Shown in pieces: positions 1 to 56,039 of a stretch of DNA of 56,039 nucleotides. How positions within the stretch are numbered: the first letter of the stretch is position 1; the number at the start of each line of letters is the position of its first letter. The notes below the pieces were generated by a model that did no database searches, had not been told where the DNA came from, and saw nothing but the letters and a program-made list of their open reading frames with translations. The DNA is from Paeniglutamicibacter psychrophenolicus (GTDB lineage: Bacteria; Actinomycetota; Actinomycetes; Actinomycetales; Micrococcaceae): assembly GCF_030812255.1 (NCBI RefSeq), contig NZ_JAUSSH010000021.1, positions 1 through 56,039 of the forward strand, written 5' to 3'. A program made the position numbers and the translations under genes.

Positions 1-110
1 CCCGGGGGCGGCCCCCCCCCCCGCCCCCCCCCGAACCCCCCCCCCCCCCCCCCCGCACCAACAACCCCGGGGGGGGCCCCCCCCCCGGGGGGGCCCCCCC
101 CCCCCCGCGG
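1..110. other. Low-complexity C/G homopolymer at the window edge
   Basis: The first ~110 bases are almost only runs of C and G, with one short interruption near 57-65. Nothing else in the window looks like this. It most likely reflects poor base calling or assembly at a contig end rather than real chromosomal sequence. No gene can be assigned to it. Confidence 0.7.
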
Positions 111-124
111 GTCTTGGTGTGTAC

Positions 125-180
125 CTTCGCGGGTGCCGGGAATCCCCCGATTCACGTATTCTTTCCCGGCACCCGCGAAG
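125..180. repeat. Perfect 18-bp inverted repeat (hairpin)
   Basis: CTTCGCGGGTGCCGGGAA at 125-142 is exactly mirrored by its reverse complement at 163-180, leaving a 20-base loop. It could be a terminator for a gene lost beyond the contig edge, or a protein-binding palindrome. No T-tract follows on either side, so a simple intrinsic terminator is not assured. Confidence 0.6.
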
Positions 181-318
181 GGAGCATGGCTGGTTCAAGG
201 TCCCGGCGGTCGCCCACCGTGGTGGGGGCGCGGACGGCCAGGGAACGTGCCCGCGGCTAGATGGCGGCCGGCCCGGCCCGGCCACGGGGCCGCAGGCGCC
301 CTCGCTGGCGGGCCGTTC

Positions 319-360
319 GCGGATCGTTGACGGGAACCCCCATAGCCGTCAACGATCCGC
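319..360. repeat. Perfect 15-bp inverted repeat (hairpin)
   Basis: GCGGATCGTTGACGG at 319-333 pairs with its reverse complement at 346-360 across a 12-base loop. It is the second large hairpin in the gene-poor first 560 bases. It lies downstream of the minus-strand gene at 562-1032, so it may help end that transcript. No coding sequence is convincing between 110 and 561. Confidence 0.55.
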
Positions 361-561
361 CGCGCACAACGGGAACGGCCTTGTCGAGCGATGCGAATCC
401 TGCCTGCGCCATGGGCCGTCCCTCCTGCTTGGTGTGCTACCCGTGAGATTACCGAAGCGGCAGGTCAGGCGGGAGAGGAAGGCGGGTTTCGGGGAGGGAA
501 TTCTTGGGACGCCGCCCGGGGTGTTGGGAAAATCGAGACAGTCGCCGCTTCGCGCTTCGGG

Positions 562-1032
562 TTACGGCGCCTCTCCGGTGCGCAGGTCGATGGTGGCGAC
601 ATGGATCCCCCCGACGTAGACGTGCAGGTCCCCGGCGGCCGCCGGGGCCTCTGCGCCAAGGAGGGTGCCGGAGATCTCGAGGCGAAATCCCGGGGCACCG
701 GGCGCCGGGAAATCGAGCATCCGGTACATGCCGTCGCCGGATTCGGCTTCCGGGGCGGGGGACACGGTCAACGTGCCCAGCCGATCCAGGTAGCCCTGGT
801 CGATGCACAGCGTGAGTGGTTCGTTGATTCCTGCGATCGAGCGGATCTCGATGGCCAGCGTGGCGGGGCCGCCGGGAAGGTCGGAGCCGTGGGTGTGCAC
901 GGTGACCGCGTAGCCGCTGCCCCGGCCGGCCCCCATGCCGCCCAGCCCGTCGATCCCGGGCAGCTCCGGATCCAGCGGGGTCGAGTCGGGCAGTTCCGGT
1001 TCCTGCGCCGGAGGTCCGGGGAACGTGTCCAT
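562..1032 (-). CDS. Hypothetical protein, 156 aa
   Basis: I do not recognise this protein. The reading frame is open far upstream, but ATG at 1032 is preceded by GAGGAAG at a proper distance and begins a compositionally sensible protein. The first ~40 residues are rich in Pro, Asp, Glu and Gly and probably disordered. The rest alternates hydrophobic and polar residues (for example LHVYVGGIHVATIDLRTGE near the C-terminus), which suggests a beta-sandwich. It has no signal peptide or membrane segment. It is divergent from the regulator at 1337, with about 300 bp between them. The function is unknown. Confidence 0.6.
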   Translation of the reverse strand: MDTFPGPPAQEPELPDSTPLDPELPGIDGLGGMGAGRGSGYAVTVHTHGSDLPGGPATLAIEIRSIAGINEPLTLCIDQGYLDRLGTLTVSPAPEAESGDGMYRMLDFPAPGAPGFRLEISGTLLGAEAPAAAGDLHVYVGGIHVATIDLRTGEAP

Positions 1033-1218
1033 CGTGCTTCCTCTCGTTCCCGCCCTCGGGGGCTTCGATGCGGTTGGCGGGTGGAATCCCTCCCTGCCAC
1101 CGTCTCGCTCCGTGCCCCGGGCGTCAAGTGCCCGCGACGCCGAAAACTCGGTCCGGATTCCGTCCCGGAGTGCATGGGCCGGCGCGGTTCCGGGGGACGG
1201 AGGGATGGCGGCCTTCCC

Positions 1219-1248
1219 TTTACACGCCGCCTGTGGGTGGTGAATGCT
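1219..1248 (+). promoter_or_regulatory. Candidate promoter of the regulator at 1337
   Basis: TTTACA at 1219-1224 is followed by 18 bases and AATGCT at 1243-1248. The same TTTACAC...ATGCTGT arrangement with the same 18-base spacer precedes the paralogous regulator at 5306. The match lies in otherwise dissimilar DNA, so it is likely functional. The -35 box fits a housekeeping sigma factor; the -10 fit is only fair. A bound regulator is also possible. Confidence 0.5.
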
Positions 1249-1336
1249 GTCCCTAGTGCCGCAACGGCAACAATCCCGCCGGCCACGGACCGAGGCCGCG
1301 GGCCGGAGGGCGAATGCATGAGGGGTGTGAAGGCTT

Positions 1337-2353
1337 GTGGAAGGGATCCGCTTGCGCGTCCAAGACGCCATGCAATCGCACAACGACGGCCTGACGCAGG
1401 CGAAGGTGGCCCGGCAAATCGGCATGAGCCGCGATGCGCTCAGCCGCTCCCTGAGTGGGCAGCGGAACTTCAGCGCCACCGAGCTGGCGAAGCTTTCCAA
1501 GGTGCTCGAGGTGTCGCTGAGCTGGCTGGTCACCGGGGACCCGCGCCCCGAGGGATCCACTGGCCGGGACGGGCAGGGTGCGGGCTGGAAGCACGATTCC
1601 GTGGCGGAGACCGTGGCCTTCCCCGCCGGGGCGTATCGGGAGGTGGGACTCGGCACCGGGACGGTGCCGCAGCTCGAGCCCGGCCTGGACCCCGAGGAGG
1701 GCGCGGCGGAGGTCGCGAGGGTGCTGGATGAGGCCTTGGGCAAGGCCTTCGTGCATGACCTGCCCGCGGCCATCGAACAGGCCTATGAGATCGGGGTGTT
1801 CGTGGCCGCCGAGGGGCCGGCGTTCGACGCCCGGGCCATGCGGACCGACGAGGTCACCTACATCATGGTGCGCGGCACCGGGGCCTGGTACCAGGCGAAC
1901 CTGGTGCTGGCCCGCGAGCTGGGCGCGCTGCTGGGCAGGCGGCACGAAGGCATCGGCATCCGCGCGCAGGCCGAGGACGGCTGGGCCCTCGACTTCGCAC
2001 TGGCGCTGCTGCTGCCCGCCGCGCGGTTGCGGTCGGTCGACTGGAACCGGCAGACCCCGCGCGAGCTGGCCGGGTTCCTGTGGGAATCCGGGGCCTCGGC
2101 CAGGGCGCTGGCGCACCGGCTCGACGCACTGGGCATCGCCCGCGGCCCGGCGCTGGTGCATGCCGACGAGGGAACCTTGCAGCTGCTGGTCTGGCAGGAT
2201 CCCGAGTGCCTGAGCCACCACCGGGCCAGGGCGTACCGGGCCCCGCGGATTCCGGCGGACCTGCTTGGTGCGCACCTCTCCGGCATGCGCCGCGGCGTGG
2301 TGGACGGATCCTCGCTGGCCTGGATGCTTGACACCCCGCTGGAGGAGCTTTGA
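1337..2353 (+). CDS. HTH regulator with degenerate ImmA/IrrE-like domain (copy 1)
   Basis: This 338-aa protein opens with an XRE/lambda-repressor-type helix-turn-helix at about residues 18-66. A linker of ~70 residues follows, then a domain whose core (AYEIGVFV at 150-157, LARELGALL at 191-199) resembles ImmA/IrrE (DUF955) metallopeptidases. Those enzymes carry HExxH in the equivalent helix; here it reads R-E-L-G-A, so both zinc-binding histidines are gone and no protease activity is expected. The conserved C-terminal part (RARAYRAPRIP, SLAWMLDTPL) is nearly identical in the paralogue at 5306-6337. The start is GTG at 1337, matching the paralogue's MEQIRLRV. It probably acts as a DNA-binding sensor; its ligand is unknown. 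Confidence 0.75.
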   Translation: MEGIRLRVQDAMQSHNDGLTQAKVARQIGMSRDALSRSLSGQRNFSATELAKLSKVLEVSLSWLVTGDPRPEGSTGRDGQGAGWKHDSVAETVAFPAGAYREVGLGTGTVPQLEPGLDPEEGAAEVARVLDEALGKAFVHDLPAAIEQAYEIGVFVAAEGPAFDARAMRTDEVTYIMVRGTGAWYQANLVLARELGALLGRRHEGIGIRAQAEDGWALDFALALLLPAARLRSVDWNRQTPRELAGFLWESGASARALAHRLDALGIARGPALVHADEGTLQLLVWQDPECLSHHRARAYRAPRIPADLLGAHLSGMRRGVVDGSSLAWMLDTPLEEL

Positions 2354-2695
2354 GGGTGGAACGGCCACCAGGCCCGGCCACCGGTGGCCACTGACTGCTG
2401 CCACGTTGTTCGACGGGCCCTGCCCCGGATCGAGGCAGCCTCGGTGTCGCCGGCGTCGCACCGGAGACGCCGGTTTGGCCGCAGAATTCCAGCTACGCGT
2501 TGCCAGAAGGTTGGAAAGCGGCGGCGCGCGCAGTAGCGTGGCTAGCACGGATACGGGCGTGCAATGAGCACGGACATCGGGCGGAGCCGGTTTCGCACCC
2601 GGGCACGTAGCGCGGCGTCGAGCCACGTTCGGTCAACCGCATGTGAAGCAGAAGTGACACCGGCCCGCATCAACCCATCGGGAGGGAAACACACC

Positions 2696-2962
2696 ATGCC
2701 AAAGGACAAGACTCCGCAGATCAAGGACGACGAACTTTACGAGAAGCTGCGCGATGAGGGAAACTCCAAGCAGAAGTCCGCGCGGATCGCCAATGCAGCC
2801 GCCAAGGAAGGCCGCTCGGTGGTGGGAGCCCGCGGGGGAAAATCCGGTGGCTACGAGGACTGGACCGTTCCCGAACTCAAGGAACGGGCCAAGGAAATCG
2901 GGTTGCACGGATATTCGAAGCAGACAAAGGACCAGCTGATCGAGTCCCTGCGCAACTCGTGA
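2696..2962 (+). CDS. Small Rho-N/SAP-like protein (DUF7218 type)
   Basis: The protein has 88 aa and starts at ATG 2696, just after GGAGGGAA; upstream in-frame codons lack such a site. The N-terminal half (ELYEKLRDEGNSKQKSARIA) is the highly charged helical segment typical of a small actinobacterial family. The C-terminal ~40 residues (WTVPELKERAKEIGLHGYSK...LIESLR) form a Rho termination factor N-terminal or SAP-like helix-extended-helix fold that usually binds nucleic acid. Family members are often labelled plasmid stabilization proteins without proof. The stop is 26 bp before the next start, so the two genes are probably co-transcribed. Confidence 0.8.
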   Translation: MPKDKTPQIKDDELYEKLRDEGNSKQKSARIANAAAKEGRSVVGARGGKSGGYEDWTVPELKERAKEIGLHGYSKQTKDQLIESLRNS

Positions 2963-2988
2963 CGGCCCACCCCGGAAGGGAGAACCAC

Positions 2989-3225
2989 ATGGCACACACC
3001 AATTCCGGGCAGGAATCCGCGGCGGTGCCTCCGGAGAAACCCGCAGGGCATGAGACGCTGGATAGTTTCGATCCGTTGCGCGACGCGGAGACCCTGCTCA
3101 CCGACGAGGACACGCAGGCCGCCGCCGACCACGTCCCCCAGGAACCCGCTGTGGAAGAATCCGCCGGTCAGGACTCTGCCTCGACGAGTGGCACAGAGGA
3201 TGGGCGGCGCCAAGACCGCGGATGA
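2989..3225 (+). CDS. Small acidic hypothetical protein, 78 aa
   Basis: ATG at 2989 follows GGAAGGGA and lies 26 bp after the preceding gene, so it is probably the second gene of a two-gene unit. The protein is very acidic and rich in Glu, Asp, Ala and Ser, with no membrane segment or cysteine. It is likely disordered. Its composition resembles the acidic protein at 39411-39773, but no alignable motif was seen. A GTG at 2959 overlapping the upstream stop is an alternative start. The function is unknown. Confidence 0.55.
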   Translation: MAHTNSGQESAAVPPEKPAGHETLDSFDPLRDAETLLTDEDTQAAADHVPQEPAVEESAGQDSASTSGTEDGRRQDRG

Positions 3226-3505
3226 ACGAGGGGCCCGGCAGCAGCTGCCGTTGCATCGGCGACGGTGCACGTCGGATCCACACGCCGCCGAATAGCCGGA
3301 GCCGCGATCCCGGGAATCATGCTTCTGCCAGCGGGGCAGGGACACGGAATTCAGTCCTGTCCAGGTCCCAGCCAAAATGGTATGCAGTGGGCTTGCAGGC
3401 CATGGCGAACACCTGAAAATCGGACCGATGGCTTCTCATCGTTGTCCGTGGAACCGGGCAATCGCGCATTGAAGGTCGGGCGAGCAACCGTCCGGCGACC
3501 GGCTG

Positions 3506-4588
3506 TCATTCAACCAGGAGGGCCGCGGCATTGGTGACGACGCCCAACAGACCGCCGAAGGCGAGGCTTTCGCGCTGAAGCCGCGCACCATTGCCATCGG
3601 CGAGCATGCGACTGAGCGCCGCTTCCACTTCCTCCTTGTCTCCGCTTTCCTCCAGGGCATCGCCAATGCGCCGCAACAGGGCACCAACCATGCGTTCGGG
3701 GGATACCGACCGTCCGGTCTCGGGATCCAGCTGGTTTCCGTCCAGGCCATGTTTGGCTGCCTGCCAGGTGGCGAGGTCGAGCAATTCACTGCGCAACCCG
3801 GATTCGGGCAGAGGCTGGTGGACAGATGTTTCAACCAGTGCCCTGATGGCCAAGGCCAGCGCCACCGAATCCGCGGCCCGAAGCTGCGCATCGGCGACAC
3901 GGATCTCGACGGTTGGATAGTTGTGGGACAAGCGCGCCGCCCAGCCGATGTGGCCGGCATCCAGGACCACGTCGGAACCCAGGACCTGGGAGAGGAACTT
4001 GTAGTAGTCCTCGGGACCGGCAAAGTAAGGCTGGATTCCCTGGACGGACCACATCCTGTAGTGGATGCTGCGCCACGAGGCAAATCCTGTGTCCATGCCC
4101 CGCCAATACGGCGAATTCGCGCCGATCGCCACCAGAATGGGCAGCCATCTGCGCAACCCGTTCAACGCAAGGATCCCGGCTTCCGAGTCCGTGATAGCGA
4201 CATGCACGTGCATTCCCGAGACGTATTGCTGGCTGCTGATCCCCGGCAGGTAGCGGTGTATTTTCCGATATCGCTCAACCGGGGCGATGGTTGCCGAGCC
4301 TTCGGACATCAAGGGAGCAGCGCCCATCGAAACCGCCACCAGGTTGCTGGCTGACGCGGTGGTCGCCAGGTTTTGGCGAAACCGACGCAACGAAGCCAGC
4401 GCTTCGTGGGATGCGGAACAAACGGGTGTTGCCATTTCCACTTGGCAGTCCAGCAACTCGTGTTGTGATTCGCTGGCCCCCGCCCGGATCGACATCAGGC
4501 GCTTTCGGGTGCCCTCATCGGGAACGGCAGGGAGCCCCGAGGCTGGGTCCAACAGGAAGAATTCCTCTTCAATGCCAAAGGTGCTCAT
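3506..4588 (-). CDS. YbdK-type carboxylate-amine ligase (glutamate-cysteine ligase family 2), copy 1
   Basis: The start at 4588 gives MSTFGIEEEFFLLDP, the expected N-terminus of the GCS2/YbdK family, in which the acidic cluster contributes to metal-ATP binding. The length of 360 aa is typical. Family signatures present include HVHVAI around residue 125, the NSPYWRG motif and VEIRVADAQL. Such enzymes join an amine to a carboxylate using ATP; E. coli YbdK has weak gamma-glutamylcysteine ligase activity. Whether this copy makes a thiol is not known, because actinobacteria mainly use mycothiol. AAAGG precedes the start weakly. A second copy lies at 26327-27451. Confidence 0.85.
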   Translation of the reverse strand: MSTFGIEEEFFLLDPASGLPAVPDEGTRKRLMSIRAGASESQHELLDCQVEMATPVCSASHEALASLRRFRQNLATTASASNLVAVSMGAAPLMSEGSATIAPVERYRKIHRYLPGISSQQYVSGMHVHVAITDSEAGILALNGLRRWLPILVAIGANSPYWRGMDTGFASWRSIHYRMWSVQGIQPYFAGPEDYYKFLSQVLGSDVVLDAGHIGWAARLSHNYPTVEIRVADAQLRAADSVALALAIRALVETSVHQPLPESGLRSELLDLATWQAAKHGLDGNQLDPETGRSVSPERMVGALLRRIGDALEESGDKEEVEAALSRMLADGNGARLQRESLAFGGLLGVVTNAAALLVE

Positions 4589-4807
4589 GACCTGTGCCTT
4601 TCTGTAAAACGAAGCGTGAACCCGCGGCTCCGTCCGCATATGTGTGGCGAAGAAGTCGGCGGGAAGCCGGGGGTCTGCGTGTTCGCCGCAGCGCAATGCT
4701 CCGTCGCCCCGTCGCCTCGGTGGCGCATGTCTATTGGCTCGGGGGGACCCTGCGACCGAACGTCCATGGCGGCGGCCACCGTGGATCCAGGACATGCGCC
4801 ACGTCGA

Positions 4808-4912
4808 TCAGTGGCATCCGTGCGCTGACAGGTGCCGTTGTCCCGCACGCGGCGCCCGGAGTTCCCTACCCACCCGGAGGCCGAAGTGGTCATGATGGGA
4901 AAGGTGGTTCAT
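4808..4912 (-). CDS. Possible 34-aa His-rich leader peptide upstream of the YbdK gene
   Basis: ATG at 4912 is preceded by GGAGGAG at an ideal distance, one of the strongest ribosome-binding sites in this region. The predicted peptide begins MNHLSHHDHF, ends with a Cys-His pair and contains seven histidines. It ends 220 bp before the ligase gene on the same strand. It could be a regulatory leader or a small metal-binding peptide. Chance is also possible because it is short. The rest of 4589-5194 holds no convincing gene. Confidence 0.35.
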   Translation of the reverse strand: MNHLSHHDHFGLRVGRELRAPRAGQRHLSAHGCH

Positions 4913-5194
4913 GTTGTTCTCCTCCGTCGGGATCGTCCGCGTCAAAATGGCAACGCTGGCTGGGGCAGCAGCGCACCGGCATGTTGCTACTGTGCCGCGT
5001 CCGGAATGAACCGTCAAGGATTCCAACACCGTTGTCCCCAGAGCATTGGCCGGGACGACCCATGAAGTCCCGAGCTCCCGCCGACGACGGGCACCGATCG
5101 CCGGGGCCCGGAGCGGCAGGCGATCGGGCCCCGGCCCATCGACAGGTTCCGGTACTCCGGTTGCGGGCGTAAAGTCGCAAAAGCGACATGTGCC

Positions 5195-5224
5195 TTTACA
5201 CGGAGGGCCCAATGCGGCGATGCT
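5195..5224 (+). promoter_or_regulatory. Candidate promoter of the regulator at 5306
   Basis: TTTACA at 5195-5200, an 18-base spacer and GATGCT at 5219-5224 copy the arrangement before the paralogue at 1337. The distance to the start codon is also similar (81 versus 88 bases). A short palindrome, TCGCaaaaGCGA at 5175-5186, lies just upstream and is not shared; it could be an operator. Confidence 0.5.
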
Positions 5225-5305
5225 GTGCATGACATGTGAGCGGCGCGTACGCCAACGTGCGCCGTTCCGCCGGGAAATCATCCAAAAGCGGGGAAGGCAG
5301 GGCAG

Positions 5306-6337
5306 ATGGAACAAATACGGTTGCGGGTCATGGATGCGATCAGGTCGAACGACGGGGGATTGAACCAGGCAGCGATTGCCCGTCAGGTCGCCATGACGCA
5401 GGATGGCCTGAGTCGGTCCTTGAGTGGACAGCGGAATTTCAGTGCCAGCGAGCTGGCCGCGTTGGCAAAGATCCTGCGGGTTTCCTTGCAATGGCTGGTG
5501 ACAGGCGACCCGCGAAGCACCGGGCATGAACCGGCGGACTGGGACCGCGGGAGTCCGCCCATTGGCACGGAACGGCCGGACCGGGTGGCGGAGACCGTGG
5601 CGTTTCCGGCCGGGGCCTATCGGGAAGTTGGCATGTCCACCCGATCGGTGCCCGCCATTGCACCGGGAACGCCTCCGGACGCGGCCGCAGCCGAGGCAGC
5701 TGTCGGGCTTGAAGCGAATTCGCCGGACCCATTTATTTACGATCTTCCCGCTGCAATCGAGCACACCTACGGCATCGGGGTGTTCGTGGTGGGCGAGGGA
5801 CCTGCATTCGATGCCCGCGCCATGGCCATCAGCAAGGTGACATATGTGGTGGTGCGCGGCACAGGTGCGTGGTACCAGGCCAATCTGGTGCTGGCGCGTG
5901 AACTGGGAGAACTTGTCCAGGGCCGGCAACCGAGCATTGGACGCCGCAGGACCTCGTCAGACAGCTGGTCCACCGACTTTGCCTATTCCCTCCTGCTGCC
6001 CGAAGCGGTGCTGCGCTCCATCAACTGGAACAGGCAGACGCCCCGGGAGCTGGCTGACTTCTTGTGGGAGGCAGGTGTCTCGGCCAAGGGGCTGACCCAT
6101 CGGCTCAAATCCCTGGACATCCAGCCAGGACCGGCCTTGGTGCATGCGGACGAGGGGACCTTGCAATTGCTGGTTTGGCAGAACCCCGAATGCCTCAGCC
6201 ATCCCCGGGCCCGGGCTTACCGGGCCCCGCGCATCCCCTACAACCTGTTCAACGCGCATCTCAAGGGCATGCGCGAGGGCCGGGTGGATGGCACTTCCTT
6301 GGCTTGGATGCTGGACACGCCGCTGTCGGAACTCTAG
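5306..6337 (+). CDS. HTH regulator with degenerate ImmA/IrrE-like domain (copy 2)
   Basis: This 343-aa paralogue of the protein at 1337-2353 is collinear over its full length. The HTH (about 18-66) contains SLSGQRNFSA, identical in both copies. The degenerate metallopeptidase helix reads LARELGELV at 196-204, again without the HExxH histidines. The regions WNRQTPRELA, ALVHADEGTLQLLVWQ and YRAPRIP are shared almost unchanged, so the C-terminal half is under constraint despite lacking catalytic residues. The linker differs and has one ~5-residue insertion. ATG follows GGGGAAGG. It ends near two hairpins. The family is probably a signal-sensing repressor or activator; the ligand is unknown. Confidence 0.75.
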   Translation: MEQIRLRVMDAIRSNDGGLNQAAIARQVAMTQDGLSRSLSGQRNFSASELAALAKILRVSLQWLVTGDPRSTGHEPADWDRGSPPIGTERPDRVAETVAFPAGAYREVGMSTRSVPAIAPGTPPDAAAAEAAVGLEANSPDPFIYDLPAAIEHTYGIGVFVVGEGPAFDARAMAISKVTYVVVRGTGAWYQANLVLARELGELVQGRQPSIGRRRTSSDSWSTDFAYSLLLPEAVLRSINWNRQTPRELADFLWEAGVSAKGLTHRLKSLDIQPGPALVHADEGTLQLLVWQNPECLSHPRARAYRAPRIPYNLFNAHLKGMREGRVDGTSLAWMLDTPLSEL

Positions 6338-6465
6338 GCACGTGCATCGGGTGGCCCTGGTGGCTTGATGCTTCCGGCCTTGCCTGGCGTTGTGTGATTC
6401 GAACAGCGGCAGATCCAGTCTTCAACGGGCGTAGCTCCGGGCCAACCAACCCGATATGGCACCTG

Positions 6466-6496
6466 GCCCTCGGAACCGTGACCCGGTTCCGAGGGC
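6466..6496 (+). terminator. Hairpin terminator after the regulator
   Basis: A perfect 12-bp stem (GCCCTCGGAACC and its complement) with a 7-base loop lies ~130 bp after the stop at 6337. No T-tract follows, so it may act together with the hairpin at 6551-6588. Confidence 0.55.
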
Positions 6497-6550
6497 ACCC
6501 GAATCGGGCAGGATCGATGCCGCGGATGGAACACGTTCCGTGTCCGGGCG

Positions 6551-6588
6551 AAAAGAGGAGCCGGCCCGTCATCGAGCCGGCTCCTTTT
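6551..6588. terminator. Bidirectional terminator
   Basis: GGAGCCGGC at 6557-6565 pairs with 6576-6584. AAAA precedes the left arm and TTTT follows the right arm, so the hairpin has a U-tract on either strand. It sits between the convergent genes ending at 6337 (+) and 6602 (-). Confidence 0.75.
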
Positions 6589-6601
6589 CCACGCGCCGGG
6601 C

Positions 6602-6787
6602 CTACTCGCGGTTGATGTCCTTGACTTCATCCTTGGCGCGTTCGCCGGCCTGCTTTGCCTTGGCCACGGTCTGGTCCTTCAGACCCTCGGCCTGCAACGT
6701 TTCGTTGTCGGTCGCGTCACCGGTCTTTTCCTTGATCTTGCCGGCAGTTTCCTGGGTCTTGTTGCTGATCTTGTCGCCGAGTCCCAT
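6602..6787 (-). CDS. CsbD-family stress protein
   Basis: The protein has 61 aa and starts MGLGDKISNKTQETAGK, with repeated Lys/Glu/Ala heptads, the hallmark of the CsbD family of small soluble stress proteins. AGGAGGAACC precedes the ATG at a good distance. CsbD of Bacillus belongs to the SigB general stress regulon; the biochemical role is unknown. Here it lies downstream of a membrane protein gene with a hairpin between them, and ends at a bidirectional terminator. Stress induction is likely, but no specific promoter was identified. Confidence 0.9.
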   Translation of the reverse strand: MGLGDKISNKTQETAGKIKEKTGDATDNETLQAEGLKDQTVAKAKQAGERAKDEVKDINRE

Positions 6788-6930
6788 GGGGGTTCCTCCT
6801 TGCTGTGCTTCTACGATGGATTGCCGCGCCGGTTGATGCGTGCGCCCGTAAGGTCCCGCATATTCCGGGTTCATTGGTGGGGGTCTCGTGTCTCTCCCTT
6901 CGTGGCGTGGGGTCGGGAAGCTTGAGGGCC

Positions 6931-6948
6931 GGAGCCGGATTCGGCTCC
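6931..6948 (-). terminator. Short hairpin terminator
   Basis: GGAGCCG/CGGCTCC forms a 7-bp stem with a four-base loop immediately after the membrane protein gene ending at 6955 on the minus strand. It probably separates that gene from csbD. Confidence 0.45.
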
Positions 6949-6954
6949 GAGGGG

Positions 6955-7545
6955 CTAGATGCTTCTGTCGATGCGGCGGTGGTATCGCATACCGGCATGA
7001 CCGCCCAGGACCGCGGCAACCAACGGGATTACCAAGGCAATGACGAGCACTATCCAGCCCAACAACCCCATGTTCCATTGTTGCGGAACCAATGGGCTGC
7101 CGTTGAGCTGGCGCCATGCGTCGAAGTTGATGTCTGGAACCATGGTCAGGGCAGCCACAACGATTGCGGCAACTATCGCCCAGACCCACACTGCCACGCC
7201 CTGACGGCCACCATGGAAGCGGGCCATGCGACCTGCCACGTAACCGCCGCAGAAGTAGGCGATTAGCAGCACCAGGACCAAGGCTGCAGCGGAAATCCAC
7301 GCTGCCGTGTCCGGGTTGCGTGCCATGTTCTCGGCGGCGGACCCCAAGTTGGTCTTGGTGGCAAATCCGACGCCGGCGCCAAACGCGGTGAGAAGTGCGG
7401 TGAGCAGCACGCTCATCCCCATGGCAACGACCCAGCCGAAGAACGTGCTTCCGACCTTGACGCCGCCGAATTCCCGGCTCTCGCGGGAGAGTCGTTCATG
7501 GCTGCGGTAATCGGCCGTGCTTGATCCGGAATCTGTGGTTTCCAA
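6955..7545 (-). CDS. Four-TM membrane protein, uncharacterized
   Basis: The protein has ~196 aa with about four hydrophobic segments (roughly residues 35-60, 80-102, 115-135 and 158-180) and a short charged N-terminus. A glycine-rich FCGGYVAGRMARFHGG segment follows the second helix and resembles YrzE/TIGR04086-like small membrane proteins, but I cannot name the family with certainty. TTG at 7545 is chosen as start because GAAAGAGG lies seven bases upstream; a GTG at 7596 would add 17 residues. It sits among stress genes (csbD downstream, PRC-barrel genes upstream). Confidence 0.65.
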   Translation of the reverse strand: METTDSGSSTADYRSHERLSRESREFGGVKVGSTFFGWVVAMGMSVLLTALLTAFGAGVGFATKTNLGSAAENMARNPDTAAWISAAALVLVLLIAYFCGGYVAGRMARFHGGRQGVAVWVWAIVAAIVVAALTMVPDINFDAWRQLNGSPLVPQQWNMGLLGWIVLVIALVIPLVAAVLGGHAGMRYHRRIDRSI

Positions 7546-7623
7546 CGAACAACCTCTTTCAAAATTGAAAACGGACAGTGGCTTGTGGCGGCGCACCCGC
7601 CCTTTGCTGCGGCGGCCGCGTTC

Positions 7624-8283
7624 TTAGGGGTCCATCCGGTGCAGGGGGCCGGGGCCCTTCGCCTCGGGTCCCTCTTCGGTCGCCGTGCGCGGTCCCTCTG
7701 CCAATTGCTGTTCTTCACCTCTGGCCTTCGCGTTCCGGGCCTTGTCTTCGGCTGGTTGAAGGTCTGCGTCACCGGGTGAACCGGGATCTGACGTGGGGCC
7801 GGGGCCGGGCACGGATTCCTCGCGGCGGGCCGAAGCTGCGGCATCGTGCCGGCGAATGCGGGAGGTCCTTGGCACTTGGCTATCACGAACCGGATCCGGG
7901 TGCCCTGCCGGGTTCCGCCGATCCGACACTGATTCCTCGGGGTCCGGAATGCGCGACTGGCCAAGGCCTGCCTGCGAGTAGTAGTCAAAAAGCCGGTCTT
8001 CGTCGTCGGGGCTGAGATGGCCACTTGGGTCGATCTCGGGAGCGTCCTTGACAAAGTGCTTGGTGAATTTCACGTACAGATTGCCCTTGGTGATTTCCGC
8101 ATCCGAGAGCGGTACGAAGTTCTCCTTGGAGCCGAACAGCCCGGTGTTGACGGTGGCAAAGTGCGGCAGATCGGTTCCATCATCCAGGTAGATCTGACCG
8201 AGCGTGCCAATCTTCTCTCCGTCGGAACCAAACACGCTCGTCTTGGATTCCAGCAAGGGCTTGAAGTCTTCGTAGTTCAACAT
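7624..8283 (-). CDS. PRC-barrel domain protein, copy 1 (long C-terminal tail)
   Basis: MLNYEDFKPLLESKTSVFGSDGEKIGTLGQIYLDD opens a PRC-barrel fold covering about residues 1-85, as in photosynthetic-reaction-centre H subunits and RimM. The remaining ~130 residues are charged, rich in Pro, Glu and Arg, and probably disordered. AAGGAAAGG precedes the ATG at 8283. An in-frame ATG at 8442, itself preceded by GGAAGGAGGCC, would add 53 residues. A paralogue lacking the tail lies at 8856-9191. Related actinobacterial proteins are stress-associated, with no defined biochemical role. Confidence 0.75.
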   Translation of the reverse strand: MLNYEDFKPLLESKTSVFGSDGEKIGTLGQIYLDDGTDLPHFATVNTGLFGSKENFVPLSDAEITKGNLYVKFTKHFVKDAPEIDPSGHLSPDDEDRLFDYYSQAGLGQSRIPDPEESVSDRRNPAGHPDPVRDSQVPRTSRIRRHDAAASARREESVPGPGPTSDPGSPGDADLQPAEDKARNAKARGEEQQLAEGPRTATEEGPEAKGPGPLHRMDP

Positions 8284-8855
8284 GGTGTTTTTCCTTTCCT
8301 TGCAGGCATCGGAGGAGTTCCACGTCGGGTCCGGCATCTGGCCGGTACTCCCACTGGCGTTTCCATGGGAAAAGCAACTGCCGGACCCGCCTGGCCAGTC
8401 GGCTGGTCTTCGGCAGCCGTCGGAGGTACCCGAGTCATCCATGGCCTCCTTCCGATCCTGGAACCTCGGCGCGGTACTGTGGCGCCAATGTCGATTCGGC
8501 CGATTGTTCCTGACAATAGCCAAACACCGCCGCCAAGCCGGTTCAAGGAAGTGTCAAGCCGTTGGGGACAAGCTGCCGCATGGGGAATAAAAGTATCGCG
8601 AAAATACCAAGACTCGTTGCCGCAACTCGGCGCCGCAACTCTGCGCCGCATGCCTTTGCTCCCGCATGTTTGAGCAAGTAGGGCCCGCTGGTCCGGCGCC
8701 GCGGGAGCCGACCGCAGGAACCATGCTGGCCGCCCCCAACCGATGCAGCCAGAGGTGGCCGAGGCATCGAAAGCGGTTCCGGCAGTCGTCGGGGAAGCCT
8801 GTGCGGTCGCGCCGTGCCCAGCTGGAATGCTGGTGCTTCCGTGCGCGGGATGAGC
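8284..8855. other. Intergenic region between PRC-barrel paralogues
   Basis: About 570 bp without an independent gene on either strand. It holds the in-frame upstream extension of the long PRC-barrel gene (8284-8442), an AT-rich patch around 8580-8620 that may carry promoter elements, and a short near-repeat of GCCGCAACTC around 8629-8650. No clear terminator was found. Confidence 0.5.
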
Positions 8856-9191
8856 CTACGAACCGATATCGGGATCCATGGCCGCATAATACTCATCGAG
8901 CATGTATTTGGCCTCCTCGCCAAGCTCCGCGGCGGGATCGATGTTCGGCGCGTGCTTAATGACGTCCTTGGCATAGCGGACCTGAAGATGTCCGTCGGTG
9001 AACACTGCGCCGTTGAGTGAGACCAGCGCTTCCTCCGAGCCGAACAAGCCCAGATGGACGCTGACGAAGTCGGCGTCCCCGGTGCGCACGTCCATGAAAA
9101 TGTTTCCCAGCGTGCCGACCTTTTCCCGTGAGGGCCCATAGACCGTGCTCTTGGCCTTCTTCAAAGCGTTCAGGTAGCCGTGGCCCAGCAT
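8856..9191 (-). CDS. PRC-barrel domain protein, copy 2 (compact)
   Basis: The protein has 111 aa. MLGHGYLNALKKAKSTVYGPSREKVGTLGNIFMDV aligns position by position with the start of the copy at 7624-8283, which fixes the start at 9191; AAGGA lies upstream. Shared features include VGTLG/IGTLG, the V-T/H-GLFGS segment, V-L-N/S-GA and KHAPNIDP / KDAPEIDP. It then ends with an acidic ~25-residue tail instead of the long extension. The pair is a tandem duplication that diverged by tail length. Confidence 0.75.
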   Translation of the reverse strand: MLGHGYLNALKKAKSTVYGPSREKVGTLGNIFMDVRTGDADFVSVHLGLFGSEEALVSLNGAVFTDGHLQVRYAKDVIKHAPNIDPAAELGEEAKYMLDEYYAAMDPDIGS

Positions 9192-9369
9192 GACGTTGTC
9201 CTTACCGGATGGTCCCTCCGGGTGCGGTTCACCAACGGACCGGCTCGGCTGCCGACCGTAGCGATGGTTCCCGAGTAGGTACGACGTTGGCAGGCAAAGG
9301 CGCCGGGCATCCATAACAAGCAAAGCACCGCGCTCCGTCCCGTTCAAGGACAATGCATGCCGAATGCCG

Positions 9370-9402
9370 CCGGCCCGGTCCCCTTGCAGGAAACCGGGCC
9401 GG
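9370..9402 (-). terminator. Terminator of mqo
   Basis: A perfect 10-bp stem (CCGGCCCGGT and its complement) with a 13-base loop lies 29 bp beyond the mqo stop codon. Confidence 0.6.
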
Positions 9403-9430
9403 TTCGGTTGGCTCAGGATGGGTCAAGGCA

Positions 9431-10912
9431 CTAGGCGAGCTTGAGGACCTTGTCGGTCTCGGCGCGCACCTCTGCGTAGAGGGAGGGGTTCTCGTTGAGC
9501 TTCACGCCGTAGGACGGGATGATCTCCTTGAGCTTGGACTCCCAGGAAGAGAACTGCTTCGGGAAGCAGCGGCCCAGCAACCCGATCATGATCGGGGTCG
9601 CGGTCGAGGCACCCGGGGAGGCGCCGAGCAGGCCGGAGATGGTGCCGTCCTCGGAGGTGATGACCTCGGTGCCGAACTGCAGCACCCCGCCCTTCTTGGC
9701 GTCCTTCTTGATGACCTGGACGCGCTGTCCGGCGGTGATCAGTTCCCACTTCTCACCCACGGCCTCGGGCAGGTACTCGCGCAGCGCGTCGTCCTTCTTG
9801 GTCCGGGACTTGAGCACTTCCTTGATCAGGTACATGGTCAGGTCCAGGTTGTCCCTGCCCACGGCGAGCATCGGCAGGATGTTGTGCGCGCGGATGGAAA
9901 GCGGCAGGTCCAGCAGCGAGGAGGTCTTGAGGAAGTTGGTGGAGAATCCGGCGTAGGGGCCGAACATCAGCGAGCGCTTGCCGTCGACGAAGCGGGTATC
10001 CAGGTGCGGCACGCTCATCGGCGGGGCGCCGACCGAGGCCTGCCCGTAGACCTTGGCGTGGTGCTGGTCGATGACTGTCTCGTCGGTGCAGCGCAGGAAC
10101 TGGCCGGAGACCGGGAAGCCGCCGAAGCCCTTGATTTCCTCGATGCCGGCCTTCTGCAGCAGGCCCAGGGCCCCGCCGCCGGCGCCGACGAAGACGAACT
10201 TGGCCTTGACGGCGCGCTGGGCCTTGGTGGCGTTGTTGCGGACCGTGACGGTCCAGCCGGCGCCGTCGCGCTTGATGCCCTTGACGCGGTGGCCGTAGTT
10301 GACCTCGGCGCCGTTGGCGGCGAGGTCGTCGGTCATCTGTCGGGTGAGCGAACCGAAGTCCACGTCGGTGCCGGAGGTGACGCGGGAGGCTGCCACGCGC
10401 TGGGACTCGTCGCGGCCGTTGGCCACCAGCGGGGTCCAGGACTTGATGGTGTCCAGGTCCTCGGTGTGCTCGATCTCGTTGAACAGCGTGTTCGGCTTCA
10501 GGGCCTCGTAGCGGGTCTTGAGGTACCTGGCGTTGTCCTCGCCGATGACGAAGCTCATGTGCGGCAGCGCGTTGATGAAGGTGGACGGATCGCCGACCTG
10601 CTTGTTCTTCACCAGGTGGGAGAAGAACTGGCGCGTGACCTGGAACTGCTCGTTGATGCCGATGGCCTTGGCCGGGTCGACGGTGCCGTCGGGGCCCGCG
10701 GCGGTGTAGTTCAGCTCGCACAGGGCCGAGTGGCCGGTGCCGGCGTTGTTCCAGGGTGAGGAGGACTCGAGGCCGGCCTGGTCCAGGTTCTCGAAAAGTC
10801 CAATGCTCCACCCCGGCTCCAGTTGCTTGATCAGGGTTCCGAGCGTTGCGCTCATGACACCGGCGCCGATGAGGACGACGTCGAATGACTGCTGGGTGGA
10901 TTCAGAAGGCAC
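9431..10912 (-). CDS. mqo: Malate:quinone oxidoreductase
   Basis: This 493-aa protein oxidises malate to oxaloacetate and passes electrons to the quinone pool; it is a peripheral membrane FAD enzyme of the citric acid cycle. The N-terminal FAD motif is [10 protein letters not shown], followed by the family signatures [21 protein letters not shown] and GEDNARYL. The length matches the family. The GTG at 10912 is taken as the start because GGAG lies eight bases upstream and the next residues fit the usual N-terminus. In actinobacteria Mqo is often the main malate-oxidising enzyme. It appears monocistronic, with a terminator at 9370-9402. Confidence 0.97.
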
Positions 10913-11005
10913 GGGGGGATCTCCATTGAAAGTTCTTCTAGACTCTACGCAAGGGTAGCTTGATGCGGGCGGGTCCAGGAAATTGGTCGCTTGACATCGA
11001 GGGTG

Positions 11006-12847
11006 TTAAGTGTTCAGCCTCACATCGGAGAAAACCTCGTCCAATACCGGGGAGGAAGGATAGTTCTTCACGGTGTCGTTGAAGGCAAGCCCGGAGATCG
11101 GGAAGGCCAGCGGCAGTGCCGGCAAATCCCGGGCCAGGGTGTTGGACAGATCCTCGTAGGCGGCCACGCGTTCCTCGCCGGCGGGCATGGAGCGGGCCAG
11201 CAGCACCTGGGCGGTGAGGATGGGGGAGGCGTAGTCGAATTGCCGGTTGTTCGAGGCGAACAGCGCGCCCATGAAATCGTCCGGGTCCCGGTAGCCGCCG
11301 TTGAAGCCCAGCAGGTGCAGCCCCGGGATGTTTCCCGAGCGGACCTTGGACACGTAGCCGTCGGTCCAGTCGATGGGCACCGGCCGGATCTTGATGCCGA
11401 CCAGGGCCAGCTGCCGGGAGAGCTCGGCATAGATGAGCTCGGGCAGCGGCAGGTAGGCCCGGGAGATGTTCAGCGGGTACAGGAACGGGATGGGGGTGCC
11501 GTCGTAGTCGCAGGATTCGAGAAGCTCCTTGGCGCGCTTGGCGTCGGGCCCGTAGTACGTGTCGGAGGTCTTGATGCCCAGCGAGGCCGGCAAAAAGCCG
11601 CGGGCCTCCTTGGTGCCGGAGATGAAGAACTGCTCGATGAGCCTGTTCCGGTCGATGCCGTGGGCGATCGCGCGGCGGAACTCGTCCTTGGCCAGCCACT
11701 CGTTGGACCGGTTCATGCCCAGGTAGGTGACCGAATACGGGTCGCGCTGCACGATCAGCTTGCCCTCGCGCACCAGCTCGCGCAGGCCCGTGACGGTGAC
11801 CATGTCGAAGCCGTCGATTTCCTTCCGGCCCAGCGCCCCCAGGCGCCCGGCCGGTGTGCTGATCTCCTGGAAGACCACGATCGTGGGGGCGGTGGTGTTG
11901 GCCGCGACGGCGTCGGCGTCCCAGTAGTCGGGGAAGGAGCGCAGCGTGATGGCCCCGTCCTTCCAGGCCATGAACTTGTAGGGCCCGGTGCCCACCGGCT
12001 GCGCGGAGAGCGCCGAGTCCGTCCGCCCGGACTCCGGCGCGGTGGCCAGGGCCTTGGGGGAGGCGATGGCCAGACCGGGCAGCGTGAGTGCCTCGATGAG
12101 ACCGGTAATGGGCTTGCGCAGCGTGAGCACCACGGTGTGGGTGTCGGCGGCCTTGATTGATCCGAAGTAGCTGGCGGTCCCGCCGGTGTTGGCGCCCACG
12201 AAGGGGTCGTCCGTGAGTTGCTTGCGCAGGGATTCGAGCAGTTCGAGCTGGGCGGCGTGGTGGGCAGCCTGTTGCGGGTCGACGATTTCGCCGCCGTTGG
12301 CATCGAGGGTCGGCTCGGGTTTGGGGATGCTCTTGGGCAGCACCGGCAGCTGGTCGTTGTGCCGGAAGACCTGGGTGAAGCCCTGGTCGGAGTTGGCGCG
12401 CACGTCGGCGGGCAGGGCCACCCAGTGCTCGAAGTTGGTGACCACGGCCGCCGCGTTGAAGTCGGTGCCGTCGTGGAACTTGACCCCGTGGCGCAGGACG
12501 AAGGTGTACTGCAGCCTATCGGGGCTTACGATCCAGTCGGTGGCCAGCAGCGGGATCGGGGCGCCGGTCTCGCGGTCGACCCCGACGAGCCCCTCGTAGA
12601 TCTGGCGGGTGACGCGGAAGGTCTCGTTGTCCCCGGAGATTCCCGGGTCCAGGGTCAGCGGGTCTGCGGCGGAGCCGAAGTGGAAGGTGCGGATGACCGG
12701 TTCGGTGCTGGCGGTGGTGCTGGGTGGTGCCGGGGTTTCCTTCGGGACGCAACCGGCCAGGGCCAGGGCGCCGAGCCCCAGGCCCCCGGCCAGGAAGGCG
12801 CGGCGGCTGGCGCTCGGTGGTTGAAGGCTGTGCGGCTGGCTTGGCAC
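11006..12847 (-). CDS. Tat-exported oligopeptide ABC transporter substrate-binding lipoprotein
   Basis: This 613-aa protein belongs to the family 5 solute-binding proteins (OppA/DppA type), which capture peptides or nickel complexes outside the membrane. The N-terminus carries the twin-arginine motif SRRAFLAG, a hydrophobic stretch and the lipobox LALAGC (Cys ~33), so it should be folded before Tat export and then lipidated. Family signatures include TLDPGISGDNETFRVTRQIYEGLVG and GTGPYKF. GTG at 12847 lies ~6 bases after GAGGAG; a TTG one codon earlier is less well spaced. No permease or ATPase genes are adjacent, so its partners must be elsewhere. Confidence 0.88.
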   Translation of the reverse strand: MPSQPHSLQPPSASRRAFLAGGLGLGALALAGCVPKETPAPPSTTASTEPVIRTFHFGSAADPLTLDPGISGDNETFRVTRQIYEGLVGVDRETGAPIPLLATDWIVSPDRLQYTFVLRHGVKFHDGTDFNAAAVVTNFEHWVALPADVRANSDQGFTQVFRHNDQLPVLPKSIPKPEPTLDANGGEIVDPQQAAHHAAQLELLESLRKQLTDDPFVGANTGGTASYFGSIKAADTHTVVLTLRKPITGLIEALTLPGLAIASPKALATAPESGRTDSALSAQPVGTGPYKFMAWKDGAITLRSFPDYWDADAVAANTTAPTIVVFQEISTPAGRLGALGRKEIDGFDMVTVTGLRELVREGKLIVQRDPYSVTYLGMNRSNEWLAKDEFRRAIAHGIDRNRLIEQFFISGTKEARGFLPASLGIKTSDTYYGPDAKRAKELLESCDYDGTPIPFLYPLNISRAYLPLPELIYAELSRQLALVGIKIRPVPIDWTDGYVSKVRSGNIPGLHLLGFNGGYRDPDDFMGALFASNNRQFDYASPILTAQVLLARSMPAGEERVAAYEDLSNTLARDLPALPLAFPISGLAFNDTVKNYPSSPVLDEVFSDVRLNT

Positions 12848-12911
12848 CAAAGACTCCTCGTCAGTGTTTTGGGCTCCACGATGGTGGCTGGCCGCTGCCG
12901 GTTGTTAACGA

Positions 12912-12943
12912 GCAGGGCCCCCGAAATCATCCGGGGGCCCTGC
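12912..12943 (-). terminator. Terminator of tRNA-Leu
   Basis: A 12-bp perfect stem (GCAGGGCCCCCG and its complement) with an 8-base loop lies ~40 bp beyond the 3' end of the tRNA-Leu gene on the minus strand. Confidence 0.75.
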
Positions 12944-12985
12944 GCGATGCCGCTGGTCCCAGGGGGGATGCATGCGGCTCGGGAG

Positions 12986-13067
<82 letters not shown>

Positions 13068-13157
13068 AAGGCAGCGAACCGCTTTCGAAGTTCGGCAGGA
13101 ATCAGTCTAGCGGAGATTTTCGGCCCGATTTATCGCTTTTGGGCTGAGGGCGAAACT

Positions 13158-13655
13158 TTATTTGGGGTCAATACCCAAATCACGACGCAATTTCGCAACG
13201 TGCCCGGTGGCGCGCACGTTGTACTGAGCCACCTCGACGATTCCGTTCTCGTCAACCACGATCGTGGAGCGGATCAGGCCCTCGTAGGTGCGCCCGTAGT
13301 TCTTCTTCTCGCCCCAGGCTCCGTAGGCCTCGGCCACGGCGTGGTCTTCGTCGGCCAGCAGCGGGAAGGTCAGCTCTTCCTTCTCGGTGAACTTGGCCAG
13401 CTTGGTCGGGGCGTCGGGGGAGATGCCCACGACCTGGTAGCCGGCGGAGGCCAGGGATTCGAGGGAATCGCGGAAGTCGCAGGCCTGCTTGGTGCAGCCC
13501 GGGGTGGAGGCGGCCGGGTAGAAGTACACGATGGTCTTCTTCCCGCGCAGCGAGGACAGGGTCAGTTCCTGGCCGCGGGCATCGGTCAGGGTGAAGTCCG
13601 GGGCGGTGTCTCCGGCGGAGAGCCGGACGGCTTCGGTGGTGGTGTTCTCGCTCAT
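13158..13655 (-). CDS. bcp: Thioredoxin-dependent peroxiredoxin, Bcp/PrxQ type
   Basis: This 165-aa cytoplasmic enzyme reduces hydrogen peroxide and organic hydroperoxides using thioredoxin. The active-site region PAASTPGCTKQACDFRD holds the peroxidatic Cys54 and a resolving Cys59 with the C-x4-C spacing of atypical 2-Cys PrxQ enzymes. The N-terminal APDFTLTDARGQ and the FPLLADEDHAVAEAYGAWGEK segment are family hallmarks. GGGAG lies ~11 bases before the ATG. It stands alone next to tRNA-Leu and fits the oxidative-stress content of the window. Confidence 0.95.
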   Translation of the reverse strand: MSENTTTEAVRLSAGDTAPDFTLTDARGQELTLSSLRGKKTIVYFYPAASTPGCTKQACDFRDSLESLASAGYQVVGISPDAPTKLAKFTEKEELTFPLLADEDHAVAEAYGAWGEKKNYGRTYEGLIRSTIVVDENGIVEVAQYNVRATGHVAKLRRDLGIDPK

Positions 13656-13896
13656 CGGTGTGGGTGCTCCCTAAGGTCTTGGGGTGGCGACGGGTTCTAC
13701 CCATGAGCCTATCCCGAATGGGTAGTGGCAAGCCCGTGGCTGGTTGCCGGCAGCATGCCGGTGGTGCGGGTCCGTGGCTGGAAGGCAGGGTTCAGGGGCT
13801 CCGGAGGCGGCGCTATGCCAATCGTTCGTGTTTGGGGATCAGGGCGCTAGCATAAGTGATTGAGAGACATCAATCATTGAAGTGGGGACCAGTTTC

Positions 13897-14100
13897 ATGT
13901 CCAAGAACAAATCTTCCGCCTCGTCCGCGGGCTTCGCGCTGCCCGAGGAGCTCGTTGCCCAGCGCGTGGCGTTTGCGGCATCGGGTGCAGCCGGGACACA
14001 TGAAGACCAGCTGGCCAGAATCCACCGCACCGGCGCGACCAACCGAGTGGGCTCGCGCTCCGCACGCACTCGGGCGGCCATCCGCAACAACGGCTGGTGA
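13897..14100 (+). CDS. Small basic hypothetical protein, 67 aa
   Basis: ATG at 13897 follows GTGGGGA; an in-frame GTG at 13882 is an alternative start. The protein begins MSKNKSSASS, has a helical Ala/Glu/Val middle part and ends with an Arg-rich segment (NRVGSRSARTRAAIRNNGW). It has no membrane segment. Codon use is typical for the genome. I do not recognise a characterised family. The basic C-terminus could bind nucleic acid, but this is a guess. It is convergent with the AAA ATPase gene. Confidence 0.55.
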   Translation: MSKNKSSASSAGFALPEELVAQRVAFAASGAAGTHEDQLARIHRTGATNRVGSRSARTRAAIRNNGW

Positions 14101-14152
14101 CTGGCCGACGGGCGACTACCGTCGTGCCGCGGCGCTCGGGGATTCAAGGGGT

Positions 14153-15616
14153 TTAGGACCAGCCCATGGTTCCGGGTATTTCCGGGGCGATCCCCGGCTC
14201 GAAGCCAAAGTGCCTGGGGGGCGATTCCTGTTCTTGGTCCGAGCCGTTCTCCCCGGTCCCTCCCAGCAGGCTGCGGGTCAGTGACGCGGCATCCGACATG
14301 AGCTCGGTGGCCGCCGCCGACAAATGCGCATCTCCCGGCTCCTCGCCGGCCAGGGCCGCAAGCAGGACGGCGCGGCGGGTCAGTTCCTTGGCAAATGAGG
14401 CGGTGGTCCCGGCGATCTGCTCGGCGATGGAAGCGATGGCCTGCGCCGAGGGGTTGAGTCTGCGCCCGTAGAGCTCCAGCAGCATCCGCCGGGCCACCGT
14501 GTCGGGACGCGGCACCGCGACGGCAAGGTCGACGCGTCCCGGGCGCTGCACCAGGGCCTCCTCGAGCAGTTCAACCCGGTTGGTGGTGAGCAGGAACGCC
14601 ACATCCGCATCGGTGTCCAGCCCGTCCATGGCATCGAGCACCTCGAAGAGCAGCGGCTGGGGCCCATGGCCGAAGCTCCTGTCCTCGGCCACGAGGTCGC
14701 AGTCCTCGAGCACCACGATGGCCGGCTGCAGGGCCCGTGCCATGCGCGCGGCCTCGCTGACGAAGGCCAGGGTGTTGCCCGAGAGCAGGATGATGGTGTG
14801 CCCGGCCGCTGCCGAGGCCAGGTAGCGCACCGTGTGCGTCTTGCCGGTGCCCGGAGGACCGTAGAGCAGCACCCCGCGCTTCAGGTGCGCCCCGTGCGCC
14901 AGGAGCTTCTCGCGGTGCTTGCCGACGCCCAGGACCTGTGCCTCGATCCGCTCGAGGGTCCCCGGCGGCAACACCACGTCCCCGGCCGCCACGTTGGCCC
15001 GGCGGTGGAAGGTGATCCCCGCGGCGGACGAGGAATAGTCGTTGGCGGTGAAGGAGATGACGTGGCCGCGGAAGATGCTGTTTTCGCGAAGGGACGTCTT
15101 GAAGTGCTTGAGGAACTCATCCACCGCATCCGGGCTGGCTCCGAGGACTTCCACGGTGGCGCGTTCGCGGCCGTACTGGGGATTGGCTTGCCGCATCAGC
15201 ACCGCCATGGGGTTTCCGGCGCGGGTGAAGAGGAAGAGTCCGAAGGAGACGATTCGGCGTTCCTCGTCCGGGCCGACCGAAACTGTCTCGTAGTCCGGCT
15301 CGCCGAGCCACCCGGCATGCATGCCGTTGCTGGAGACCAGGTCCGAAAGGTCCATGTGGTGGCGCTGCTGGCCGGTCAGTCCGTGGATCCGTGCGCCGGA
15401 GTCGGCTTCAACCAGATCGTTCAGGATTCCCGAGGCGTCCGCCAGCCGATGTGCGGGAAAGGATTCGACCACTACGGGCAGTCGCCCCGGCTCCGTGCCG
15501 AGGTGCGCCGCGACAGCCGGCAGCAGCGGGGTGCCGCCGGTGACGTCGGAGGCCATGGAGGCCAGGGTTGTTAGCTTGGAGAAATCGCGAAGGAAGGATG
15601 CCAGCTGTTCGTCCAT
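14153..15616 (-). CDS. AAA-family ATPase, 487 aa
   Basis: The N-terminal ~230 residues form an uncharacterised domain; the AAA module follows. Walker A is GPPGTGKT at 253-260. The Walker B equivalent is IVVLEDCD at ~300-307, where the usual DE is ED-CD. Sensor 1 is LLTTN at 342-346, and the arginine-finger region is QRPGRVD at 358-364. The architecture resembles actinobacterial AAA proteins related to ClpX/FtsH-like or BCS1-like unfoldases, without a protease domain. The C-terminal tail is acidic. The substrate is unknown. It has no obvious partner gene and is convergent with the small basic gene at 13897. Confidence 0.82.
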   Translation of the reverse strand: MDEQLASFLRDFSKLTTLASMASDVTGGTPLLPAVAAHLGTEPGRLPVVVESFPAHRLADASGILNDLVEADSGARIHGLTGQQRHHMDLSDLVSSNGMHAGWLGEPDYETVSVGPDEERRIVSFGLFLFTRAGNPMAVLMRQANPQYGRERATVEVLGASPDAVDEFLKHFKTSLRENSIFRGHVISFTANDYSSSAAGITFHRRANVAAGDVVLPPGTLERIEAQVLGVGKHREKLLAHGAHLKRGVLLYGPPGTGKTHTVRYLASAAAGHTIILLSGNTLAFVSEAARMARALQPAIVVLEDCDLVAEDRSFGHGPQPLLFEVLDAMDGLDTDADVAFLLTTNRVELLEEALVQRPGRVDLAVAVPRPDTVARRMLLELYGRRLNPSAQAIASIAEQIAGTTASFAKELTRRAVLLAALAGEEPGDAHLSAAATELMSDAASLTRSLLGGTGENGSDQEQESPPRHFGFEPGIAPEIPGTMGWS

Positions 15617-15669
15617 GAGCGGAGCCTATCAGCGGGCACCAATGATTTGGGCGACGTCAGCGGGAAAAC

Positions 15670-15705
15670 GAAAGACCCGACCTGTCGAAACAGATCGGGT
15701 CTTTC
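15670..15705 (-). terminator. Terminator of tRNA-Lys copy 1
   Basis: GAAAGACCCGA at 15670-15680 pairs perfectly with 15695-15705 across a 14-base loop. It lies directly after the 3' end of the tRNA gene on the minus strand. Confidence 0.75.
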
Positions 15706-15711
15706 TCACCG

Positions 15712-15784
15712 TGCACCCCTCGGGACTTGAACCCGAAACCCATTGATTAAGAGTCAATTGCTCTGCCAATTGAGCTAGAGGTGC
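15712..15784 (-). tRNA. tRNA-Lys (anticodon CUU), copy 1
   Basis: The 73-nt minus-strand gene has acceptor stem GCACCTC/GGGGTGC, anticodon stem ATTGA/TCAAT with loop CTCTTAA (anticodon CTT), and T-arm TCGGGTTCAAGTCCCGA. The discriminator is A and CCA is not encoded. An identical copy lies at 17364-17436. Confidence 0.96.
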
Positions 15785-15972
15785 TTAGTCGCTTCGGTCA
15801 GCGCCCCGTGCGGAGCCCGTCCTTGCGACGCAGATAATCATAACCAGAAAGTGCCGTGGAAATAAAATCCCTGATTCTACGAACGAGCGGCATGCCAAAT
15901 ACCTTGATTTCATGCGGATTTCAGCGTCTTTCCAGGTGTGAAACTTGATGCTTTGGCGCCTTGGGAGGTGAA

Positions 15973-16224
15973 ATGGGGTTTGTGATGGTGGGCACAATTC
16001 ACGATTCGGGCCGCTTTCGTGACTGAACAGCTCGAACGCGTCGCATTCGAAATGTGGTCCACGGCCTCATGAATGCGAAACACGGCAAGGAGTACATCAA
16101 GTCCGCCCATGGCTACCTGAGGCATTACCGCCTCGATCGGACCGGGGTCTACGCGCCGACGAGGGTCGAGGGGCAGCTGAACTGCACCAGCACCGCTTGG
16201 TACCCGTTCTGCGCCTATTCCTGA
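15973..16224 (+). pseudogene. Interrupted 84-codon ORF with strong RBS and one in-frame TGA
   Basis: ATG at 15973 is preceded by GGGAGGTGAA. The frame runs 17 codons to TGA at 16024-16026 and then stays open in the same frame to TGA at 16222. The second part, from ATG 16069, reads MNAKHGKEYIKSAHGYLRHY..., ends WYPFCAYS and has GC-rich third positions typical of real genes here. I do not recognise the family. It is either a small gene broken by a nonsense mutation or a shorter gene starting at 16054 or 16069 without a good RBS. The surrounding DNA from 15785 to 15972 has no gene. Confidence 0.4.
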
Positions 16225-16508
16225 CCGGGGATTCCACCGCCGCGGATCTTCCCGATGTCGACGCGACCGTCGCGGAACGGGACGCCTTCGGCCTCCAGCA
16301 ACGCCCGCGCGCCTCCGTCGTGGCAGGTGGCCGGCGTGCCGTCGGCGTACACCACCCGCCACCACGGCACATCCTCGTCGAGCCGGGCAACCAGGCGGCC
16401 GGCCTGGCGCGGACCGACGCCCGCCAGGCGTCCGATCTCGCCGTAGCTCGCCACGGATCCCGCAGGGATCGACACCACGATTGCGCGGACAACCTCCACC
16501 GGTTCCAT
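16215..16508 (-). CDS. Alkyltransferase-like protein (ATL), MGMT-fold DNA-binding
   Basis: The 97-aa protein has the DNA-binding domain of O6-alkylguanine-DNA alkyltransferase (VASYGEIGRLAGVGPRQAGRLVARL). In active enzymes the motif is PCHRV; here it is PWWRV at 48-52, so the acceptor cysteine is Trp and no alkyl transfer can occur. ATL proteins flag O6-alkylguanine lesions for nucleotide excision repair. Known ATLs usually read PWHRV, so Trp at the second position is unusual. ATG at 16508 has GGGG at good spacing; ATG at 16514 overlaps the DUF488 stop codon (ATGA), indicating translational coupling in either case. Confidence 0.88.
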   Translation of the reverse strand: MEPVEVVRAIVVSIPAGSVASYGEIGRLAGVGPRQAGRLVARLDEDVPWWRVVYADGTPATCHDGGARALLEAEGVPFRDGRVDIGKIRGGGIPGQE

Positions 16509-16510
16509 GC

Positions 16511-17068
16511 TCATTCCCCTTCGAGTGCGGGATAGGTGATCTTCCCGTTGTGCACCTGGGCGAAGGCCGTCAGCTTCGCGCGCCGGGTGGAGCTGGGCGA
16601 CATGATGTCCAGGACTTCGACCCCCGCAACGATCAACGCATCGGTGACCAGTCGGCGGTGGCAGCGCCACGGGACCGCTTCGCTGCACATGATTGCCGGC
16701 ACCGAGTGCCTCGCGACGGCCAGGAGTTCAGCGAGCCCGGCGGCGAAAGCATCGGTGGACATGTAATCGGCATAGTCGCGGAAGGCCTTGACCTTCCACC
16801 CGTCGTTGGGGGTTTCCGCGCCGGCGGGTGTGTACCGGCGCCCGCCCAGATCCCTGATCCAGTGGTAGCCGATGCCGACAGGCAGTTCCGCTTCGATCGA
16901 TGCCTGGTTCCACTGCGGGAACTTCCTCGAGTTCGGAAACGAACGCACGTCCACCAGTTCGGTGACGCCGTTTGAACGCAGCATCTGCACCACGTCGTCA
17001 AAAACCCGGGTTGAATGGCCTATCGTCATCACCCGGGGGGCCGCCTGCCCCATGCGCTTCGTTCCCAT
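16511..17068 (-). CDS. DUF488 family protein
   Basis: The 185-aa protein has the DUF488 N-terminal motif VMTIGHSTRVFDD, the VDVRSFPNSRKFPQWN segment and the C-terminal CSEAVPWRCHRRLV cysteine/histidine motif. The family has no established reaction; a link to DNA base modification or nucleic-acid repair has been suggested from gene neighbourhoods. Here it overlaps the start of the ATL gene by four bases, so the two are translated together, which supports a DNA repair context. ATG at 17068 follows AGGGTGG. The start could alternatively be nearer MTIGHS. Confidence 0.88.
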   Translation of the reverse strand: MGTKRMGQAAPRVMTIGHSTRVFDDVVQMLRSNGVTELVDVRSFPNSRKFPQWNQASIEAELPVGIGYHWIRDLGGRRYTPAGAETPNDGWKVKAFRDYADYMSTDAFAAGLAELLAVARHSVPAIMCSEAVPWRCHRRLVTDALIVAGVEVLDIMSPSSTRRAKLTAFAQVHNGKITYPALEGE

Positions 17069-17323
17069 TGTTGCCACCCTGTCGCCGGTCGTCCCGGAAG
17101 CGTCCTTCAAGGCAGCGTCGCATGCCGTCGGCGTCGGCGCAACCAGTTGTGCGCCAGTGCCGGGGGCAGCCTCCCATCCGTATTGCAGGGCGCGCAATGG
17201 GTGCAACGGGCATTCCGGGACAGTGGCCCGCCCGGAAAACCCCCGTCATCCGGCGGGCAGGGGAGTGCGGCCCACGCCGTGTCGCGGGCTGCGGATGCCT
17301 CGTGCGGTTTCCGGGAAAAGCAG

Positions 17324-17355
17324 AAGGCCCGGTTCGCTATGGCGAACCGGGCCTT
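17324..17355 (-). terminator. Terminator of tRNA-Lys copy 2
   Basis: A 14-bp perfect stem (AAGGCCCGGTTCGC and its complement) with a four-base loop lies eight bases after the tRNA 3' end on the minus strand. Confidence 0.8.
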
Positions 17356-17363
17356 CTTGACTG

Positions 17364-17436
17364 TGCACCCCTCGGGACTTGAACCCGAAACCCATTGATT
17401 AAGAGTCAATTGCTCTGCCAATTGAGCTAGAGGTGC
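17364..17436 (-). tRNA. tRNA-Lys (anticodon CUU), copy 2
   Basis: This gene is identical over all 73 nt to the tRNA-Lys at 15712-15784, with the same strand and anticodon. The two copies are direct repeats 1652 bp apart, enclosing the interrupted ORF, the ATL gene and the DUF488 gene. Flanking sequences differ, but each has its own terminator hairpin. Confidence 0.96.
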
Positions 17437-17643
17437 GGCTGTTGTTTCGCTGGAAGTTCGTGGCTCCCGCGCTCTGCAACGACATGAAACTCTACCAGCT
17501 TGACGGCCGAATGCAAACCAAAGCGGTAGTTTGCGATTGACGTCACAAACATCGACTTGAGTTGGGTCGTTGCAGGGTTCCGGATGTCGGGGCCGGCGCC
17601 GCGTCATATGCGCACGCATTTATGTCCACGCAGCGTTTCATCC

Positions 17644-17673
17644 TTGGGTCGGCCCCCGGCGGCGACCTACGCT
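17644..17673 (+). promoter_or_regulatory. Candidate promoter giving a leaderless transcript
   Basis: TTGGGT at 17644-17649, an 18-base spacer and TACGCT at 17668-17673 lie upstream of the 2-hydroxyacid dehydrogenase. The -10 box ends seven bases before ATG 17681, where transcription would start. No Shine-Dalgarno sequence is present. Confidence 0.4.
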
Positions 17674-17680
17674 GATGGAC

Positions 17681-18616
17681 ATGAACCCGATTCGCGTTGT
17701 GAGCTTTCCCAGTACCCAACTCCTCGAGGCCGTTGGCCCGTTGCCCGCAGGCATCGTGGCCGGCGTCTGGGACATCGAAGGGGAGCCCGCGGGGGTGAAG
17801 CTGGAGGAGATCGACGTCGCGATTTTTCCGTACATGGCGAACTTCTCGATGCTGCAGGGAATCGGGCGGGCCAGGAACCTGAAGCTGGTCCAGACGCAGA
17901 CCACCGGATACGACGGCGTGCACGACCTGGTCGGTCCCGGCGTTTCCGTCGCCACCGCGGCCGGCGTGCATGCGGCCTCGACGGCCGAACTGGCCGTGGG
18001 CCTGGCCATCGCCTCGCTGCGCGGCATCGGGGAGTCGGTGCGCGACCAGGCCGCCAACAGATGGAACCCGGCGCGCTGGCCCGGGCTGGCCGACCGCAAG
18101 GTCGCCATCGTGGGCGTCGGGGGAATCGGCGAGGAAATCCGCAAGCGGCTCGATCCATTTGAAGTCGAGTTGAGCCGCTTCGGCACCCGTGCCCGCACCG
18201 ACGAGCACGGGGAAATCCTGGCGGTCGGCAACCTGCTGGACCACGCCAAGGACATCGAGGTGCTGATCCTGATCGTTCCGCACAACGCGAGCACCCACCA
18301 CCTGGTTGACGCCGAGCTGCTGGCCGCCCTGCCCGATGGTGCGGTCATCGTGAATGTCGCCCGCGGCCCGGTCGTGGACACCGATGCATTGGTCGCCGAG
18401 CTGCAGACCGGACGGCTGCGCTGTGCCTCGGATGTTTTTGATCCCGAGCCGCTTCCGGCCGACCACCCGATCTGGCAGTTGCCCAATGCCCTGGTCGTGC
18501 CGCACAACGGCGGGAACACCGAGGCGTTCCTGCCGCGCATGACCGCGTTGCTCAAGCGGCAGCTGGTCGCGTGGGCCACGGGAACGACGCCGGAAAACCT
18601 GGTCCAGGCCCCGTAG
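17681..18616 (+). CDS. D-isomer-specific 2-hydroxyacid dehydrogenase
   Basis: This 311-aa NAD(P)-dependent enzyme has the Rossmann motif GVGGIGEEI near residue 148, the RGPVVDTDAL segment with the substrate-binding Arg, and the C-terminal catalytic His in VPHNGG. The family reversibly reduces 2-keto acids to D-2-hydroxy acids (for example glyoxylate, hydroxypyruvate or phosphonate substrates); the substrate cannot be read from sequence. The start at 17681 is chosen because of the promoter spacing; ATG 17675, two codons earlier, is the alternative. It stands alone, and the 230 bp upstream to the tRNA hold no gene. Confidence 0.88.
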   Translation: MNPIRVVSFPSTQLLEAVGPLPAGIVAGVWDIEGEPAGVKLEEIDVAIFPYMANFSMLQGIGRARNLKLVQTQTTGYDGVHDLVGPGVSVATAAGVHAASTAELAVGLAIASLRGIGESVRDQAANRWNPARWPGLADRKVAIVGVGGIGEEIRKRLDPFEVELSRFGTRARTDEHGEILAVGNLLDHAKDIEVLILIVPHNASTHHLVDAELLAALPDGAVIVNVARGPVVDTDALVAELQTGRLRCASDVFDPEPLPADHPIWQLPNALVVPHNGGNTEAFLPRMTALLKRQLVAWATGTTPENLVQAP

Positions 18617-18707
18617 GGCCGCCCTCCCTCCGGGCGTCGGGATGCCGACGGCGGGGACGGGGCCCGCGGCCCGCTTCATCCGGCGGGGCCTGCGGGGTGC
18701 ACTTCCC

Positions 18708-18738
18708 TTGACTCGGGCCGGGTGCACGGGCCTACGGT
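18708..18738 (+). promoter_or_regulatory. Possible katE promoter
   Basis: TTGACT at 18708-18713 and TACGGT at 18733-18738 are separated by 19 bases, slightly long for a housekeeping promoter. Transcription would begin ~110 bases before the catalase start. Evidence is limited to box similarity. Confidence 0.3.
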
Positions 18739-18857
18739 GGATGTGTCGCGACCGCCGCCAGGGTGCCGAACACGAGGTGCTTGCAGTGGCACCGGCGCAA
18801 TGCCCATGTTCCATCGACCGTGTCCCCAGCGGGCACCGAGCGAAAGCGAGTCCTGGC

Positions 18858-20990
18858 ATGAACAGCCCCAACCCCAAGCCCGTCGTTCCCCAACCCCTCC
18901 AGGCCGGAAAGGCCAACGCGAACGCAAACCCCGACCACCCGCAGGGCAGCGACCTGACCACCAGCCAGGGCGCACCGCTGCGCGACACCGACCACTCGCT
19001 GAAGGCCGGCCCGCGCGGCCCGATCCTGCTCCAGGACCACCACCTGCGGGAGAAGATCACGCACTTCGACCACGAACGGATCCCCGAACGCGTGGTCCAT
19101 GCCCGCGGCGCCGGCGCCCACGGGGTGTTCACGAGCTACGGCACCGGCTCGCGCATCTGCAGCGCCGATTTCCTCGCCGAGGGCGCCACGACGCCGGTGT
19201 TCGTCCGGTTCTCCACCGTCGCCGGGTCGCGCGGCTCGGCCGACACCGTCCGCGACACCCGTGGCTTCGCCACCAAGTTCTACACCGACCAGGGCGTCTT
19301 CGACCTGGTGGGCAACAACATTCCGGTGTTCTTCATCCAGGACGGCATCAAGTTCCCCGACGTGGTCCACGCGGTCAAGCCGCATCCGGACCTGGAGATT
19401 CCCCAGGCGCAATCGGCCCATGACACGTTCTGGGACTTCGTCTCGCTGCACACCCAGGCCCAGGCGCACACCATGTGGAACATGTCCGACCGGGGGATCC
19501 CGCGCTCCTTCAGGATGATGGAGGGCTTCGGGGTGCACACCTTCAGGATGAGCGGCCCGGACGGGTCGACCTCGCTGGTGAAGTTCCACTGGAAGCCGCG
19601 GCTCGGCGTGCATTCGCTGGTCTGGGAGGAAGCGATGCTGGCCAACGGCGCGGATCCCGACTTCCACCGCCGCGATTTGGCCGAGGCCATCAAGGCCGGG
19701 GCCTTCCCCGAATGGGAGTTGGGCGTGCAGGTGTTCGAGGACAACGAGGAGCAGATGTTCCACGGCATCGACCTGCTCGATCCGACCAAGTTCGTGCCCG
19801 AGGAGCTGGCACCGGTGATGACCGTGGGCAAGATGGTGCTGGACCGCAACCCGTCCAACTACTTCGCCGAGACCGAGCAGGTAGCCTTCCATCCGGGGCA
19901 CCTGGTGCCGGGCATCGACGTGACCAACGACCCGCTGTTGCAGGTGCGCCTCTTTTCCTACATCGACACCCAGCTCACCCGCCTCGGCGGCCCAAACTTC
20001 TCGCAACTGCCCATCAACCTTCCCCATGCCCCGGTCAACGACATGCTGCGCGACGGCATGCACCAGCGCTACATCCACGAGGGAATCGCGCCCTACCACC
20101 CGAATTCGCTGGACGGGGGCTGCCCGTTCATGGCCGGCGAGGGATCCAACACGGCGCTGCCCTTCATCGACGTGCCCGAACGCGTCGCCGAATCGGTCAA
20201 GGAACGCGCCAACCCGGTGTCCTTCGACGACCACTTCTCCCAGCCGCGGATGTTTTACCGGAGCCTGTCGACGGTTGAACAGCTTCATGTCCAACAGGCC
20301 TACGCCTTTGAGCTGGGCAAGTGCGCCAGCGAGGCGGTGCGGACCCGCCAGCTCCAGGCCCTGGCCAACATCGATGCGCAGCTCTGCGCAGCCGTGGCCC
20401 GGGAACTGGGCCTCCCCGCACCGGAAGCGGACACCGAAGTGCAGGACGCGGAGTTGTGCCCGTCGGTCTCGCAGATCGGGAAAAACTGGCCGGTGGACGG
20501 CCGCGTCGTGGGGATCGTCGTCGGCCACGCAACCGAGGCCGCGGTGGTCGAACGGCTGGTCGCCGAGACCAACCTGGCGGGCATGACCCCGCTGCTGGTG
20601 GCCCCCATCGGCGGCGCGCTGGCCGACGGGTCGCCGGTGGACCGGACGCTGCTGACGGCCCGGTCCATCGAGTTCGATGCCTTGGTCGTTGCCGAGGCGC
20701 TGGCTCCGGCTCCCGGGGCACGGGTGGACCGGGACACCAAGGCGGGGGCCGTGGTCCCTCCGGAGGCCGACGGCGTGGATCCGCGGCTGGTGCTGCTGCT
20801 CCAGGAGGCCTACCGGCAGTCCAAGGCCATCGTGGCGGTGGGGCAGGGGGCAGAGGTGCTCGAACGGTCGGGGCTGCCCGCCTCGGACTTCGGCGTGGCC
20901 ACGGCCGCCGTGGAGGAGGCGATAGCGGGGGTGGCCGCACTGCTGGCCGCACACCGCGCGTGGGCCCGCTTCGACACGTCCACTTCCTGA
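18858..20990 (+). CDS. katE: Large-subunit catalase (HPII type, clade 2)
   Basis: The 710-aa monofunctional heme catalase converts hydrogen peroxide to water and oxygen. Catalytic His ~81 lies in VVHARGAGAHG and Asn ~152 in LVGNNIPVFF; the proximal heme ligand is Tyr ~368 in RLFSYIDTQ. The C-terminal ~160 residues (from RVVGIVVGHATEAAVV) form the flavodoxin/class I glutaminase-like domain found only in large-subunit catalases. The start at 18858 (MNSPNPKPVVP) lies after a weak GCGAG; the longer upstream frame does not resemble a catalase N-terminus. It is monocistronic, with a terminator at 21025-21059, and probably induced by stress or stationary phase. Confidence 0.96.
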   Translation: MNSPNPKPVVPQPLQAGKANANANPDHPQGSDLTTSQGAPLRDTDHSLKAGPRGPILLQDHHLREKITHFDHERIPERVVHARGAGAHGVFTSYGTGSRICSADFLAEGATTPVFVRFSTVAGSRGSADTVRDTRGFATKFYTDQGVFDLVGNNIPVFFIQDGIKFPDVVHAVKPHPDLEIPQAQSAHDTFWDFVSLHTQAQAHTMWNMSDRGIPRSFRMMEGFGVHTFRMSGPDGSTSLVKFHWKPRLGVHSLVWEEAMLANGADPDFHRRDLAEAIKAGAFPEWELGVQVFEDNEEQMFHGIDLLDPTKFVPEELAPVMTVGKMVLDRNPSNYFAETEQVAFHPGHLVPGIDVTNDPLLQVRLFSYIDTQLTRLGGPNFSQLPINLPHAPVNDMLRDGMHQRYIHEGIAPYHPNSLDGGCPFMAGEGSNTALPFIDVPERVAESVKERANPVSFDDHFSQPRMFYRSLSTVEQLHVQQAYAFELGKCASEAVRTRQLQALANIDAQLCAAVARELGLPAPEADTEVQDAELCPSVSQIGKNWPVDGRVVGIVVGHATEAAVVERLVAETNLAGMTPLLVAPIGGALADGSPVDRTLLTARSIEFDALVVAEALAPAPGARVDRDTKAGAVVPPEADGVDPRLVLLLQEAYRQSKAIVAVGQGAEVLERSGLPASDFGVATAAVEEAIAGVAALLAAHRAWARFDTSTS

Positions 20991-21024
20991 GGGCTGTTGC
21001 CTCGACGGCGGGGAGTCATTGCAG

Positions 21025-21059
21025 AGGGCCGGCACCGGGGAGATTCCGGGGCCGGCCCT
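21025..21059 (+). terminator. Terminator of katE
   Basis: A 9-bp stem AGGGCCGGC/GCCGGCCCT with a 17-base loop follows the katE stop by ~35 bp. It lies between convergent genes. Confidence 0.6.
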
Positions 21060-21077
21060 TCTGCATGGGTGGTGTCC

Positions 21078-21560
21078 TCAGGTGCCTTGCAGCGGCGCCC
21101 CGTTGCAGAACGCCGACTGCGTCCGGGGCTGTCCCTGTGCCGGGGCTCCGGCCCAGACGGCTACCCGCGTTCCTTCGGCCTGGTGCGTGGCGGTGCTGCG
21201 CCGCTTCGGGGAACCGGTGTAGCGGACCCGGTCCATGGGCCGGTGCGGCACCGTTGACCGAACCAGGAAGCGGTCCTGCCAGAGCTCTGGCACCAGACCT
21301 GCGTACTGCGGCCGTTCCACCATGAAGGTGCGCATGGCGGGGCAGAACGGCATGAGGGCCAAGCGGCGCCGCATGACGTCTTCGAGGATGTGCAGGAATA
21401 GGGCGTCAACGATTTCCTCGGACTTGTAGCGGCGCTTGAGTTGCGTGTAGTGCAGCCACAGTTCTTCGCCGCGCATGCTGTACTGCACGAATCCGGCCAG
21501 GTCACCGTGCTCGTAAAGCTGGTAGCGACGCAGTTTCTGGTTGTTCTCAATGACCCGCAT
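21078..21560 (-). CDS. GNAT-like N-acetyltransferase domain protein
   Basis: The 160-aa protein starts at ATG 21560 after GGAGGG. Residues ~1-105 resemble the short YjdJ-type GNAT fold: YELYEHGDLAGF-like strand start, an acidic LHYTQ strand, a helix ending with DALFLHILEDVMRRR and the LMPFCPAMRTFMVERPQY strand-helix that corresponds to the P-x-C...F signature. The glycine-rich acetyl-CoA loop is weak (KRRYKSEEI), so catalytic activity is uncertain. The last ~55 residues are an unrelated basic extension. It is convergent with katE. Confidence 0.65.
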   Translation of the reverse strand: MRVIENNQKLRRYQLYEHGDLAGFVQYSMRGEELWLHYTQLKRRYKSEEIVDALFLHILEDVMRRRLALMPFCPAMRTFMVERPQYAGLVPELWQDRFLVRSTVPHRPMDRVRYTGSPKRRSTATHQAEGTRVAVWAGAPAQGQPRTQSAFCNGAPLQGT

Positions 21561-21833
21561 GGAGACCGCCCTCCGGTGTGCTGGCCGACGGGATGATGGC
21601 CGGTGGATCCGGGATGGGCGGCCGGCATCTGTTTGCGTGCCACGGGGGACGGGAGACGGGGGCATGGAATGTCTGGCCAAGGTGCAGCTTCATGGGATGC
21701 TCCAATCAAGGAAACCATGGCCCACTGCTGAACCGATTTCAGCGTATCGACAAGACCGGAAAGCGACAAGAGATCGCTGTTCCGAGGCGGATTCCGCGCG
21801 GGAGGCAGCCAACGGGCCTTGGCAAAAAGCCAA

Positions 21834-21880
21834 GAAGGGGCGGGACCTGGCACGCCGTGGGTACCCTGTCCCGCCCCTTC
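21834..21880 (-). terminator. Terminator of the CBS-domain gene
   Basis: GAAGGGGCGGGAC at 21834-21846 pairs perfectly with 21868-21880 (13 bp, 21-base loop). It begins 17 bp beyond the stop codon of the minus-strand CBS gene. Confidence 0.7.
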
Positions 21881-21896
21881 GAAGGTGCTCCCGGGG

Positions 21897-22313
21897 TTAG
21901 TCGACGGAGATGAACTTGACCAGGTCGCCGACCCTGTCCTCGGGATAGTTCTTGGCGATGTCGCCCTGGCTGAGCATGCCGACCAGGGTGTGGCCGTCAA
22001 TGACGGGCAACCTGCGCACTTGGTGCTCTTGCATGGTCCTGATTGCTTCCTCGACGCTGTCGTCGGCCCCGATGGTGACAGGTTTTCCCTCGCCGAGGTC
22101 TCCCGCCCGGGTGTTGCGCGGGTCCCCGCCCTGGGCCAGGCACTTGACGACGATGTCGCGGTCCGACACAACGCCCTTGAGCCGGTTGTCCTCGCCGCAG
22201 ATGGGTAGCGATCCGACGTCGAGTTGCAGCATCTTTCGTGCCGCTTCCTCGAGGGTTTCGTTCTCGCCGATGCATTCGGCCGAGCCGGTCATGATTTCGC
22301 GTGCGGTTGTCAT
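21897..22313 (-). CDS. CBS-pair domain protein
   Basis: The 138-aa protein consists almost entirely of two CBS motifs (about residues 8-60 and 73-125; GVVSDRDIVVK and GMLSQGDIA are the paired strand-helix signatures). Stand-alone CBS pairs bind adenine nucleotides such as AMP, ATP or NAD and act as energy or stress sensors; mycobacterial Hrp1 is a similar example. The start MTTAREIM at 22313 follows AGGGGG. It is divergent from ligD with ~400 bp between, and no effector domain is attached. Confidence 0.9.
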   Translation of the reverse strand: MTTAREIMTGSAECIGENETLEEAARKMLQLDVGSLPICGEDNRLKGVVSDRDIVVKCLAQGGDPRNTRAGDLGEGKPVTIGADDSVEEAIRTMQEHQVRRLPVIDGHTLVGMLSQGDIAKNYPEDRVGDLVKFISVD

Positions 22314-22720
22314 GGGTCCCCCTGCGTGGGTTGGATTGGATCTTGCCTGCCTTGGGCCCGTGTTCGCCAAGGGCCTTCGGGGGTTCCGGCGCTCAGCGCG
22401 GGCCGGGTTGCCTTCCCCTTGCCCGGAAAGTGGATGCTGCGCATGAATCCCGGATCGGCCCCGGAGGAATGGTTTGCTCCTTCGGCGGGGACCGGGTCCA
22501 GTCGGAACCCTCCGGCGATTCCCACGCTACGGACGGGCCACGGCGCTGTCCATTGATTCGCGCACCACGGCGAGAACAGATTGGCGATGCTTCCACGGCC
22601 GGGCCCATTGGTTTCAAACCGGGCGGCAAAGCCAACAGCGATGAGGTGCCGGGATGACAAACGCTGGTCTTCGGCCCCGGGCCGCGGCACAGTGGTGTAC
22701 AGAACCGAAGGGAGACGCCC
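22314..22720. other. Intergenic region between the CBS gene and ligD
   Basis: About 400 bp between divergent genes. No ORF on either strand has a good start and sensible composition. The region must hold both promoters, but I could not pick convincing boxes. GAAGGGAG at the right edge is the ligD ribosome-binding site. Confidence 0.5.
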
Positions 22721-25234
22721 ATGGCACCGAGAAATTCCGGGGAAACGGTATCGATTGCAGGACGGGTGCTGCGGGTCAGCAATCTCGACAAAGTGCTTTA
22801 CCCGGAGACGGGGACCACCAAGGGGGAGGTGCTGGACTACTACGCCCGGGTTGCCCCGGTGCTCGTTCCGCTGGCGGCCCGGCGGCCGGCGACCCGCAAA
22901 CGCTGGGTCAACGGGGTTGGGACGCAGGAAAAGCCGGGCAAGGTGTTTTTCCGCAAGGATCTTGAGGACTCGGCACCGGACTGGATCCCGCGGGGAACCA
23001 TCAAGCACAAGGACCACGAGAACATCTATCCGCTGGTCGACGATGCGGCGGTGCTCACGTGGCTGGGACAACTGGCTGCCCTGGAGATCCATGTGCCCCA
23101 GTGGCGTTTCGACATGGAGATGGCCCCGGCGAATCCCGACCGCATGGTGCTGGACCTGGACCCGGGCCCGGGCGTCGATCTGGCCCAGTGCGCCGTCGTT
23201 GCGTTGCTGTGCCGCGAGGTGCTCTCCGGCATGGGACTTGAGGCCTATGCAGTGACGTCCGGCTCCAAGGGAATCCACCTCTACGCCGGCCTGGACGGAA
23301 CCCATACCTCGGACCAGATCTCACAGGTTGCCCGCGAGCTGGCTCGACACCTCCAACAAGATCATCCGGAACTGGTCGTGGCAGAGATGAAGAAGTCCTT
23401 GCGCGAGGGCAAGGTGTTCATTGACTGGAGCCAAAACAACGCTGCCAAGACCACCATCTGCCCGTATTCGCTGCGCGGACGAGCGCGGCCTATGGTTGCC
23501 GCACCACGCACCTGGGAGGAGATCGGAGAGCCGGGCCTTCGCCAACTCGACTTCCACGAGGTGCTCGAACGCGTGGAGGCGGGACTCGACCCGATGGCGA
23601 CGCTGGGCCGGACCGCGCCCCCGGCACCCGATCGGCTGGAGACCTACCGGTCCAAGCGCGACGCGGCATCCACTCCGGAACCTGTTCCCGAAGCGGCCGC
23701 ATCAGCGCGGGGGACCGGCGGCGAGGCGAGCTTTGTGATCCAGGAACACCACGCTCGGGCCCTGCACTGGGACTTCCGGCTGGAGCACGACGGCGTCCTG
23801 GTGTCCTGGGCGGTACCCAAGGGCCCACCCCTTCGGAGCGGTGTCAGCCGCCTGGCGGTGATGACCGAAGACCACCCGCTGGACTACGGAGAATTCGAGG
23901 GGACGATCCCCGCTGGCCAATACGGTGCCGGGACCGTGGAGATCTGGGACAGCGGTTCCTGCCGGATCGAGAAGTGGAACGAGGGCGCAGAGGTCATCGC
24001 CGAGCTGCGGGGGAGACCGGACGGAGGGCTCGGCGGAGTGGCCCGACGCTATGCGCTGATCCATGCCCCGCGCATGGGCAACGAGAAGAACTGGCTGCTG
24101 CAACTCATGAAGGAGCAACCCCGCGAGAACGGCACCGGCCACGACGCAGATGCAGGCCGTGGAACGACCAGGCACGCCGGGAAATCGCCCAGCGCAGCCA
24201 AATCTTCCTCGCAGTCCCCGGAGCGCGCGAAACAGGACCTGCCGCGCGCCATGTTGGCCACCGCCGGAAAACCCGGTGAGCTCGATGAAGACGAGGCCTG
24301 GGCCTACGAAATGAAGTGGGACGGGTATCGGACCGTGGTCGGCGTCGCGGCCCGGCAGGCCATTTTGCACAGCCGCAACGGCAACGATCTGACCGCCAAG
24401 TACCCGGAGCTGCAGGAGCTCGCGGACCGGGCTCCGGAGGGTGCGGTCCTGGACGGTGAGATCGTGGCATTGGACAGCAACGGCCGACCGGATTTCGGCC
24501 TGCTGCAGGCCAGGAGCGAAGCCGGAAAGAAGAACGGTGGAGGTGCCAAGGCGCCCATGGCCGAGGTGCACCTGATGCTGTTCGACGCGCTTCGGCTGCC
24601 GGCGGTGGATGGGAAGCGGGGCAAGACCAGTGACCGCCCCGGCACGGTGGAGGATTTGATGTCCTTGCCCTACCTCGAGCGGCGGCGACGGCTGGCCGAA
24701 CAGGTATCCGAAGGCAAACACATCCATGTGCCCCCTGTTCACGAGGGAACGTTGGAAGAGGCCATGGAATCCAGTGCCGAGTTGGGCCTGGAAGGCGTGG
24801 TGGCCAAGGAATCTTCCTCGACCTACCGCCCGGGCAAGCGCAGCAAGAGCTGGGTCAAGTTCAAGAACGAACTGCACCAGGAGGTGGTGGTCATTGGCTG
24901 GCGGCAGGGCAACGGTGCGCGCAGCGACACCCTTGGCTCGTTGCTGCTGGCCGTGCACGAGGATGGGGCATTGCACTATGCCGGGCGAGTGGGAACCGGG
25001 TTCTCCGCCGACGAGTTGCGTCGAATCCGTGGTGAACTCGAGCAACACCGGCGCAAGACCCCTGCTGCCAAGGATGTGCCTGGCATCGACCGCACCGATG
25101 CCATCTGGGTCTCACCCAAGTTGGTCGGCGAGGTCCGATACACCGAACGCACGCGGGACAAGAGGTTGCGCCACCCGGTGTGGCGCGGGTGGCGCAGGGA
25201 CAAGGAACCAGCAGCGGTGCGATGGGAAGCTTGA
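22721..25234 (+). CDS. ligD: Multifunctional ATP-dependent DNA ligase LigD (POL-PE-LIG)
   Basis: This 837-aa enzyme repairs double-strand breaks by non-homologous end joining. Residues ~10-290 form the primase-polymerase domain (catalytic acids in MVLDLDPGPG; SGSKGIHLY). Residues ~335-470 form the 3'-phosphoesterase domain (HHARALHWDFRLEHDG). Residues ~515-830 form the ligase domain, with adenylation lysine Lys532 in EMKWDGYR, then DGEIVALD and the LEGVVAKESSSTYRPG motif. The domain order equals that of mycobacterial LigD. GAAGGGAG precedes the ATG. The partner Ku is not encoded within the window. Confidence 0.97.
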   Translation: MAPRNSGETVSIAGRVLRVSNLDKVLYPETGTTKGEVLDYYARVAPVLVPLAARRPATRKRWVNGVGTQEKPGKVFFRKDLEDSAPDWIPRGTIKHKDHENIYPLVDDAAVLTWLGQLAALEIHVPQWRFDMEMAPANPDRMVLDLDPGPGVDLAQCAVVALLCREVLSGMGLEAYAVTSGSKGIHLYAGLDGTHTSDQISQVARELARHLQQDHPELVVAEMKKSLREGKVFIDWSQNNAAKTTICPYSLRGRARPMVAAPRTWEEIGEPGLRQLDFHEVLERVEAGLDPMATLGRTAPPAPDRLETYRSKRDAASTPEPVPEAAASARGTGGEASFVIQEHHARALHWDFRLEHDGVLVSWAVPKGPPLRSGVSRLAVMTEDHPLDYGEFEGTIPAGQYGAGTVEIWDSGSCRIEKWNEGAEVIAELRGRPDGGLGGVARRYALIHAPRMGNEKNWLLQLMKEQPRENGTGHDADAGRGTTRHAGKSPSAAKSSSQSPERAKQDLPRAMLATAGKPGELDEDEAWAYEMKWDGYRTVVGVAARQAILHSRNGNDLTAKYPELQELADRAPEGAVLDGEIVALDSNGRPDFGLLQARSEAGKKNGGGAKAPMAEVHLMLFDALRLPAVDGKRGKTSDRPGTVEDLMSLPYLERRRRLAEQVSEGKHIHVPPVHEGTLEEAMESSAELGLEGVVAKESSSTYRPGKRSKSWVKFKNELHQEVVVIGWRQGNGARSDTLGSLLLAVHEDGALHYAGRVGTGFSADELRRIRGELEQHRRKTPAAKDVPGIDRTDAIWVSPKLVGEVRYTERTRDKRLRHPVWRGWRRDKEPAAVRWEA

Positions 25235-25573
25235 ACCGGTGGCTGCGGAGCCCTTGATCTTGGTTGCGGCAGTGTCCTCGATGAAGTAGGACTGGCCCAG
25301 GAAGAACTTTCGTGGCCTCGGGCAGGACGGCGGGCGTACTGGCCGCGACGACGAGGTCCCGGTGCGGGTTTCCCGCAGAGCCGTATTGGTTTGACCATGG
25401 CCTTGAACCCGCCAGGAACGATGGAGGTACTGAGCCGCAACCAACCGGTGAACCGACCAGCGTCGCGGCGACGGCCGCCACGGGCGCGCTGAAGACTCAT
25501 CGCTCCTGCAAACAACGGCGATTGGCTCCGACGTGTGTTCGTCCGTCCCGAGTTGGCCCGGGACACGGCAGAC
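25235..25573. other. Gene-poor stretch downstream of ligD, possible minus-strand remnant
   Basis: No intact gene is seen in these 340 bp. On the minus strand two overlapping frames each look partly protein-like (NPHRDLVVAASTPAVLPEATK, then KFFLGQSYFIEDTAATKIKG) and would join with a frameshift near 25310. This suggests a decayed gene, but I cannot identify it and chance is possible. Confidence 0.3.
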
Positions 25574-25702
25574 TCAGCGGTGCGACGGGTGTGGCCTAGA
25601 ACTGTTTTCGGGCGACGCGGCTCCTTCCGGTTCGGTCACGTCGTCGAGCCCGGGCGTCGGGCCGGAGGAACCCTGCAGGTTCTTGGGGTTCACGTCCGTC
25701 AT
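25574..25702 (-). CDS. Small acidic protein, 42 aa
   Basis: ATG at 25702 is preceded by GGGAGG at six bases. The predicted product starts MTDVNPKNLQGSSGPTPG and is short, acidic and disordered in appearance, with GC-rich third positions. It lies 117 bp downstream of the DUF4193 gene on the same strand and could be part of its transcript. No family is recognised. Confidence 0.4.
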   Translation of the reverse strand: MTDVNPKNLQGSSGPTPGLDDVTEPEGAASPENSSRPHPSHR

Positions 25703-25819
25703 GCGGCCTCCCGCGCGGGACCCATGCGTGTTCGCCCGGGCTTGGATGGGCACGAAGAATCCGTGGTGCCGCAGCAGCCCGGCGGCGCTGGTCGGTTCGT
25801 CTCTGCGAACCAGGGGTTC

Positions 25820-26122
25820 CTAGAGCTCCGCACAATCCCGGCAGATCATCACGCCGTCCACGACCTTGGCAACCTGGCTTCGGTGTCGAACGGCAAAACA
25901 TTCCCCGCACACGAACTCATCCGAGGCCTGGGGAACGACCTCCACCACGAGCTCGTCGAGCACGATTGCGCCCGGGGGCTCAGTTCCTTCGGAAAGGTCC
26001 GCTTCCTCCAACTCGGCCTGGACCCTCTTGGCATCGGGCGCATCCATTTGCCTGACGGCTTTCAAGGTGCGCTCGGACGCCTCGGCCACATCGGGGCGGC
26101 TTTCGTCGTAGTCCTGGCTCAT
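25820..26122 (-). CDS. DUF4193 family zinc-binding-like protein
   Basis: The 100-aa protein has an acidic N-terminal half and a C-terminal module with two CxxC pairs (Cys72/Cys75 in CGEC and Cys94/Cys97 in CRDC) around FAVRHRSQVA, the signature of the actinobacterial DUF4193 family. The cysteines probably bind one zinc ion. The family is found almost only in actinobacteria and has no proven function. GGAGAGG precedes the ATG at 26122. It lies between ligD and the second YbdK ligase. Confidence 0.9.
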   Translation of the reverse strand: MSQDYDESRPDVAEASERTLKAVRQMDAPDAKRVQAELEEADLSEGTEPPGAIVLDELVVEVVPQASDEFVCGECFAVRHRSQVAKVVDGVMICRDCAEL

Positions 26123-26326
26123 GATCGATCCTCTCCGCTTTTCCGGGTTGGCCGAAATGCCAGACGCCGCCGGACGGTGGAACAAGCACGGGTACCGGAC
26201 CAGGCCACTGCATCGCGCCGTCCTGAAACGGCTTTTGCGGCAATGATTGTCCGCTCAACTGCGGCAGGCATGACGTTGTGCACGGGGATCCCCTTGCCGA
26301 CGGAGCACGGCATGTCTTGCGGGACC

Positions 26327-27451
26327 TCAGGAAATGAGTGTCTGTGTCCGTTCGGCGGCATCGAAGACGGTGTCCCGAAGGTTTTCATTGGCTTGGAAGG
26401 CCCTTCGTTGGCGATCGGCACCCGTTCCGGTGCGCTTGATCCTCTGGACCGCTTCCAAGACGTAGCGGAGGTCGCCATATTCCTCCAGGACCGGGCGTGT
26501 GTGGCTCAACAAGGCCGCAAGGGCTGCATCCACGGGGCAGAGGCGATTTTCGAGCGGGTGGAGCAGCGATCCCTGCAGACCGAGGCGGCTCGCCCTCCAG
26601 GAGGCCAGCCGCAGCACCTCGGTGGGGCAGGGCAGCGGAGGTTTGCCGCTCTGCCATTCCCTGCTGGCGCTTTCCACCAAGGCCCGGACCAGGGCGGCGA
26701 TGGCAGCCCCGTCGCCGGCCTCGAGGCAGACATCCGCGATGCGGACTTCAACGGTCGGGTGCCGGGAAGAGAGCCGGGCATCGAAGTACACCATGCCCTC
26801 GTCGAGCATCACGTCGCATTGGAGGAGGATTCCAACGATGTGCCGATATGCATCCGCCGAACCAAAAATGTCCGTGGGGCCGGCCGTCGGCCAGCGCCGC
26901 CAGGCCTGGTACCTGAAGCTTGCATATCCGCTGTCCGCCCCCTGCCAATAAGGCGAGTTGCTGCTCAACGCCAAGAGCAGGGGAAGCCACACGCGGATCC
27001 GGTCAAGCACCGCCACGGATTCCTCGTCCGACATCACCGAGACGTGGACATGGAACCCGCAGGTGAGTTGCTCCTTGAGGGTGATGCCGAACTTTCCTTC
27101 CATGGCGAGATAACGGGGCAACGGCACCAGGCTGGAGGCTGCCCGCATCGGGTATGTTCCCAGCGCCACGGCACGGCACCCGGACAAGCCCGCCAAACGG
27201 TCGGCTTCCTGCCGTCCCTTCACCATGGCTGCCGACAATGCCGACAGATCGCCGAAGGGAGCGGAGACCAATTCAACTTGTTCCTGCTTCAGTTCGTGGG
27301 CCAGCGAGGCAGCATCGACGTCTTGGGCTTCATGGCCCCCGAAATGGGTGGAGGTGCCGGAGGAACGCAGCACGTCTGCCGCCGTCGGGGCAAGCATCCC
27401 GGTGGCGGCATCAATGAGCAGCAGTTCTTCCTCGACCCCGAAGTTGCGCAT
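26327..27451 (-). CDS. YbdK-type carboxylate-amine ligase, copy 2
   Basis: This 374-aa member of glutamate-cysteine ligase family 2 starts MRNFGVEEELLLID, the metal-ATP binding N-terminus. Other signatures are CGFHVHVSV, NSPYWQGADSGYASFR and HPTVEVRIADVCLE. It is only distantly similar to the copy at 3506-4588, so the pair probably reflects separate functions rather than a recent duplication. The ribosome-binding site (TAGGG) is modest. The C-terminal ~40 residues are charged. The substrate is unknown; thiol synthesis, amide formation or stress-linked conjugation are possible. Confidence 0.87.
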   Translation of the reverse strand: MRNFGVEEELLLIDAATGMLAPTAADVLRSSGTSTHFGGHEAQDVDAASLAHELKQEQVELVSAPFGDLSALSAAMVKGRQEADRLAGLSGCRAVALGTYPMRAASSLVPLPRYLAMEGKFGITLKEQLTCGFHVHVSVMSDEESVAVLDRIRVWLPLLLALSSNSPYWQGADSGYASFRYQAWRRWPTAGPTDIFGSADAYRHIVGILLQCDVMLDEGMVYFDARLSSRHPTVEVRIADVCLEAGDGAAIAALVRALVESASREWQSGKPPLPCPTEVLRLASWRASRLGLQGSLLHPLENRLCPVDAALAALLSHTRPVLEEYGDLRYVLEAVQRIKRTGTGADRQRRAFQANENLRDTVFDAAERTQTLIS

Positions 27452-27992
27452 GGCCCTAGTTTTCCCGAACGCGGCCGGGATGAAAACAGTTTCGCATAGG
27501 GCGGAGGGATGAATCGGTGAATTGGTCTCGGCGTCTCACCATCTCGAGATGGACGGACCGAGACCAAGAAAGACGAACACGAGACTTGGGAGTGTGCCCA
27601 ACGATGCCGACAGGTCCCGTAACGGTCGTCGGATGACACCAGGCGAAACCACCGACTAGATGCCCCTTCCGTGTGGACGGTTGCCGGGGAGCGACCTCCA
27701 ACTGCGTCCGGCCTGGTCCACCGCCTTGGAGACTACCCGCACGGCGGTTGGCGCCAAGCACCGGAACATGATGGTCCAACACAGGCAAGGTAAATTGCGC
27801 GTCCAGCGTTCGGGGAACAGTCCAGGGTGGTGCATGGCGTGATAAACCTGATTGAGGAGTCACTTAACATCGACGGGTTTCGGCGTCGGCCCAGCGGCCA
27901 TCTGCCGGGACATGCGGGGCACCCCCGGTGGCGCCGGCGTGGTGCTCATGACTACTGGTCACGCCGCCAACTTGCTACGTAAGGAACACCCT
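27452..27992. other. Gene-poor region upstream of carbonic anhydrase
   Basis: About 540 bp without a convincing independent gene. The frame of the carbonic anhydrase stays open back to 27852, but that extension has no good start. The region holds the nested palindrome at 27522-27567 and an AT-rich patch near 27785-27870 that may contain the promoter. Confidence 0.45.
27522..27567. repeat. Nested palindrome
   Basis: TTGGTCTCGG at 27522-27531 is mirrored at 27558-27567, and inside the loop lies a second perfect palindrome CATCTCGAGATG at 27540-27551. It lies ~70 bp upstream of the minus-strand ligase gene. It might be an operator, a hairpin or an end of a lost mobile element. Confidence 0.5.
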
Positions 27993-28637
27993 ATGGCAGA
28001 CAAAGAAAACGACACGTCCCATCCGAACACCCCGGCCTTGGCATGGACCACCCTGATGGAGGGAAACAAGCGGTTTGTTGAGAACATCGCTTCCCATCCC
28101 AACCAAGATGCGGTCCGTCGTACTTCCCTGACGAGCGGGCAGCATCCGTTCGTGACGATCTTTGGTTGCTCGGATTCCCGTCTGGCCGCGGAGATCATCT
28201 TTGACATGGGTCTGGGCGACGCCTTTGTGGTCCGCACCGCTGGCCACGTCATTGACAACACGGCCTTGGGATCGATTGAGTTCGGTGAGGAGTACCTGAA
28301 GGTGCCGCTCATTGTGGTCTTGGGTCACGACAGCTGCGGTGCCGTCACCGCCACCAAGGCGGCCGTGGAGACGGGCAGCATGCCGGCCGGGCATGTCCGG
28401 GGCATCGTTGAACTCATCACCCCGTCCGTGCTCGCGGCCTTGCGGGAGGACAGCGCCAGTGGCATCGATTCCATGGTGACCGAGCACGTGAAGCAGACAG
28501 CCGCCCGCCTGCTGGAAGAATCCCCGATCATCGCCGCCGGCGTGTCCAGCGGCAAAACGGCTGTGGTGGGGCTGACCTACCACCTCAACGATGGCCGCGC
28601 GGAACTGGTTTACAACAGCGGCCCCATCGCTGCCTGA
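27993..28637 (+). CDS. Beta-class carbonic anhydrase
   Basis: This 214-aa zinc enzyme interconverts carbon dioxide and bicarbonate. Zinc ligands are visible: Cys59 and the catalytic Asp61/Arg63 pair in GCSDSR, then His112 and Cys115 in GHDSCGA. The motif VVRTAGHVIDNTALGSIEFG is also typical. AAGGAA precedes ATG 27993. The N-terminal ~20 residues are polar, with no signal peptide, so the enzyme is cytoplasmic. It is followed by a strong hairpin. It could serve bicarbonate supply for carboxylases. Confidence 0.94.
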   Translation: MADKENDTSHPNTPALAWTTLMEGNKRFVENIASHPNQDAVRRTSLTSGQHPFVTIFGCSDSRLAAEIIFDMGLGDAFVVRTAGHVIDNTALGSIEFGEEYLKVPLIVVLGHDSCGAVTATKAAVETGSMPAGHVRGIVELITPSVLAALREDSASGIDSMVTEHVKQTAARLLEESPIIAAGVSSGKTAVVGLTYHLNDGRAELVYNSGPIAA

Positions 28638-28657
28638 GCCGGCCGCAGCGTCAGCCG

Positions 28658-28690
28658 GCATGGCGGCGGCACCTCGGACCGCCGCCATGC
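28658..28690 (+). terminator. Terminator of carbonic anhydrase
   Basis: GCATGGCGGCGG at 28658-28669 pairs perfectly with 28679-28690 (12 bp, nine-base loop), 20 bp beyond the stop codon. Confidence 0.75.
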
Positions 28691-28852
28691 ATCCGCAGCC
28701 ACACCACCGTGAAGGTGCCCGATGTCAGTCGAGGGTGCTGTCCGGTCGGGGCGGCACCCGTCCGTAGCGGAAGCGGGTGTTGATGCATTTTCGGTGCCTC
28801 TTCGACCAGGTATCGGCAGCCGTGTGGATCGCGTTGCCGCTGGAAACCCCGT

Positions 28853-29773
28853 TCAGCCCTTGAGGCCGGTGGTGGCTACACCCTCTATGAAGTGCCGCTG
28901 GCCGATGAAGAACATCACGATCATCGGCAACGTGGTGATCACGCTGGCCGTGACAATCAATTCCCAGTGCCAGTTGCCGGCGAAGCCGAACTGGTCCACC
29001 ATGGCCTTGAGCCCGCGGGGGACCGTGAACGTGCTCGAATCCCGCAGGTAGATCAGCGGACGCATCAGGTCCGTCCACGCGGCCTGGGCCTCAAAGAGCA
29101 GGGTGACGATCAGGGCCGGCTTGCACAGCGGCAGGGCAAAATGGCGGAAGAGCTGCCAGTCGTTGGCGCCGTCGGTGCGGGCCGCCTCGAAGATCTGTCG
29201 GGGCACCCCGAGGAAGAACTGGCGCAGCAGGAAGATGTAGAAGGCCGAGCCGAACAAGTTCCCGGCCCACAGCGGGGTGAGCGTGCCTACCTGCCCCAAC
29301 GCGTTCCAGATCAGGAACGTGGGGATCAACGTGACGGCCCCGGGCAACATCATCGTGGCCAGCACCAGGAAGAACAGCGCATTGCGGCCGCGGAAGCGGT
29401 AGTAGGCAAAACCCCAAGCCACCATGGAGCTGCTCAGCGTCACCGCCACGGCCGCCAGCACGGTGACCAGCACGGTGTTGCCCATCCACAGCGCCAACGG
29501 CGCCGCGTTCCAGATTTCCACATAGTTTGCCAAGGTGGGGGTTTGCGGGAACAGCCGGTTGTCGAAGACCTCGGACTGCGGCTTGAACGATGCCGAAACA
29601 AGCCAGACCAACGGGTAGACGAATACCGCCATGGCCGCCAGGAGCGCAAGCCACAGCAGGAGTTTGAGCGGCGAGCGTCTCTTGGGCCGCGTCCTGCTCA
29701 ACTCCGGGACGGGAACCCGCCCGGGGTCCGGCTCGACGGCAGGGACTGGCTTCAGGATCGGGGTGCTAGCCAC
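28853..29773 (-). CDS. Sugar ABC transporter permease, MalG type
   Basis: The 306-aa inner-membrane protein has six predicted helices and the EAA loop (IFEAARTDGANDWQLFRHFALPL) that contacts the ATPase. The N-terminal ~35 residues are cytoplasmic and proline-rich, and SFKPQSEVF follows helix 1 as usual for MalG-type proteins. GTG at 29773 lies six bases after AAGGAG and overlaps the end of the upstream permease gene by eight bases, so translation is coupled. It is the last gene of the binding protein-permease-permease operon. The substrate is probably a mono- or oligosaccharide. Confidence 0.93.
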   Translation of the reverse strand: MASTPILKPVPAVEPDPGRVPVPELSRTRPKRRSPLKLLLWLALLAAMAVFVYPLVWLVSASFKPQSEVFDNRLFPQTPTLANYVEIWNAAPLALWMGNTVLVTVLAAVAVTLSSSMVAWGFAYYRFRGRNALFFLVLATMMLPGAVTLIPTFLIWNALGQVGTLTPLWAGNLFGSAFYIFLLRQFFLGVPRQIFEAARTDGANDWQLFRHFALPLCKPALIVTLLFEAQAAWTDLMRPLIYLRDSSTFTVPRGLKAMVDQFGFAGNWHWELIVTASVITTLPMIVMFFIGQRHFIEGVATTGLKG

Positions 29774-30695
29774 CGTCTTCTCCTTCGTAGAAAACCAGCT
29801 TGCGTCCCACGACGTACTGGATCGCGGTGATGACCATGATGATGGCGAAGAGCAGCCAAGCCATGGCCGAGGCGAAGCCCATGTTCAGGTATTCGAACGC
29901 CTGCCGGAAGAGGTAGATGACGTAGAACAGAGCGGCATCGTTGCTGTAGGTCCCGTTTCCTGCCCCGAAGTACGCGGTGTAGGCCTCGGTGAAAGACTGC
30001 AGTGCCGCAATGGTGTTGACAATGACCAGGAAGAACAACGTGCCCGAGATCATCGGCACGGTCACGGACGTGAAGCGGCGCAACGGACCGGCACCGTCCA
30101 CCAAAGCCGCGTCGTAGAGGTCCCGGGGCACGTTGTTCAACGCCGCCAGCAGGATGATGGTGGACCCGCCCAGGGTCCACAGGCTCATCAGCACAAGCCC
30201 GGGCTTGATCCAGGTGCTGTCGGTGGTCCAATCCGGCCCCGGGATACCGACGAAGCCCAGCACCGCATTGACCAGCCCGTTGTGCCCGTTGAAAAGCAGC
30301 AGCAACAAGATGCCCACGGCCACCGGGGGCGTCATGTTGGGCAAATAGAACACGGTGCGAAAGAAGCCGGTGGCACGCCTGGCCCGCATCAGCAGCATGG
30401 CCAGCAGCAGCGCGATGCCGATGTGCAGCGGCACCGACAATGCCGCATAGAACATCGTGTTGCGCAACGAGAGCATTACCCGCGGGTCCTGCCCGAGCTG
30501 GCGGTAGTTTTCCAGTCCCACGAAGTTCGGGTCGTTGAGCACGTCGTAGTCGGTCAGCGAGAGGTACCCGCTGTAGAGGATCGGCCACAGCGTGAAGACC
30601 AGGAAGCCCAGGATCCACGGGGAGATGAACAGCAGCGCATTCCGGGTCTGGCGCCGGTTGCGCTTGCGCAGCCTATAGGTTCTTGCGGTGTCCAC
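29766..30695 (-). CDS. Sugar ABC transporter permease, MalF type
   Basis: The 309-aa membrane protein has six predicted helices. It starts with a basic segment (YRLRKRNRRQTRN), then ALLFISPWILGFLVFTLWPI, typical of the MalF/UgpA branch, and has an EAA-type loop (LYDAALVDGAGPLRRFTSVTVPM). GTG at 30695 is chosen: it lies 11 bp after the binding-protein stop and follows GGGGCAG; the open frame further upstream overlaps the binding protein and is not expected to be translated. It pairs with the MalG-type permease as the transmembrane heterodimer. Confidence 0.92.
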   Translation of the reverse strand: MDTARTYRLRKRNRRQTRNALLFISPWILGFLVFTLWPILYSGYLSLTDYDVLNDPNFVGLENYRQLGQDPRVMLSLRNTMFYAALSVPLHIGIALLLAMLLMRARRATGFFRTVFYLPNMTPPVAVGILLLLLFNGHNGLVNAVLGFVGIPGPDWTTDSTWIKPGLVLMSLWTLGGSTIILLAALNNVPRDLYDAALVDGAGPLRRFTSVTVPMISGTLFFLVIVNTIAALQSFTEAYTAYFGAGNGTYSNDAALFYVIYLFRQAFEYLNMGFASAMAWLLFAIIMVITAIQYVVGRKLVFYEGEDGG

Positions 30696-30706
30696 CGACT
30701 GCCCCG

Positions 30707-32167
30707 CTATCCGGCGCTGCCGTCGGCGTCGGCCTTTTCCAGCGTTGACCACGCCTTGTCCAGGGCCGCCTGGGCCTCCTTCTGGGCAGTGGCCATGGAT
30801 TCGGCCGGGGAGGCCTTGCCGTTGAGCACGCGGTTGACCCCGTCCAGCCAGGCCTGCTTGAACTGGGCGTCCGCCGGGTTGGCCGGCAATGAGAACGATG
30901 CTTCGTTGGCCTCGTAGGAGGCCTGCACCGCTTCCTTCCACGGGCTTTCCAGGGCGGTGGAGGAGTCGACGTACTTGGCCTTGATTTGTTCATCGGCATT
31001 CTGGTTGGCGGTGAACAGGCCGGTGAACGGCTTCTTTTCCTTCTGGCGCGCCGTGGCTCGGGCCTCGGCTGCGGCCATCCACGAGGCGGTCTCGGTGATG
31101 GTCTTGATGTAGCGGCAGGCGGCCTGCGGATTCTTTCCGGCCGAGGGAATGGCCCAGGCGGATCCCGAGCCGAAGCTCAGGGGTTGCCCGGAGGTGGTCT
31201 TGAAGGTGTCAAAGGCCATGGGCGCCTGCGGAGAGACGTCGTTGAGGATGTTGACGTACCACTGTTCCATGGGCATGGCCCCCAGCACCCCGGTGGCGAA
31301 CTGGTTGCCCTTGCCGAAGAAGTCGGCCGAATCGCGGAAGGCCTTCACGGAGCCGAAACCTCCCTGGTCGGTGTAGATGCCGACGCCGAATTCAAGGGTC
31401 GCTACGACCTTCGGGTCGTCGATCCGGGCGGTCTTGCCGTCGGCGGAGATCATGTCCGCGCCGTTGGCCTTGGCCCACAGCGGCAGGAACTCGGGCAGCT
31501 TCGAGTCGAAGCCGATGACCGAGGGCTTGGATCCCTTCTGCTGCGCCAGCTTCTTGTTGGCCTCGGTGACCTTGCCCCAGTCCGATCCGTCCACATCGGA
31601 GGTGTCCAGTCCCGCTTTTTCCAGCAGCGTGCGGTTGGCCATGACGATCTGGACCTGGTTGAACTCCGGGATGCCGTAGATGTGTCCGCCGAAGGTGACC
31701 TGGTCGAGGGCGGGCTTGCGGAAGTCATCCAGGGAGATCGTCTCCCCGGTGATGCAGGTGTCGATCGGCATGATGGCCTTGCGGGCGGCGAAGGTGCCCA
31801 GCTGGTCGCGGTTGGCATAGATCAAATCCGGGGCATCCCCTGCCGCCACCGCCGACAGGAATTGCTGGACATCCAGCTCGCCCTCCACGGCCTTGACGGT
31901 CGCCGGCGCTATGGCCTTGCCGGCGAGGTCCGCCCGGGTGCGGGCCACTTCGTCGGCGTCGGCGTTGTAGCCCATGATGTTGAGCACCCCGCTGAGCTCG
32001 GCTCCGGCCGGGAACTGGTCCGGGCCCTGCGCCGTGACGTTGGGCTGGGTCCCGGTGGCGCAGCCGACAAGAAGCACCGATGCGGCTGCGGCCACCGCCA
32101 CGGCAGTCCTGCTGCGGCGGGCCAGCCCCGGCTCAAGGGGCGGGGGACACGAATCCTTGAAGTACAT
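30707..32167 (-). CDS. Sugar ABC transporter substrate-binding lipoprotein
   Basis: This 486-aa family 1 extracellular solute-binding protein has a positively charged N-terminus, a hydrophobic stretch and the lipobox LLVGC (Cys36), so it is membrane-anchored outside the cell. Internal features such as APDLIYANRDQLGTFAARKAIMPID and YGIPEFNQVQIVMANRTLLEKAG are typical of this family. GAGGAGGAACC precedes the ATG at 32167. It is the first gene of the transporter operon. No ATPase gene follows; a shared MsiK-type ATPase elsewhere probably energises the system. No LacI-type regulator is adjacent. Confidence 0.93.
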   Translation of the reverse strand: MYFKDSCPPPLEPGLARRSRTAVAVAAAASVLLVGCATGTQPNVTAQGPDQFPAGAELSGVLNIMGYNADADEVARTRADLAGKAIAPATVKAVEGELDVQQFLSAVAAGDAPDLIYANRDQLGTFAARKAIMPIDTCITGETISLDDFRKPALDQVTFGGHIYGIPEFNQVQIVMANRTLLEKAGLDTSDVDGSDWGKVTEANKKLAQQKGSKPSVIGFDSKLPEFLPLWAKANGADMISADGKTARIDDPKVVATLEFGVGIYTDQGGFGSVKAFRDSADFFGKGNQFATGVLGAMPMEQWYVNILNDVSPQAPMAFDTFKTTSGQPLSFGSGSAWAIPSAGKNPQAACRYIKTITETASWMAAAEARATARQKEKKPFTGLFTANQNADEQIKAKYVDSSTALESPWKEAVQASYEANEASFSLPANPADAQFKQAWLDGVNRVLNGKASPAESMATAQKEAQAALDKAWSTLEKADADGSAG

Positions 32168-32307
32168 GGTTCCTCCTCATTGCCGTTCCGGTGCGGGTGC
32201 AGCGCCGGCTGGCCGGCTCAGGGCTCCGCTGTGAATTGCTTCGATGGCCGAAGCGATTGGTGCATGAAGCCAACGCTGATATGTAGCCGAGTTTGTCAAT
32301 AGGCAGA

Positions 32308-32349
32308 GAAGAACGACTCCGGGCGAGCAAATGCCCGGGGTCGTTCTTC
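32308..32349. terminator. Long hairpin, likely terminator
   Basis: A 17-bp stem from 32308-32324 pairs with 32333-32349, with one G-T wobble and an eight-base loop. It lies between genes on the minus strand. Confidence 0.6.
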
Positions 32350-32505
32350 ATGTACCGCTGGGCGGGCCACCGAGGCTGTCCATGGTTTTGCACCTCGCGC
32401 CGCAGGGGCAGTCCGGCAGGGACCGAACACGGGCCCGTTGCCGGGGTGGTGGGGCCCGGCGGGGCCAGCAGGCAGGGCCAGGCCTTGTTGCCGGCCCAAC
32501 GACTA

Positions 32506-32555
32506 GGGCCCCGGGTCCATCGGTTCCCGCGGCGGGAGCGATGGACCCGGGGCCC
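32506..32555 (-). terminator. Terminator of the membrane cassette (copy 1)
   Basis: A perfect 17-bp stem at 32506-32522 pairs with 32539-32555 across a 16-base loop that is itself GC-palindromic. It starts 18 bp after the stop of the minus-strand gene at 32574-33002. Confidence 0.8.
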
Positions 32556-32573
32556 CGGGAAATACGGGCCGGA

Positions 32574-33002
32574 TCAGGTGCCCAGGTCGGGATCCACGGG
32601 CCGGGTGGGGGAGGCGGGGTTCGGGCCGGCCGGGCCGGGGTTCCGGCCGTGCGGTCCGACAGCCTTGCGGAACACCACCGCGGCCGCCAGTCCGATCAGC
32701 GCCGCGACGCCCAGGACTGCAAGCGTGCCCTTTCCACGGGCCCGCTTGGTCCCGATCCTGCGCTGTGCCGTGACCAGGGCCTGCTCCACGGACTTGCGGG
32801 CGCGCCGGGCGGCCTTGCGGTTGCCGGTGACGGTGGCGACGACTTCCTCGGAGGCACGGGCCAGTCCCGCGGGGTCGAGTTTGTCCACCGCGTGGCGCAC
32901 CGAGTCCTCCAAATGCGCCGGATATTCCTGCTTTGCCTTCTTGGCCCATTGCCCCAGCTGGGCCCGGACCGTCTTCATCTGCTTGTCGAGCTCATGCATC
33001 AT
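32574..33002 (-). CDS. Coiled-coil/single-TM protein of the LapA cassette, copy 1
   Basis: The 142-aa protein begins MMHELDKQMKTVRAQLGQWA, a likely amphipathic or coiled-coil segment to about residue 90 (LARASEEVVATVTGNRKAARRARKSVE is the best-conserved part). A single membrane helix follows (LAVLGVAALIGLAAAVVF, ~97-114), then a Pro/Gly tail. It is a clear paralogue of the protein at 41700-42122. It lies 23 bp downstream of a LapA-like gene, as the paralogue does. The topology suggests a cytoplasmic coiled-coil anchored in the membrane. No characterised family was recognised. Two adjacent ATG codons can serve as start. Confidence 0.68.
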   Translation of the reverse strand: MMHELDKQMKTVRAQLGQWAKKAKQEYPAHLEDSVRHAVDKLDPAGLARASEEVVATVTGNRKAARRARKSVEQALVTAQRRIGTKRARGKGTLAVLGVAALIGLAAAVVFRKAVGPHGRNPGPAGPNPASPTRPVDPDLGT

Positions 33003-33025
33003 GGGCCCCTTTCTCTTCGGTTTGG

Positions 33026-33385
33026 CTATTTTGCGTGCCGTTCCAGGCGCCGGGAGGCGGCCCCGGCACGACTGCGCAGCTGGATGATGCGCACCGCTGC
33101 GACGATGGCCACGACCACGGCGCCTCCCACGGCGGCGAGCAGCATCGAGATGCCCAATGCCATCTGCCCCTCTAATCCGAGGAAGTAGATGGTGGTCTGC
33201 GCCTGGTTTTGCATCATGAAGATCACCAAGAGGATCAGCACCGCGATGCCGACGATGGTGAAGGCCCACACGACCGCGGCCCGCGTGCTGGCCTTGGCGT
33301 CCTTGGGATCCTTGGCGGGGGACGTGCGGGTAGGCGGCCTGGGCACCGGGTCGGGTTCCGGCGTGGCCCTGGGTTGTTCGACCAT
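33026..33385 (-). CDS. LapA-like (DUF1049) membrane protein, copy 1
   Basis: The 119-aa protein has a proline-rich cytoplasmic N-terminus of ~38 residues and two membrane helices (about 40-58 and 75-97) joined by MMQNQAQTTIYFLGLEGQMALG. The ...QN...V-F...-L...-L...-R-L pattern is that of the LapA/DUF1049 domain. In Gram-negative bacteria LapA assists lipopolysaccharide assembly; the role in actinobacteria, which lack it, is unknown. ATG at 33385 is followed by MVEQPRATPEPD; the ribosome-binding site is GGAGG. It is followed by the coiled-coil/TM gene. A paralogue lies at 42183-42521. Confidence 0.8.
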   Translation of the reverse strand: MVEQPRATPEPDPVPRPPTRTSPAKDPKDAKASTRAAVVWAFTIVGIAVLILLVIFMMQNQAQTTIYFLGLEGQMALGISMLLAAVGGAVVVAIVAAVRIIQLRSRAGAASRRLERHAK

Positions 33386-33518
33386 GGGATACCTCCAATT
33401 GCGTGTCGCGGGGAAACCGCTGCAGGGGCGGTCCCCGTCGCTGGCCCGGGACGTTGGGTCCGGTGTTGCCAACCTATGCGCATCGACCACGGGAGGCAAG
33501 ACACTGCACCGGTGCCGC

Positions 33519-34274
33519 TCAGCGGCCGGGCCTGCCAACGTGCGACAGGACACCGGGCTCCAGTGCCCGCAGGTAATCGGCAAAGCCGGCCTCCAGACGG
33601 CCGTGCAGGCGCCCGGAGGTGACGGCATGCAGCCGGGCGGTGGCCCTGATCCGCGCACCGCCGGCGCGCAGCTTGTCGACCAGCAATGCGTCTTCGTGCA
33701 CCGGCACCGGATCGAAGCCGCCCACAGACAGGTAGGCCGAGGCCCGGAACCCGAGGTTTGCTCCGTGGACGTGCCCGTGGCCCTCGGTCCGGACATGGGA
33801 CTGCTGCCACAATCCAAAAAGGTGTTCCCCCAGTTCCGCCCGGTCCGGTTCCACTGTCCCGGTGACCACGTCGACGCCGGATTCGGCCAGTTCCAGCTGC
33901 CCGGTCAGCCAATGCCGCGGCACCCGGGTATCGGCGTCAGTGCAGGCGATCCAGGTATGCGCGAGGTCGTTGCGGCCAGCCGCGGAGGCTCCGCCCAGGG
34001 CCTGCGCCACGCCGGCGGCCCGGGTGGCGCCCACGGAACCACAATCCACGGCGAGCACCTCGACGCGGCGATCCCGGGCCTCGGCGGCCTCGGCGATTGC
34101 CCCCGAGCCATCGCGGCAGCAGTCCAGGACCAGCGTGAGCCCCACCCGGAGCCCGGGACGTGCGTCGCCCACCTGGTTCATGGCTGCCTGCAGGTGCCTC
34201 AGGCACCCGCCGAGCAACGCCTCCTCGTTGTGCACCGGCACGACGATGGCCAGCCTCCGGATCCCGTCACCCAT
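33519..34274 (-). CDS. Family 2 glycosyltransferase
   Basis: The 251-aa protein starts MGDGIRRLAIVVPVHNEE, the nucleotide-sugar binding strand of GT2 enzymes, and has the metal-binding ACTDADTRVP motif. HGANLGFRASAYLSVGGFDPVPVHEDALLVDKL is the acceptor-side region with the ED motif. It has no membrane helix, so it is a soluble transferase. ATG 34274 overlaps the end of the PIG-L/methyltransferase gene by eight bases. It is the last gene of a four-gene overlapping operon (DUF6766, acyl-CoA dehydrogenase, PIG-L-MTase, GT2). The product is unknown. Confidence 0.88.
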   Translation of the reverse strand: MGDGIRRLAIVVPVHNEEALLGGCLRHLQAAMNQVGDARPGLRVGLTLVLDCCRDGSGAIAEAAEARDRRVEVLAVDCGSVGATRAAGVAQALGGASAAGRNDLAHTWIACTDADTRVPRHWLTGQLELAESGVDVVTGTVEPDRAELGEHLFGLWQQSHVRTEGHGHVHGANLGFRASAYLSVGGFDPVPVHEDALLVDKLRAGGARIRATARLHAVTSGRLHGRLEAGFADYLRALEPGVLSHVGRPGR

Positions 34275-35640
34275 CGCCGTCGCCGGGCCTTTCGAGGACT
34301 TCGAGGATGAAGTCGGTCTCCCGATGCAGCAGCTTGGGCTCCAGGCCCAGGTTCCGGGCGGCTGCATGCACCTGGGCCCCATCCAGGGGCCATCCCTCCA
34401 CCGGATGCAACCAGTGGCACAGCAGCAGCTGCCCGCCGGGGGACAGGGACTCGCGGCAGCGCAGCAGCAACTGGTCCAATTCGTCGGCGGCCAGGAAGTA
34501 CCCGATCTCCGAGACCACCACGAGGTCCTGGGAGGCCGGTTCGATGGCGGGCCACTGGTGCGGCAGCACCGCCCGGAGCAGGGAAACGTGGGGCAGGTCC
34601 GCCACACGCTCCGCGGCATCCCGCAGGGCCACCTCGCTGGCGTCCAACGCCAGCAGCGACCGGGCCCGCGGTGCCAGTTCGCGCGTCAGCACCCCGATGG
34701 AACAACCCAGTTCCAGCACCGTTCCGTACCGCCGGCGCGGCAACGACGCAAGGGTGATGGCACGCTTGCGTTCCTCGTACTCGCTGCCCAGATAGTGCCA
34801 CGGATCGCGGCGCCGGGTGTAGAGCGCGTCGAAGGTCTGAACGGCCGTTCCGGAGTCCCGCAGCCCCGCCGGCGTGTACCGGTAGGTTTCGGCGGGGCGG
34901 GTGAAATGCCGCAGGAAGGGGCCATGCAGCAGGGCCGCGTCCTGCGGCGCGGCGGAGAGCGGGGCGACCTGCGAACGGTGGGATTCCATCGCGGCGGCCT
35001 TGGCCGCCGCGGTCTGCGGATCCAGGGCCAGGGAATGCCAGCGGGTCCAGGCAGGCTCCACGTCGGGCCGTGCCCAGTGCCAGAACCAGATCGGGTATTC
35101 GAGCAGCGCCAACCCGAGTTCCCGGGCCAGCCGCGCGGCCAGGGACCCGAGTGCTTCGTGGTCCCCGTGGCCGTCGTGGCGGTAGGGCGCCACCAGGATC
35201 GCGCCCGGCCCCGGGCCGGCGGCCCGCACCGCCGCCTCCACCGCGGACATGTCCTGGGCCAGCGCGCCGTCCGGCAGCCCCAGCAACTCGAAGGTGGCGG
35301 CCGCGCCCGCGTCGCCGGCCGGGCCCAGCGCCGCGAGCGCCTCTTCGAGTTCGGCGGCCCGGATGCGGGCCAGTCGCTGAGGGGGATGGCCCGGGGATCC
35401 CGGATGCGAGGCCTCGCCCGCGGTCGCCACGATGACGTGCACCCGGGCACCGGCGGCCAGTGCCAGGCGGACCAGGCCCCCCGCTCCCAGCGTTTCGTCG
35501 TCGGGGTGCGCCGAGAGGATGAGCACCATCGGTGCGCGTCCCGGCTCGGCCTCCGCCGGAATGGGCGGCAGCTCGCCCACGCCTGCTTCGACCCACAGGG
35601 CCTCCGGGGTGCCCGTATCGGTGTGGCTGAAGTTCACCAT
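34267..35640 (-). CDS. PIG-L deacetylase fused to a SAM-dependent methyltransferase
   Basis: The 457-aa protein has two catalytic domains. Residues ~35-255 form the PIG-L/LmbE zinc deacetylase, with SAHPDDE (45-49) and the later YRHDGHGDHEA zinc-ligand motif. Residues ~285-450 form a class I methyltransferase, with glycine motif LELGCSIG near 310 and LLALDASEVAL. PIG-L enzymes remove acetyl groups from N-acetylglucosamine-type sugars (for example MshB in mycothiol synthesis). A sugar deacetylated and then N- or O-methylated, transferred by the adjacent GT2, is a reasonable inference. It overlaps both neighbouring genes by a few bases, so translation is coupled. The start at 35640 has its SD inside the upstream gene. 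Confidence 0.9.
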   Translation of the reverse strand: MVNFSHTDTGTPEALWVEAGVGELPPIPAEAEPGRAPMVLILSAHPDDETLGAGGLVRLALAAGARVHVIVATAGEASHPGSPGHPPQRLARIRAAELEEALAALGPAGDAGAAATFELLGLPDGALAQDMSAVEAAVRAAGPGPGAILVAPYRHDGHGDHEALGSLAARLARELGLALLEYPIWFWHWARPDVEPAWTRWHSLALDPQTAAAKAAAMESHRSQVAPLSAAPQDAALLHGPFLRHFTRPAETYRYTPAGLRDSGTAVQTFDALYTRRRDPWHYLGSEYEERKRAITLASLPRRRYGTVLELGCSIGVLTRELAPRARSLLALDASEVALRDAAERVADLPHVSLLRAVLPHQWPAIEPASQDLVVVSEIGYFLAADELDQLLLRCRESLSPGGQLLLCHWLHPVEGWPLDGAQVHAAARNLGLEPKLLHRETDFILEVLERPGDGDG

Positions 35641-36701
35641 CGGCCAGTGCCTCCGTTCGCGTTTTCGAGCAACAGCCCGCCCAACGCCGCATCGTCGCGG
35701 GAAGAATGGTGTTGCCTGATGTAGATGCCAAGGTCCGCGACCCTGCGCGCATGGTCCCGGTCGAAGCCGAGCGGGGCCGGGCCCAGGGCCCGGCCGGCCA
35801 GCACCAGCAGGCGTTCGCAGGTTTCGGCGATGTTGCCCCGGACCCGTAGGGCGGTTTCCCACGTCAATGTGCCGTCATCGGCATCCCGGGCGGCTTCGCG
35901 CAGCAGTGCCGCGCCGGAGGCCAGGAGCCGGTCCGCCTCGCCCAGCCAGGCCAGGGCCAGCTGGTCCGGTTCCCGGCCCTGCGCGGAGCGAAAGAGGGTG
36001 CGGTAGATCCCCACGGCACCGCCAAACCAGCAGGCGGCCACGCCCACGCCGCCGACCGCGAATCCGGGCCGCTCGAGGTACCAATTGGTGGGGCCCACCG
36101 GGTGGGCCCGGACACCGGAGAAATCCACCGGCTCGCTGGGAATCCTGCCCAGCCCGTGGCTCTCCCAGGACCCCGCATGCGCGGTGACCCCCGCTTGGCG
36201 CAGGTCCACGGCGAAGGCCCGTCGCCCGCCGGGGACGTGGGCCGTCACCACCGCGTGGTCGAGGGTTCCCGCCAGGGAACACCAGGGCTTGCGGCCATCG
36301 AGTGTCCACGCAACCCCCGGTGCGTCTTGCCGTGCGGTGGCGGGTTTGTTCGGGCCGCCCTCGGCGGCAAACACCCCCCAGGTGGTTCCCGGTTGCCAGT
36401 CGATGCCGGCCTGCGACAGGATGGCGGCGGCATCCAGGTGCGGTTCCACGGTCCTGGCTGCGGCAAGGTCCGCGCCGGCCAGCGTGGCGAGAAATTCCCA
36501 CAGGGCGGTGGTCCGGCCCGATCCCGGGGTCGGCGGGGCCTGCCGGGAGCCGGCCAGGGTCGCAAGGATCGGAGCAGGATCCCCTTTACAACGGCGGGCG
36601 ACCATGGGCAATTGCGTTTCCACGTCCCAGCCCAGGGGGGACGCAGACCGGGCCGCGGGTTTCGCTGCGGGGGAGAAGCTCACGTGCCACACATCGATCA
36701 T
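35634..36701 (-). CDS. Acyl-CoA dehydrogenase-like flavoprotein
   Basis: The 355-aa protein has an acyl-CoA dehydrogenase fold: an N-terminal helical part with the LATLAGADLAAARTVEPHLDAA segment, a middle beta part (PGTTWGVFAAEGG, WTLDGRKPWCSLAG) and a C-terminal four-helix domain. The protein is slightly short for the family (~380 aa), and the usual catalytic glutamate could not be assigned with confidence. It overlaps the next gene by seven bases. In this operon it might oxidise or dehydrate an acyl or amino-sugar intermediate rather than serve fatty acid degradation. The start is ATG 36701. Confidence 0.8.
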   Translation of the reverse strand: MIDVWHVSFSPAAKPAARSASPLGWDVETQLPMVARRCKGDPAPILATLAGSRQAPPTPGSGRTTALWEFLATLAGADLAAARTVEPHLDAAAILSQAGIDWQPGTTWGVFAAEGGPNKPATARQDAPGVAWTLDGRKPWCSLAGTLDHAVVTAHVPGGRRAFAVDLRQAGVTAHAGSWESHGLGRIPSEPVDFSGVRAHPVGPTNWYLERPGFAVGGVGVAACWFGGAVGIYRTLFRSAQGREPDQLALAWLGEADRLLASGAALLREAARDADDGTLTWETALRVRGNIAETCERLLVLAGRALGPAPLGFDRDHARRVADLGIYIRQHHSSRDDAALGGLLLENANGGTGRW

Positions 36702-36707
36702 TGTTTT

Positions 36708-37385
36708 CTAGTCCCCTTCCGTGGAGGTCTCGGCATGCGGGGTTCCGACGGGCTTGGATTCCGCGGAGCCGCGTTGTCGCAGGTAGATGGACAGGGCGAC
36801 CATGCTGCCGACCGCCAGGAACTCGGACTGCCAGTTCTGCAGCGTGCGGTCCCAGAAGTCCGCGCTGAACACGTACTGGATCCACTCGACGGGCGGCTGT
36901 CCGTGGTCGAGCTGCTCCGCGTTGTAGACCACGGTGCCGGCAACCGACTGCAGCCACCAGGATGCAAGGAACACCGTGCCCATGACCAGCAACAAGGAAT
37001 TGGAATACAGCTTGAGCCGCCATCCGCCGACCTTGGCCCATTTCGGCGAGTCGGGTTTCGCGAAGCGGCCGACCAGTTGGCTTTCGTCGCTGCCAACGCC
37101 CTCGTCACCGGGTTTTTTTGACTCCGGGGACCCGCGCTGGACCAGCCAAATGGTGGCGAGGATGAACAGGAAGAACTGCAGGTACTCGGACTGCCAGTTT
37201 TCGGCCACGTCCACGACGAAGTTGCTCGAGATCACGAAATCCCAGTATCCCGCCGGGGAAGACCGGTGGGCGACCTGGTTCTCGTTGTACACCGCAAGTC
37301 CCGCGAAGGACTGTCCCACCAGGGCACCGAGGAAAAGGACCGCGAAGGTGATGCTGAGCATTTGGGATCGTAGTGCCTTGCGCAT
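36708..37385 (-). CDS. DUF6766 membrane protein with internal duplication
   Basis: The 225-aa protein contains two similar halves (about 8-90 and 120-205), each with a hydrophobic helix, then Y/V-N-x-x-Q-x-x-H, a WDF/IQY segment, and NWQSE(F/Y)L before another helix. There are about four membrane helices and a central charged linker (SPESKKPGDEGVGSDESQ). GGGAGGTG precedes the ATG; this sequence also forms the end of the 27-aa ORF upstream. The family is uncharacterised. It is the first large gene of the overlapping operon, six bases before the acyl-CoA dehydrogenase start. Confidence 0.82.
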   Translation of the reverse strand: MRKALRSQMLSITFAVLFLGALVGQSFAGLAVYNENQVAHRSSPAGYWDFVISSNFVVDVAENWQSEYLQFFLFILATIWLVQRGSPESKKPGDEGVGSDESQLVGRFAKPDSPKWAKVGGWRLKLYSNSLLLVMGTVFLASWWLQSVAGTVVYNAEQLDHGQPPVEWIQYVFSADFWDRTLQNWQSEFLAVGSMVALSIYLRQRGSAESKPVGTPHAETSTEGD

Positions 37386-37391
37386 TGCCGT

Positions 37392-37475
37392 TCACCTCCC
37401 GGAGAAGCCGATGATGACCATGAGTAACAATCCGACGCCTATCATTCCAAGCCACAAGCTAAATTGAGTTCTCAT
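37392..37475 (-). CDS. 27-aa single-helix membrane peptide
   Basis: A short ORF from ATG 37475 encodes a peptide starting MRTQFSLWLGMIG, with one hydrophobic helix and an SGR end. Its last codons supply the ribosome-binding site of the DUF6766 gene seven bases later, implying coupling. It has no clear upstream Shine-Dalgarno sequence. Small hydrophobic peptides of this type are common in actinobacteria. It may be a real membrane peptide or a leader. Confidence 0.45.
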   Translation of the reverse strand: MRTQFSLWLGMIGVGLLLMVIIGFSGR

Positions 37476-37655
37476 GAGGCGAGCGTATGGCCTGTGGCGG
37501 TCCGCGTAAAGGAAAATGCGCGGGGGACGGGTGGCAGGGGAATTTTGGCCAGGTCTGTCCCGGCGCCAGCCCAGGGGCGGCGGGGTGCCGTGAAGCGCAT
37601 GGACGCGGTCTCCTGCCCGGCAACGAATCCCCGTGTATGCCGGGGATACGGAAAA

Positions 37656-37685
37656 GGGGTGCCCCGGCCGAAGCCGGGGCACCCC
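37656..37685 (-). terminator. Intrinsic terminator of the GlsB-type gene
   Basis: A 13-bp perfect stem GGGGTGCCCCGGC and its complement enclose the tetraloop CGAA. On the minus strand the stem is followed by TTTT, giving a classical terminator 15 bp after the stop codon. Confidence 0.88.
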
Positions 37686-37700
37686 CCATGTGTGCAGCGA

Positions 37701-37961
37701 TCAGGCCCGCTTGCGCGTCAAAAGCCCCCAAATAACGAGAACGATCAACGCTCCGCCGATGGCCAGCAACCATGTTGACAGGTCCCAGAACTCATTGATT
37801 CCGACACCAAAGATTGCCGATCCGATCCATCCGCCGAGAACGGCGCCGACGATTCCGAGCAACAGGGTGGCAATCCAGCCGCCACCCTGTTCGCCTGGTT
37901 TGATGGCCTTCGCAATAGCGCCGGCAATCAGTCCAAGAACTATCCAACCAATGAAACCCAT
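37701..37961 (-). CDS. GlsB/YeaQ/YmgE family stress membrane protein
   Basis: The 86-aa protein has three hydrophobic segments and the conserved glycine pattern GFIGWIVLGLIAGAIAKAIKPGEQGGGWIATLLLGIVGA of the transglycosylase-associated (GlsB) family. The family is linked to general stress resistance, but the reaction is unknown. CGGAG precedes ATG 37961 at a good distance. It is monocistronic with its own terminator and is divergent from the isochorismatase-family gene. Confidence 0.93.
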   Translation of the reverse strand: MGFIGWIVLGLIAGAIAKAIKPGEQGGGWIATLLLGIVGAVLGGWIGSAIFGVGINEFWDLSTWLLAIGGALIVLVIWGLLTRKRA

Positions 37962-38421
37962 AACTATTCTCCGTTCGGATGAAGGTTCAGTTTCAGCATC
38001 ATTTGTGGCGATGCACGTTTCGAGCCTACATTGAAAAAAGTACTGATGGGTAGCCTCTTTGCAATGTTTGTATTTGGGCATTCCACAATGCCAAGCGCAT
38101 TCATCACGGCGCGGCCCGCGGCGAAACGCCACCCGAATGCCCGCCCCAGGCACCCTTCGGGGACCAGCCGCAGCGCATGCATTGAAAGTGCCAGGATCCG
38201 GAGGGCGCTGCCAAGGCCCGTGGAAATGCCCCCCGTTGCCAGCGGCACCGGGGGGAAGGTTTCCGTCGATACGTGGAATCGGCGGACCAACGGCGGGGCT
38301 GCCCTGTTGACCGGCGGTCGGCGGCGTGCTGTCGAATCGTTGCGCCCTCGCGGTGCCCCGCCTAGGGTGGAGAAAGGCCCGCATGGTCCGGGTCCCGCGC
38401 CAGCAAGGATCGGAGGAGTCA
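37962..38421. other. Divergent promoter region, 460 bp
   Basis: This stretch separates the GlsB-type gene from the isochorismatase gene. The part 37962-38090 is unusually AT-rich for the window and probably holds the glsB promoter. An ORF starting TTG at 38031 looks superficially like a signal peptide but has no credible continuation. No terminator was found. Confidence 0.5.
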
Positions 38422-39060
38422 ATGCGGGATGTCCCAAATCTTTCCGAGCGAGTGGCCCTATTGGTCGTCGACATGCAGAACGCCTTCTTCGAGGACCCCG
38501 CCCTGGCCGCGCACCGGGGGCCCCTGCTGCGCCATTGCAACGTCCTGATGGCACTTGCCCGTTCCCGGGGCATGCCGATCCTGAACATCCGGACCGAGCA
38601 CAAGAGGGACAAGTCCACGTGGACGTTGAGCATGCTCGATGACGACCAAGGTTTCCTGTTTGAGGGCAGCGAGCAGGCCCGGAACCTGGCCGAGCTGGAC
38701 GTTTCCGGAGCGGTGGAGGTCGTCAAGCGGCGCGACAGCGCCTTTTGGGACACCGGCCTCGTCGGGCTGCTCGCGGACCTGGGCGTCGAAGAGGTGGTCC
38801 TTGCCGGTGTTGCCACCCACACCTGCATTGCCTCGACCGCCGCAGATGCCTACGCCGCGGACCTGCGCGCATGGCTGGTTTCGGACGCGATAGCCTCGGC
38901 GGATCCGGATTTCGCCAGTGCGACGCTGGGGCTGCTGCAATCCGAGTACCGGCAGAAAGTTGTCACAACCCGCGCCCTCGCATCCGGGGACCCGGCACAG
39001 CCCCCGGTGGAAGAACCCGCGCCCTCCGGCGGTGGCAAGGCCGGGGAACACATCCACTGA
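38422..39060 (+). CDS. Isochorismatase-family cysteine hydrolase
   Basis: The 212-aa protein has the cysteine hydrolase catalytic triad: Asp17 (VVDMQNAFF), Lys102 (VVKRRDSAFW) and Cys135 (ATHTCIAST). It also has the cis-peptide region GVATHTC. The family includes nicotinamidases, N-carbamoylsarcosine amidase and isochorismatases; the substrate cannot be decided here. GGAGGAGTCA precedes ATG 38422. The C-terminal ~20 residues are Pro/Gly/Ser-rich. It is followed by a small membrane protein gene 17 bp later and possibly co-transcribed. Confidence 0.9.
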   Translation: MRDVPNLSERVALLVVDMQNAFFEDPALAAHRGPLLRHCNVLMALARSRGMPILNIRTEHKRDKSTWTLSMLDDDQGFLFEGSEQARNLAELDVSGAVEVVKRRDSAFWDTGLVGLLADLGVEEVVLAGVATHTCIASTAADAYAADLRAWLVSDAIASADPDFASATLGLLQSEYRQKVVTTRALASGDPAQPPVEEPAPSGGGKAGEHIH

Positions 39061-39077
39061 ATAGATCGGAGCAAGTG

Positions 39078-39341
39078 ATGGAGAACGAATCCGCAAACAC
39101 AGGCACCAGGCCATTCTTCAGACGCCGCGGCGCCGTGCTGATGGTCACCGGCCTCATTCTCATGATTGTCTTCGGGCTGTTCATCTGGATTGGCCGCGAT
39201 CCGGGCGAAGGCTACGCCACGCCCATGTGGGTCGGCGTGGCTATCGGGCTGGGCATGGCCGGCTACGGGCTGTACCGGGCCCTGAAGGGGCCGGGCATGC
39301 TGGACTTTCCGCGCGGCGGAACCAATAGCGGGGCTGGCTGA
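39078..39341 (+). CDS. Small two-TM membrane protein, 87 aa
   Basis: The protein has two membrane helices (about 20-40 and 52-70), with GRDPGEGYATP between, and a basic N-terminus (PFFRRRGA). GATCGGAG is upstream of ATG 39078. It lies 17 bp after the isochorismatase-family gene. No family was recognised; it resembles many small uncharacterised actinobacterial membrane proteins. Confidence 0.62.
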   Translation: MENESANTGTRPFFRRRGAVLMVTGLILMIVFGLFIWIGRDPGEGYATPMWVGVAIGLGMAGYGLYRALKGPGMLDFPRGGTNSGAG

Positions 39342-39410
39342 GAGCCGGATCCGTCCCGCATCGGCGAAGCCCGCTCCGCGCACCCATCGCACCCACGAAA
39401 GGAAAGCACC

Positions 39411-39773
39411 ATGTCAATGGACACACCCGAACACGAACCACGCACCGATCCCGAATCCGAGGGAAACCCGTTGGACGGCAGGGACGGGCAGCCGGTGGAG
39501 GAGGGCTCCTCCGACGATCCGCGGACCCTCCGCAGCATGGATCCGCTGCACAACGAACAGCGCGAAGTCGACGAGCCCGCGGGGCACGAAGCCCGGGCCG
39601 CGGAAGATTTGCCGGTGGGCGAGGAAGGCCGCTCCACCGCGCAGGCGGACCTGGAAGGCGCAGCCGGCGCCCGTGTGGACGAACCCACGGATGTGGCCGG
39701 CCAGGAAGCCGGGGGCCTTGATGCCTTGGGGCGCCCGTTGCCGGAGGACTACCCGGAGGGCGAGGGGATCTAA
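39411..39773 (+). CDS. Acidic, probably disordered protein, 120 aa
   Basis: The protein is dominated by Glu, Asp, Pro and Gly and has no hydrophobic core or cysteine. The N-terminus is MSMDTPEHEPRTDPESEG. GAAAGGAAAG precedes ATG 39411 at good spacing. The region RSMDPLHNEQREVDEP recurs in composition but not as an exact repeat. Proteins like this occur next to stress genes in Micrococcaceae. It is between a small membrane protein and a DUF2945 gene on the same strand. The function is unknown. Confidence 0.6.
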   Translation: MSMDTPEHEPRTDPESEGNPLDGRDGQPVEEGSSDDPRTLRSMDPLHNEQREVDEPAGHEARAAEDLPVGEEGRSTAQADLEGAAGARVDEPTDVAGQEAGGLDALGRPLPEDYPEGEGI

Positions 39774-39836
39774 CCACGCGAACGGCCGGGGCACCGCCTT
39801 GTTTCCGGCCTCGCAGCAACCCGAAGGAGAGAACTT

Positions 39837-40055
39837 ATGAGCGCGAAATTCCGCGTGGGGGACCACGTGAGCTGGAATTCCGAGGCCGGGCGCGTCCGGG
39901 GGACGATCAGAAAGATCCACACCAAGGACGTCGAATACAAGGGTCATTGGCATCGGTGCAGCGAGGCGGATCCCCAATACGAGATTCAATCCGACAAGAC
40001 CGACCACGTGGCGATGCACAAGGGGCAGGCCCTGCGGAAAATCGCTTCGGATTGA
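39837..40055 (+). CDS. DUF2945 (hypervirulence-associated TUDOR domain) protein
   Basis: The 72-aa protein has the family pattern FRVGDHVSWNSEAGRVRGTI followed by DPQYEIQSDKTDHVAMHKGQALRKI, a small SH3/TUDOR-like barrel. The family is common in bacteria from soil and salty environments, and its ligand is unknown. GAAGGAGAG precedes ATG 39837. It is the last gene of a run of small stress-like genes, followed by the decayed transposase. Confidence 0.9.
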   Translation: MSAKFRVGDHVSWNSEAGRVRGTIRKIHTKDVEYKGHWHRCSEADPQYEIQSDKTDHVAMHKGQALRKIASD

Positions 40056-40249
40056 TGCCCCGGTGAAGCGCACCCGGACAAGGGGTGCAGCTCCGGCCGA
40101 GGCTCCCCCTTTTCGGGGAGGGCACGCGGTGCCTGCCCGTGGCAGGGACTTGGCGGCGCGGGTGGAGGCCTCGGGCCGACGCGGCTCCGGCAACTGCGCG
40201 GAAGCCGGCTCGCGTTGGGTGGTTCGACCCCTGACCAATTCATCTTCGT

Positions 40250-41586
40250 CAGGGCTGATGGTGATGCTCCGTCCGGACTTGGACTCGGTATGGGCCGCAG
40301 CCAGCGGGCAGGCGGCGCCGAAGGCGGCGGTTCCGCCGCCTCCCGGCCCGGGCGGATCGGCACGGTGATGTTCGCGGGGCAGCGAACCGTTGAAACATCG
40401 CTGTCGATGAGGAAGCGGTCCTTGGGATAGCGTCCGCCCTGGACCGCCGGCGGCGGGACCTTGTCCAGCACCTGCGCCCCGGAGGCCTCCAGCTCCACCA
40501 GCAAGGCGCCGGCGCCGTAGACGGCGTCCCCGTAGACCGGCAGGGGTTCGGGGCCGTCATCCCCGGAATCATCCGGGAGTTCGGGGTCCGCGTCCGTGTC
40601 GGCAGCCGGTTCTTCGGCGAGCAACCCGGTGGCGGGTTCCGCATCCCCGGTGTTCCCGGCGGTGACATCGGTCGCGGTGATGATCTCGGAATCCGGGTCG
40701 ATCGCCACGTGGCCCTTGTATCCGTCAAAGCCGCGCGCCGAGGCCTTATGCCCATGCCCGGCCACGGGATCCACGGTGGAAATCACCGAAGACCTTCGCC
40801 ACCCTCCGGGCGATGCTGAACACCCCGTCGACGCAGACCAGGTCTTGGCCCAGCAGGGTCGCCAGCAGCTCCCCGGCCGAGGACGCCGCCGGTTCGGGCT
40901 TCAGGCCCTCCGAAACGGTAAGGGCCGCAGGCCCGTCCTTCGCCAGCGCGTCCACCAGTTCCCTGCGGGCCTCGGCGTCATCCCACGCTCAGACAGGCTT
41001 CCCGGCGTTCGCGTAGTCATCATCCCGGTCCAGTACGGCCCACAGCCCCGCTTCCAACTCCTTGTCGGCGACACGCGAGGCCCCGGATCCCCGAGCGCAA
41101 CAGCGTCACGATGTCCATCGTGGCGACCACGTCATACAAGGGCGTCGAACCCAGGACGTGTTTGCGGCCCACCAGCCCGGCGGACTTCGCCGCCTCCAAG
41201 GTGACCTCGAAGATCCGGTCCGGAGCATCCGATGCCGCCAACCGGGCCCGCATGTCCACCAGCACCGTATGCACGAACCCCGGGCAGTCGATGGACCGGC
41301 CGCCGGTGGCGTACTTCCAGCGGGTGTCAAAGGTGAAGCGGTCCACCGCTTCGCGGTCCGAGCAGCCCTCGATGCGCTGCAGGACCATCACGAGCGCCAC
41401 GATCATCGACGGCACCGACCGCCGGCCCACATGGGTGAACAAGTCCGCGAACATCTCATCGGGGAAGAGGCTGAAGTATTCGCGGTGCAGCACCGCGTAG
41501 ATCGAGTCCTTCGCGACGCGGTCGTCGCAGAACGAGGCCGTGGTGCGCAGCGGGTCGCCCTGCCCCTGCGTCAGGCCCACCATCAT
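40250..41586 (-). pseudogene. Decayed IS1182-family transposase
   Basis: The minus strand encodes transposase pieces in different frames. 41586-41080 gives the N-terminal domain (VLHREYFSLFPDEMFADLF, GCSDREAVDRFTFDTRWKYATG). Near 41080 the frame shifts; the new frame contains KELEAGLWAVLDRDDDYAN and then a TGA stop at 40989-40991. The middle (DLVCVDGVFSIARRVAKVF) follows in that frame, and a second shift near 40780 leads to STVDPVAGHGHKASARGFDGYKGHVAIDPDSE. Homology fades around 40300 after CPANIT. The element is therefore inactive. Terminal inverted repeats were not found. Confidence 0.85.
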
Positions 41587-41699
41587 CGCTCACTTCTGGG
41601 TCAGGGGAGTCTTCCTACGCCAATTTTCCCAAATCAGCCAAGCGCACCGACGACCGCTACCAAGGCTCTTGGCTTAGGCAGCGGCCGGCAGGTTGGCTT

Positions 41700-42122
41700 C
41701 TAGTTGAGGTCGGGATCGGCCGTGGCTTCCTCGGACGGTGTCGGCCGCGGTCCCCGGTAAGCCACCGGCTCGCTTCCGTGCGTTGCCCGGCGTACCCCCA
41801 CCGCGACAAGGATGCCGATGGCGGCGAGGATGCCCAGGCATGCCAGGGCCTTGCCTTTGCCCCGATGCCGGGTTCCGGCCTTGCGCTTGGCATTGACCAG
41901 CGACTTCTCGATCACCTTGCGTGCGCGGCGGGCCGTCTTTCGGTTGCCCGTCACGGTGGCGATTACCTCCTCCGAGGCGTGGGCCAGTGCGGCGGGATCC
42001 AGCCGGTCCACGGCGCTGCGCACCGAATGCTCCAGCTGTTCCGGGTAATCCTTCTTCGCCTTTTGCGCCCAGAGCGCCAGACGGTTCTGGATGGATTTCA
42101 TTTGCTTTTCGAGGTCAGACAC
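41700..42122 (-). CDS. Coiled-coil/single-TM protein of the LapA cassette, copy 2
   Basis: This 140-aa paralogue of the protein at 32574-33002 shares the order DLEKQMKSIQNRLALWAQKAKKDYPEQ / AVDRLDPAALAHASEEVIATVTGNRKTARRARK, the basic linker, one membrane helix (ALACLGILAAIGILVAVGV) and a short polar tail ending ADPDLN. GTG at 42122 follows AAGGATAGGA and matches the paralogue's start. It lies downstream of the second LapA-like gene, exactly as in copy 1. No family is recognised. Confidence 0.68.
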   Translation of the reverse strand: MSDLEKQMKSIQNRLALWAQKAKKDYPEQLEHSVRSAVDRLDPAALAHASEEVIATVTGNRKTARRARKVIEKSLVNAKRKAGTRHRGKGKALACLGILAAIGILVAVGVRRATHGSEPVAYRGPRPTPSEEATADPDLN

Positions 42123-42182
42123 GTCATTCCTATCCTTGTGGCGTGATCCCTTGGCTCGCGGGACAAACCGTCGGTCCAAGGT

Positions 42183-42521
42183 CTAGGGACCGTTTTTGGT
42201 CCGGGCCTTGTTGGCGATGTGGGCGCGTGCCCGCAACTGGATGATGCGCACCGCACCAACGATCGAGACCACCACGGCGCCTCCGACAGTGGCAATGAGC
42301 ATCGCCACTCCCAGTGCCAGCTGTCCTTGGAACCCCAGGAAATAGACGGTGACTCGATCTTGGTTCTGCACCATGAAAATGACCAGGAGAATCAGGACCG
42401 CGACCGCAACCACCGTGGATGTCCAGATGACCGCTGCTCGTGTTCCGCCGGCAGGAGCTGCGCGGGCGGGGGATGGTGAAGGCCCGGCGGTGGCCCCGGG
42501 CTCCAATGATTCTTCTCCCAT
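42183..42521 (-). CDS. LapA-like (DUF1049) membrane protein, copy 2
   Basis: The 112-aa paralogue of the protein at 33026-33385 has a Pro/Ala-rich cytoplasmic N-terminus, then two helices joined by MVQNQDRVTVYFLGFQGQLALG and the cytoplasmic RIIQLRARAHIANKAR tail. GGGGAAG precedes ATG 42521. The distance to the downstream coiled-coil/TM gene (60 bp) is larger than in copy 1 (23 bp). The role in an actinobacterium is unknown; involvement in envelope stress or cell wall assembly is a guess. Confidence 0.8.
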   Translation of the reverse strand: MGEESLEPGATAGPSPSPARAAPAGGTRAAVIWTSTVVAVAVLILLVIFMVQNQDRVTVYFLGFQGQLALGVAMLIATVGGAVVVSIVGAVRIIQLRARAHIANKARTKNGP

Positions 42522-42843
42522 GTTCTTCCCCGTTTCTCTTGCGGTTTTGCCCTCACGATCGGGTGGGGCAACACCTGGTGGGAACAAAGATCCATGGAAC
42601 CAACCTATGCTTCCGGGGTGGGTGAGACAAGGGCGAAACGGCGCACAGCGGCGTTGGCGAAACGCGTGTGGAGCCATGCCGGCGGCGCCTTTGCCGGTGG
42701 CATGTCGGCGCGGTCGCGGATGGTGCCCGGCGACGGCTCGGCAGAAGGCAGCGGCAGAAGGCAGCGGCAGCGAAAACAAATGCCCTGGCTCCTGCAATCG
42801 CGGAGGCCAAGGCATCGATCAGTGGTTTGCCGGATGTTCGAAA
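42522..42843. other. Intergenic region with a short tandem repeat
   Basis: About 320 bp without a supported gene. It contains 2.3 copies of a 13-bp tandem repeat (unit GCAGAAGGCAGCG at 42741-42753 and 42754-42766). The left part probably holds the promoter of the LapA cassette. Confidence 0.45.
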
Positions 42844-43308
42844 CTACTCCCGGGCTTCGACCGTGGGGTCAAGGCGGTCCATGAAGCCGTTCATGAAGTC
42901 GGCGAAGTCGGCCGCGTCGTCGTCCTGGCCCAGCAGGCCGCAGGCCGCAGCGCCCTCGGCTCCCGGGATGTTCAGTGACAGCCGGGCCGGGACATTGAAG
43001 CGATAGACCCGGCCGGTGCTGGTGCCCACCTCGTAGCCGCCGTCGCGCACCAGGGCCACGTGGGAGACATTGGTGTTGTTCACCGACACCGCCCGTTCGG
43101 AGGGCCGCAGGTTTCTGGGGTTCAGCGGGCACAAGATGAGTTCGGCGGGCTCCCGGCGGAAGCCGATCACCTTGAGTCCCGCGGAGCCGGAAGTGCCCGC
43201 CGCCGCCACCAGGTTGTAGCTGCCGAAGTTGGGGATTTGAGCATCGAAGGCCTCGTGCAAAAGTTGCTTGAGGACATCGTCACTGGATTCAACGTTGAGT
43301 GTCTCCAT
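42844..43308 (-). CDS. Uncharacterized protein, 154 aa
   Basis: The start is ATG 43308 ([21 protein letters not shown]), preceded by GGGTGG; the longer open frame upstream overlaps the ilvD promoter. The sequence alternates beta-like segments ([45 protein letters not shown]) and ends with an acidic helix containing [15 protein letters not shown]. It has no membrane segment. It is divergent from ilvD with ~118 bp between. I do not recognise the family. Confidence 0.62.
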
Positions 43309-43389
43309 GCCACCCACTCTAGCCAATCGGATGTTTCGAACACATGTCTCGTATTCGCGGGGCGAAATATGTCGGGTTGCCGTCACGGG

Positions 43390-43419
43390 TTCGGTCTCGG
43401 TGCCGCCCAGCCCTAGAAT
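43390..43419 (+). promoter_or_regulatory. Candidate ilvD promoter (leaderless)
   Basis: TAGAAT at 43414-43419 is a good -10 box ending seven bases before the ilvD ATG at 43427. The -35 hexamer is weak (TTCGGT at 43390-43395, 18-base spacer). AAGGG lies only two bases before ATG, too close to serve as Shine-Dalgarno, so a leaderless transcript is likely. Confidence 0.5.
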
Positions 43420-43426
43420 CAAGGGC

Positions 43427-45130
<1,704 letters not shown>

Positions 45131-45146
45131 GAAATAAGCCTTGGAA

Positions 45147-45181
45147 CGATGGGTGGACGCCGCCAAGGCGTCCACCCATCG
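45147..45181 (+). terminator. Terminator of ilvD
   Basis: A 15-bp perfect stem (45147-45161 with 45167-45181) and a five-base loop lie 16 bp after the ilvD stop codon. It insulates ilvD from the ilvB leader. Confidence 0.85.
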
Positions 45182-45220
45182 GACAACTATCTCAAATAGT
45201 GAGATTAGGGGTGTTGGTGT

Positions 45221-45249
45221 TTGACTCCGGATGCGGCGGCGACCAAACT
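45221..45249 (+). promoter_or_regulatory. Promoter of the ilv leader and ilvBNC
   Basis: TTGACT at 45221-45226, a 17-base spacer and CAAACT at 45244-45249 form a good housekeeping promoter. The start site would fall at about 45256, the A of the leader peptide ATG, so the leader mRNA itself appears leaderless. Confidence 0.6.
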
Positions 45250-45255
45250 GGATGC

Positions 45256-45294
45256 ATGCACAACCGCACCGTACTACTAGTTATCAAGCGCTGA
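45256..45294 (+). CDS. ilvB leader peptide (12 aa)
   Basis: The tiny ORF encodes [12 protein letters not shown], with a run of Val-Leu-Leu-Val-Ile, the amino acids made by the pathway. Both leucines use the rare codon CTA. It precedes paired hairpins and a T-tract terminator, as expected for ribosome-mediated attenuation: starvation for branched-chain amino acids stalls the ribosome on these codons and lets an antiterminator form. A second ATG four bases upstream reads a different frame and is not the leader. Confidence 0.8.
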
Positions 45295-45302
45295 GCTTGG
45301 GT

Positions 45303-45373
45303 CCCTCCACAACCTGGAGGGCTTCGGTGACGCGCAAACCCCATTCGCCGCAAGGTGCCTTTGGGGTTTTTTT
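45303..45373 (+). promoter_or_regulatory. ilvBNC transcription attenuator
   Basis: After the leader peptide, CCCTCCA/TGGAGGG (45303-45309 with 45315-45321) forms a first hairpin. The terminator is AAACCCCA (45336-45343) with TGGGGTTT (45362-45369), running into seven Ts at 45367-45373. The ilvB start codon follows at 45413. The alternating structures and the position fit an attenuation switch; the competing antiterminator pairing was not worked out base by base. Confidence 0.75.
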
Positions 45374-45412
45374 ATGTGCAGGGTTAGAAGAGATAGAGAA
45401 GGATATATCCCC

Positions 45413-47290
45413 ATGAGTAACGGAACCACCGCCAGCCCCTCGCTGCCGGCCAAGCCCGCCAACCGTAGCAAGGATGCCGCTGTCTCTTCCGTCGTGGAAG
45501 CATCGAGCCTGGTCCAGGGCCCGAACAACATCATTGCTCCCACCGAGATGCTTGGCTCACAAGCCATTGTGCGCTCACTGGAAGAATTGGGCGTCAAGGA
45601 CGTCTTCGGGTTGCCGGGCGGGGCCATCATGCCCACCTACGACTCGCTCATGGACTCGACCAAGATCAACCACATCTTGGTCCGCCACGAACAGGGCTCG
45701 GGCCACGCGGCCCAGGGCTACGCCATGGTCACCGGCGAGGTCGGCGTCTGCATCGCCACCTCCGGACCGGGTGCCACCAACCTGGTCACCTCCATTGCCG
45801 ACGCGCACATGGACTCGGTCCCCATGGTTGCCATCACCGGCCAGGTGCACAGCGCCTTCATCGGCTCGGACGCCTTCCAGGAGGCGGACATCGTGGGCAT
45901 CACCATGCCCATTACCAAGCACTCCTTCCTGGTCACCAAGGCCGAGGACATCCCCAGGACCCTCGCCTCGGCATTCCATATCGCCTCCACGGGCCGTCCC
46001 GGCCCGGTGCTGGTGGACATCACCAAGGACGCCCAGCAGTCCAAGATGATGTTCTCCTGGCCGCCGAAGATCGATTTGCCCGGCTACAAGACCGTGGTGC
46101 GCGGGCACAACAAGCAGGTCCGCGAGGCGGCCAAACTGATCGCCGCCTCCTCCCGCCCGGTCTTCTACGTCGGCGGCGGTGTCATCAAGGCGCACGCCGC
46201 GGCCGAGCTGAAGGAATTCGCCGAGCTGGTCGGCGCCCCGGTGGTCACCACCCTGCAGGCCCGCGGCGCGTTCCCGGACAGCCACGAACTGCACGTGGGC
46301 ATGCCCGGCATGCACGGCTCGGTTTCCGCGGTCACCGCGCTGCAGCAGTCGGATTTGCTGATCACCCTCGGCGCCCGCTTCGACGACCGGGTCACCGGCG
46401 TGCTGCACACCTTCGCGCCCAACGCGAAGGTCATCCACGCGGACATCGACCCGGCGGAGATCTCCAAGAACCGCACCGCGGACATCCCGATCGTCGGTTC
46501 GGTCAAGGAAATCATCCCGGAGCTCACCGAGGCCTGCCGCACCCGCTTTGCCGAGGGCGGCGCCCCGGACCTGTCGGCCTGGTGGAACACCATCGGACGG
46601 CTGCGCGAGACCTACCCGATCGGGTTCACCCCGACCCAGGACGGCCTTTCGGCCCCGCAGCACGTGATCCAGCGGATCGGCGAGCTCACCGGCCCCGAGG
46701 CCGTGTACGTCGCGGGCGTGGGCCAGCACCAGATGTGGGCCGCGCAGTTCATCAAGTACGAGCGTCCCGCCTCCTGGCTGAACTCCGGCGGACTGGGCAC
46801 CATGGGCTACTCGGTGCCGGCGGCCATGGGCGCGAAGGTCGGCAACCCCGACCGCGTGGTCTGGGCCATCGACGGCGACGGCTGCTTCCAGATGACCAAC
46901 CAGGAACTGGCCACCTGCGTGATCAACAACATCCCGATCAAGGTCGCGATCATCAACAACTCCTCCCTGGGCATGGTCCGCCAGTGGCAGACCCTGTTCT
47001 ACGACTCGCGCTACTCCAACACCGACCTGAACACCGGGGCCGGCACCGCGCGCGTCCCGGACTTCGTGAAGCTCGCCGACGCCTATGGTTGTGTGGGCCT
47101 GCGCTGCGAACGCGACGAGGACATCGACGCGACGATTCAGCAGGCCCTGGCCATCAACGACCGCCCGGTCGTCATCGACTTCGTGGTTTCCCGCGACTCG
47201 ATGGTCTGGCCGATGGTCCCCACCGGCGTGAGCAACGACCTGATCCAGATTGCTCGCGGCATGACGCCCGAGTGGGAAGAAGAGGACTAG
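45413..47290 (+). CDS. ilvB: Acetolactate synthase large subunit
   Basis: This 625-aa thiamine diphosphate enzyme condenses pyruvate with pyruvate or 2-ketobutyrate as the first common step of branched-chain amino acid synthesis. The catalytic Glu is in [15 protein letters not shown] near residue 93. The cofactor motif begins [11 protein letters not shown] at about 487 and ends INNSSLGMV. The N-terminal ~45 residues are a polar extension common in actinobacteria. AGAAGGA precedes ATG 45413. It is the first gene of ilvBNC, controlled by the attenuator upstream, with ilvN starting seven bases after its stop. Confidence 0.97.
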
Positions 47291-47297
47291 AAATCCC

Positions 47298-47816
47298 ATG
47301 GCACGACACACTCTTTCCGTACTCGTCGAAGACGTCCCGGGCGTGCTGACGCGCGTGGCAAGCCTTTTTGCCCGCCGCGCCTTCAACATCCACTCGCTGG
47401 CCGTGGGCCCCACGGAGATCAACGGGATTTCCCGGATCACCGTGGTCGTCGACGCCGAGGGCGACCTGCTCGAGCAGGTCACCAAGCAGCTGAACAAACT
47501 CATCAACGTCATCAAGATCGTTGAATTGATGCCCGAGGCTTCGGTGCAGCGTGACCATATCCTGGTCAAGGTGCGCGCCGATGCGGCCACCCGCCTGCAG
47601 GTCACCCAGGCCGCAGACCTCTTCCGTGCCTCCGTGGTGGACGTGTCAACCGACTCGCTCATCATCGAGGCCACCGGCAACGCCGAGAAGATCCACGCGC
47701 TGCTGGCGGTGCTGGAGCCCTTCGGCATCCGCGAGATCGTCCAGGCGGGCACCCTTGCCGTCGGGCGCGGCTCCAAATCGATGTCGGACCGCGCCCTGCG
47801 CTCCGTCTCTGCCTGA
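47298..47816 (+). CDS. ilvN: Acetolactate synthase small (regulatory) subunit
   Basis: The 172-aa protein has an N-terminal ACT domain (HTLSVLVEDVPGVLTRVASLFARRAFNIHSLAVGPTE) that binds valine for feedback inhibition, and the conserved C-terminal ALS-ss domain (IVELMPEASVQRDHILVKVRAD). It binds IlvB, raises its activity and confers end-product sensitivity. It begins seven bases after the ilvB stop, so it is cotranscribed. The length is typical. Confidence 0.97.
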   Translation: MARHTLSVLVEDVPGVLTRVASLFARRAFNIHSLAVGPTEINGISRITVVVDAEGDLLEQVTKQLNKLINVIKIVELMPEASVQRDHILVKVRADAATRLQVTQAADLFRASVVDVSTDSLIIEATGNAEKIHALLAVLEPFGIREIVQAGTLAVGRGSKSMSDRALRSVSA

Positions 47817-47839
47817 TACGCATAAAATCTTTACACTGA

Positions 47840-48880
<1,041 letters not shown>

Positions 48881-48937
48881 GGCGAGCCGAACCCATTGGT
48901 GGCGGGGCCCAGGGCCCCGGCTGGCCGCATGACGATG

Positions 48938-48963
48938 CCCGTCCCGACGAAAGTCGGGGCGGG
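48938..48963 (+). terminator. Terminator of the ilvBNC operon
   Basis: CCCGTCCCGAC (48938-48948) pairs with GTCGGGGCGGG (48953-48963), with one G-T wobble, around the tetraloop GAAA, 58 bp after the ilvC stop. Confidence 0.75.
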
Positions 48964-49108
48964 TATTGTCGTTGGCGTGATGGGAGGAGGTTGAAAGCAT
49001 GCTCCGCGGGTGCCCAATCGTGTTTCAGTCAACAGGCCGCATACCGGCGCGGGACCAGTCGCGCCTTCAGGGCTTGCCGGAGAGTCATCATGGAACCACA
49101 GAATGGGT

Positions 49109-49134
49109 TTAATGAACCTGTCTGGGTTCATTAA
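49109..49134 (+). promoter_or_regulatory. Operator of the HipB-like regulator
   Basis: TTAATGAACC at 49109-49118 and GGTTCATTAA at 49125-49134 form a perfect 10-bp inverted repeat with a six-base spacer. It abuts the -35 box TTGTTT (49137-49142), which lies 17 bases before the -10 box CATAAT (49160-49165). A further GGTTCTTGA-like half-site overlaps the promoter spacer. This fits autoregulation by the downstream HTH protein. Confidence 0.7.
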
Positions 49135-49171
49135 GCTTGTTTAGGTTCTTGATCATGACCATAATGGGAGC

Positions 49172-49474
49172 ATGGCACTCAAGCGAACTTCACCGAAGAC
49201 ACATCGAACCGCCTTGAACATCGGTCAGCAACTTCTCACGTGGAGGAAGCTCCAGGGGCGGACCGCGCAGCAGGTCGCGGACCGGGCGGGGCTCAGTCGC
49301 GCGACCCTGCGCAAGGTCGAGCACGGAGAGCTCGGGGTTGGCCTTGAGTCGTTTCTTGATATTGCCCGGGTGTTGGGATTGTCGCCGCAGCTCAACACGG
49401 CATTCGACCCCTATGAAACCGACATGGGCCGCGCCCGTGCAGACGAGCAGTTGCCGCAGCGGGTCCGGCGATGA
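49172..49474 (+). CDS. HipB-like XRE-family antitoxin/regulator
   Basis: The 100-aa protein has an XRE helix-turn-helix at about residues 18-75 (GQQLLTWRKLQGRTAQQVADRAGLSRATLRKVEHGE), then a short basic tail. HipB-type proteins bind palindromes in their own promoter and neutralise the HipA kinase. The operator just upstream and the hipA remnant just downstream (its start overlaps the stop by four bases) support the assignment. The -10 box ends six bases before ATG, so the transcript may be leaderless. Without an intact toxin it may be a stand-alone regulator. Confidence 0.8.
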   Translation: MALKRTSPKTHRTALNIGQQLLTWRKLQGRTAQQVADRAGLSRATLRKVEHGELGVGLESFLDIARVLGLSPQLNTAFDPYETDMGRARADEQLPQRVRR

Positions 49475-49745
49475 GCGAGGCGATCCATGCCGACGTGGAC
49501 CTGCCGGGTGGTGCCGTCAACGTGGGTTCCGCCTACACCGGTGGCGGCGAGGGACAGCATAACCGCGTTCAGGTAGTCCAATGCCTACTTGCCCGTGCCC
49601 GGGGCCAACACCGTGTACTCGGGCCGTCCGCTGGAAGTCACGCGACGCCCATGGCTAAGGCCGTGTTGCACGCCGCGATTCATGCCGCGGCGCCCGGGTG
49701 CCCACGGGCTGCTGCACAAAGCGCAATTGGCGCCAGGCCCGCCGT
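49471..49745 (+). pseudogene. Truncated, frameshifted hipA toxin remnant
   Basis: The ATG at 49471 overlaps the hipB stop codon. The frame begins MSEAIHADVDLPGGAVNVGSAYTG, which matches a HipA N-terminus, but it then loses sense. Other frames hold further HipA-like bits (SNAYLPVPGANTVY near 49585, GAHGLLHKAQLA near 49710). The kinase body, which normally needs ~400 aa, is missing, so the toxin is dead. The remnant ends next to the minus-strand gene at 49766. Confidence 0.65.
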
Positions 49746-49765
49746 GTGTCTTGCCGGGACGGAGA

Positions 49766-50065
49766 TCAGGGCTCCAGGTGGTGCAGCGGGACACGCTTGA
49801 AGTTCTCCTCCGAGGACTCCGCGTTGCGCCACGACATTTCCAGAAACGGCGGGGAAGTGGCCCAGCCGTTTTCCTTCCTGATCGAGTACAGGCCAATGAA
49901 TTCACCGTCCGGCAGCTTCTCCGCCGAGTAGCTCCAATCCGGGGTTCCGTCCACGCTCACGCTCCCGACCGCGTGCAAATCAACGTCGAAGACCGCCCTT
50001 CCGGTGCGGTTGGCCACGTGGGCGGTCAACGGATCAATCCAATCGAGTTCCAGGTGTCTTGCCAT
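49766..50065 (-). CDS. Hypothetical protein, 99 aa
   Basis: The protein starts MARHLELDWIDPLTAHVANRTGRAVFDVDLHAVGS and is compact, with several Trp and Asp residues, and appears beta-rich (SVSVDGTPDWSYSAEKLPDGEFIGLYSI). No signal peptide or membrane helix is seen. The ribosome-binding site is weak. It is convergent with the hipA remnant. I recognise no family. Confidence 0.5.
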   Translation of the reverse strand: MARHLELDWIDPLTAHVANRTGRAVFDVDLHAVGSVSVDGTPDWSYSAEKLPDGEFIGLYSIRKENGWATSPPFLEMSWRNAESSEENFKRVPLHHLEP

Positions 50066-50386
50066 GCTTCGACACTAGCCGTTGCCGCGCGCCGTGTCCC
50101 GCTTTTTGCAGGGTGCGCGGAGCACCAGTTGCAGGCGCCGGAACCGCATGCGGCCAAGCGGCGGACGGTGTCGCTGCCGCCCACCCGGACCAAGGCCTGG
50201 TGGGGGATGTGGGCTTGCTTGTGCGGGAATTGGACGTAACCTAGAGACAGACGGTGACATGACAATCATGTGGTTCATTCAGCTTGCAATCCACGCGATT
50301 GCCGTCGCTCCCGGTACGCGCTTTCGCCACGGCGCGGAGCGACACATAGGGCAGTTTGGGGAACGCCGAGAGATTGAGGGATGGCA
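50066..50386. other. Intergenic region before the GAF-ANTAR regulator
   Basis: About 320 bp between divergent genes. No ORF is convincing. GAGGG at its right edge serves as the ribosome-binding site of the regulator. No clear promoter boxes were picked. Confidence 0.4.
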
Positions 50387-51103
50387 ATGATCGCCGTAAG
50401 TGAATTCATCAGGGACCTGCTGGCGGAAACACACGATCTCGAATCGTTCCTCAACGCCTTGACGCACCTGAGCGCCAACACCCTGGGCAACGGCGACGAA
50501 CCCGCACTTTGCGGCATCACCCTGCGCCGGCACAAACGTGCGGGCACCGTGGCCAGCAACAGTGCGCTGGCCCAGGAACTTGACGAGTTGCAGTACGATT
50601 TCGGCGAAGGTCCCTGCCTCAGCGCCTGCATCGAGCACCGGACGGTACACATCCCTGACGTCGAGAGAGCAGGACGGTGGCCCGAGTACATCGAGGCCAT
50701 CAAGGCCACCGGGGTCCGCTCCATGCTTGCGGTGCCGTTCACCCTGGAAACGGAGGACACTGCCGCAATCAACCTGTACTCCATGCACAGGGATGCCTTC
50801 GACGAACGTGTCGTTGAACAGGTGGAGGAATATGCGCACCAGGCCTCGGCCCTGCTGAACCTGGCGGTGCGGATGGCCCGGCACCGCGACAACGAGGAAA
50901 ACCTGAGGTTGGCGCTGGAATCCCGGACAACCATCGACCTGGCAGTGGGCATCATCATGGGCCAGAACAAGTGCAGCCAGGAGCGGGCGGTCCAGATCCT
51001 TAAGTCGGCCTCCAGTTCCAGGAACATCAAGGTGCGCCATGTGGCCGAGGCGGTCATCGCCTCCACCACCAACCAGCCAGTTGACACCCACTTCGAGAAC
51101 TAG
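50387..51103 (+). CDS. GAF-ANTAR domain transcription antitermination regulator
   Basis: The 238-aa protein has an N-terminal GAF sensor domain (about 5-150: LDELQYDFGEGPCLSACIEHRTVHIPD, SMLAVPFTLE) and a C-terminal ANTAR RNA-binding domain (about 165-225: RTTIDLAVGIIMGQNKCSQERAVQILKSAS). ANTAR proteins bind paired hairpins in nascent RNA and prevent termination, when the sensor permits. ATG 50387 is preferred over 50381 because GAGGG is then well spaced. Its RNA targets are not evident nearby. The following gene is a glycogen-debranching enzyme. Confidence 0.9.
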   Translation: MIAVSEFIRDLLAETHDLESFLNALTHLSANTLGNGDEPALCGITLRRHKRAGTVASNSALAQELDELQYDFGEGPCLSACIEHRTVHIPDVERAGRWPEYIEAIKATGVRSMLAVPFTLETEDTAAINLYSMHRDAFDERVVEQVEEYAHQASALLNLAVRMARHRDNEENLRLALESRTTIDLAVGIIMGQNKCSQERAVQILKSASSSRNIKVRHVAEAVIASTTNQPVDTHFEN

Positions 51104-51387
51104 TCCCGCCGGAGACCGGGAACGCATGTCCCGGGCCTCCGCACGGTGCATCGCCGCCCGACACTGGGCATGGCAAAAATGTTCCGCCGGCGCGAAGCCG
51201 GGCATAGTCTGGAAACAGCGGTCCAGCAGCGGGCTGCAGCCGGAACTTTCCGATGGACCGTGATCATGCCCTGTCCTTGCCCCACCGCTGTTTGTCCTCA
51301 CCCACCCGATCGCCGGAACCGCAACCGGCTTGGCTTGGTGCGCCCCGCGGCGCCACCGAGCGTCCATGCCCCGGCAGGCGGCCGGCC

Positions 51388-53568
51388 ATGGTAGCGGCAT
51401 GGACCGCGGGGGTCGGGGCACTGTCGGCCGGGCCAGGGGCGGTGACCATCCTGCACGGCACCACGTTCGTGCTTTCCGCGGCCAACGGCGACATGGAGGA
51501 GATCCGGCCCCACGGGTTGTTCTTTCGCGACACCCGGTTCGTCTGCGGCTGGCGGCTGCGGATCAACGGCAAGGACCTTGAACCGCTCAGCGGAACGGCG
51601 GTTGAGCCCTACCGGGCCATGTTCGTGGGACGGATCGAGGGGACGGAAGGGGACGCCGAGAGCCATGTGCTGGTCGAACGCCACCGCAGCCTGAATTCCG
51701 GGTTCACGGAGCAGATCACCGTGCACAACTATTCGAGCAGCCAGTTCACCGCGACCCTCACCGTGGACATCGACACCGATTTCGCGGACCTTTTTGATGT
51801 CAAGGGAGGCCTGCGCCGCCCGAAACGCGCTTCGGAGCTCACGGTGCAGCCGCACGGCCAACTCCACGCCTGCGAGCTCGGCGGGCACCGGCTGGCCTTG
51901 CGGGTGAAGGACGACCGGGCCGAGGGGACCCCCTCCGGGCTGCGCTACGGGCTCTCGGTGCCGCCGCAGGGCCAGTGGACCACCCTGGTGTCGGTGGACC
52001 CCTCCATCAACGAGGAACGTCCCGGGGCCGAAGACGCCCCGGAGCCGGAGCCCGGATACCTCGAGCGGCCGGAAATCCGCCAGGCGGCCTGGAACCGGAA
52101 GGTTCCCAGCCTGAAGATCGGCAACACGCTGGTGGGCGAGGTGCTGGCCACCAGCCGCCGGGACCTGGGGACCCTGCGCATTTTCCAGCCCGGAAACGAC
52201 TCCCGGGCCGTGGTGGCGGCCGGCGCCCCGTGGTTCATGGCACTCTTCGGCCGCGACTCCCTGCTGACCGGCTTCATGTCGCTGGCCGTGGACTCCTCGC
52301 TGGCGCTGGGCACCGTCGAGGCTCTGGCCGAGCGCCAAGGGACCCAAACCAACCCGGCCACCGAGGAGGAACCGGGAAAGATCCTGCATGAGTTGCGCCA
52401 GGGCACCTCACCGGCGCGCGAGCTGGGCACCTCCGGCGCCTACTACGGGTCGGTGGATTCCACACCCCTCTTTGTCACCCTCGCCGGGGAACTGGCCCGC
52501 TGGGGCATCGGCCGCGACACCCTCCAGCGGCTCATGCCGGCGGTGGACAGTGCCATGGGGTGGATCGAACGCAGCGTGGCCAAGGACCGCCACGGGTTCC
52601 TGGCCTACAAGCGTTCCCTGCCCACCGGCCTGGCCAACCAGGGTTGGAAGGACTCCTGGGACGGGATCACCTTCGCCGACGGCACCGTCGCCGCCGCCCC
52701 GCTGGCGCTGTGCGAGGTGCAGGGCTATGTGTACACCGCATACCTGGCCAGGGCCCTGCTGGCGAAGATGGCCGGGGACGGGAAAACGATGCTCGACCAT
52801 GCCCGGCGGGCGGCACGGATCAAGGAGGCCTTCAACGAGGAATTCTGGCTTCCGGACCGTGGCTACTATGCCCTGGCGCTGGACGGCAGCGGCCGGGCGG
52901 TGGATTCCTGCGCATCGAACATGGGCCATTGCCTCTGGAGCGGGATCGTCGACAAGGACAAGGCTCCGGCGGTGGCCGCACGGCTGATGGACCCGGAGAT
53001 GTTCTCCGGCTGGGGCGTGCGCACGCTCTCGACCCGGATGCGTGCCTACAATCCCGCCAGCTACCACAACGGCTCGGTGTGGCCGCATGACAACGCGCTG
53101 GTGGCCGGGGGGCTGATGCGCTACGGCTTCGTCGCGGAGTCCCAGCGCATTGCCGTCGCGCTGATGGAGGCAGCGCAGGCCTTTGGCGGCCGGCTGCCCG
53201 AACTCTTCTGCGGCCTGGACCGCGACAGCCACCCGGTCCCGGTGCCGTATCCGACTTCCTGTTCCCCGCAGGCCTGGGCAGCGGCCACCCCGATGCACCT
53301 GCTGCGGATGATGCTGCGCCTCGACCCGTTCCTGACCCAGGGTCAGCTGTTCATCGACCCGGTGCTACCGGAGGACTGGGGAGAGGTTGAGCTGGGGAAC
53401 ATCGTCTTGGGCGAGGGGCGGCTCTCACTGCGGGCCACCGGGAGGCACCTGCAGGTCGGGGAGGTCCCCGCCGGGCTGCAGGTCGTGCTGGGCGGGGCGG
53501 GCCGGCTGGCGGACATCCTGCAGGACGGGGCGCCCAAGCCCCCGGGCACCGGCGAACGGGGCAGGTGA
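51388..53568 (+). CDS. Amylo-alpha-1,6-glucosidase-like glycogen debranching protein
   Basis: The 726-aa protein has an N-terminal GDE beta-sandwich domain (ILHGTTFVLSAANGDMEEIRPHGLFFRDTRFV, about 22-250) and a C-terminal (alpha/alpha)6 glucosidase barrel from about residue 270. The latter contains PWFMALFGRDSLLTGFM, GLANQGWKDSWDGI and NGSVWPHDNALVAGGL with likely catalytic acids. The family removes alpha-1,6 branch residues of glycogen or related glucans. The start is uncertain: ATG 51388 gives the most typical length, but has no good ribosome-binding site. Its TGA overlaps the ATG of the next gene. Confidence 0.88.
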   Translation: MVAAWTAGVGALSAGPGAVTILHGTTFVLSAANGDMEEIRPHGLFFRDTRFVCGWRLRINGKDLEPLSGTAVEPYRAMFVGRIEGTEGDAESHVLVERHRSLNSGFTEQITVHNYSSSQFTATLTVDIDTDFADLFDVKGGLRRPKRASELTVQPHGQLHACELGGHRLALRVKDDRAEGTPSGLRYGLSVPPQGQWTTLVSVDPSINEERPGAEDAPEPEPGYLERPEIRQAAWNRKVPSLKIGNTLVGEVLATSRRDLGTLRIFQPGNDSRAVVAAGAPWFMALFGRDSLLTGFMSLAVDSSLALGTVEALAERQGTQTNPATEEEPGKILHELRQGTSPARELGTSGAYYGSVDSTPLFVTLAGELARWGIGRDTLQRLMPAVDSAMGWIERSVAKDRHGFLAYKRSLPTGLANQGWKDSWDGITFADGTVAAAPLALCEVQGYVYTAYLARALLAKMAGDGKTMLDHARRAARIKEAFNEEFWLPDRGYYALALDGSGRAVDSCASNMGHCLWSGIVDKDKAPAVAARLMDPEMFSGWGVRTLSTRMRAYNPASYHNGSVWPHDNALVAGGLMRYGFVAESQRIAVALMEAAQAFGGRLPELFCGLDRDSHPVPVPYPTSCSPQAWAAATPMHLLRMMLRLDPFLTQGQLFIDPVLPEDWGEVELGNIVLGEGRLSLRATGRHLQVGEVPAGLQVVLGGAGRLADILQDGAPKPPGTGERGR

Positions 53569-54611
53569 TGCGCATCGGGATCATCGCCCCGCCCTGGCTC
53601 ACGGTGCCGCCTCAGGCCTACGGCGGCACCGAGGCGGTCATCGACTCGCTCGCCCGCGGGCTGGCCGGGCTGGGCCACCAGGTGCTGCTGGCAGCCGCGG
53701 CAGGCAGCAGCTGCCCCGTGGAACCGCTGCCCGGCGCCCACCCGCCGGACCCCGCCCACATGGGACGCGGCCAGGACGAGCTGCGGCACGTGCTGGCCGC
53801 CTACGCGGCGATGGAATCCATGGATGTCATCCACGACCACACCCTGGCCGGGCCGCTGCTGCGCCTGGCCGGACCGGGCATCCCGGTCATCTCCACGGCC
53901 CACAACCGCTTCGACGCCGGCACCCTGCCGGTGTACCGGGCGATCGGGCGGTGCGCATCGCTGCTGGCGATCTCCACGCACCAAAAGAGCGAAGCCCGCG
54001 GCGTGGAGGTCGGCGGCGTCATCCACCACGGGATCGAGGCAGCCGCGGTCCCGCTGGGCGCCGGAGCCGGCGGCTACGCCTGCTTCCTGGGGCGGATGCA
54101 CCCGGACAAGGGGGTGCTCACCGCGATCCGCATCGCGCGCCGGGCCGGGGTCCCGCTGAAGATCGCGGCCAAGATGCACAGCGCCGGCGAACTGGCATAT
54201 TTCCGCGACGTGGTCGGCCCCGAGCTGGGCGGGCACATCGAGTACGTGGGCGAGGTCGGGCCGCAGGAGAAGTTCCGGCTGCTGGGCGACGCGTTCGCCC
54301 TGCTGAACCCGATCCAGTGGTCCGAGCCCTTCGGGATGGTGATGATCGAGGCCATGGCCACCGGCACCCCGGTGGTCAGCACCCCGCGCGGCGCGGCGCC
54401 GGAGATCGTGGCGGACGGGGTGACCGGCTTCATCCGGGACACCCCCAAGTCGCTGGCCGCGGCCCTGGCCCGGTGCCCGGAGCTGCGGCGCGCGGACTGC
54501 CGTGCGGCTACCGAAACGCAATTCGGTGCCCGGCGCATGGTCGACGAGCACGTCGCATTCTATGCCCGCCGCCTCAGCTCGAAGGCCGGCGCCGATGTCG
54601 TGCCCGTATAG
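53568..54611 (+). CDS. Family 4 glycosyltransferase
   Basis: The 347-aa retaining glycosyltransferase (GT-B fold) starts MRIGIIAPPWLTVPPQAYGGTE, with the typical glycine-rich N-terminal loop. The C-terminal nucleotide-sugar domain shows FLGRMHPDKGVLTAI, a WSEPFGMVMIEAMATGTPVV motif (EX7E) and GVTGFI. The ATG overlaps the debranching enzyme stop by one base, with GGGGCAGG upstream, so translation is coupled. A role in glucan or mannosylated glycolipid synthesis next to a debranching enzyme is plausible. The donor sugar is not known. Confidence 0.92.
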   Translation: MRIGIIAPPWLTVPPQAYGGTEAVIDSLARGLAGLGHQVLLAAAAGSSCPVEPLPGAHPPDPAHMGRGQDELRHVLAAYAAMESMDVIHDHTLAGPLLRLAGPGIPVISTAHNRFDAGTLPVYRAIGRCASLLAISTHQKSEARGVEVGGVIHHGIEAAAVPLGAGAGGYACFLGRMHPDKGVLTAIRIARRAGVPLKIAAKMHSAGELAYFRDVVGPELGGHIEYVGEVGPQEKFRLLGDAFALLNPIQWSEPFGMVMIEAMATGTPVVSTPRGAAPEIVADGVTGFIRDTPKSLAAALARCPELRRADCRAATETQFGARRMVDEHVAFYARRLSSKAGADVVPV

Positions 54612-54637
54612 GCGAAAGCCGGGCAGCGTCGCGGGAA

Positions 54638-54666
54638 GCGACAGGTGCGCCGGACCCCGGTAGAGT
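54638..54666 (+). promoter_or_regulatory. Candidate promoter of the HAD phosphatase (leaderless)
   Basis: GCGACA at 54638-54643, a 17-base spacer and TAGAGT at 54661-54666 precede ATG 54675 by eight bases. No Shine-Dalgarno sequence is present. Confidence 0.5.
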
Positions 54667-54674
54667 CTGTGGAC

Positions 54675-55523
54675 ATGCACGCTTTGCCCCCAACGCCCGT
54701 AAAAACCATCCACGCCGTCTTCCTTGATGTCGACGGCACCTATGCCGATTACGGGGTGGTTCCGGAGGCCCACGCGCAGGCGGTCCATGCGGCACGCGCG
54801 GCGGGACACAAGGTCCTGCTCTGCACCGGCCGTCCCCTGTCCATGCTTCCGGCACACATCCTGGCGGCCGGATTCGACGGTCTGGTGGCCAGCGCCGGTG
54901 CGTACGTGGAGGTGGGCGGCGAAATCCTCATGGATCGCCGGTTCCCGGAGGAGATGGCGGCACGGACCCTTGCGGCCCTCGACGCCCATGACGCGGTCTA
55001 CGTCCTGGAATCCCCGGAATCACTCCACGTCCCTCGCGCCGCGGAACAACGGCTGCGGGAAATCATCGAGGCGCACTTCAGCCAACGCCCCGACGGCCGG
55101 GCCGCCGGCTCCTCTGCAATCCTGGGTTCACTGGCTCCGATCCCGGAGCTGCCGTCCTTTGCCAAGATCTCCGTGTTCGAGGCACCGCTTTCGGTGGGAA
55201 GCATTGCGGCCGAGATCGGCGAGGATGTCGCCGTGGTCGAGAATTCCATTGCCGATGAGCGACGCCATACGGGCGAGCTGTTCCGACGCGGCATCAGCAA
55301 GGCCGACGGCGTCGCCGTGGCCATTGGCCACCTGGGAATCAGCCAGGCGGACACCATCGCCTTCGGCGACGGGGAAAACGACCTGGAAATGGTGGCCTTC
55401 GCGGGCCTTGGCGTAGCCATCGAGGGATCGCATCCCGGGCTGCTGGAGTTGGCCGACCGCACGGCGCTTCCGCCGAATCGCGACGGGATCGCCTCGGCTT
55501 TTGCGGAGCTAGGGCTGATTTGA
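54675..55523 (+). CDS. HAD-superfamily (Cof-type) phosphatase
   Basis: The 282-aa protein has the HAD motifs: I (FLDVDGTYADYG, nucleophile Asp), II (CTGRPLSM), III (Lys in SKADGVAVAI) and IV (FGDGENDLEMV). The C2-type cap between motifs II and III places it in the Cof/YidA subfamily, which hydrolyses phosphosugars or cofactors. It is cytoplasmic. ATG 54675 is preferred because of the promoter spacing; the upstream in-frame ATG lies before the -10 box. A very strong terminator follows. Confidence 0.92.
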   Translation: MHALPPTPVKTIHAVFLDVDGTYADYGVVPEAHAQAVHAARAAGHKVLLCTGRPLSMLPAHILAAGFDGLVASAGAYVEVGGEILMDRRFPEEMAARTLAALDAHDAVYVLESPESLHVPRAAEQRLREIIEAHFSQRPDGRAAGSSAILGSLAPIPELPSFAKISVFEAPLSVGSIAAEIGEDVAVVENSIADERRHTGELFRRGISKADGVAVAIGHLGISQADTIAFGDGENDLEMVAFAGLGVAIEGSHPGLLELADRTALPPNRDGIASAFAELGLI

Positions 55524-55541
55524 AATTACTTTGATGCCCAC

Positions 55542-55585
55542 AAGCCAAGGATCGCCCGACCACGAGGTCGGGCGATCCTTGGCTT
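55542..55585 (+). terminator. 20-bp terminator hairpin
   Basis: AAGCCAAGGATCGCCCGACC at 55542-55561 pairs perfectly with 55566-55585 around the tetraloop ACGA. It follows the HAD gene and also faces the truncated minus-strand gene, so it may act for both. Confidence 0.9.
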
Positions 55586-55587
55586 AA

Positions 55588-55833
55588 GCGGGTACTTGGG
55601 TAATGCGGAATGCATCCATCGCTCCGCTGTATCCCGCGAACATGAGGGCGATCCGAACCATCATCAAGGTACTGCCAGGTCGTGTCGGTCGTCGAGATGA
55701 CCGGGTCTGTGGGAACCGCCGGAGCGGCAAAGGACGGCGCGGGTGCGGCAAGCGCCCCGCCGGGCACGGCGAGCAGCACGGCCGAGGCAAGGCCCCGTTT
55801 GTGCCGGCGCACCGGAATCTGGGTCTGGGTCAT
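55588..55833 (-). pseudogene. Truncated secreted protein remnant
   Basis: From ATG 55833 (after AAGGAAG) the minus strand encodes a Sec-type signal peptide: MTQTQIPVRRHKRG, then a hydrophobic stretch and an ALAAPAPSFAAPA cleavage region. The mature part begins TTDTTWQYLDDGSD, a motif known from secreted hydrolase-associated domains, but sense is then lost and the frame runs into the terminator. A short ORF in another frame (25 aa from ATG ~55665) continues. The gene is therefore a 3'-truncated remnant. No gene is seen in 55834-56039. Confidence 0.45.
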
Positions 55834-56039
55834 GTCTTCCTTCATGTGTGGATGCGAGAGCCGTGTGCGCCCGGGCAAGATGCGCCGTTGCGCAAATGTA
55901 GTCGGTTACGTGTCCCGGGACAATGCCGGTGCACGCATGGAATCAGTAGTGCCCCGTAGAGTGGTGTAACACCCACCGGTGACCTGTACGTTCCTGAAAC
56001 GGGCGCGGCCACCGTGGGTCCTTCGAGGAAACTCTCACA

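What the first reader, a model, noticed from the sequence alone, without database searches (positions are those of the whole stretch)
1337..6337. Paralogous HTH regulators with a lost ImmA/IrrE active site and a conserved promoter
Two full-length paralogues (338 and 343 aa) combine an XRE HTH with a domain resembling ImmA/IrrE peptidases. In both, the HExxH helix reads LAREL-G-A/E, lacking the zinc-binding histidines, while the C-terminal half is strongly conserved. Outside the genes the only clear similarity I found is TTTACA-N18-(A/G)ATGCTGT at matching distance. This suggests a regulator pair that kept an old protease fold as a sensor and shares or cross-regulates a promoter.
Basis: partly seen in the sequence, partly recalled or inferred. 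Interest (0 to 1): 0.72.

Follow-up and report, generated by a model that had tools for sequence, protein, structure and literature searches.

The report
Stress-gene regulator with dead protease domain
Two sister DNA-binding proteins in a soil bacterium descend from a protein-cutting enzyme that has lost its zinc site; the evidence suggests that they now switch nearby stress genes by another means, and relatives preserve steps of that change.

Summary
The two genes are real paralogues (65% identical): an XRE helix-turn-helix fused to an IrrE/ImmA-type (M78) domain. The fold is supported by profile comparison (hhalign 99.1%) and a confident model whose PDB matches include CapP, PprI, IrrE and PrpR. 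All 16 proteins of the genus (Paeniglutamicibacter) have lost both zinc histidines (RELG-x); a sister protein reads RELGH; relatives examined outside keep HExxH and the third ligand. Selection is purifying.

The shared promoter is real: CTTTACA-N16/17-SRATGCTG lies about 110 bases before 13 of 16 genus genes (one with a mismatch). Its spacing suggests a core promoter; it does not show cross-regulation.

New: HExxH relatives carry a palindrome, TTGGGAWWWTCCCAA, in an apparently leaderless promoter before their own gene (20 of 20), once per genome in 14 of 14. In the dead lineage this self-site decays; variants (TTGGGAWWWTCGCGA) precede PRC-barrel genes (8 of 10), including window 8596-8610.

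Best reading: a self-controlled protease-repressor became a stress regulator with a dead protease as sensor. Binding, ligand and expression are untested.

The parts
1337..2353 (+). Regulator copy A: XRE HTH (about residues 15-68) + variable linker + degenerate M78 domain + conserved C-terminal part, 338 aa
1907..1927 (+). Dead active-site helix of copy A, LARELGA (HExxH -> RELGA)
5306..6337 (+). Regulator copy B, same architecture, 343 aa
5891..5911 (+). Dead active-site helix of copy B, LARELGE (HExxH -> RELGE)
1218..1250 (+). Promoter-like element of copy A: CTTTACA (-35 TTTACA 1219-1224), -10-like AATGCT 1243-1248
   Evidence: promoter role inferred
5194..5226 (+). Promoter-like element of copy B: CTTTACA (-35 TTTACA 5195-5200), -10-like GATGCT 5219-5224
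   Evidence: promoter role inferred
5270..5284 (+). Supposed remnant of the ancestral self-operator before copy B (CCGGGAAATCATCCA, where HExxH relatives have TTGGGAWWWTCCCAA); none seen before copy A
   Evidence: comparison with relatives; inference
8596..8610 (-). Operator-like site TTGGTATTTTCGCGA, 312 bases before the PRC-barrel gene; similar sites before most of its orthologues
7624..8283 (-). PRC-barrel gene (PRC1), proposed target
524..538 (+). Second operator-like site TTGGGAAAATCGAGA, behind the 562-1032 gene; in G001, G003, G007 and G008 a similar (1-3 mismatch) site lies 0.4-1.1 kb before an AcrB-type pump gene
   Evidence: Pfam run on the G003 pump only
2696..2962 (+). DUF7218/Rho_N gene, neighbour kept in part of the genus
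3506..4588 (-). GCS2 (glutamate-cysteine ligase family 2) gene, neighbour kept in part of the genus
6602..6787 (-). CsbD-like stress protein gene (name recalled from the sequence; not run against Pfam), neighbour kept in part of the genus
6955..7551 (-). Membrane protein gene, neighbour kept in part of the genus
8856..9194 (-). Second PRC-barrel-like gene (PRC2; named by its similarity to PRC1), neighbour kept in part of the genus

Best explanation
The pair are transcription regulators descended from single-chain XRE-M78 metallopeptidases. Step 1 (shown by sequence): ancestor-like relatives keep HExxH plus the third ligand and carry one perfect palindrome, TTGGGAWWWTCCCAA, that overlaps the -35 region of an apparently leaderless promoter of their own gene. 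Inferred: the HTH binds it and represses its own synthesis until the peptidase inactivates the repressor, as in DdrO/IrrE or ImmR/ImmA but in one chain. Step 2 (shown): in the branch leading to Paeniglutamicibacter the first zinc histidine became Arg while the second was still present (sister protein, RELGH), then the second was lost too; the third ligand is Arg in the sister and mostly Asp in the genus. The catalytic Glu and its helix stayed. The self-operator decayed, an upstream promoter-like element (CTTTACA-N17/18-RATGCT) is present, and the gene duplicated into A and B. Step 3 (shown as sequence, function inferred): variants of the operator sit before a PRC-barrel stress gene and a few others, often close to the regulator gene. 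Inferred: the protein binds these sites, and a ligand or partner in the former active-site pocket (Arg in place of His) changes DNA binding allosterically, without proteolysis, so that it controls a local stress regulon.
For: Fold: hhalign of nine dead domains against eight distant M78 proteins 99.1%, E 1.8e-18; of nine dead members tested in Pfam, one (L014) passes the cutoff (27.1 against 22 bits) and six more match weakly; AF2 with 41 rows pLDDT 86.2, pTM 0.73; Foldseek hits CapP 7t5t (prob 1.00, E 4.2e-3), PprI 8sln, IrrE 3dti, PrpR 6cyj/6d2s. Loss: 16 of 16 genus proteins have Arg for the first His and no second His; G065 RELGH. With active-site letters masked, G065 + genus form one group 100/99 and the three states need two changes, the least possible. 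Constraint: dN/dS 0.06-0.24 over whole genes in 9 pairs. Operator: perfect palindrome before 20 of 20 full-length HExxH relatives (19, 1); the one relative without an HTH (G054) lacks it; exactly one copy per genome in 14 of 14 such genomes, none in the backward control in all 30. Regulon: 30 hits of the variant in 15 genus genomes against 4 in the control, 22 of 30 between genes by a crude caller, 12 of 30 within 20 kb of a regulator gene; 8 of 10 PRC1-type genes have a site within 500 bases upstream (at most 2 mismatches; seven in one orientation, the eighth symmetric) against 1 of 19 other PRC genes; two of the eight lie in G002 away from its regulator (405 kb; another contig).
Against: No binding, ligand or expression data exist. 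The genus sites are degenerate and asymmetric, so binding by the present HTH is inferred. Sites before PRC1 end 158-400 bases from the start codon. 8 of 30 hits lie inside genes, and an AT-rich pattern favours intergenic places anyway. Of the 8 of 10 PRC1 genes, G010 and G014 are near-copies and the second G002 site is weak (shuffle P 0.03); G004 has only a 3-mismatch version and one G002 copy has none. The MscL site of G010 is not found in G014. The two regulator-free genomes have no hit, but one (G005) is 88% complete and the other (G006) has two control hits, and several carriers have only one or two hits. The full neighbour set occurs in 5 of 12 other carriers only. G065 is one genome on a long branch. 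No Foldseek hit reaches E 0.001, and the model's alignment contains intact M78 proteins, so it is not independent of the homology claim. An acidic residue remains at the third-ligand position in 12 of 16.
Confidence: 0.6

Rival explanations
1. The dead M78 domain is only a structural or dimerisation module. The protein is a constitutive regulator whose level, set by the CTTTACA promoter, is the only input; there is no ligand.
For: No ligand motif is known; the promoter-like element is nearly private to these genes and conserved. Other XRE regulators work without a sensor domain (established knowledge).
Against: The former active-site helix is well conserved: W189, N193, R198, E199, L200, G201 invariant among 8 genus proteins; W189, N193, E199, L200 and G201 also in the relatives aligned; Arg and Glu invariant in 16 of 16. 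Mere scaffolding does not obviously need an Arg at the zinc position.
Confidence: 0.2
2. The operator-like sites before PRC1 and others in the genus belong to another regulator. A and B bind elsewhere, for instance at their CTTTACA promoters (autoregulation and cross-regulation).
For: The CTTTACA element is the only non-coding similarity seen between A and B and is nearly confined to these genes; the ancestral self-site is absent before A and nearly gone before B.
Against: The PRC1 sites share length, left half and AT centre with the palindrome that outside the genus occurs once per genome, in 14 of 15 before the HTH-M78 gene; 12 of 30 hits lie within 20 kb of a regulator; the two genomes without regulator have none (weak, see above). 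The CTTTACA element is not palindromic, lies at sigma-70 spacing and tolerates a one-base change of spacer (G001a).
Confidence: 0.15
3. The proteins bind a metal or still have peptidase activity through a changed site.
For: The catalytic Glu (E199) is invariant, and the third-ligand position is acidic in 12 of 16 (Asp 10, Glu 2).
Against: Both histidines are gone in 16 of 16: the first is Arg, the second E, A, V or Y.
Confidence: 0.05

Closest known systems
PrpR / RamB (ScfR family), structures 6CYJ, 6D2S
   Same: XRE HTH joined to an IrrE-like fold in which the HExxH residues are not conserved; the pocket binds coenzyme A; a transcription factor, not a protease (PMC6765138, passages seen); among the Foldseek hits
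   Different: PrpR was solved as residues 81-486, so it is longer than 338-343 aa; it holds a [4Fe4S] cluster by a C-X4-C motif region, while the 16 genus proteins have one or two Cys and no C-X4-C; Pfam and NCBIfam report no ScfR match for the window proteins
IrrE/PprI with DdrO, ImmA with ImmR, CapP with CapH (M78 metallopeptidase and XRE repressor pairs)
   Same: Fold of the C-terminal part and XRE repressor half
   Different: Those are separate protease and repressor with a working HExxH (partly recalled; passages); here both halves are one chain and the zinc histidines are gone
Fused HTH-COG2856 proteins (e.g. Rv2515c) described by Makarova et al. 2009 (PMC2701414, passages seen)
   Same: Both domains in one chain; the relatives with HExxH found here fit that description
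   Different: Those were predicted to be Zn proteases linked to toxin-antitoxin loci; here the protease is dead and the neighbours are mostly stress genes

Membership tests
XRE (HTH_3) transcription regulators | HTH_3 domain above Pfam cutoff | tested here: met
   PF01381: 41.0 bits (A) and 25.3 bits (B), cutoff 23
M78 / IrrE-ImmA peptidase fold | Sequence profile or fold of the M78 domain | tested here: met
   hhalign 99.1%; 13 of 15 family members match PF06114 at E up to 1, the two window proteins do not; model resembles CapP and IrrE at modest E-values
M78 metallopeptidases (as enzymes) | HExxH plus third Glu ligand | tested here: not met
   RELGA and RELGE; third position Asp in both window copies
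ScfR family (PrpR/RamB) | ScfR C-terminal domain (recalled as PF09856/DUF2083) | tested here: not met
   no such match in Pfam or NCBIfam at E up to 1
ScfR family (PrpR/RamB) | [4Fe4S] cluster cysteines (C-X4-C motif region) | tested here: not met
   no C-X4-C in any of the 16 genus proteins
ScfR family (PrpR/RamB) | acyl-CoA binding | not testable with these tools
   needs purified protein

The most novel reading that the evidence does not exclude
A self-contained protease-repressor switch is seen turning into an allosteric stress regulator in steps that living genomes still show: HELGH with a single self-operator; RELGH with a weakened self-site plus a perfect site before a neighbouring stress operon; RELG-x with the self-site decayed or lost, a new promoter, duplication, and a changed asymmetric operator before stress genes, some far from the regulator. 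Loss of proteolysis and gain of a regulon would then be linked events.
Probability: 0.48. Interest if true: 0.78.

Novelty: new variant of a known kind. Interest (0 to 1): 0.62.

Why it matters
Dead proteases used as sensors are known (PrpR), but how a protease switch becomes a ligand sensor is seldom visible. Here an intermediate, the ancestral operator and the derived operator can all be read from genomes, which makes the order of events testable at the bench. The palindrome TTGGGAWWWTCCCAA, found once per genome before this type of gene in 14 of 14 genomes, also gives a ready-made probe for XRE-M78 fusions of this bacterial order.

Tried and rejected
Structure from the eight close sequences alone was poor (pLDDT 43.2, pTM 0.27) and was not used; adding 33 viral-contig M78 proteins (41 rows) gave pLDDT 86.2. 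A first viral-contig scan confirmed no relative. The VIA aligner library was not available. The CTTTACA element: exact matches in the 15 stretches examined lie only before the regulator genes; at two mismatches four other places appear against one in the control, not examined further. That element as an XRE operator was not preferred, because it is not palindromic and its spacer varies by one base. A mechanism with a toxin partner was not supported: the neighbours identified are stress and metabolic genes. MscL as a target was set aside: site in G010, not in G014. A search for more genomes of the genus of the intermediate G065 returned that one genome only. Papers: eight library searches were answered; their listings showed no paper on these Paeniglutamicibacter genes or on an XRE-M78 operator (one search held 12,071 papers, of which 10 were listed). 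PMC12565409 has no word beginning with TTGGGA (find). I saw passages only of PMC10370305, PMC6765138, PMC12565409 and PMC2701414, and the others as listings.
Full report
What is there. The two ORFs are real and at the stated places. They are 65% identical, have an XRE HTH (PF01381), and are under purifying selection: whole-gene dN/dS is 0.06-0.24 in the nine pairs tested, and 0.00-0.25 in the M78-like part. The window is one contig of a genome (G000) whose genus includes Paeniglutamicibacter: five named contigs, three titled Paeniglutamicibacter and two Arthrobacter sp. (L022-L026), have the same lengths as contigs of G003, G010, G008, G004 and G009 of that genus. Of 15 genomes of the genus, 13 hold the gene and three (G000, G001, G003) hold two copies, 16 proteins in all (two weak further M78 matches in G007 and G011 are other proteins). 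Trees place most of them in clades A and B that split inside the genus, with G002, G011 and G012 basal at moderate support, so the pair is an old duplication with later losses.

The dead protease. Pfam does not see the domain in the two window proteins, but 13 of 15 members of a family alignment match Peptidase_M78 at E up to 1. Of the nine dead members in that set one, L014, passes Pfam's cutoff by itself (27.1 against 22 bits) and six match below it. A profile of nine dead domains against eight distant M78 proteins gives 99.1% and E 1.8e-18 over 200 columns. The AF2 model from 41 rows (pLDDT 86.2, pTM 0.73) finds CapP first in the PDB, and further down PprI, IrrE and PrpR, all with modest E-values (best 4.2e-3, none at or below 0.001). 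Many of the other hits are HTH domains alone.

When the zinc site was lost. In all 16 genus proteins the first His is Arg, the Glu is kept, and the second His is E (9), A (5), V or Y; the third-ligand position is Asp in 10, Glu in 2 (G009, G013), other in 4. G065, a genome of another genus of the same family, reads RELGH with Arg at the third position. The nearest other family relatives (G027, G330, G165, G335, G223, G387) keep all three ligands. Of 17 order-level loci, three of them seen before, 16 keep HExxH by a pattern search, and the seventeenth (G508) reads HEYCH. With the active-site letters masked, 36 proteins give G065 + genus at 100/99, and the three states need two changes, the least possible. 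G065 sits on a long branch and is one genome (one search found no second of its genus), so the order of losses rests on it alone.

The shared promoter. CTTTACA-N16/17-[CG]RATGCTG lies 109-118 bases before the start codon of 13 of 16 genus genes (G012 with one mismatch); G001b, G009 and G013 lack it. In eight whole genomes the exact pattern has nine matches, all before these genes, and one in the control; G012 has none, since its element ends in T. With one mismatch in six genomes there are nine matches, eight of them there. Spacing between TTTACA and RATGCT is 18 bases, 17 in G001a. I read it as a core promoter of sigma-70 type with a poor -10. It shows shared ancestry and constraint, but not cross-regulation.

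The likely operator. In the upstream regions of the relatives I saw a palindrome, TTGGGAWWWTCCCAA, that begins 34-37 bases before the start codon. Of 22 loci scored it is perfect in 19, all with HExxH, and has one mismatch in G065; the script missed G508, where one search found it perfect; G054, whose protein lacks the HTH, has none. In 18 of the 19 a TAnnnT hexamer lies 6 or 7 bases before a start codon (G630 has none); in 17 of these TTGGGA sits 16-19 bases upstream of it (in G587 the script picked a TAnnnT only 11 bases away; a second, TAGAAT, lies further down). So the promoter looks leaderless, with the operator over its -35. Searched in 30 genomes, the palindrome occurs once in each of the 15 genomes outside the genus and in G001, and in no other genus genome; the backward control has none. 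In 14 of the 15 it is the copy before the HTH-M78 gene. In G065 the perfect copy is instead about 56 bases before a gene with a weak, sub-cutoff YtxH match, followed by a transglycosylase-associated gene (Pfam, above cutoff), next to the regulator (gene starts by a crude caller).

In Paeniglutamicibacter the self-site has decayed. The left half TTGGGAAA survives before G008, G010, G014, G011 and G012; G000b, G003b and G001a have changed versions; G002 and clade A have none. G001b instead has a variant site 150 bases upstream. A variant, TTGGGAWWWTCGCGA with at most one mismatch, has 24 hits in nine genus genomes (control 1) and 6 in six more (control 3). The two genomes without the regulator have none, but G005 is 88% complete and G006 alone has two control hits, so this is weak support. 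By a crude gene caller 22 of 30 are between genes; 12 of 30 lie within 20 kb of a regulator gene (compare). The clearest target is the PRC-barrel gene PRC1 (window 7624-8283): 8 of 10 PRC1-type genes have a site with at most two mismatches within 500 bases upstream, seven in the same orientation and one symmetric, against 1 of 19 other PRC genes. Two of the eight (G010, G014) are near-copies; G004 has a 3-mismatch version and one of three G002 copies has none. In G002 two such genes lie away from its regulator, one 405 kb away and one, a weak site, on another contig. The site is an island of similarity in an otherwise diverged upstream region. A small gene followed by a GCS2 paralogue has a site in G008, G007 and G004.

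Neighbourhood. DUF7218/Rho_N, GCS2, CsbD-like, a membrane protein and PRC1 all lie near the regulator in the window and in 5 of 12 other carriers (G001, G003, G008, G010, G014); G004 has all but GCS2 in the stretch read; G007, G009, G011, G012 and G013 have parts; G002, and the outside genomes G065 and G330, have none in the stretches read.

Mechanism. I propose that the ancestor was a one-chain repressor-protease that controlled itself, and that the present proteins are repressors or activators of stress genes whose dead protease pocket senses a ligand or partner. PrpR is the precedent: an IrrE-like fold without the HExxH residues that binds coenzyme A (PMC6765138, passages). Shown here: homology, active-site loss, constraint, promoter and operator conservation. 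Inferred: DNA binding by A and B, the direction of control, the ligand, and that loss of proteolysis and gain of targets are causally linked.

Noticed in passing
window 1-115: Runs of C and G at the contig start look like an assembly artefact; the gene order beyond is not visible there.
   Followed up: no
window 1257-1269: TGCCGCAACGGCA, a short inverted repeat just behind the -10 of copy A, is conserved in the four closest A-type genes; a possible A-specific operator.
   Followed up: no
window 562-1032 (-): A 156-aa protein conserved beside the four closest A-type copies has no Pfam match.
   Followed up: partly
L073 8343-9204 (G065): Perfect palindrome before a weakly YtxH-like and a transglycosylase-associated gene next to the RELGH regulator.
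   Followed up: yes
L215, L226, L233: A small protein with CxxC stretches and a GCS2 paralogue are neighbours, with an operator-like site 96-141 bases upstream in G008, G007 and G004; the small protein (L215 and L226 tested) has no Pfam match.
   Followed up: partly
L214 and L237 position 1501: Operator-like TTGGGGATATCGCGA between a divergent membrane protein and a glycosyltransferase-like gene (names recalled) in G000 and G004.
   Followed up: no
L003 (G000 contig C5): Own-genome protein joining a similar XRE HTH to a TetR-like domain (reading from sequence), like the PDB entry 4ich by its HTH.
   Followed up: no
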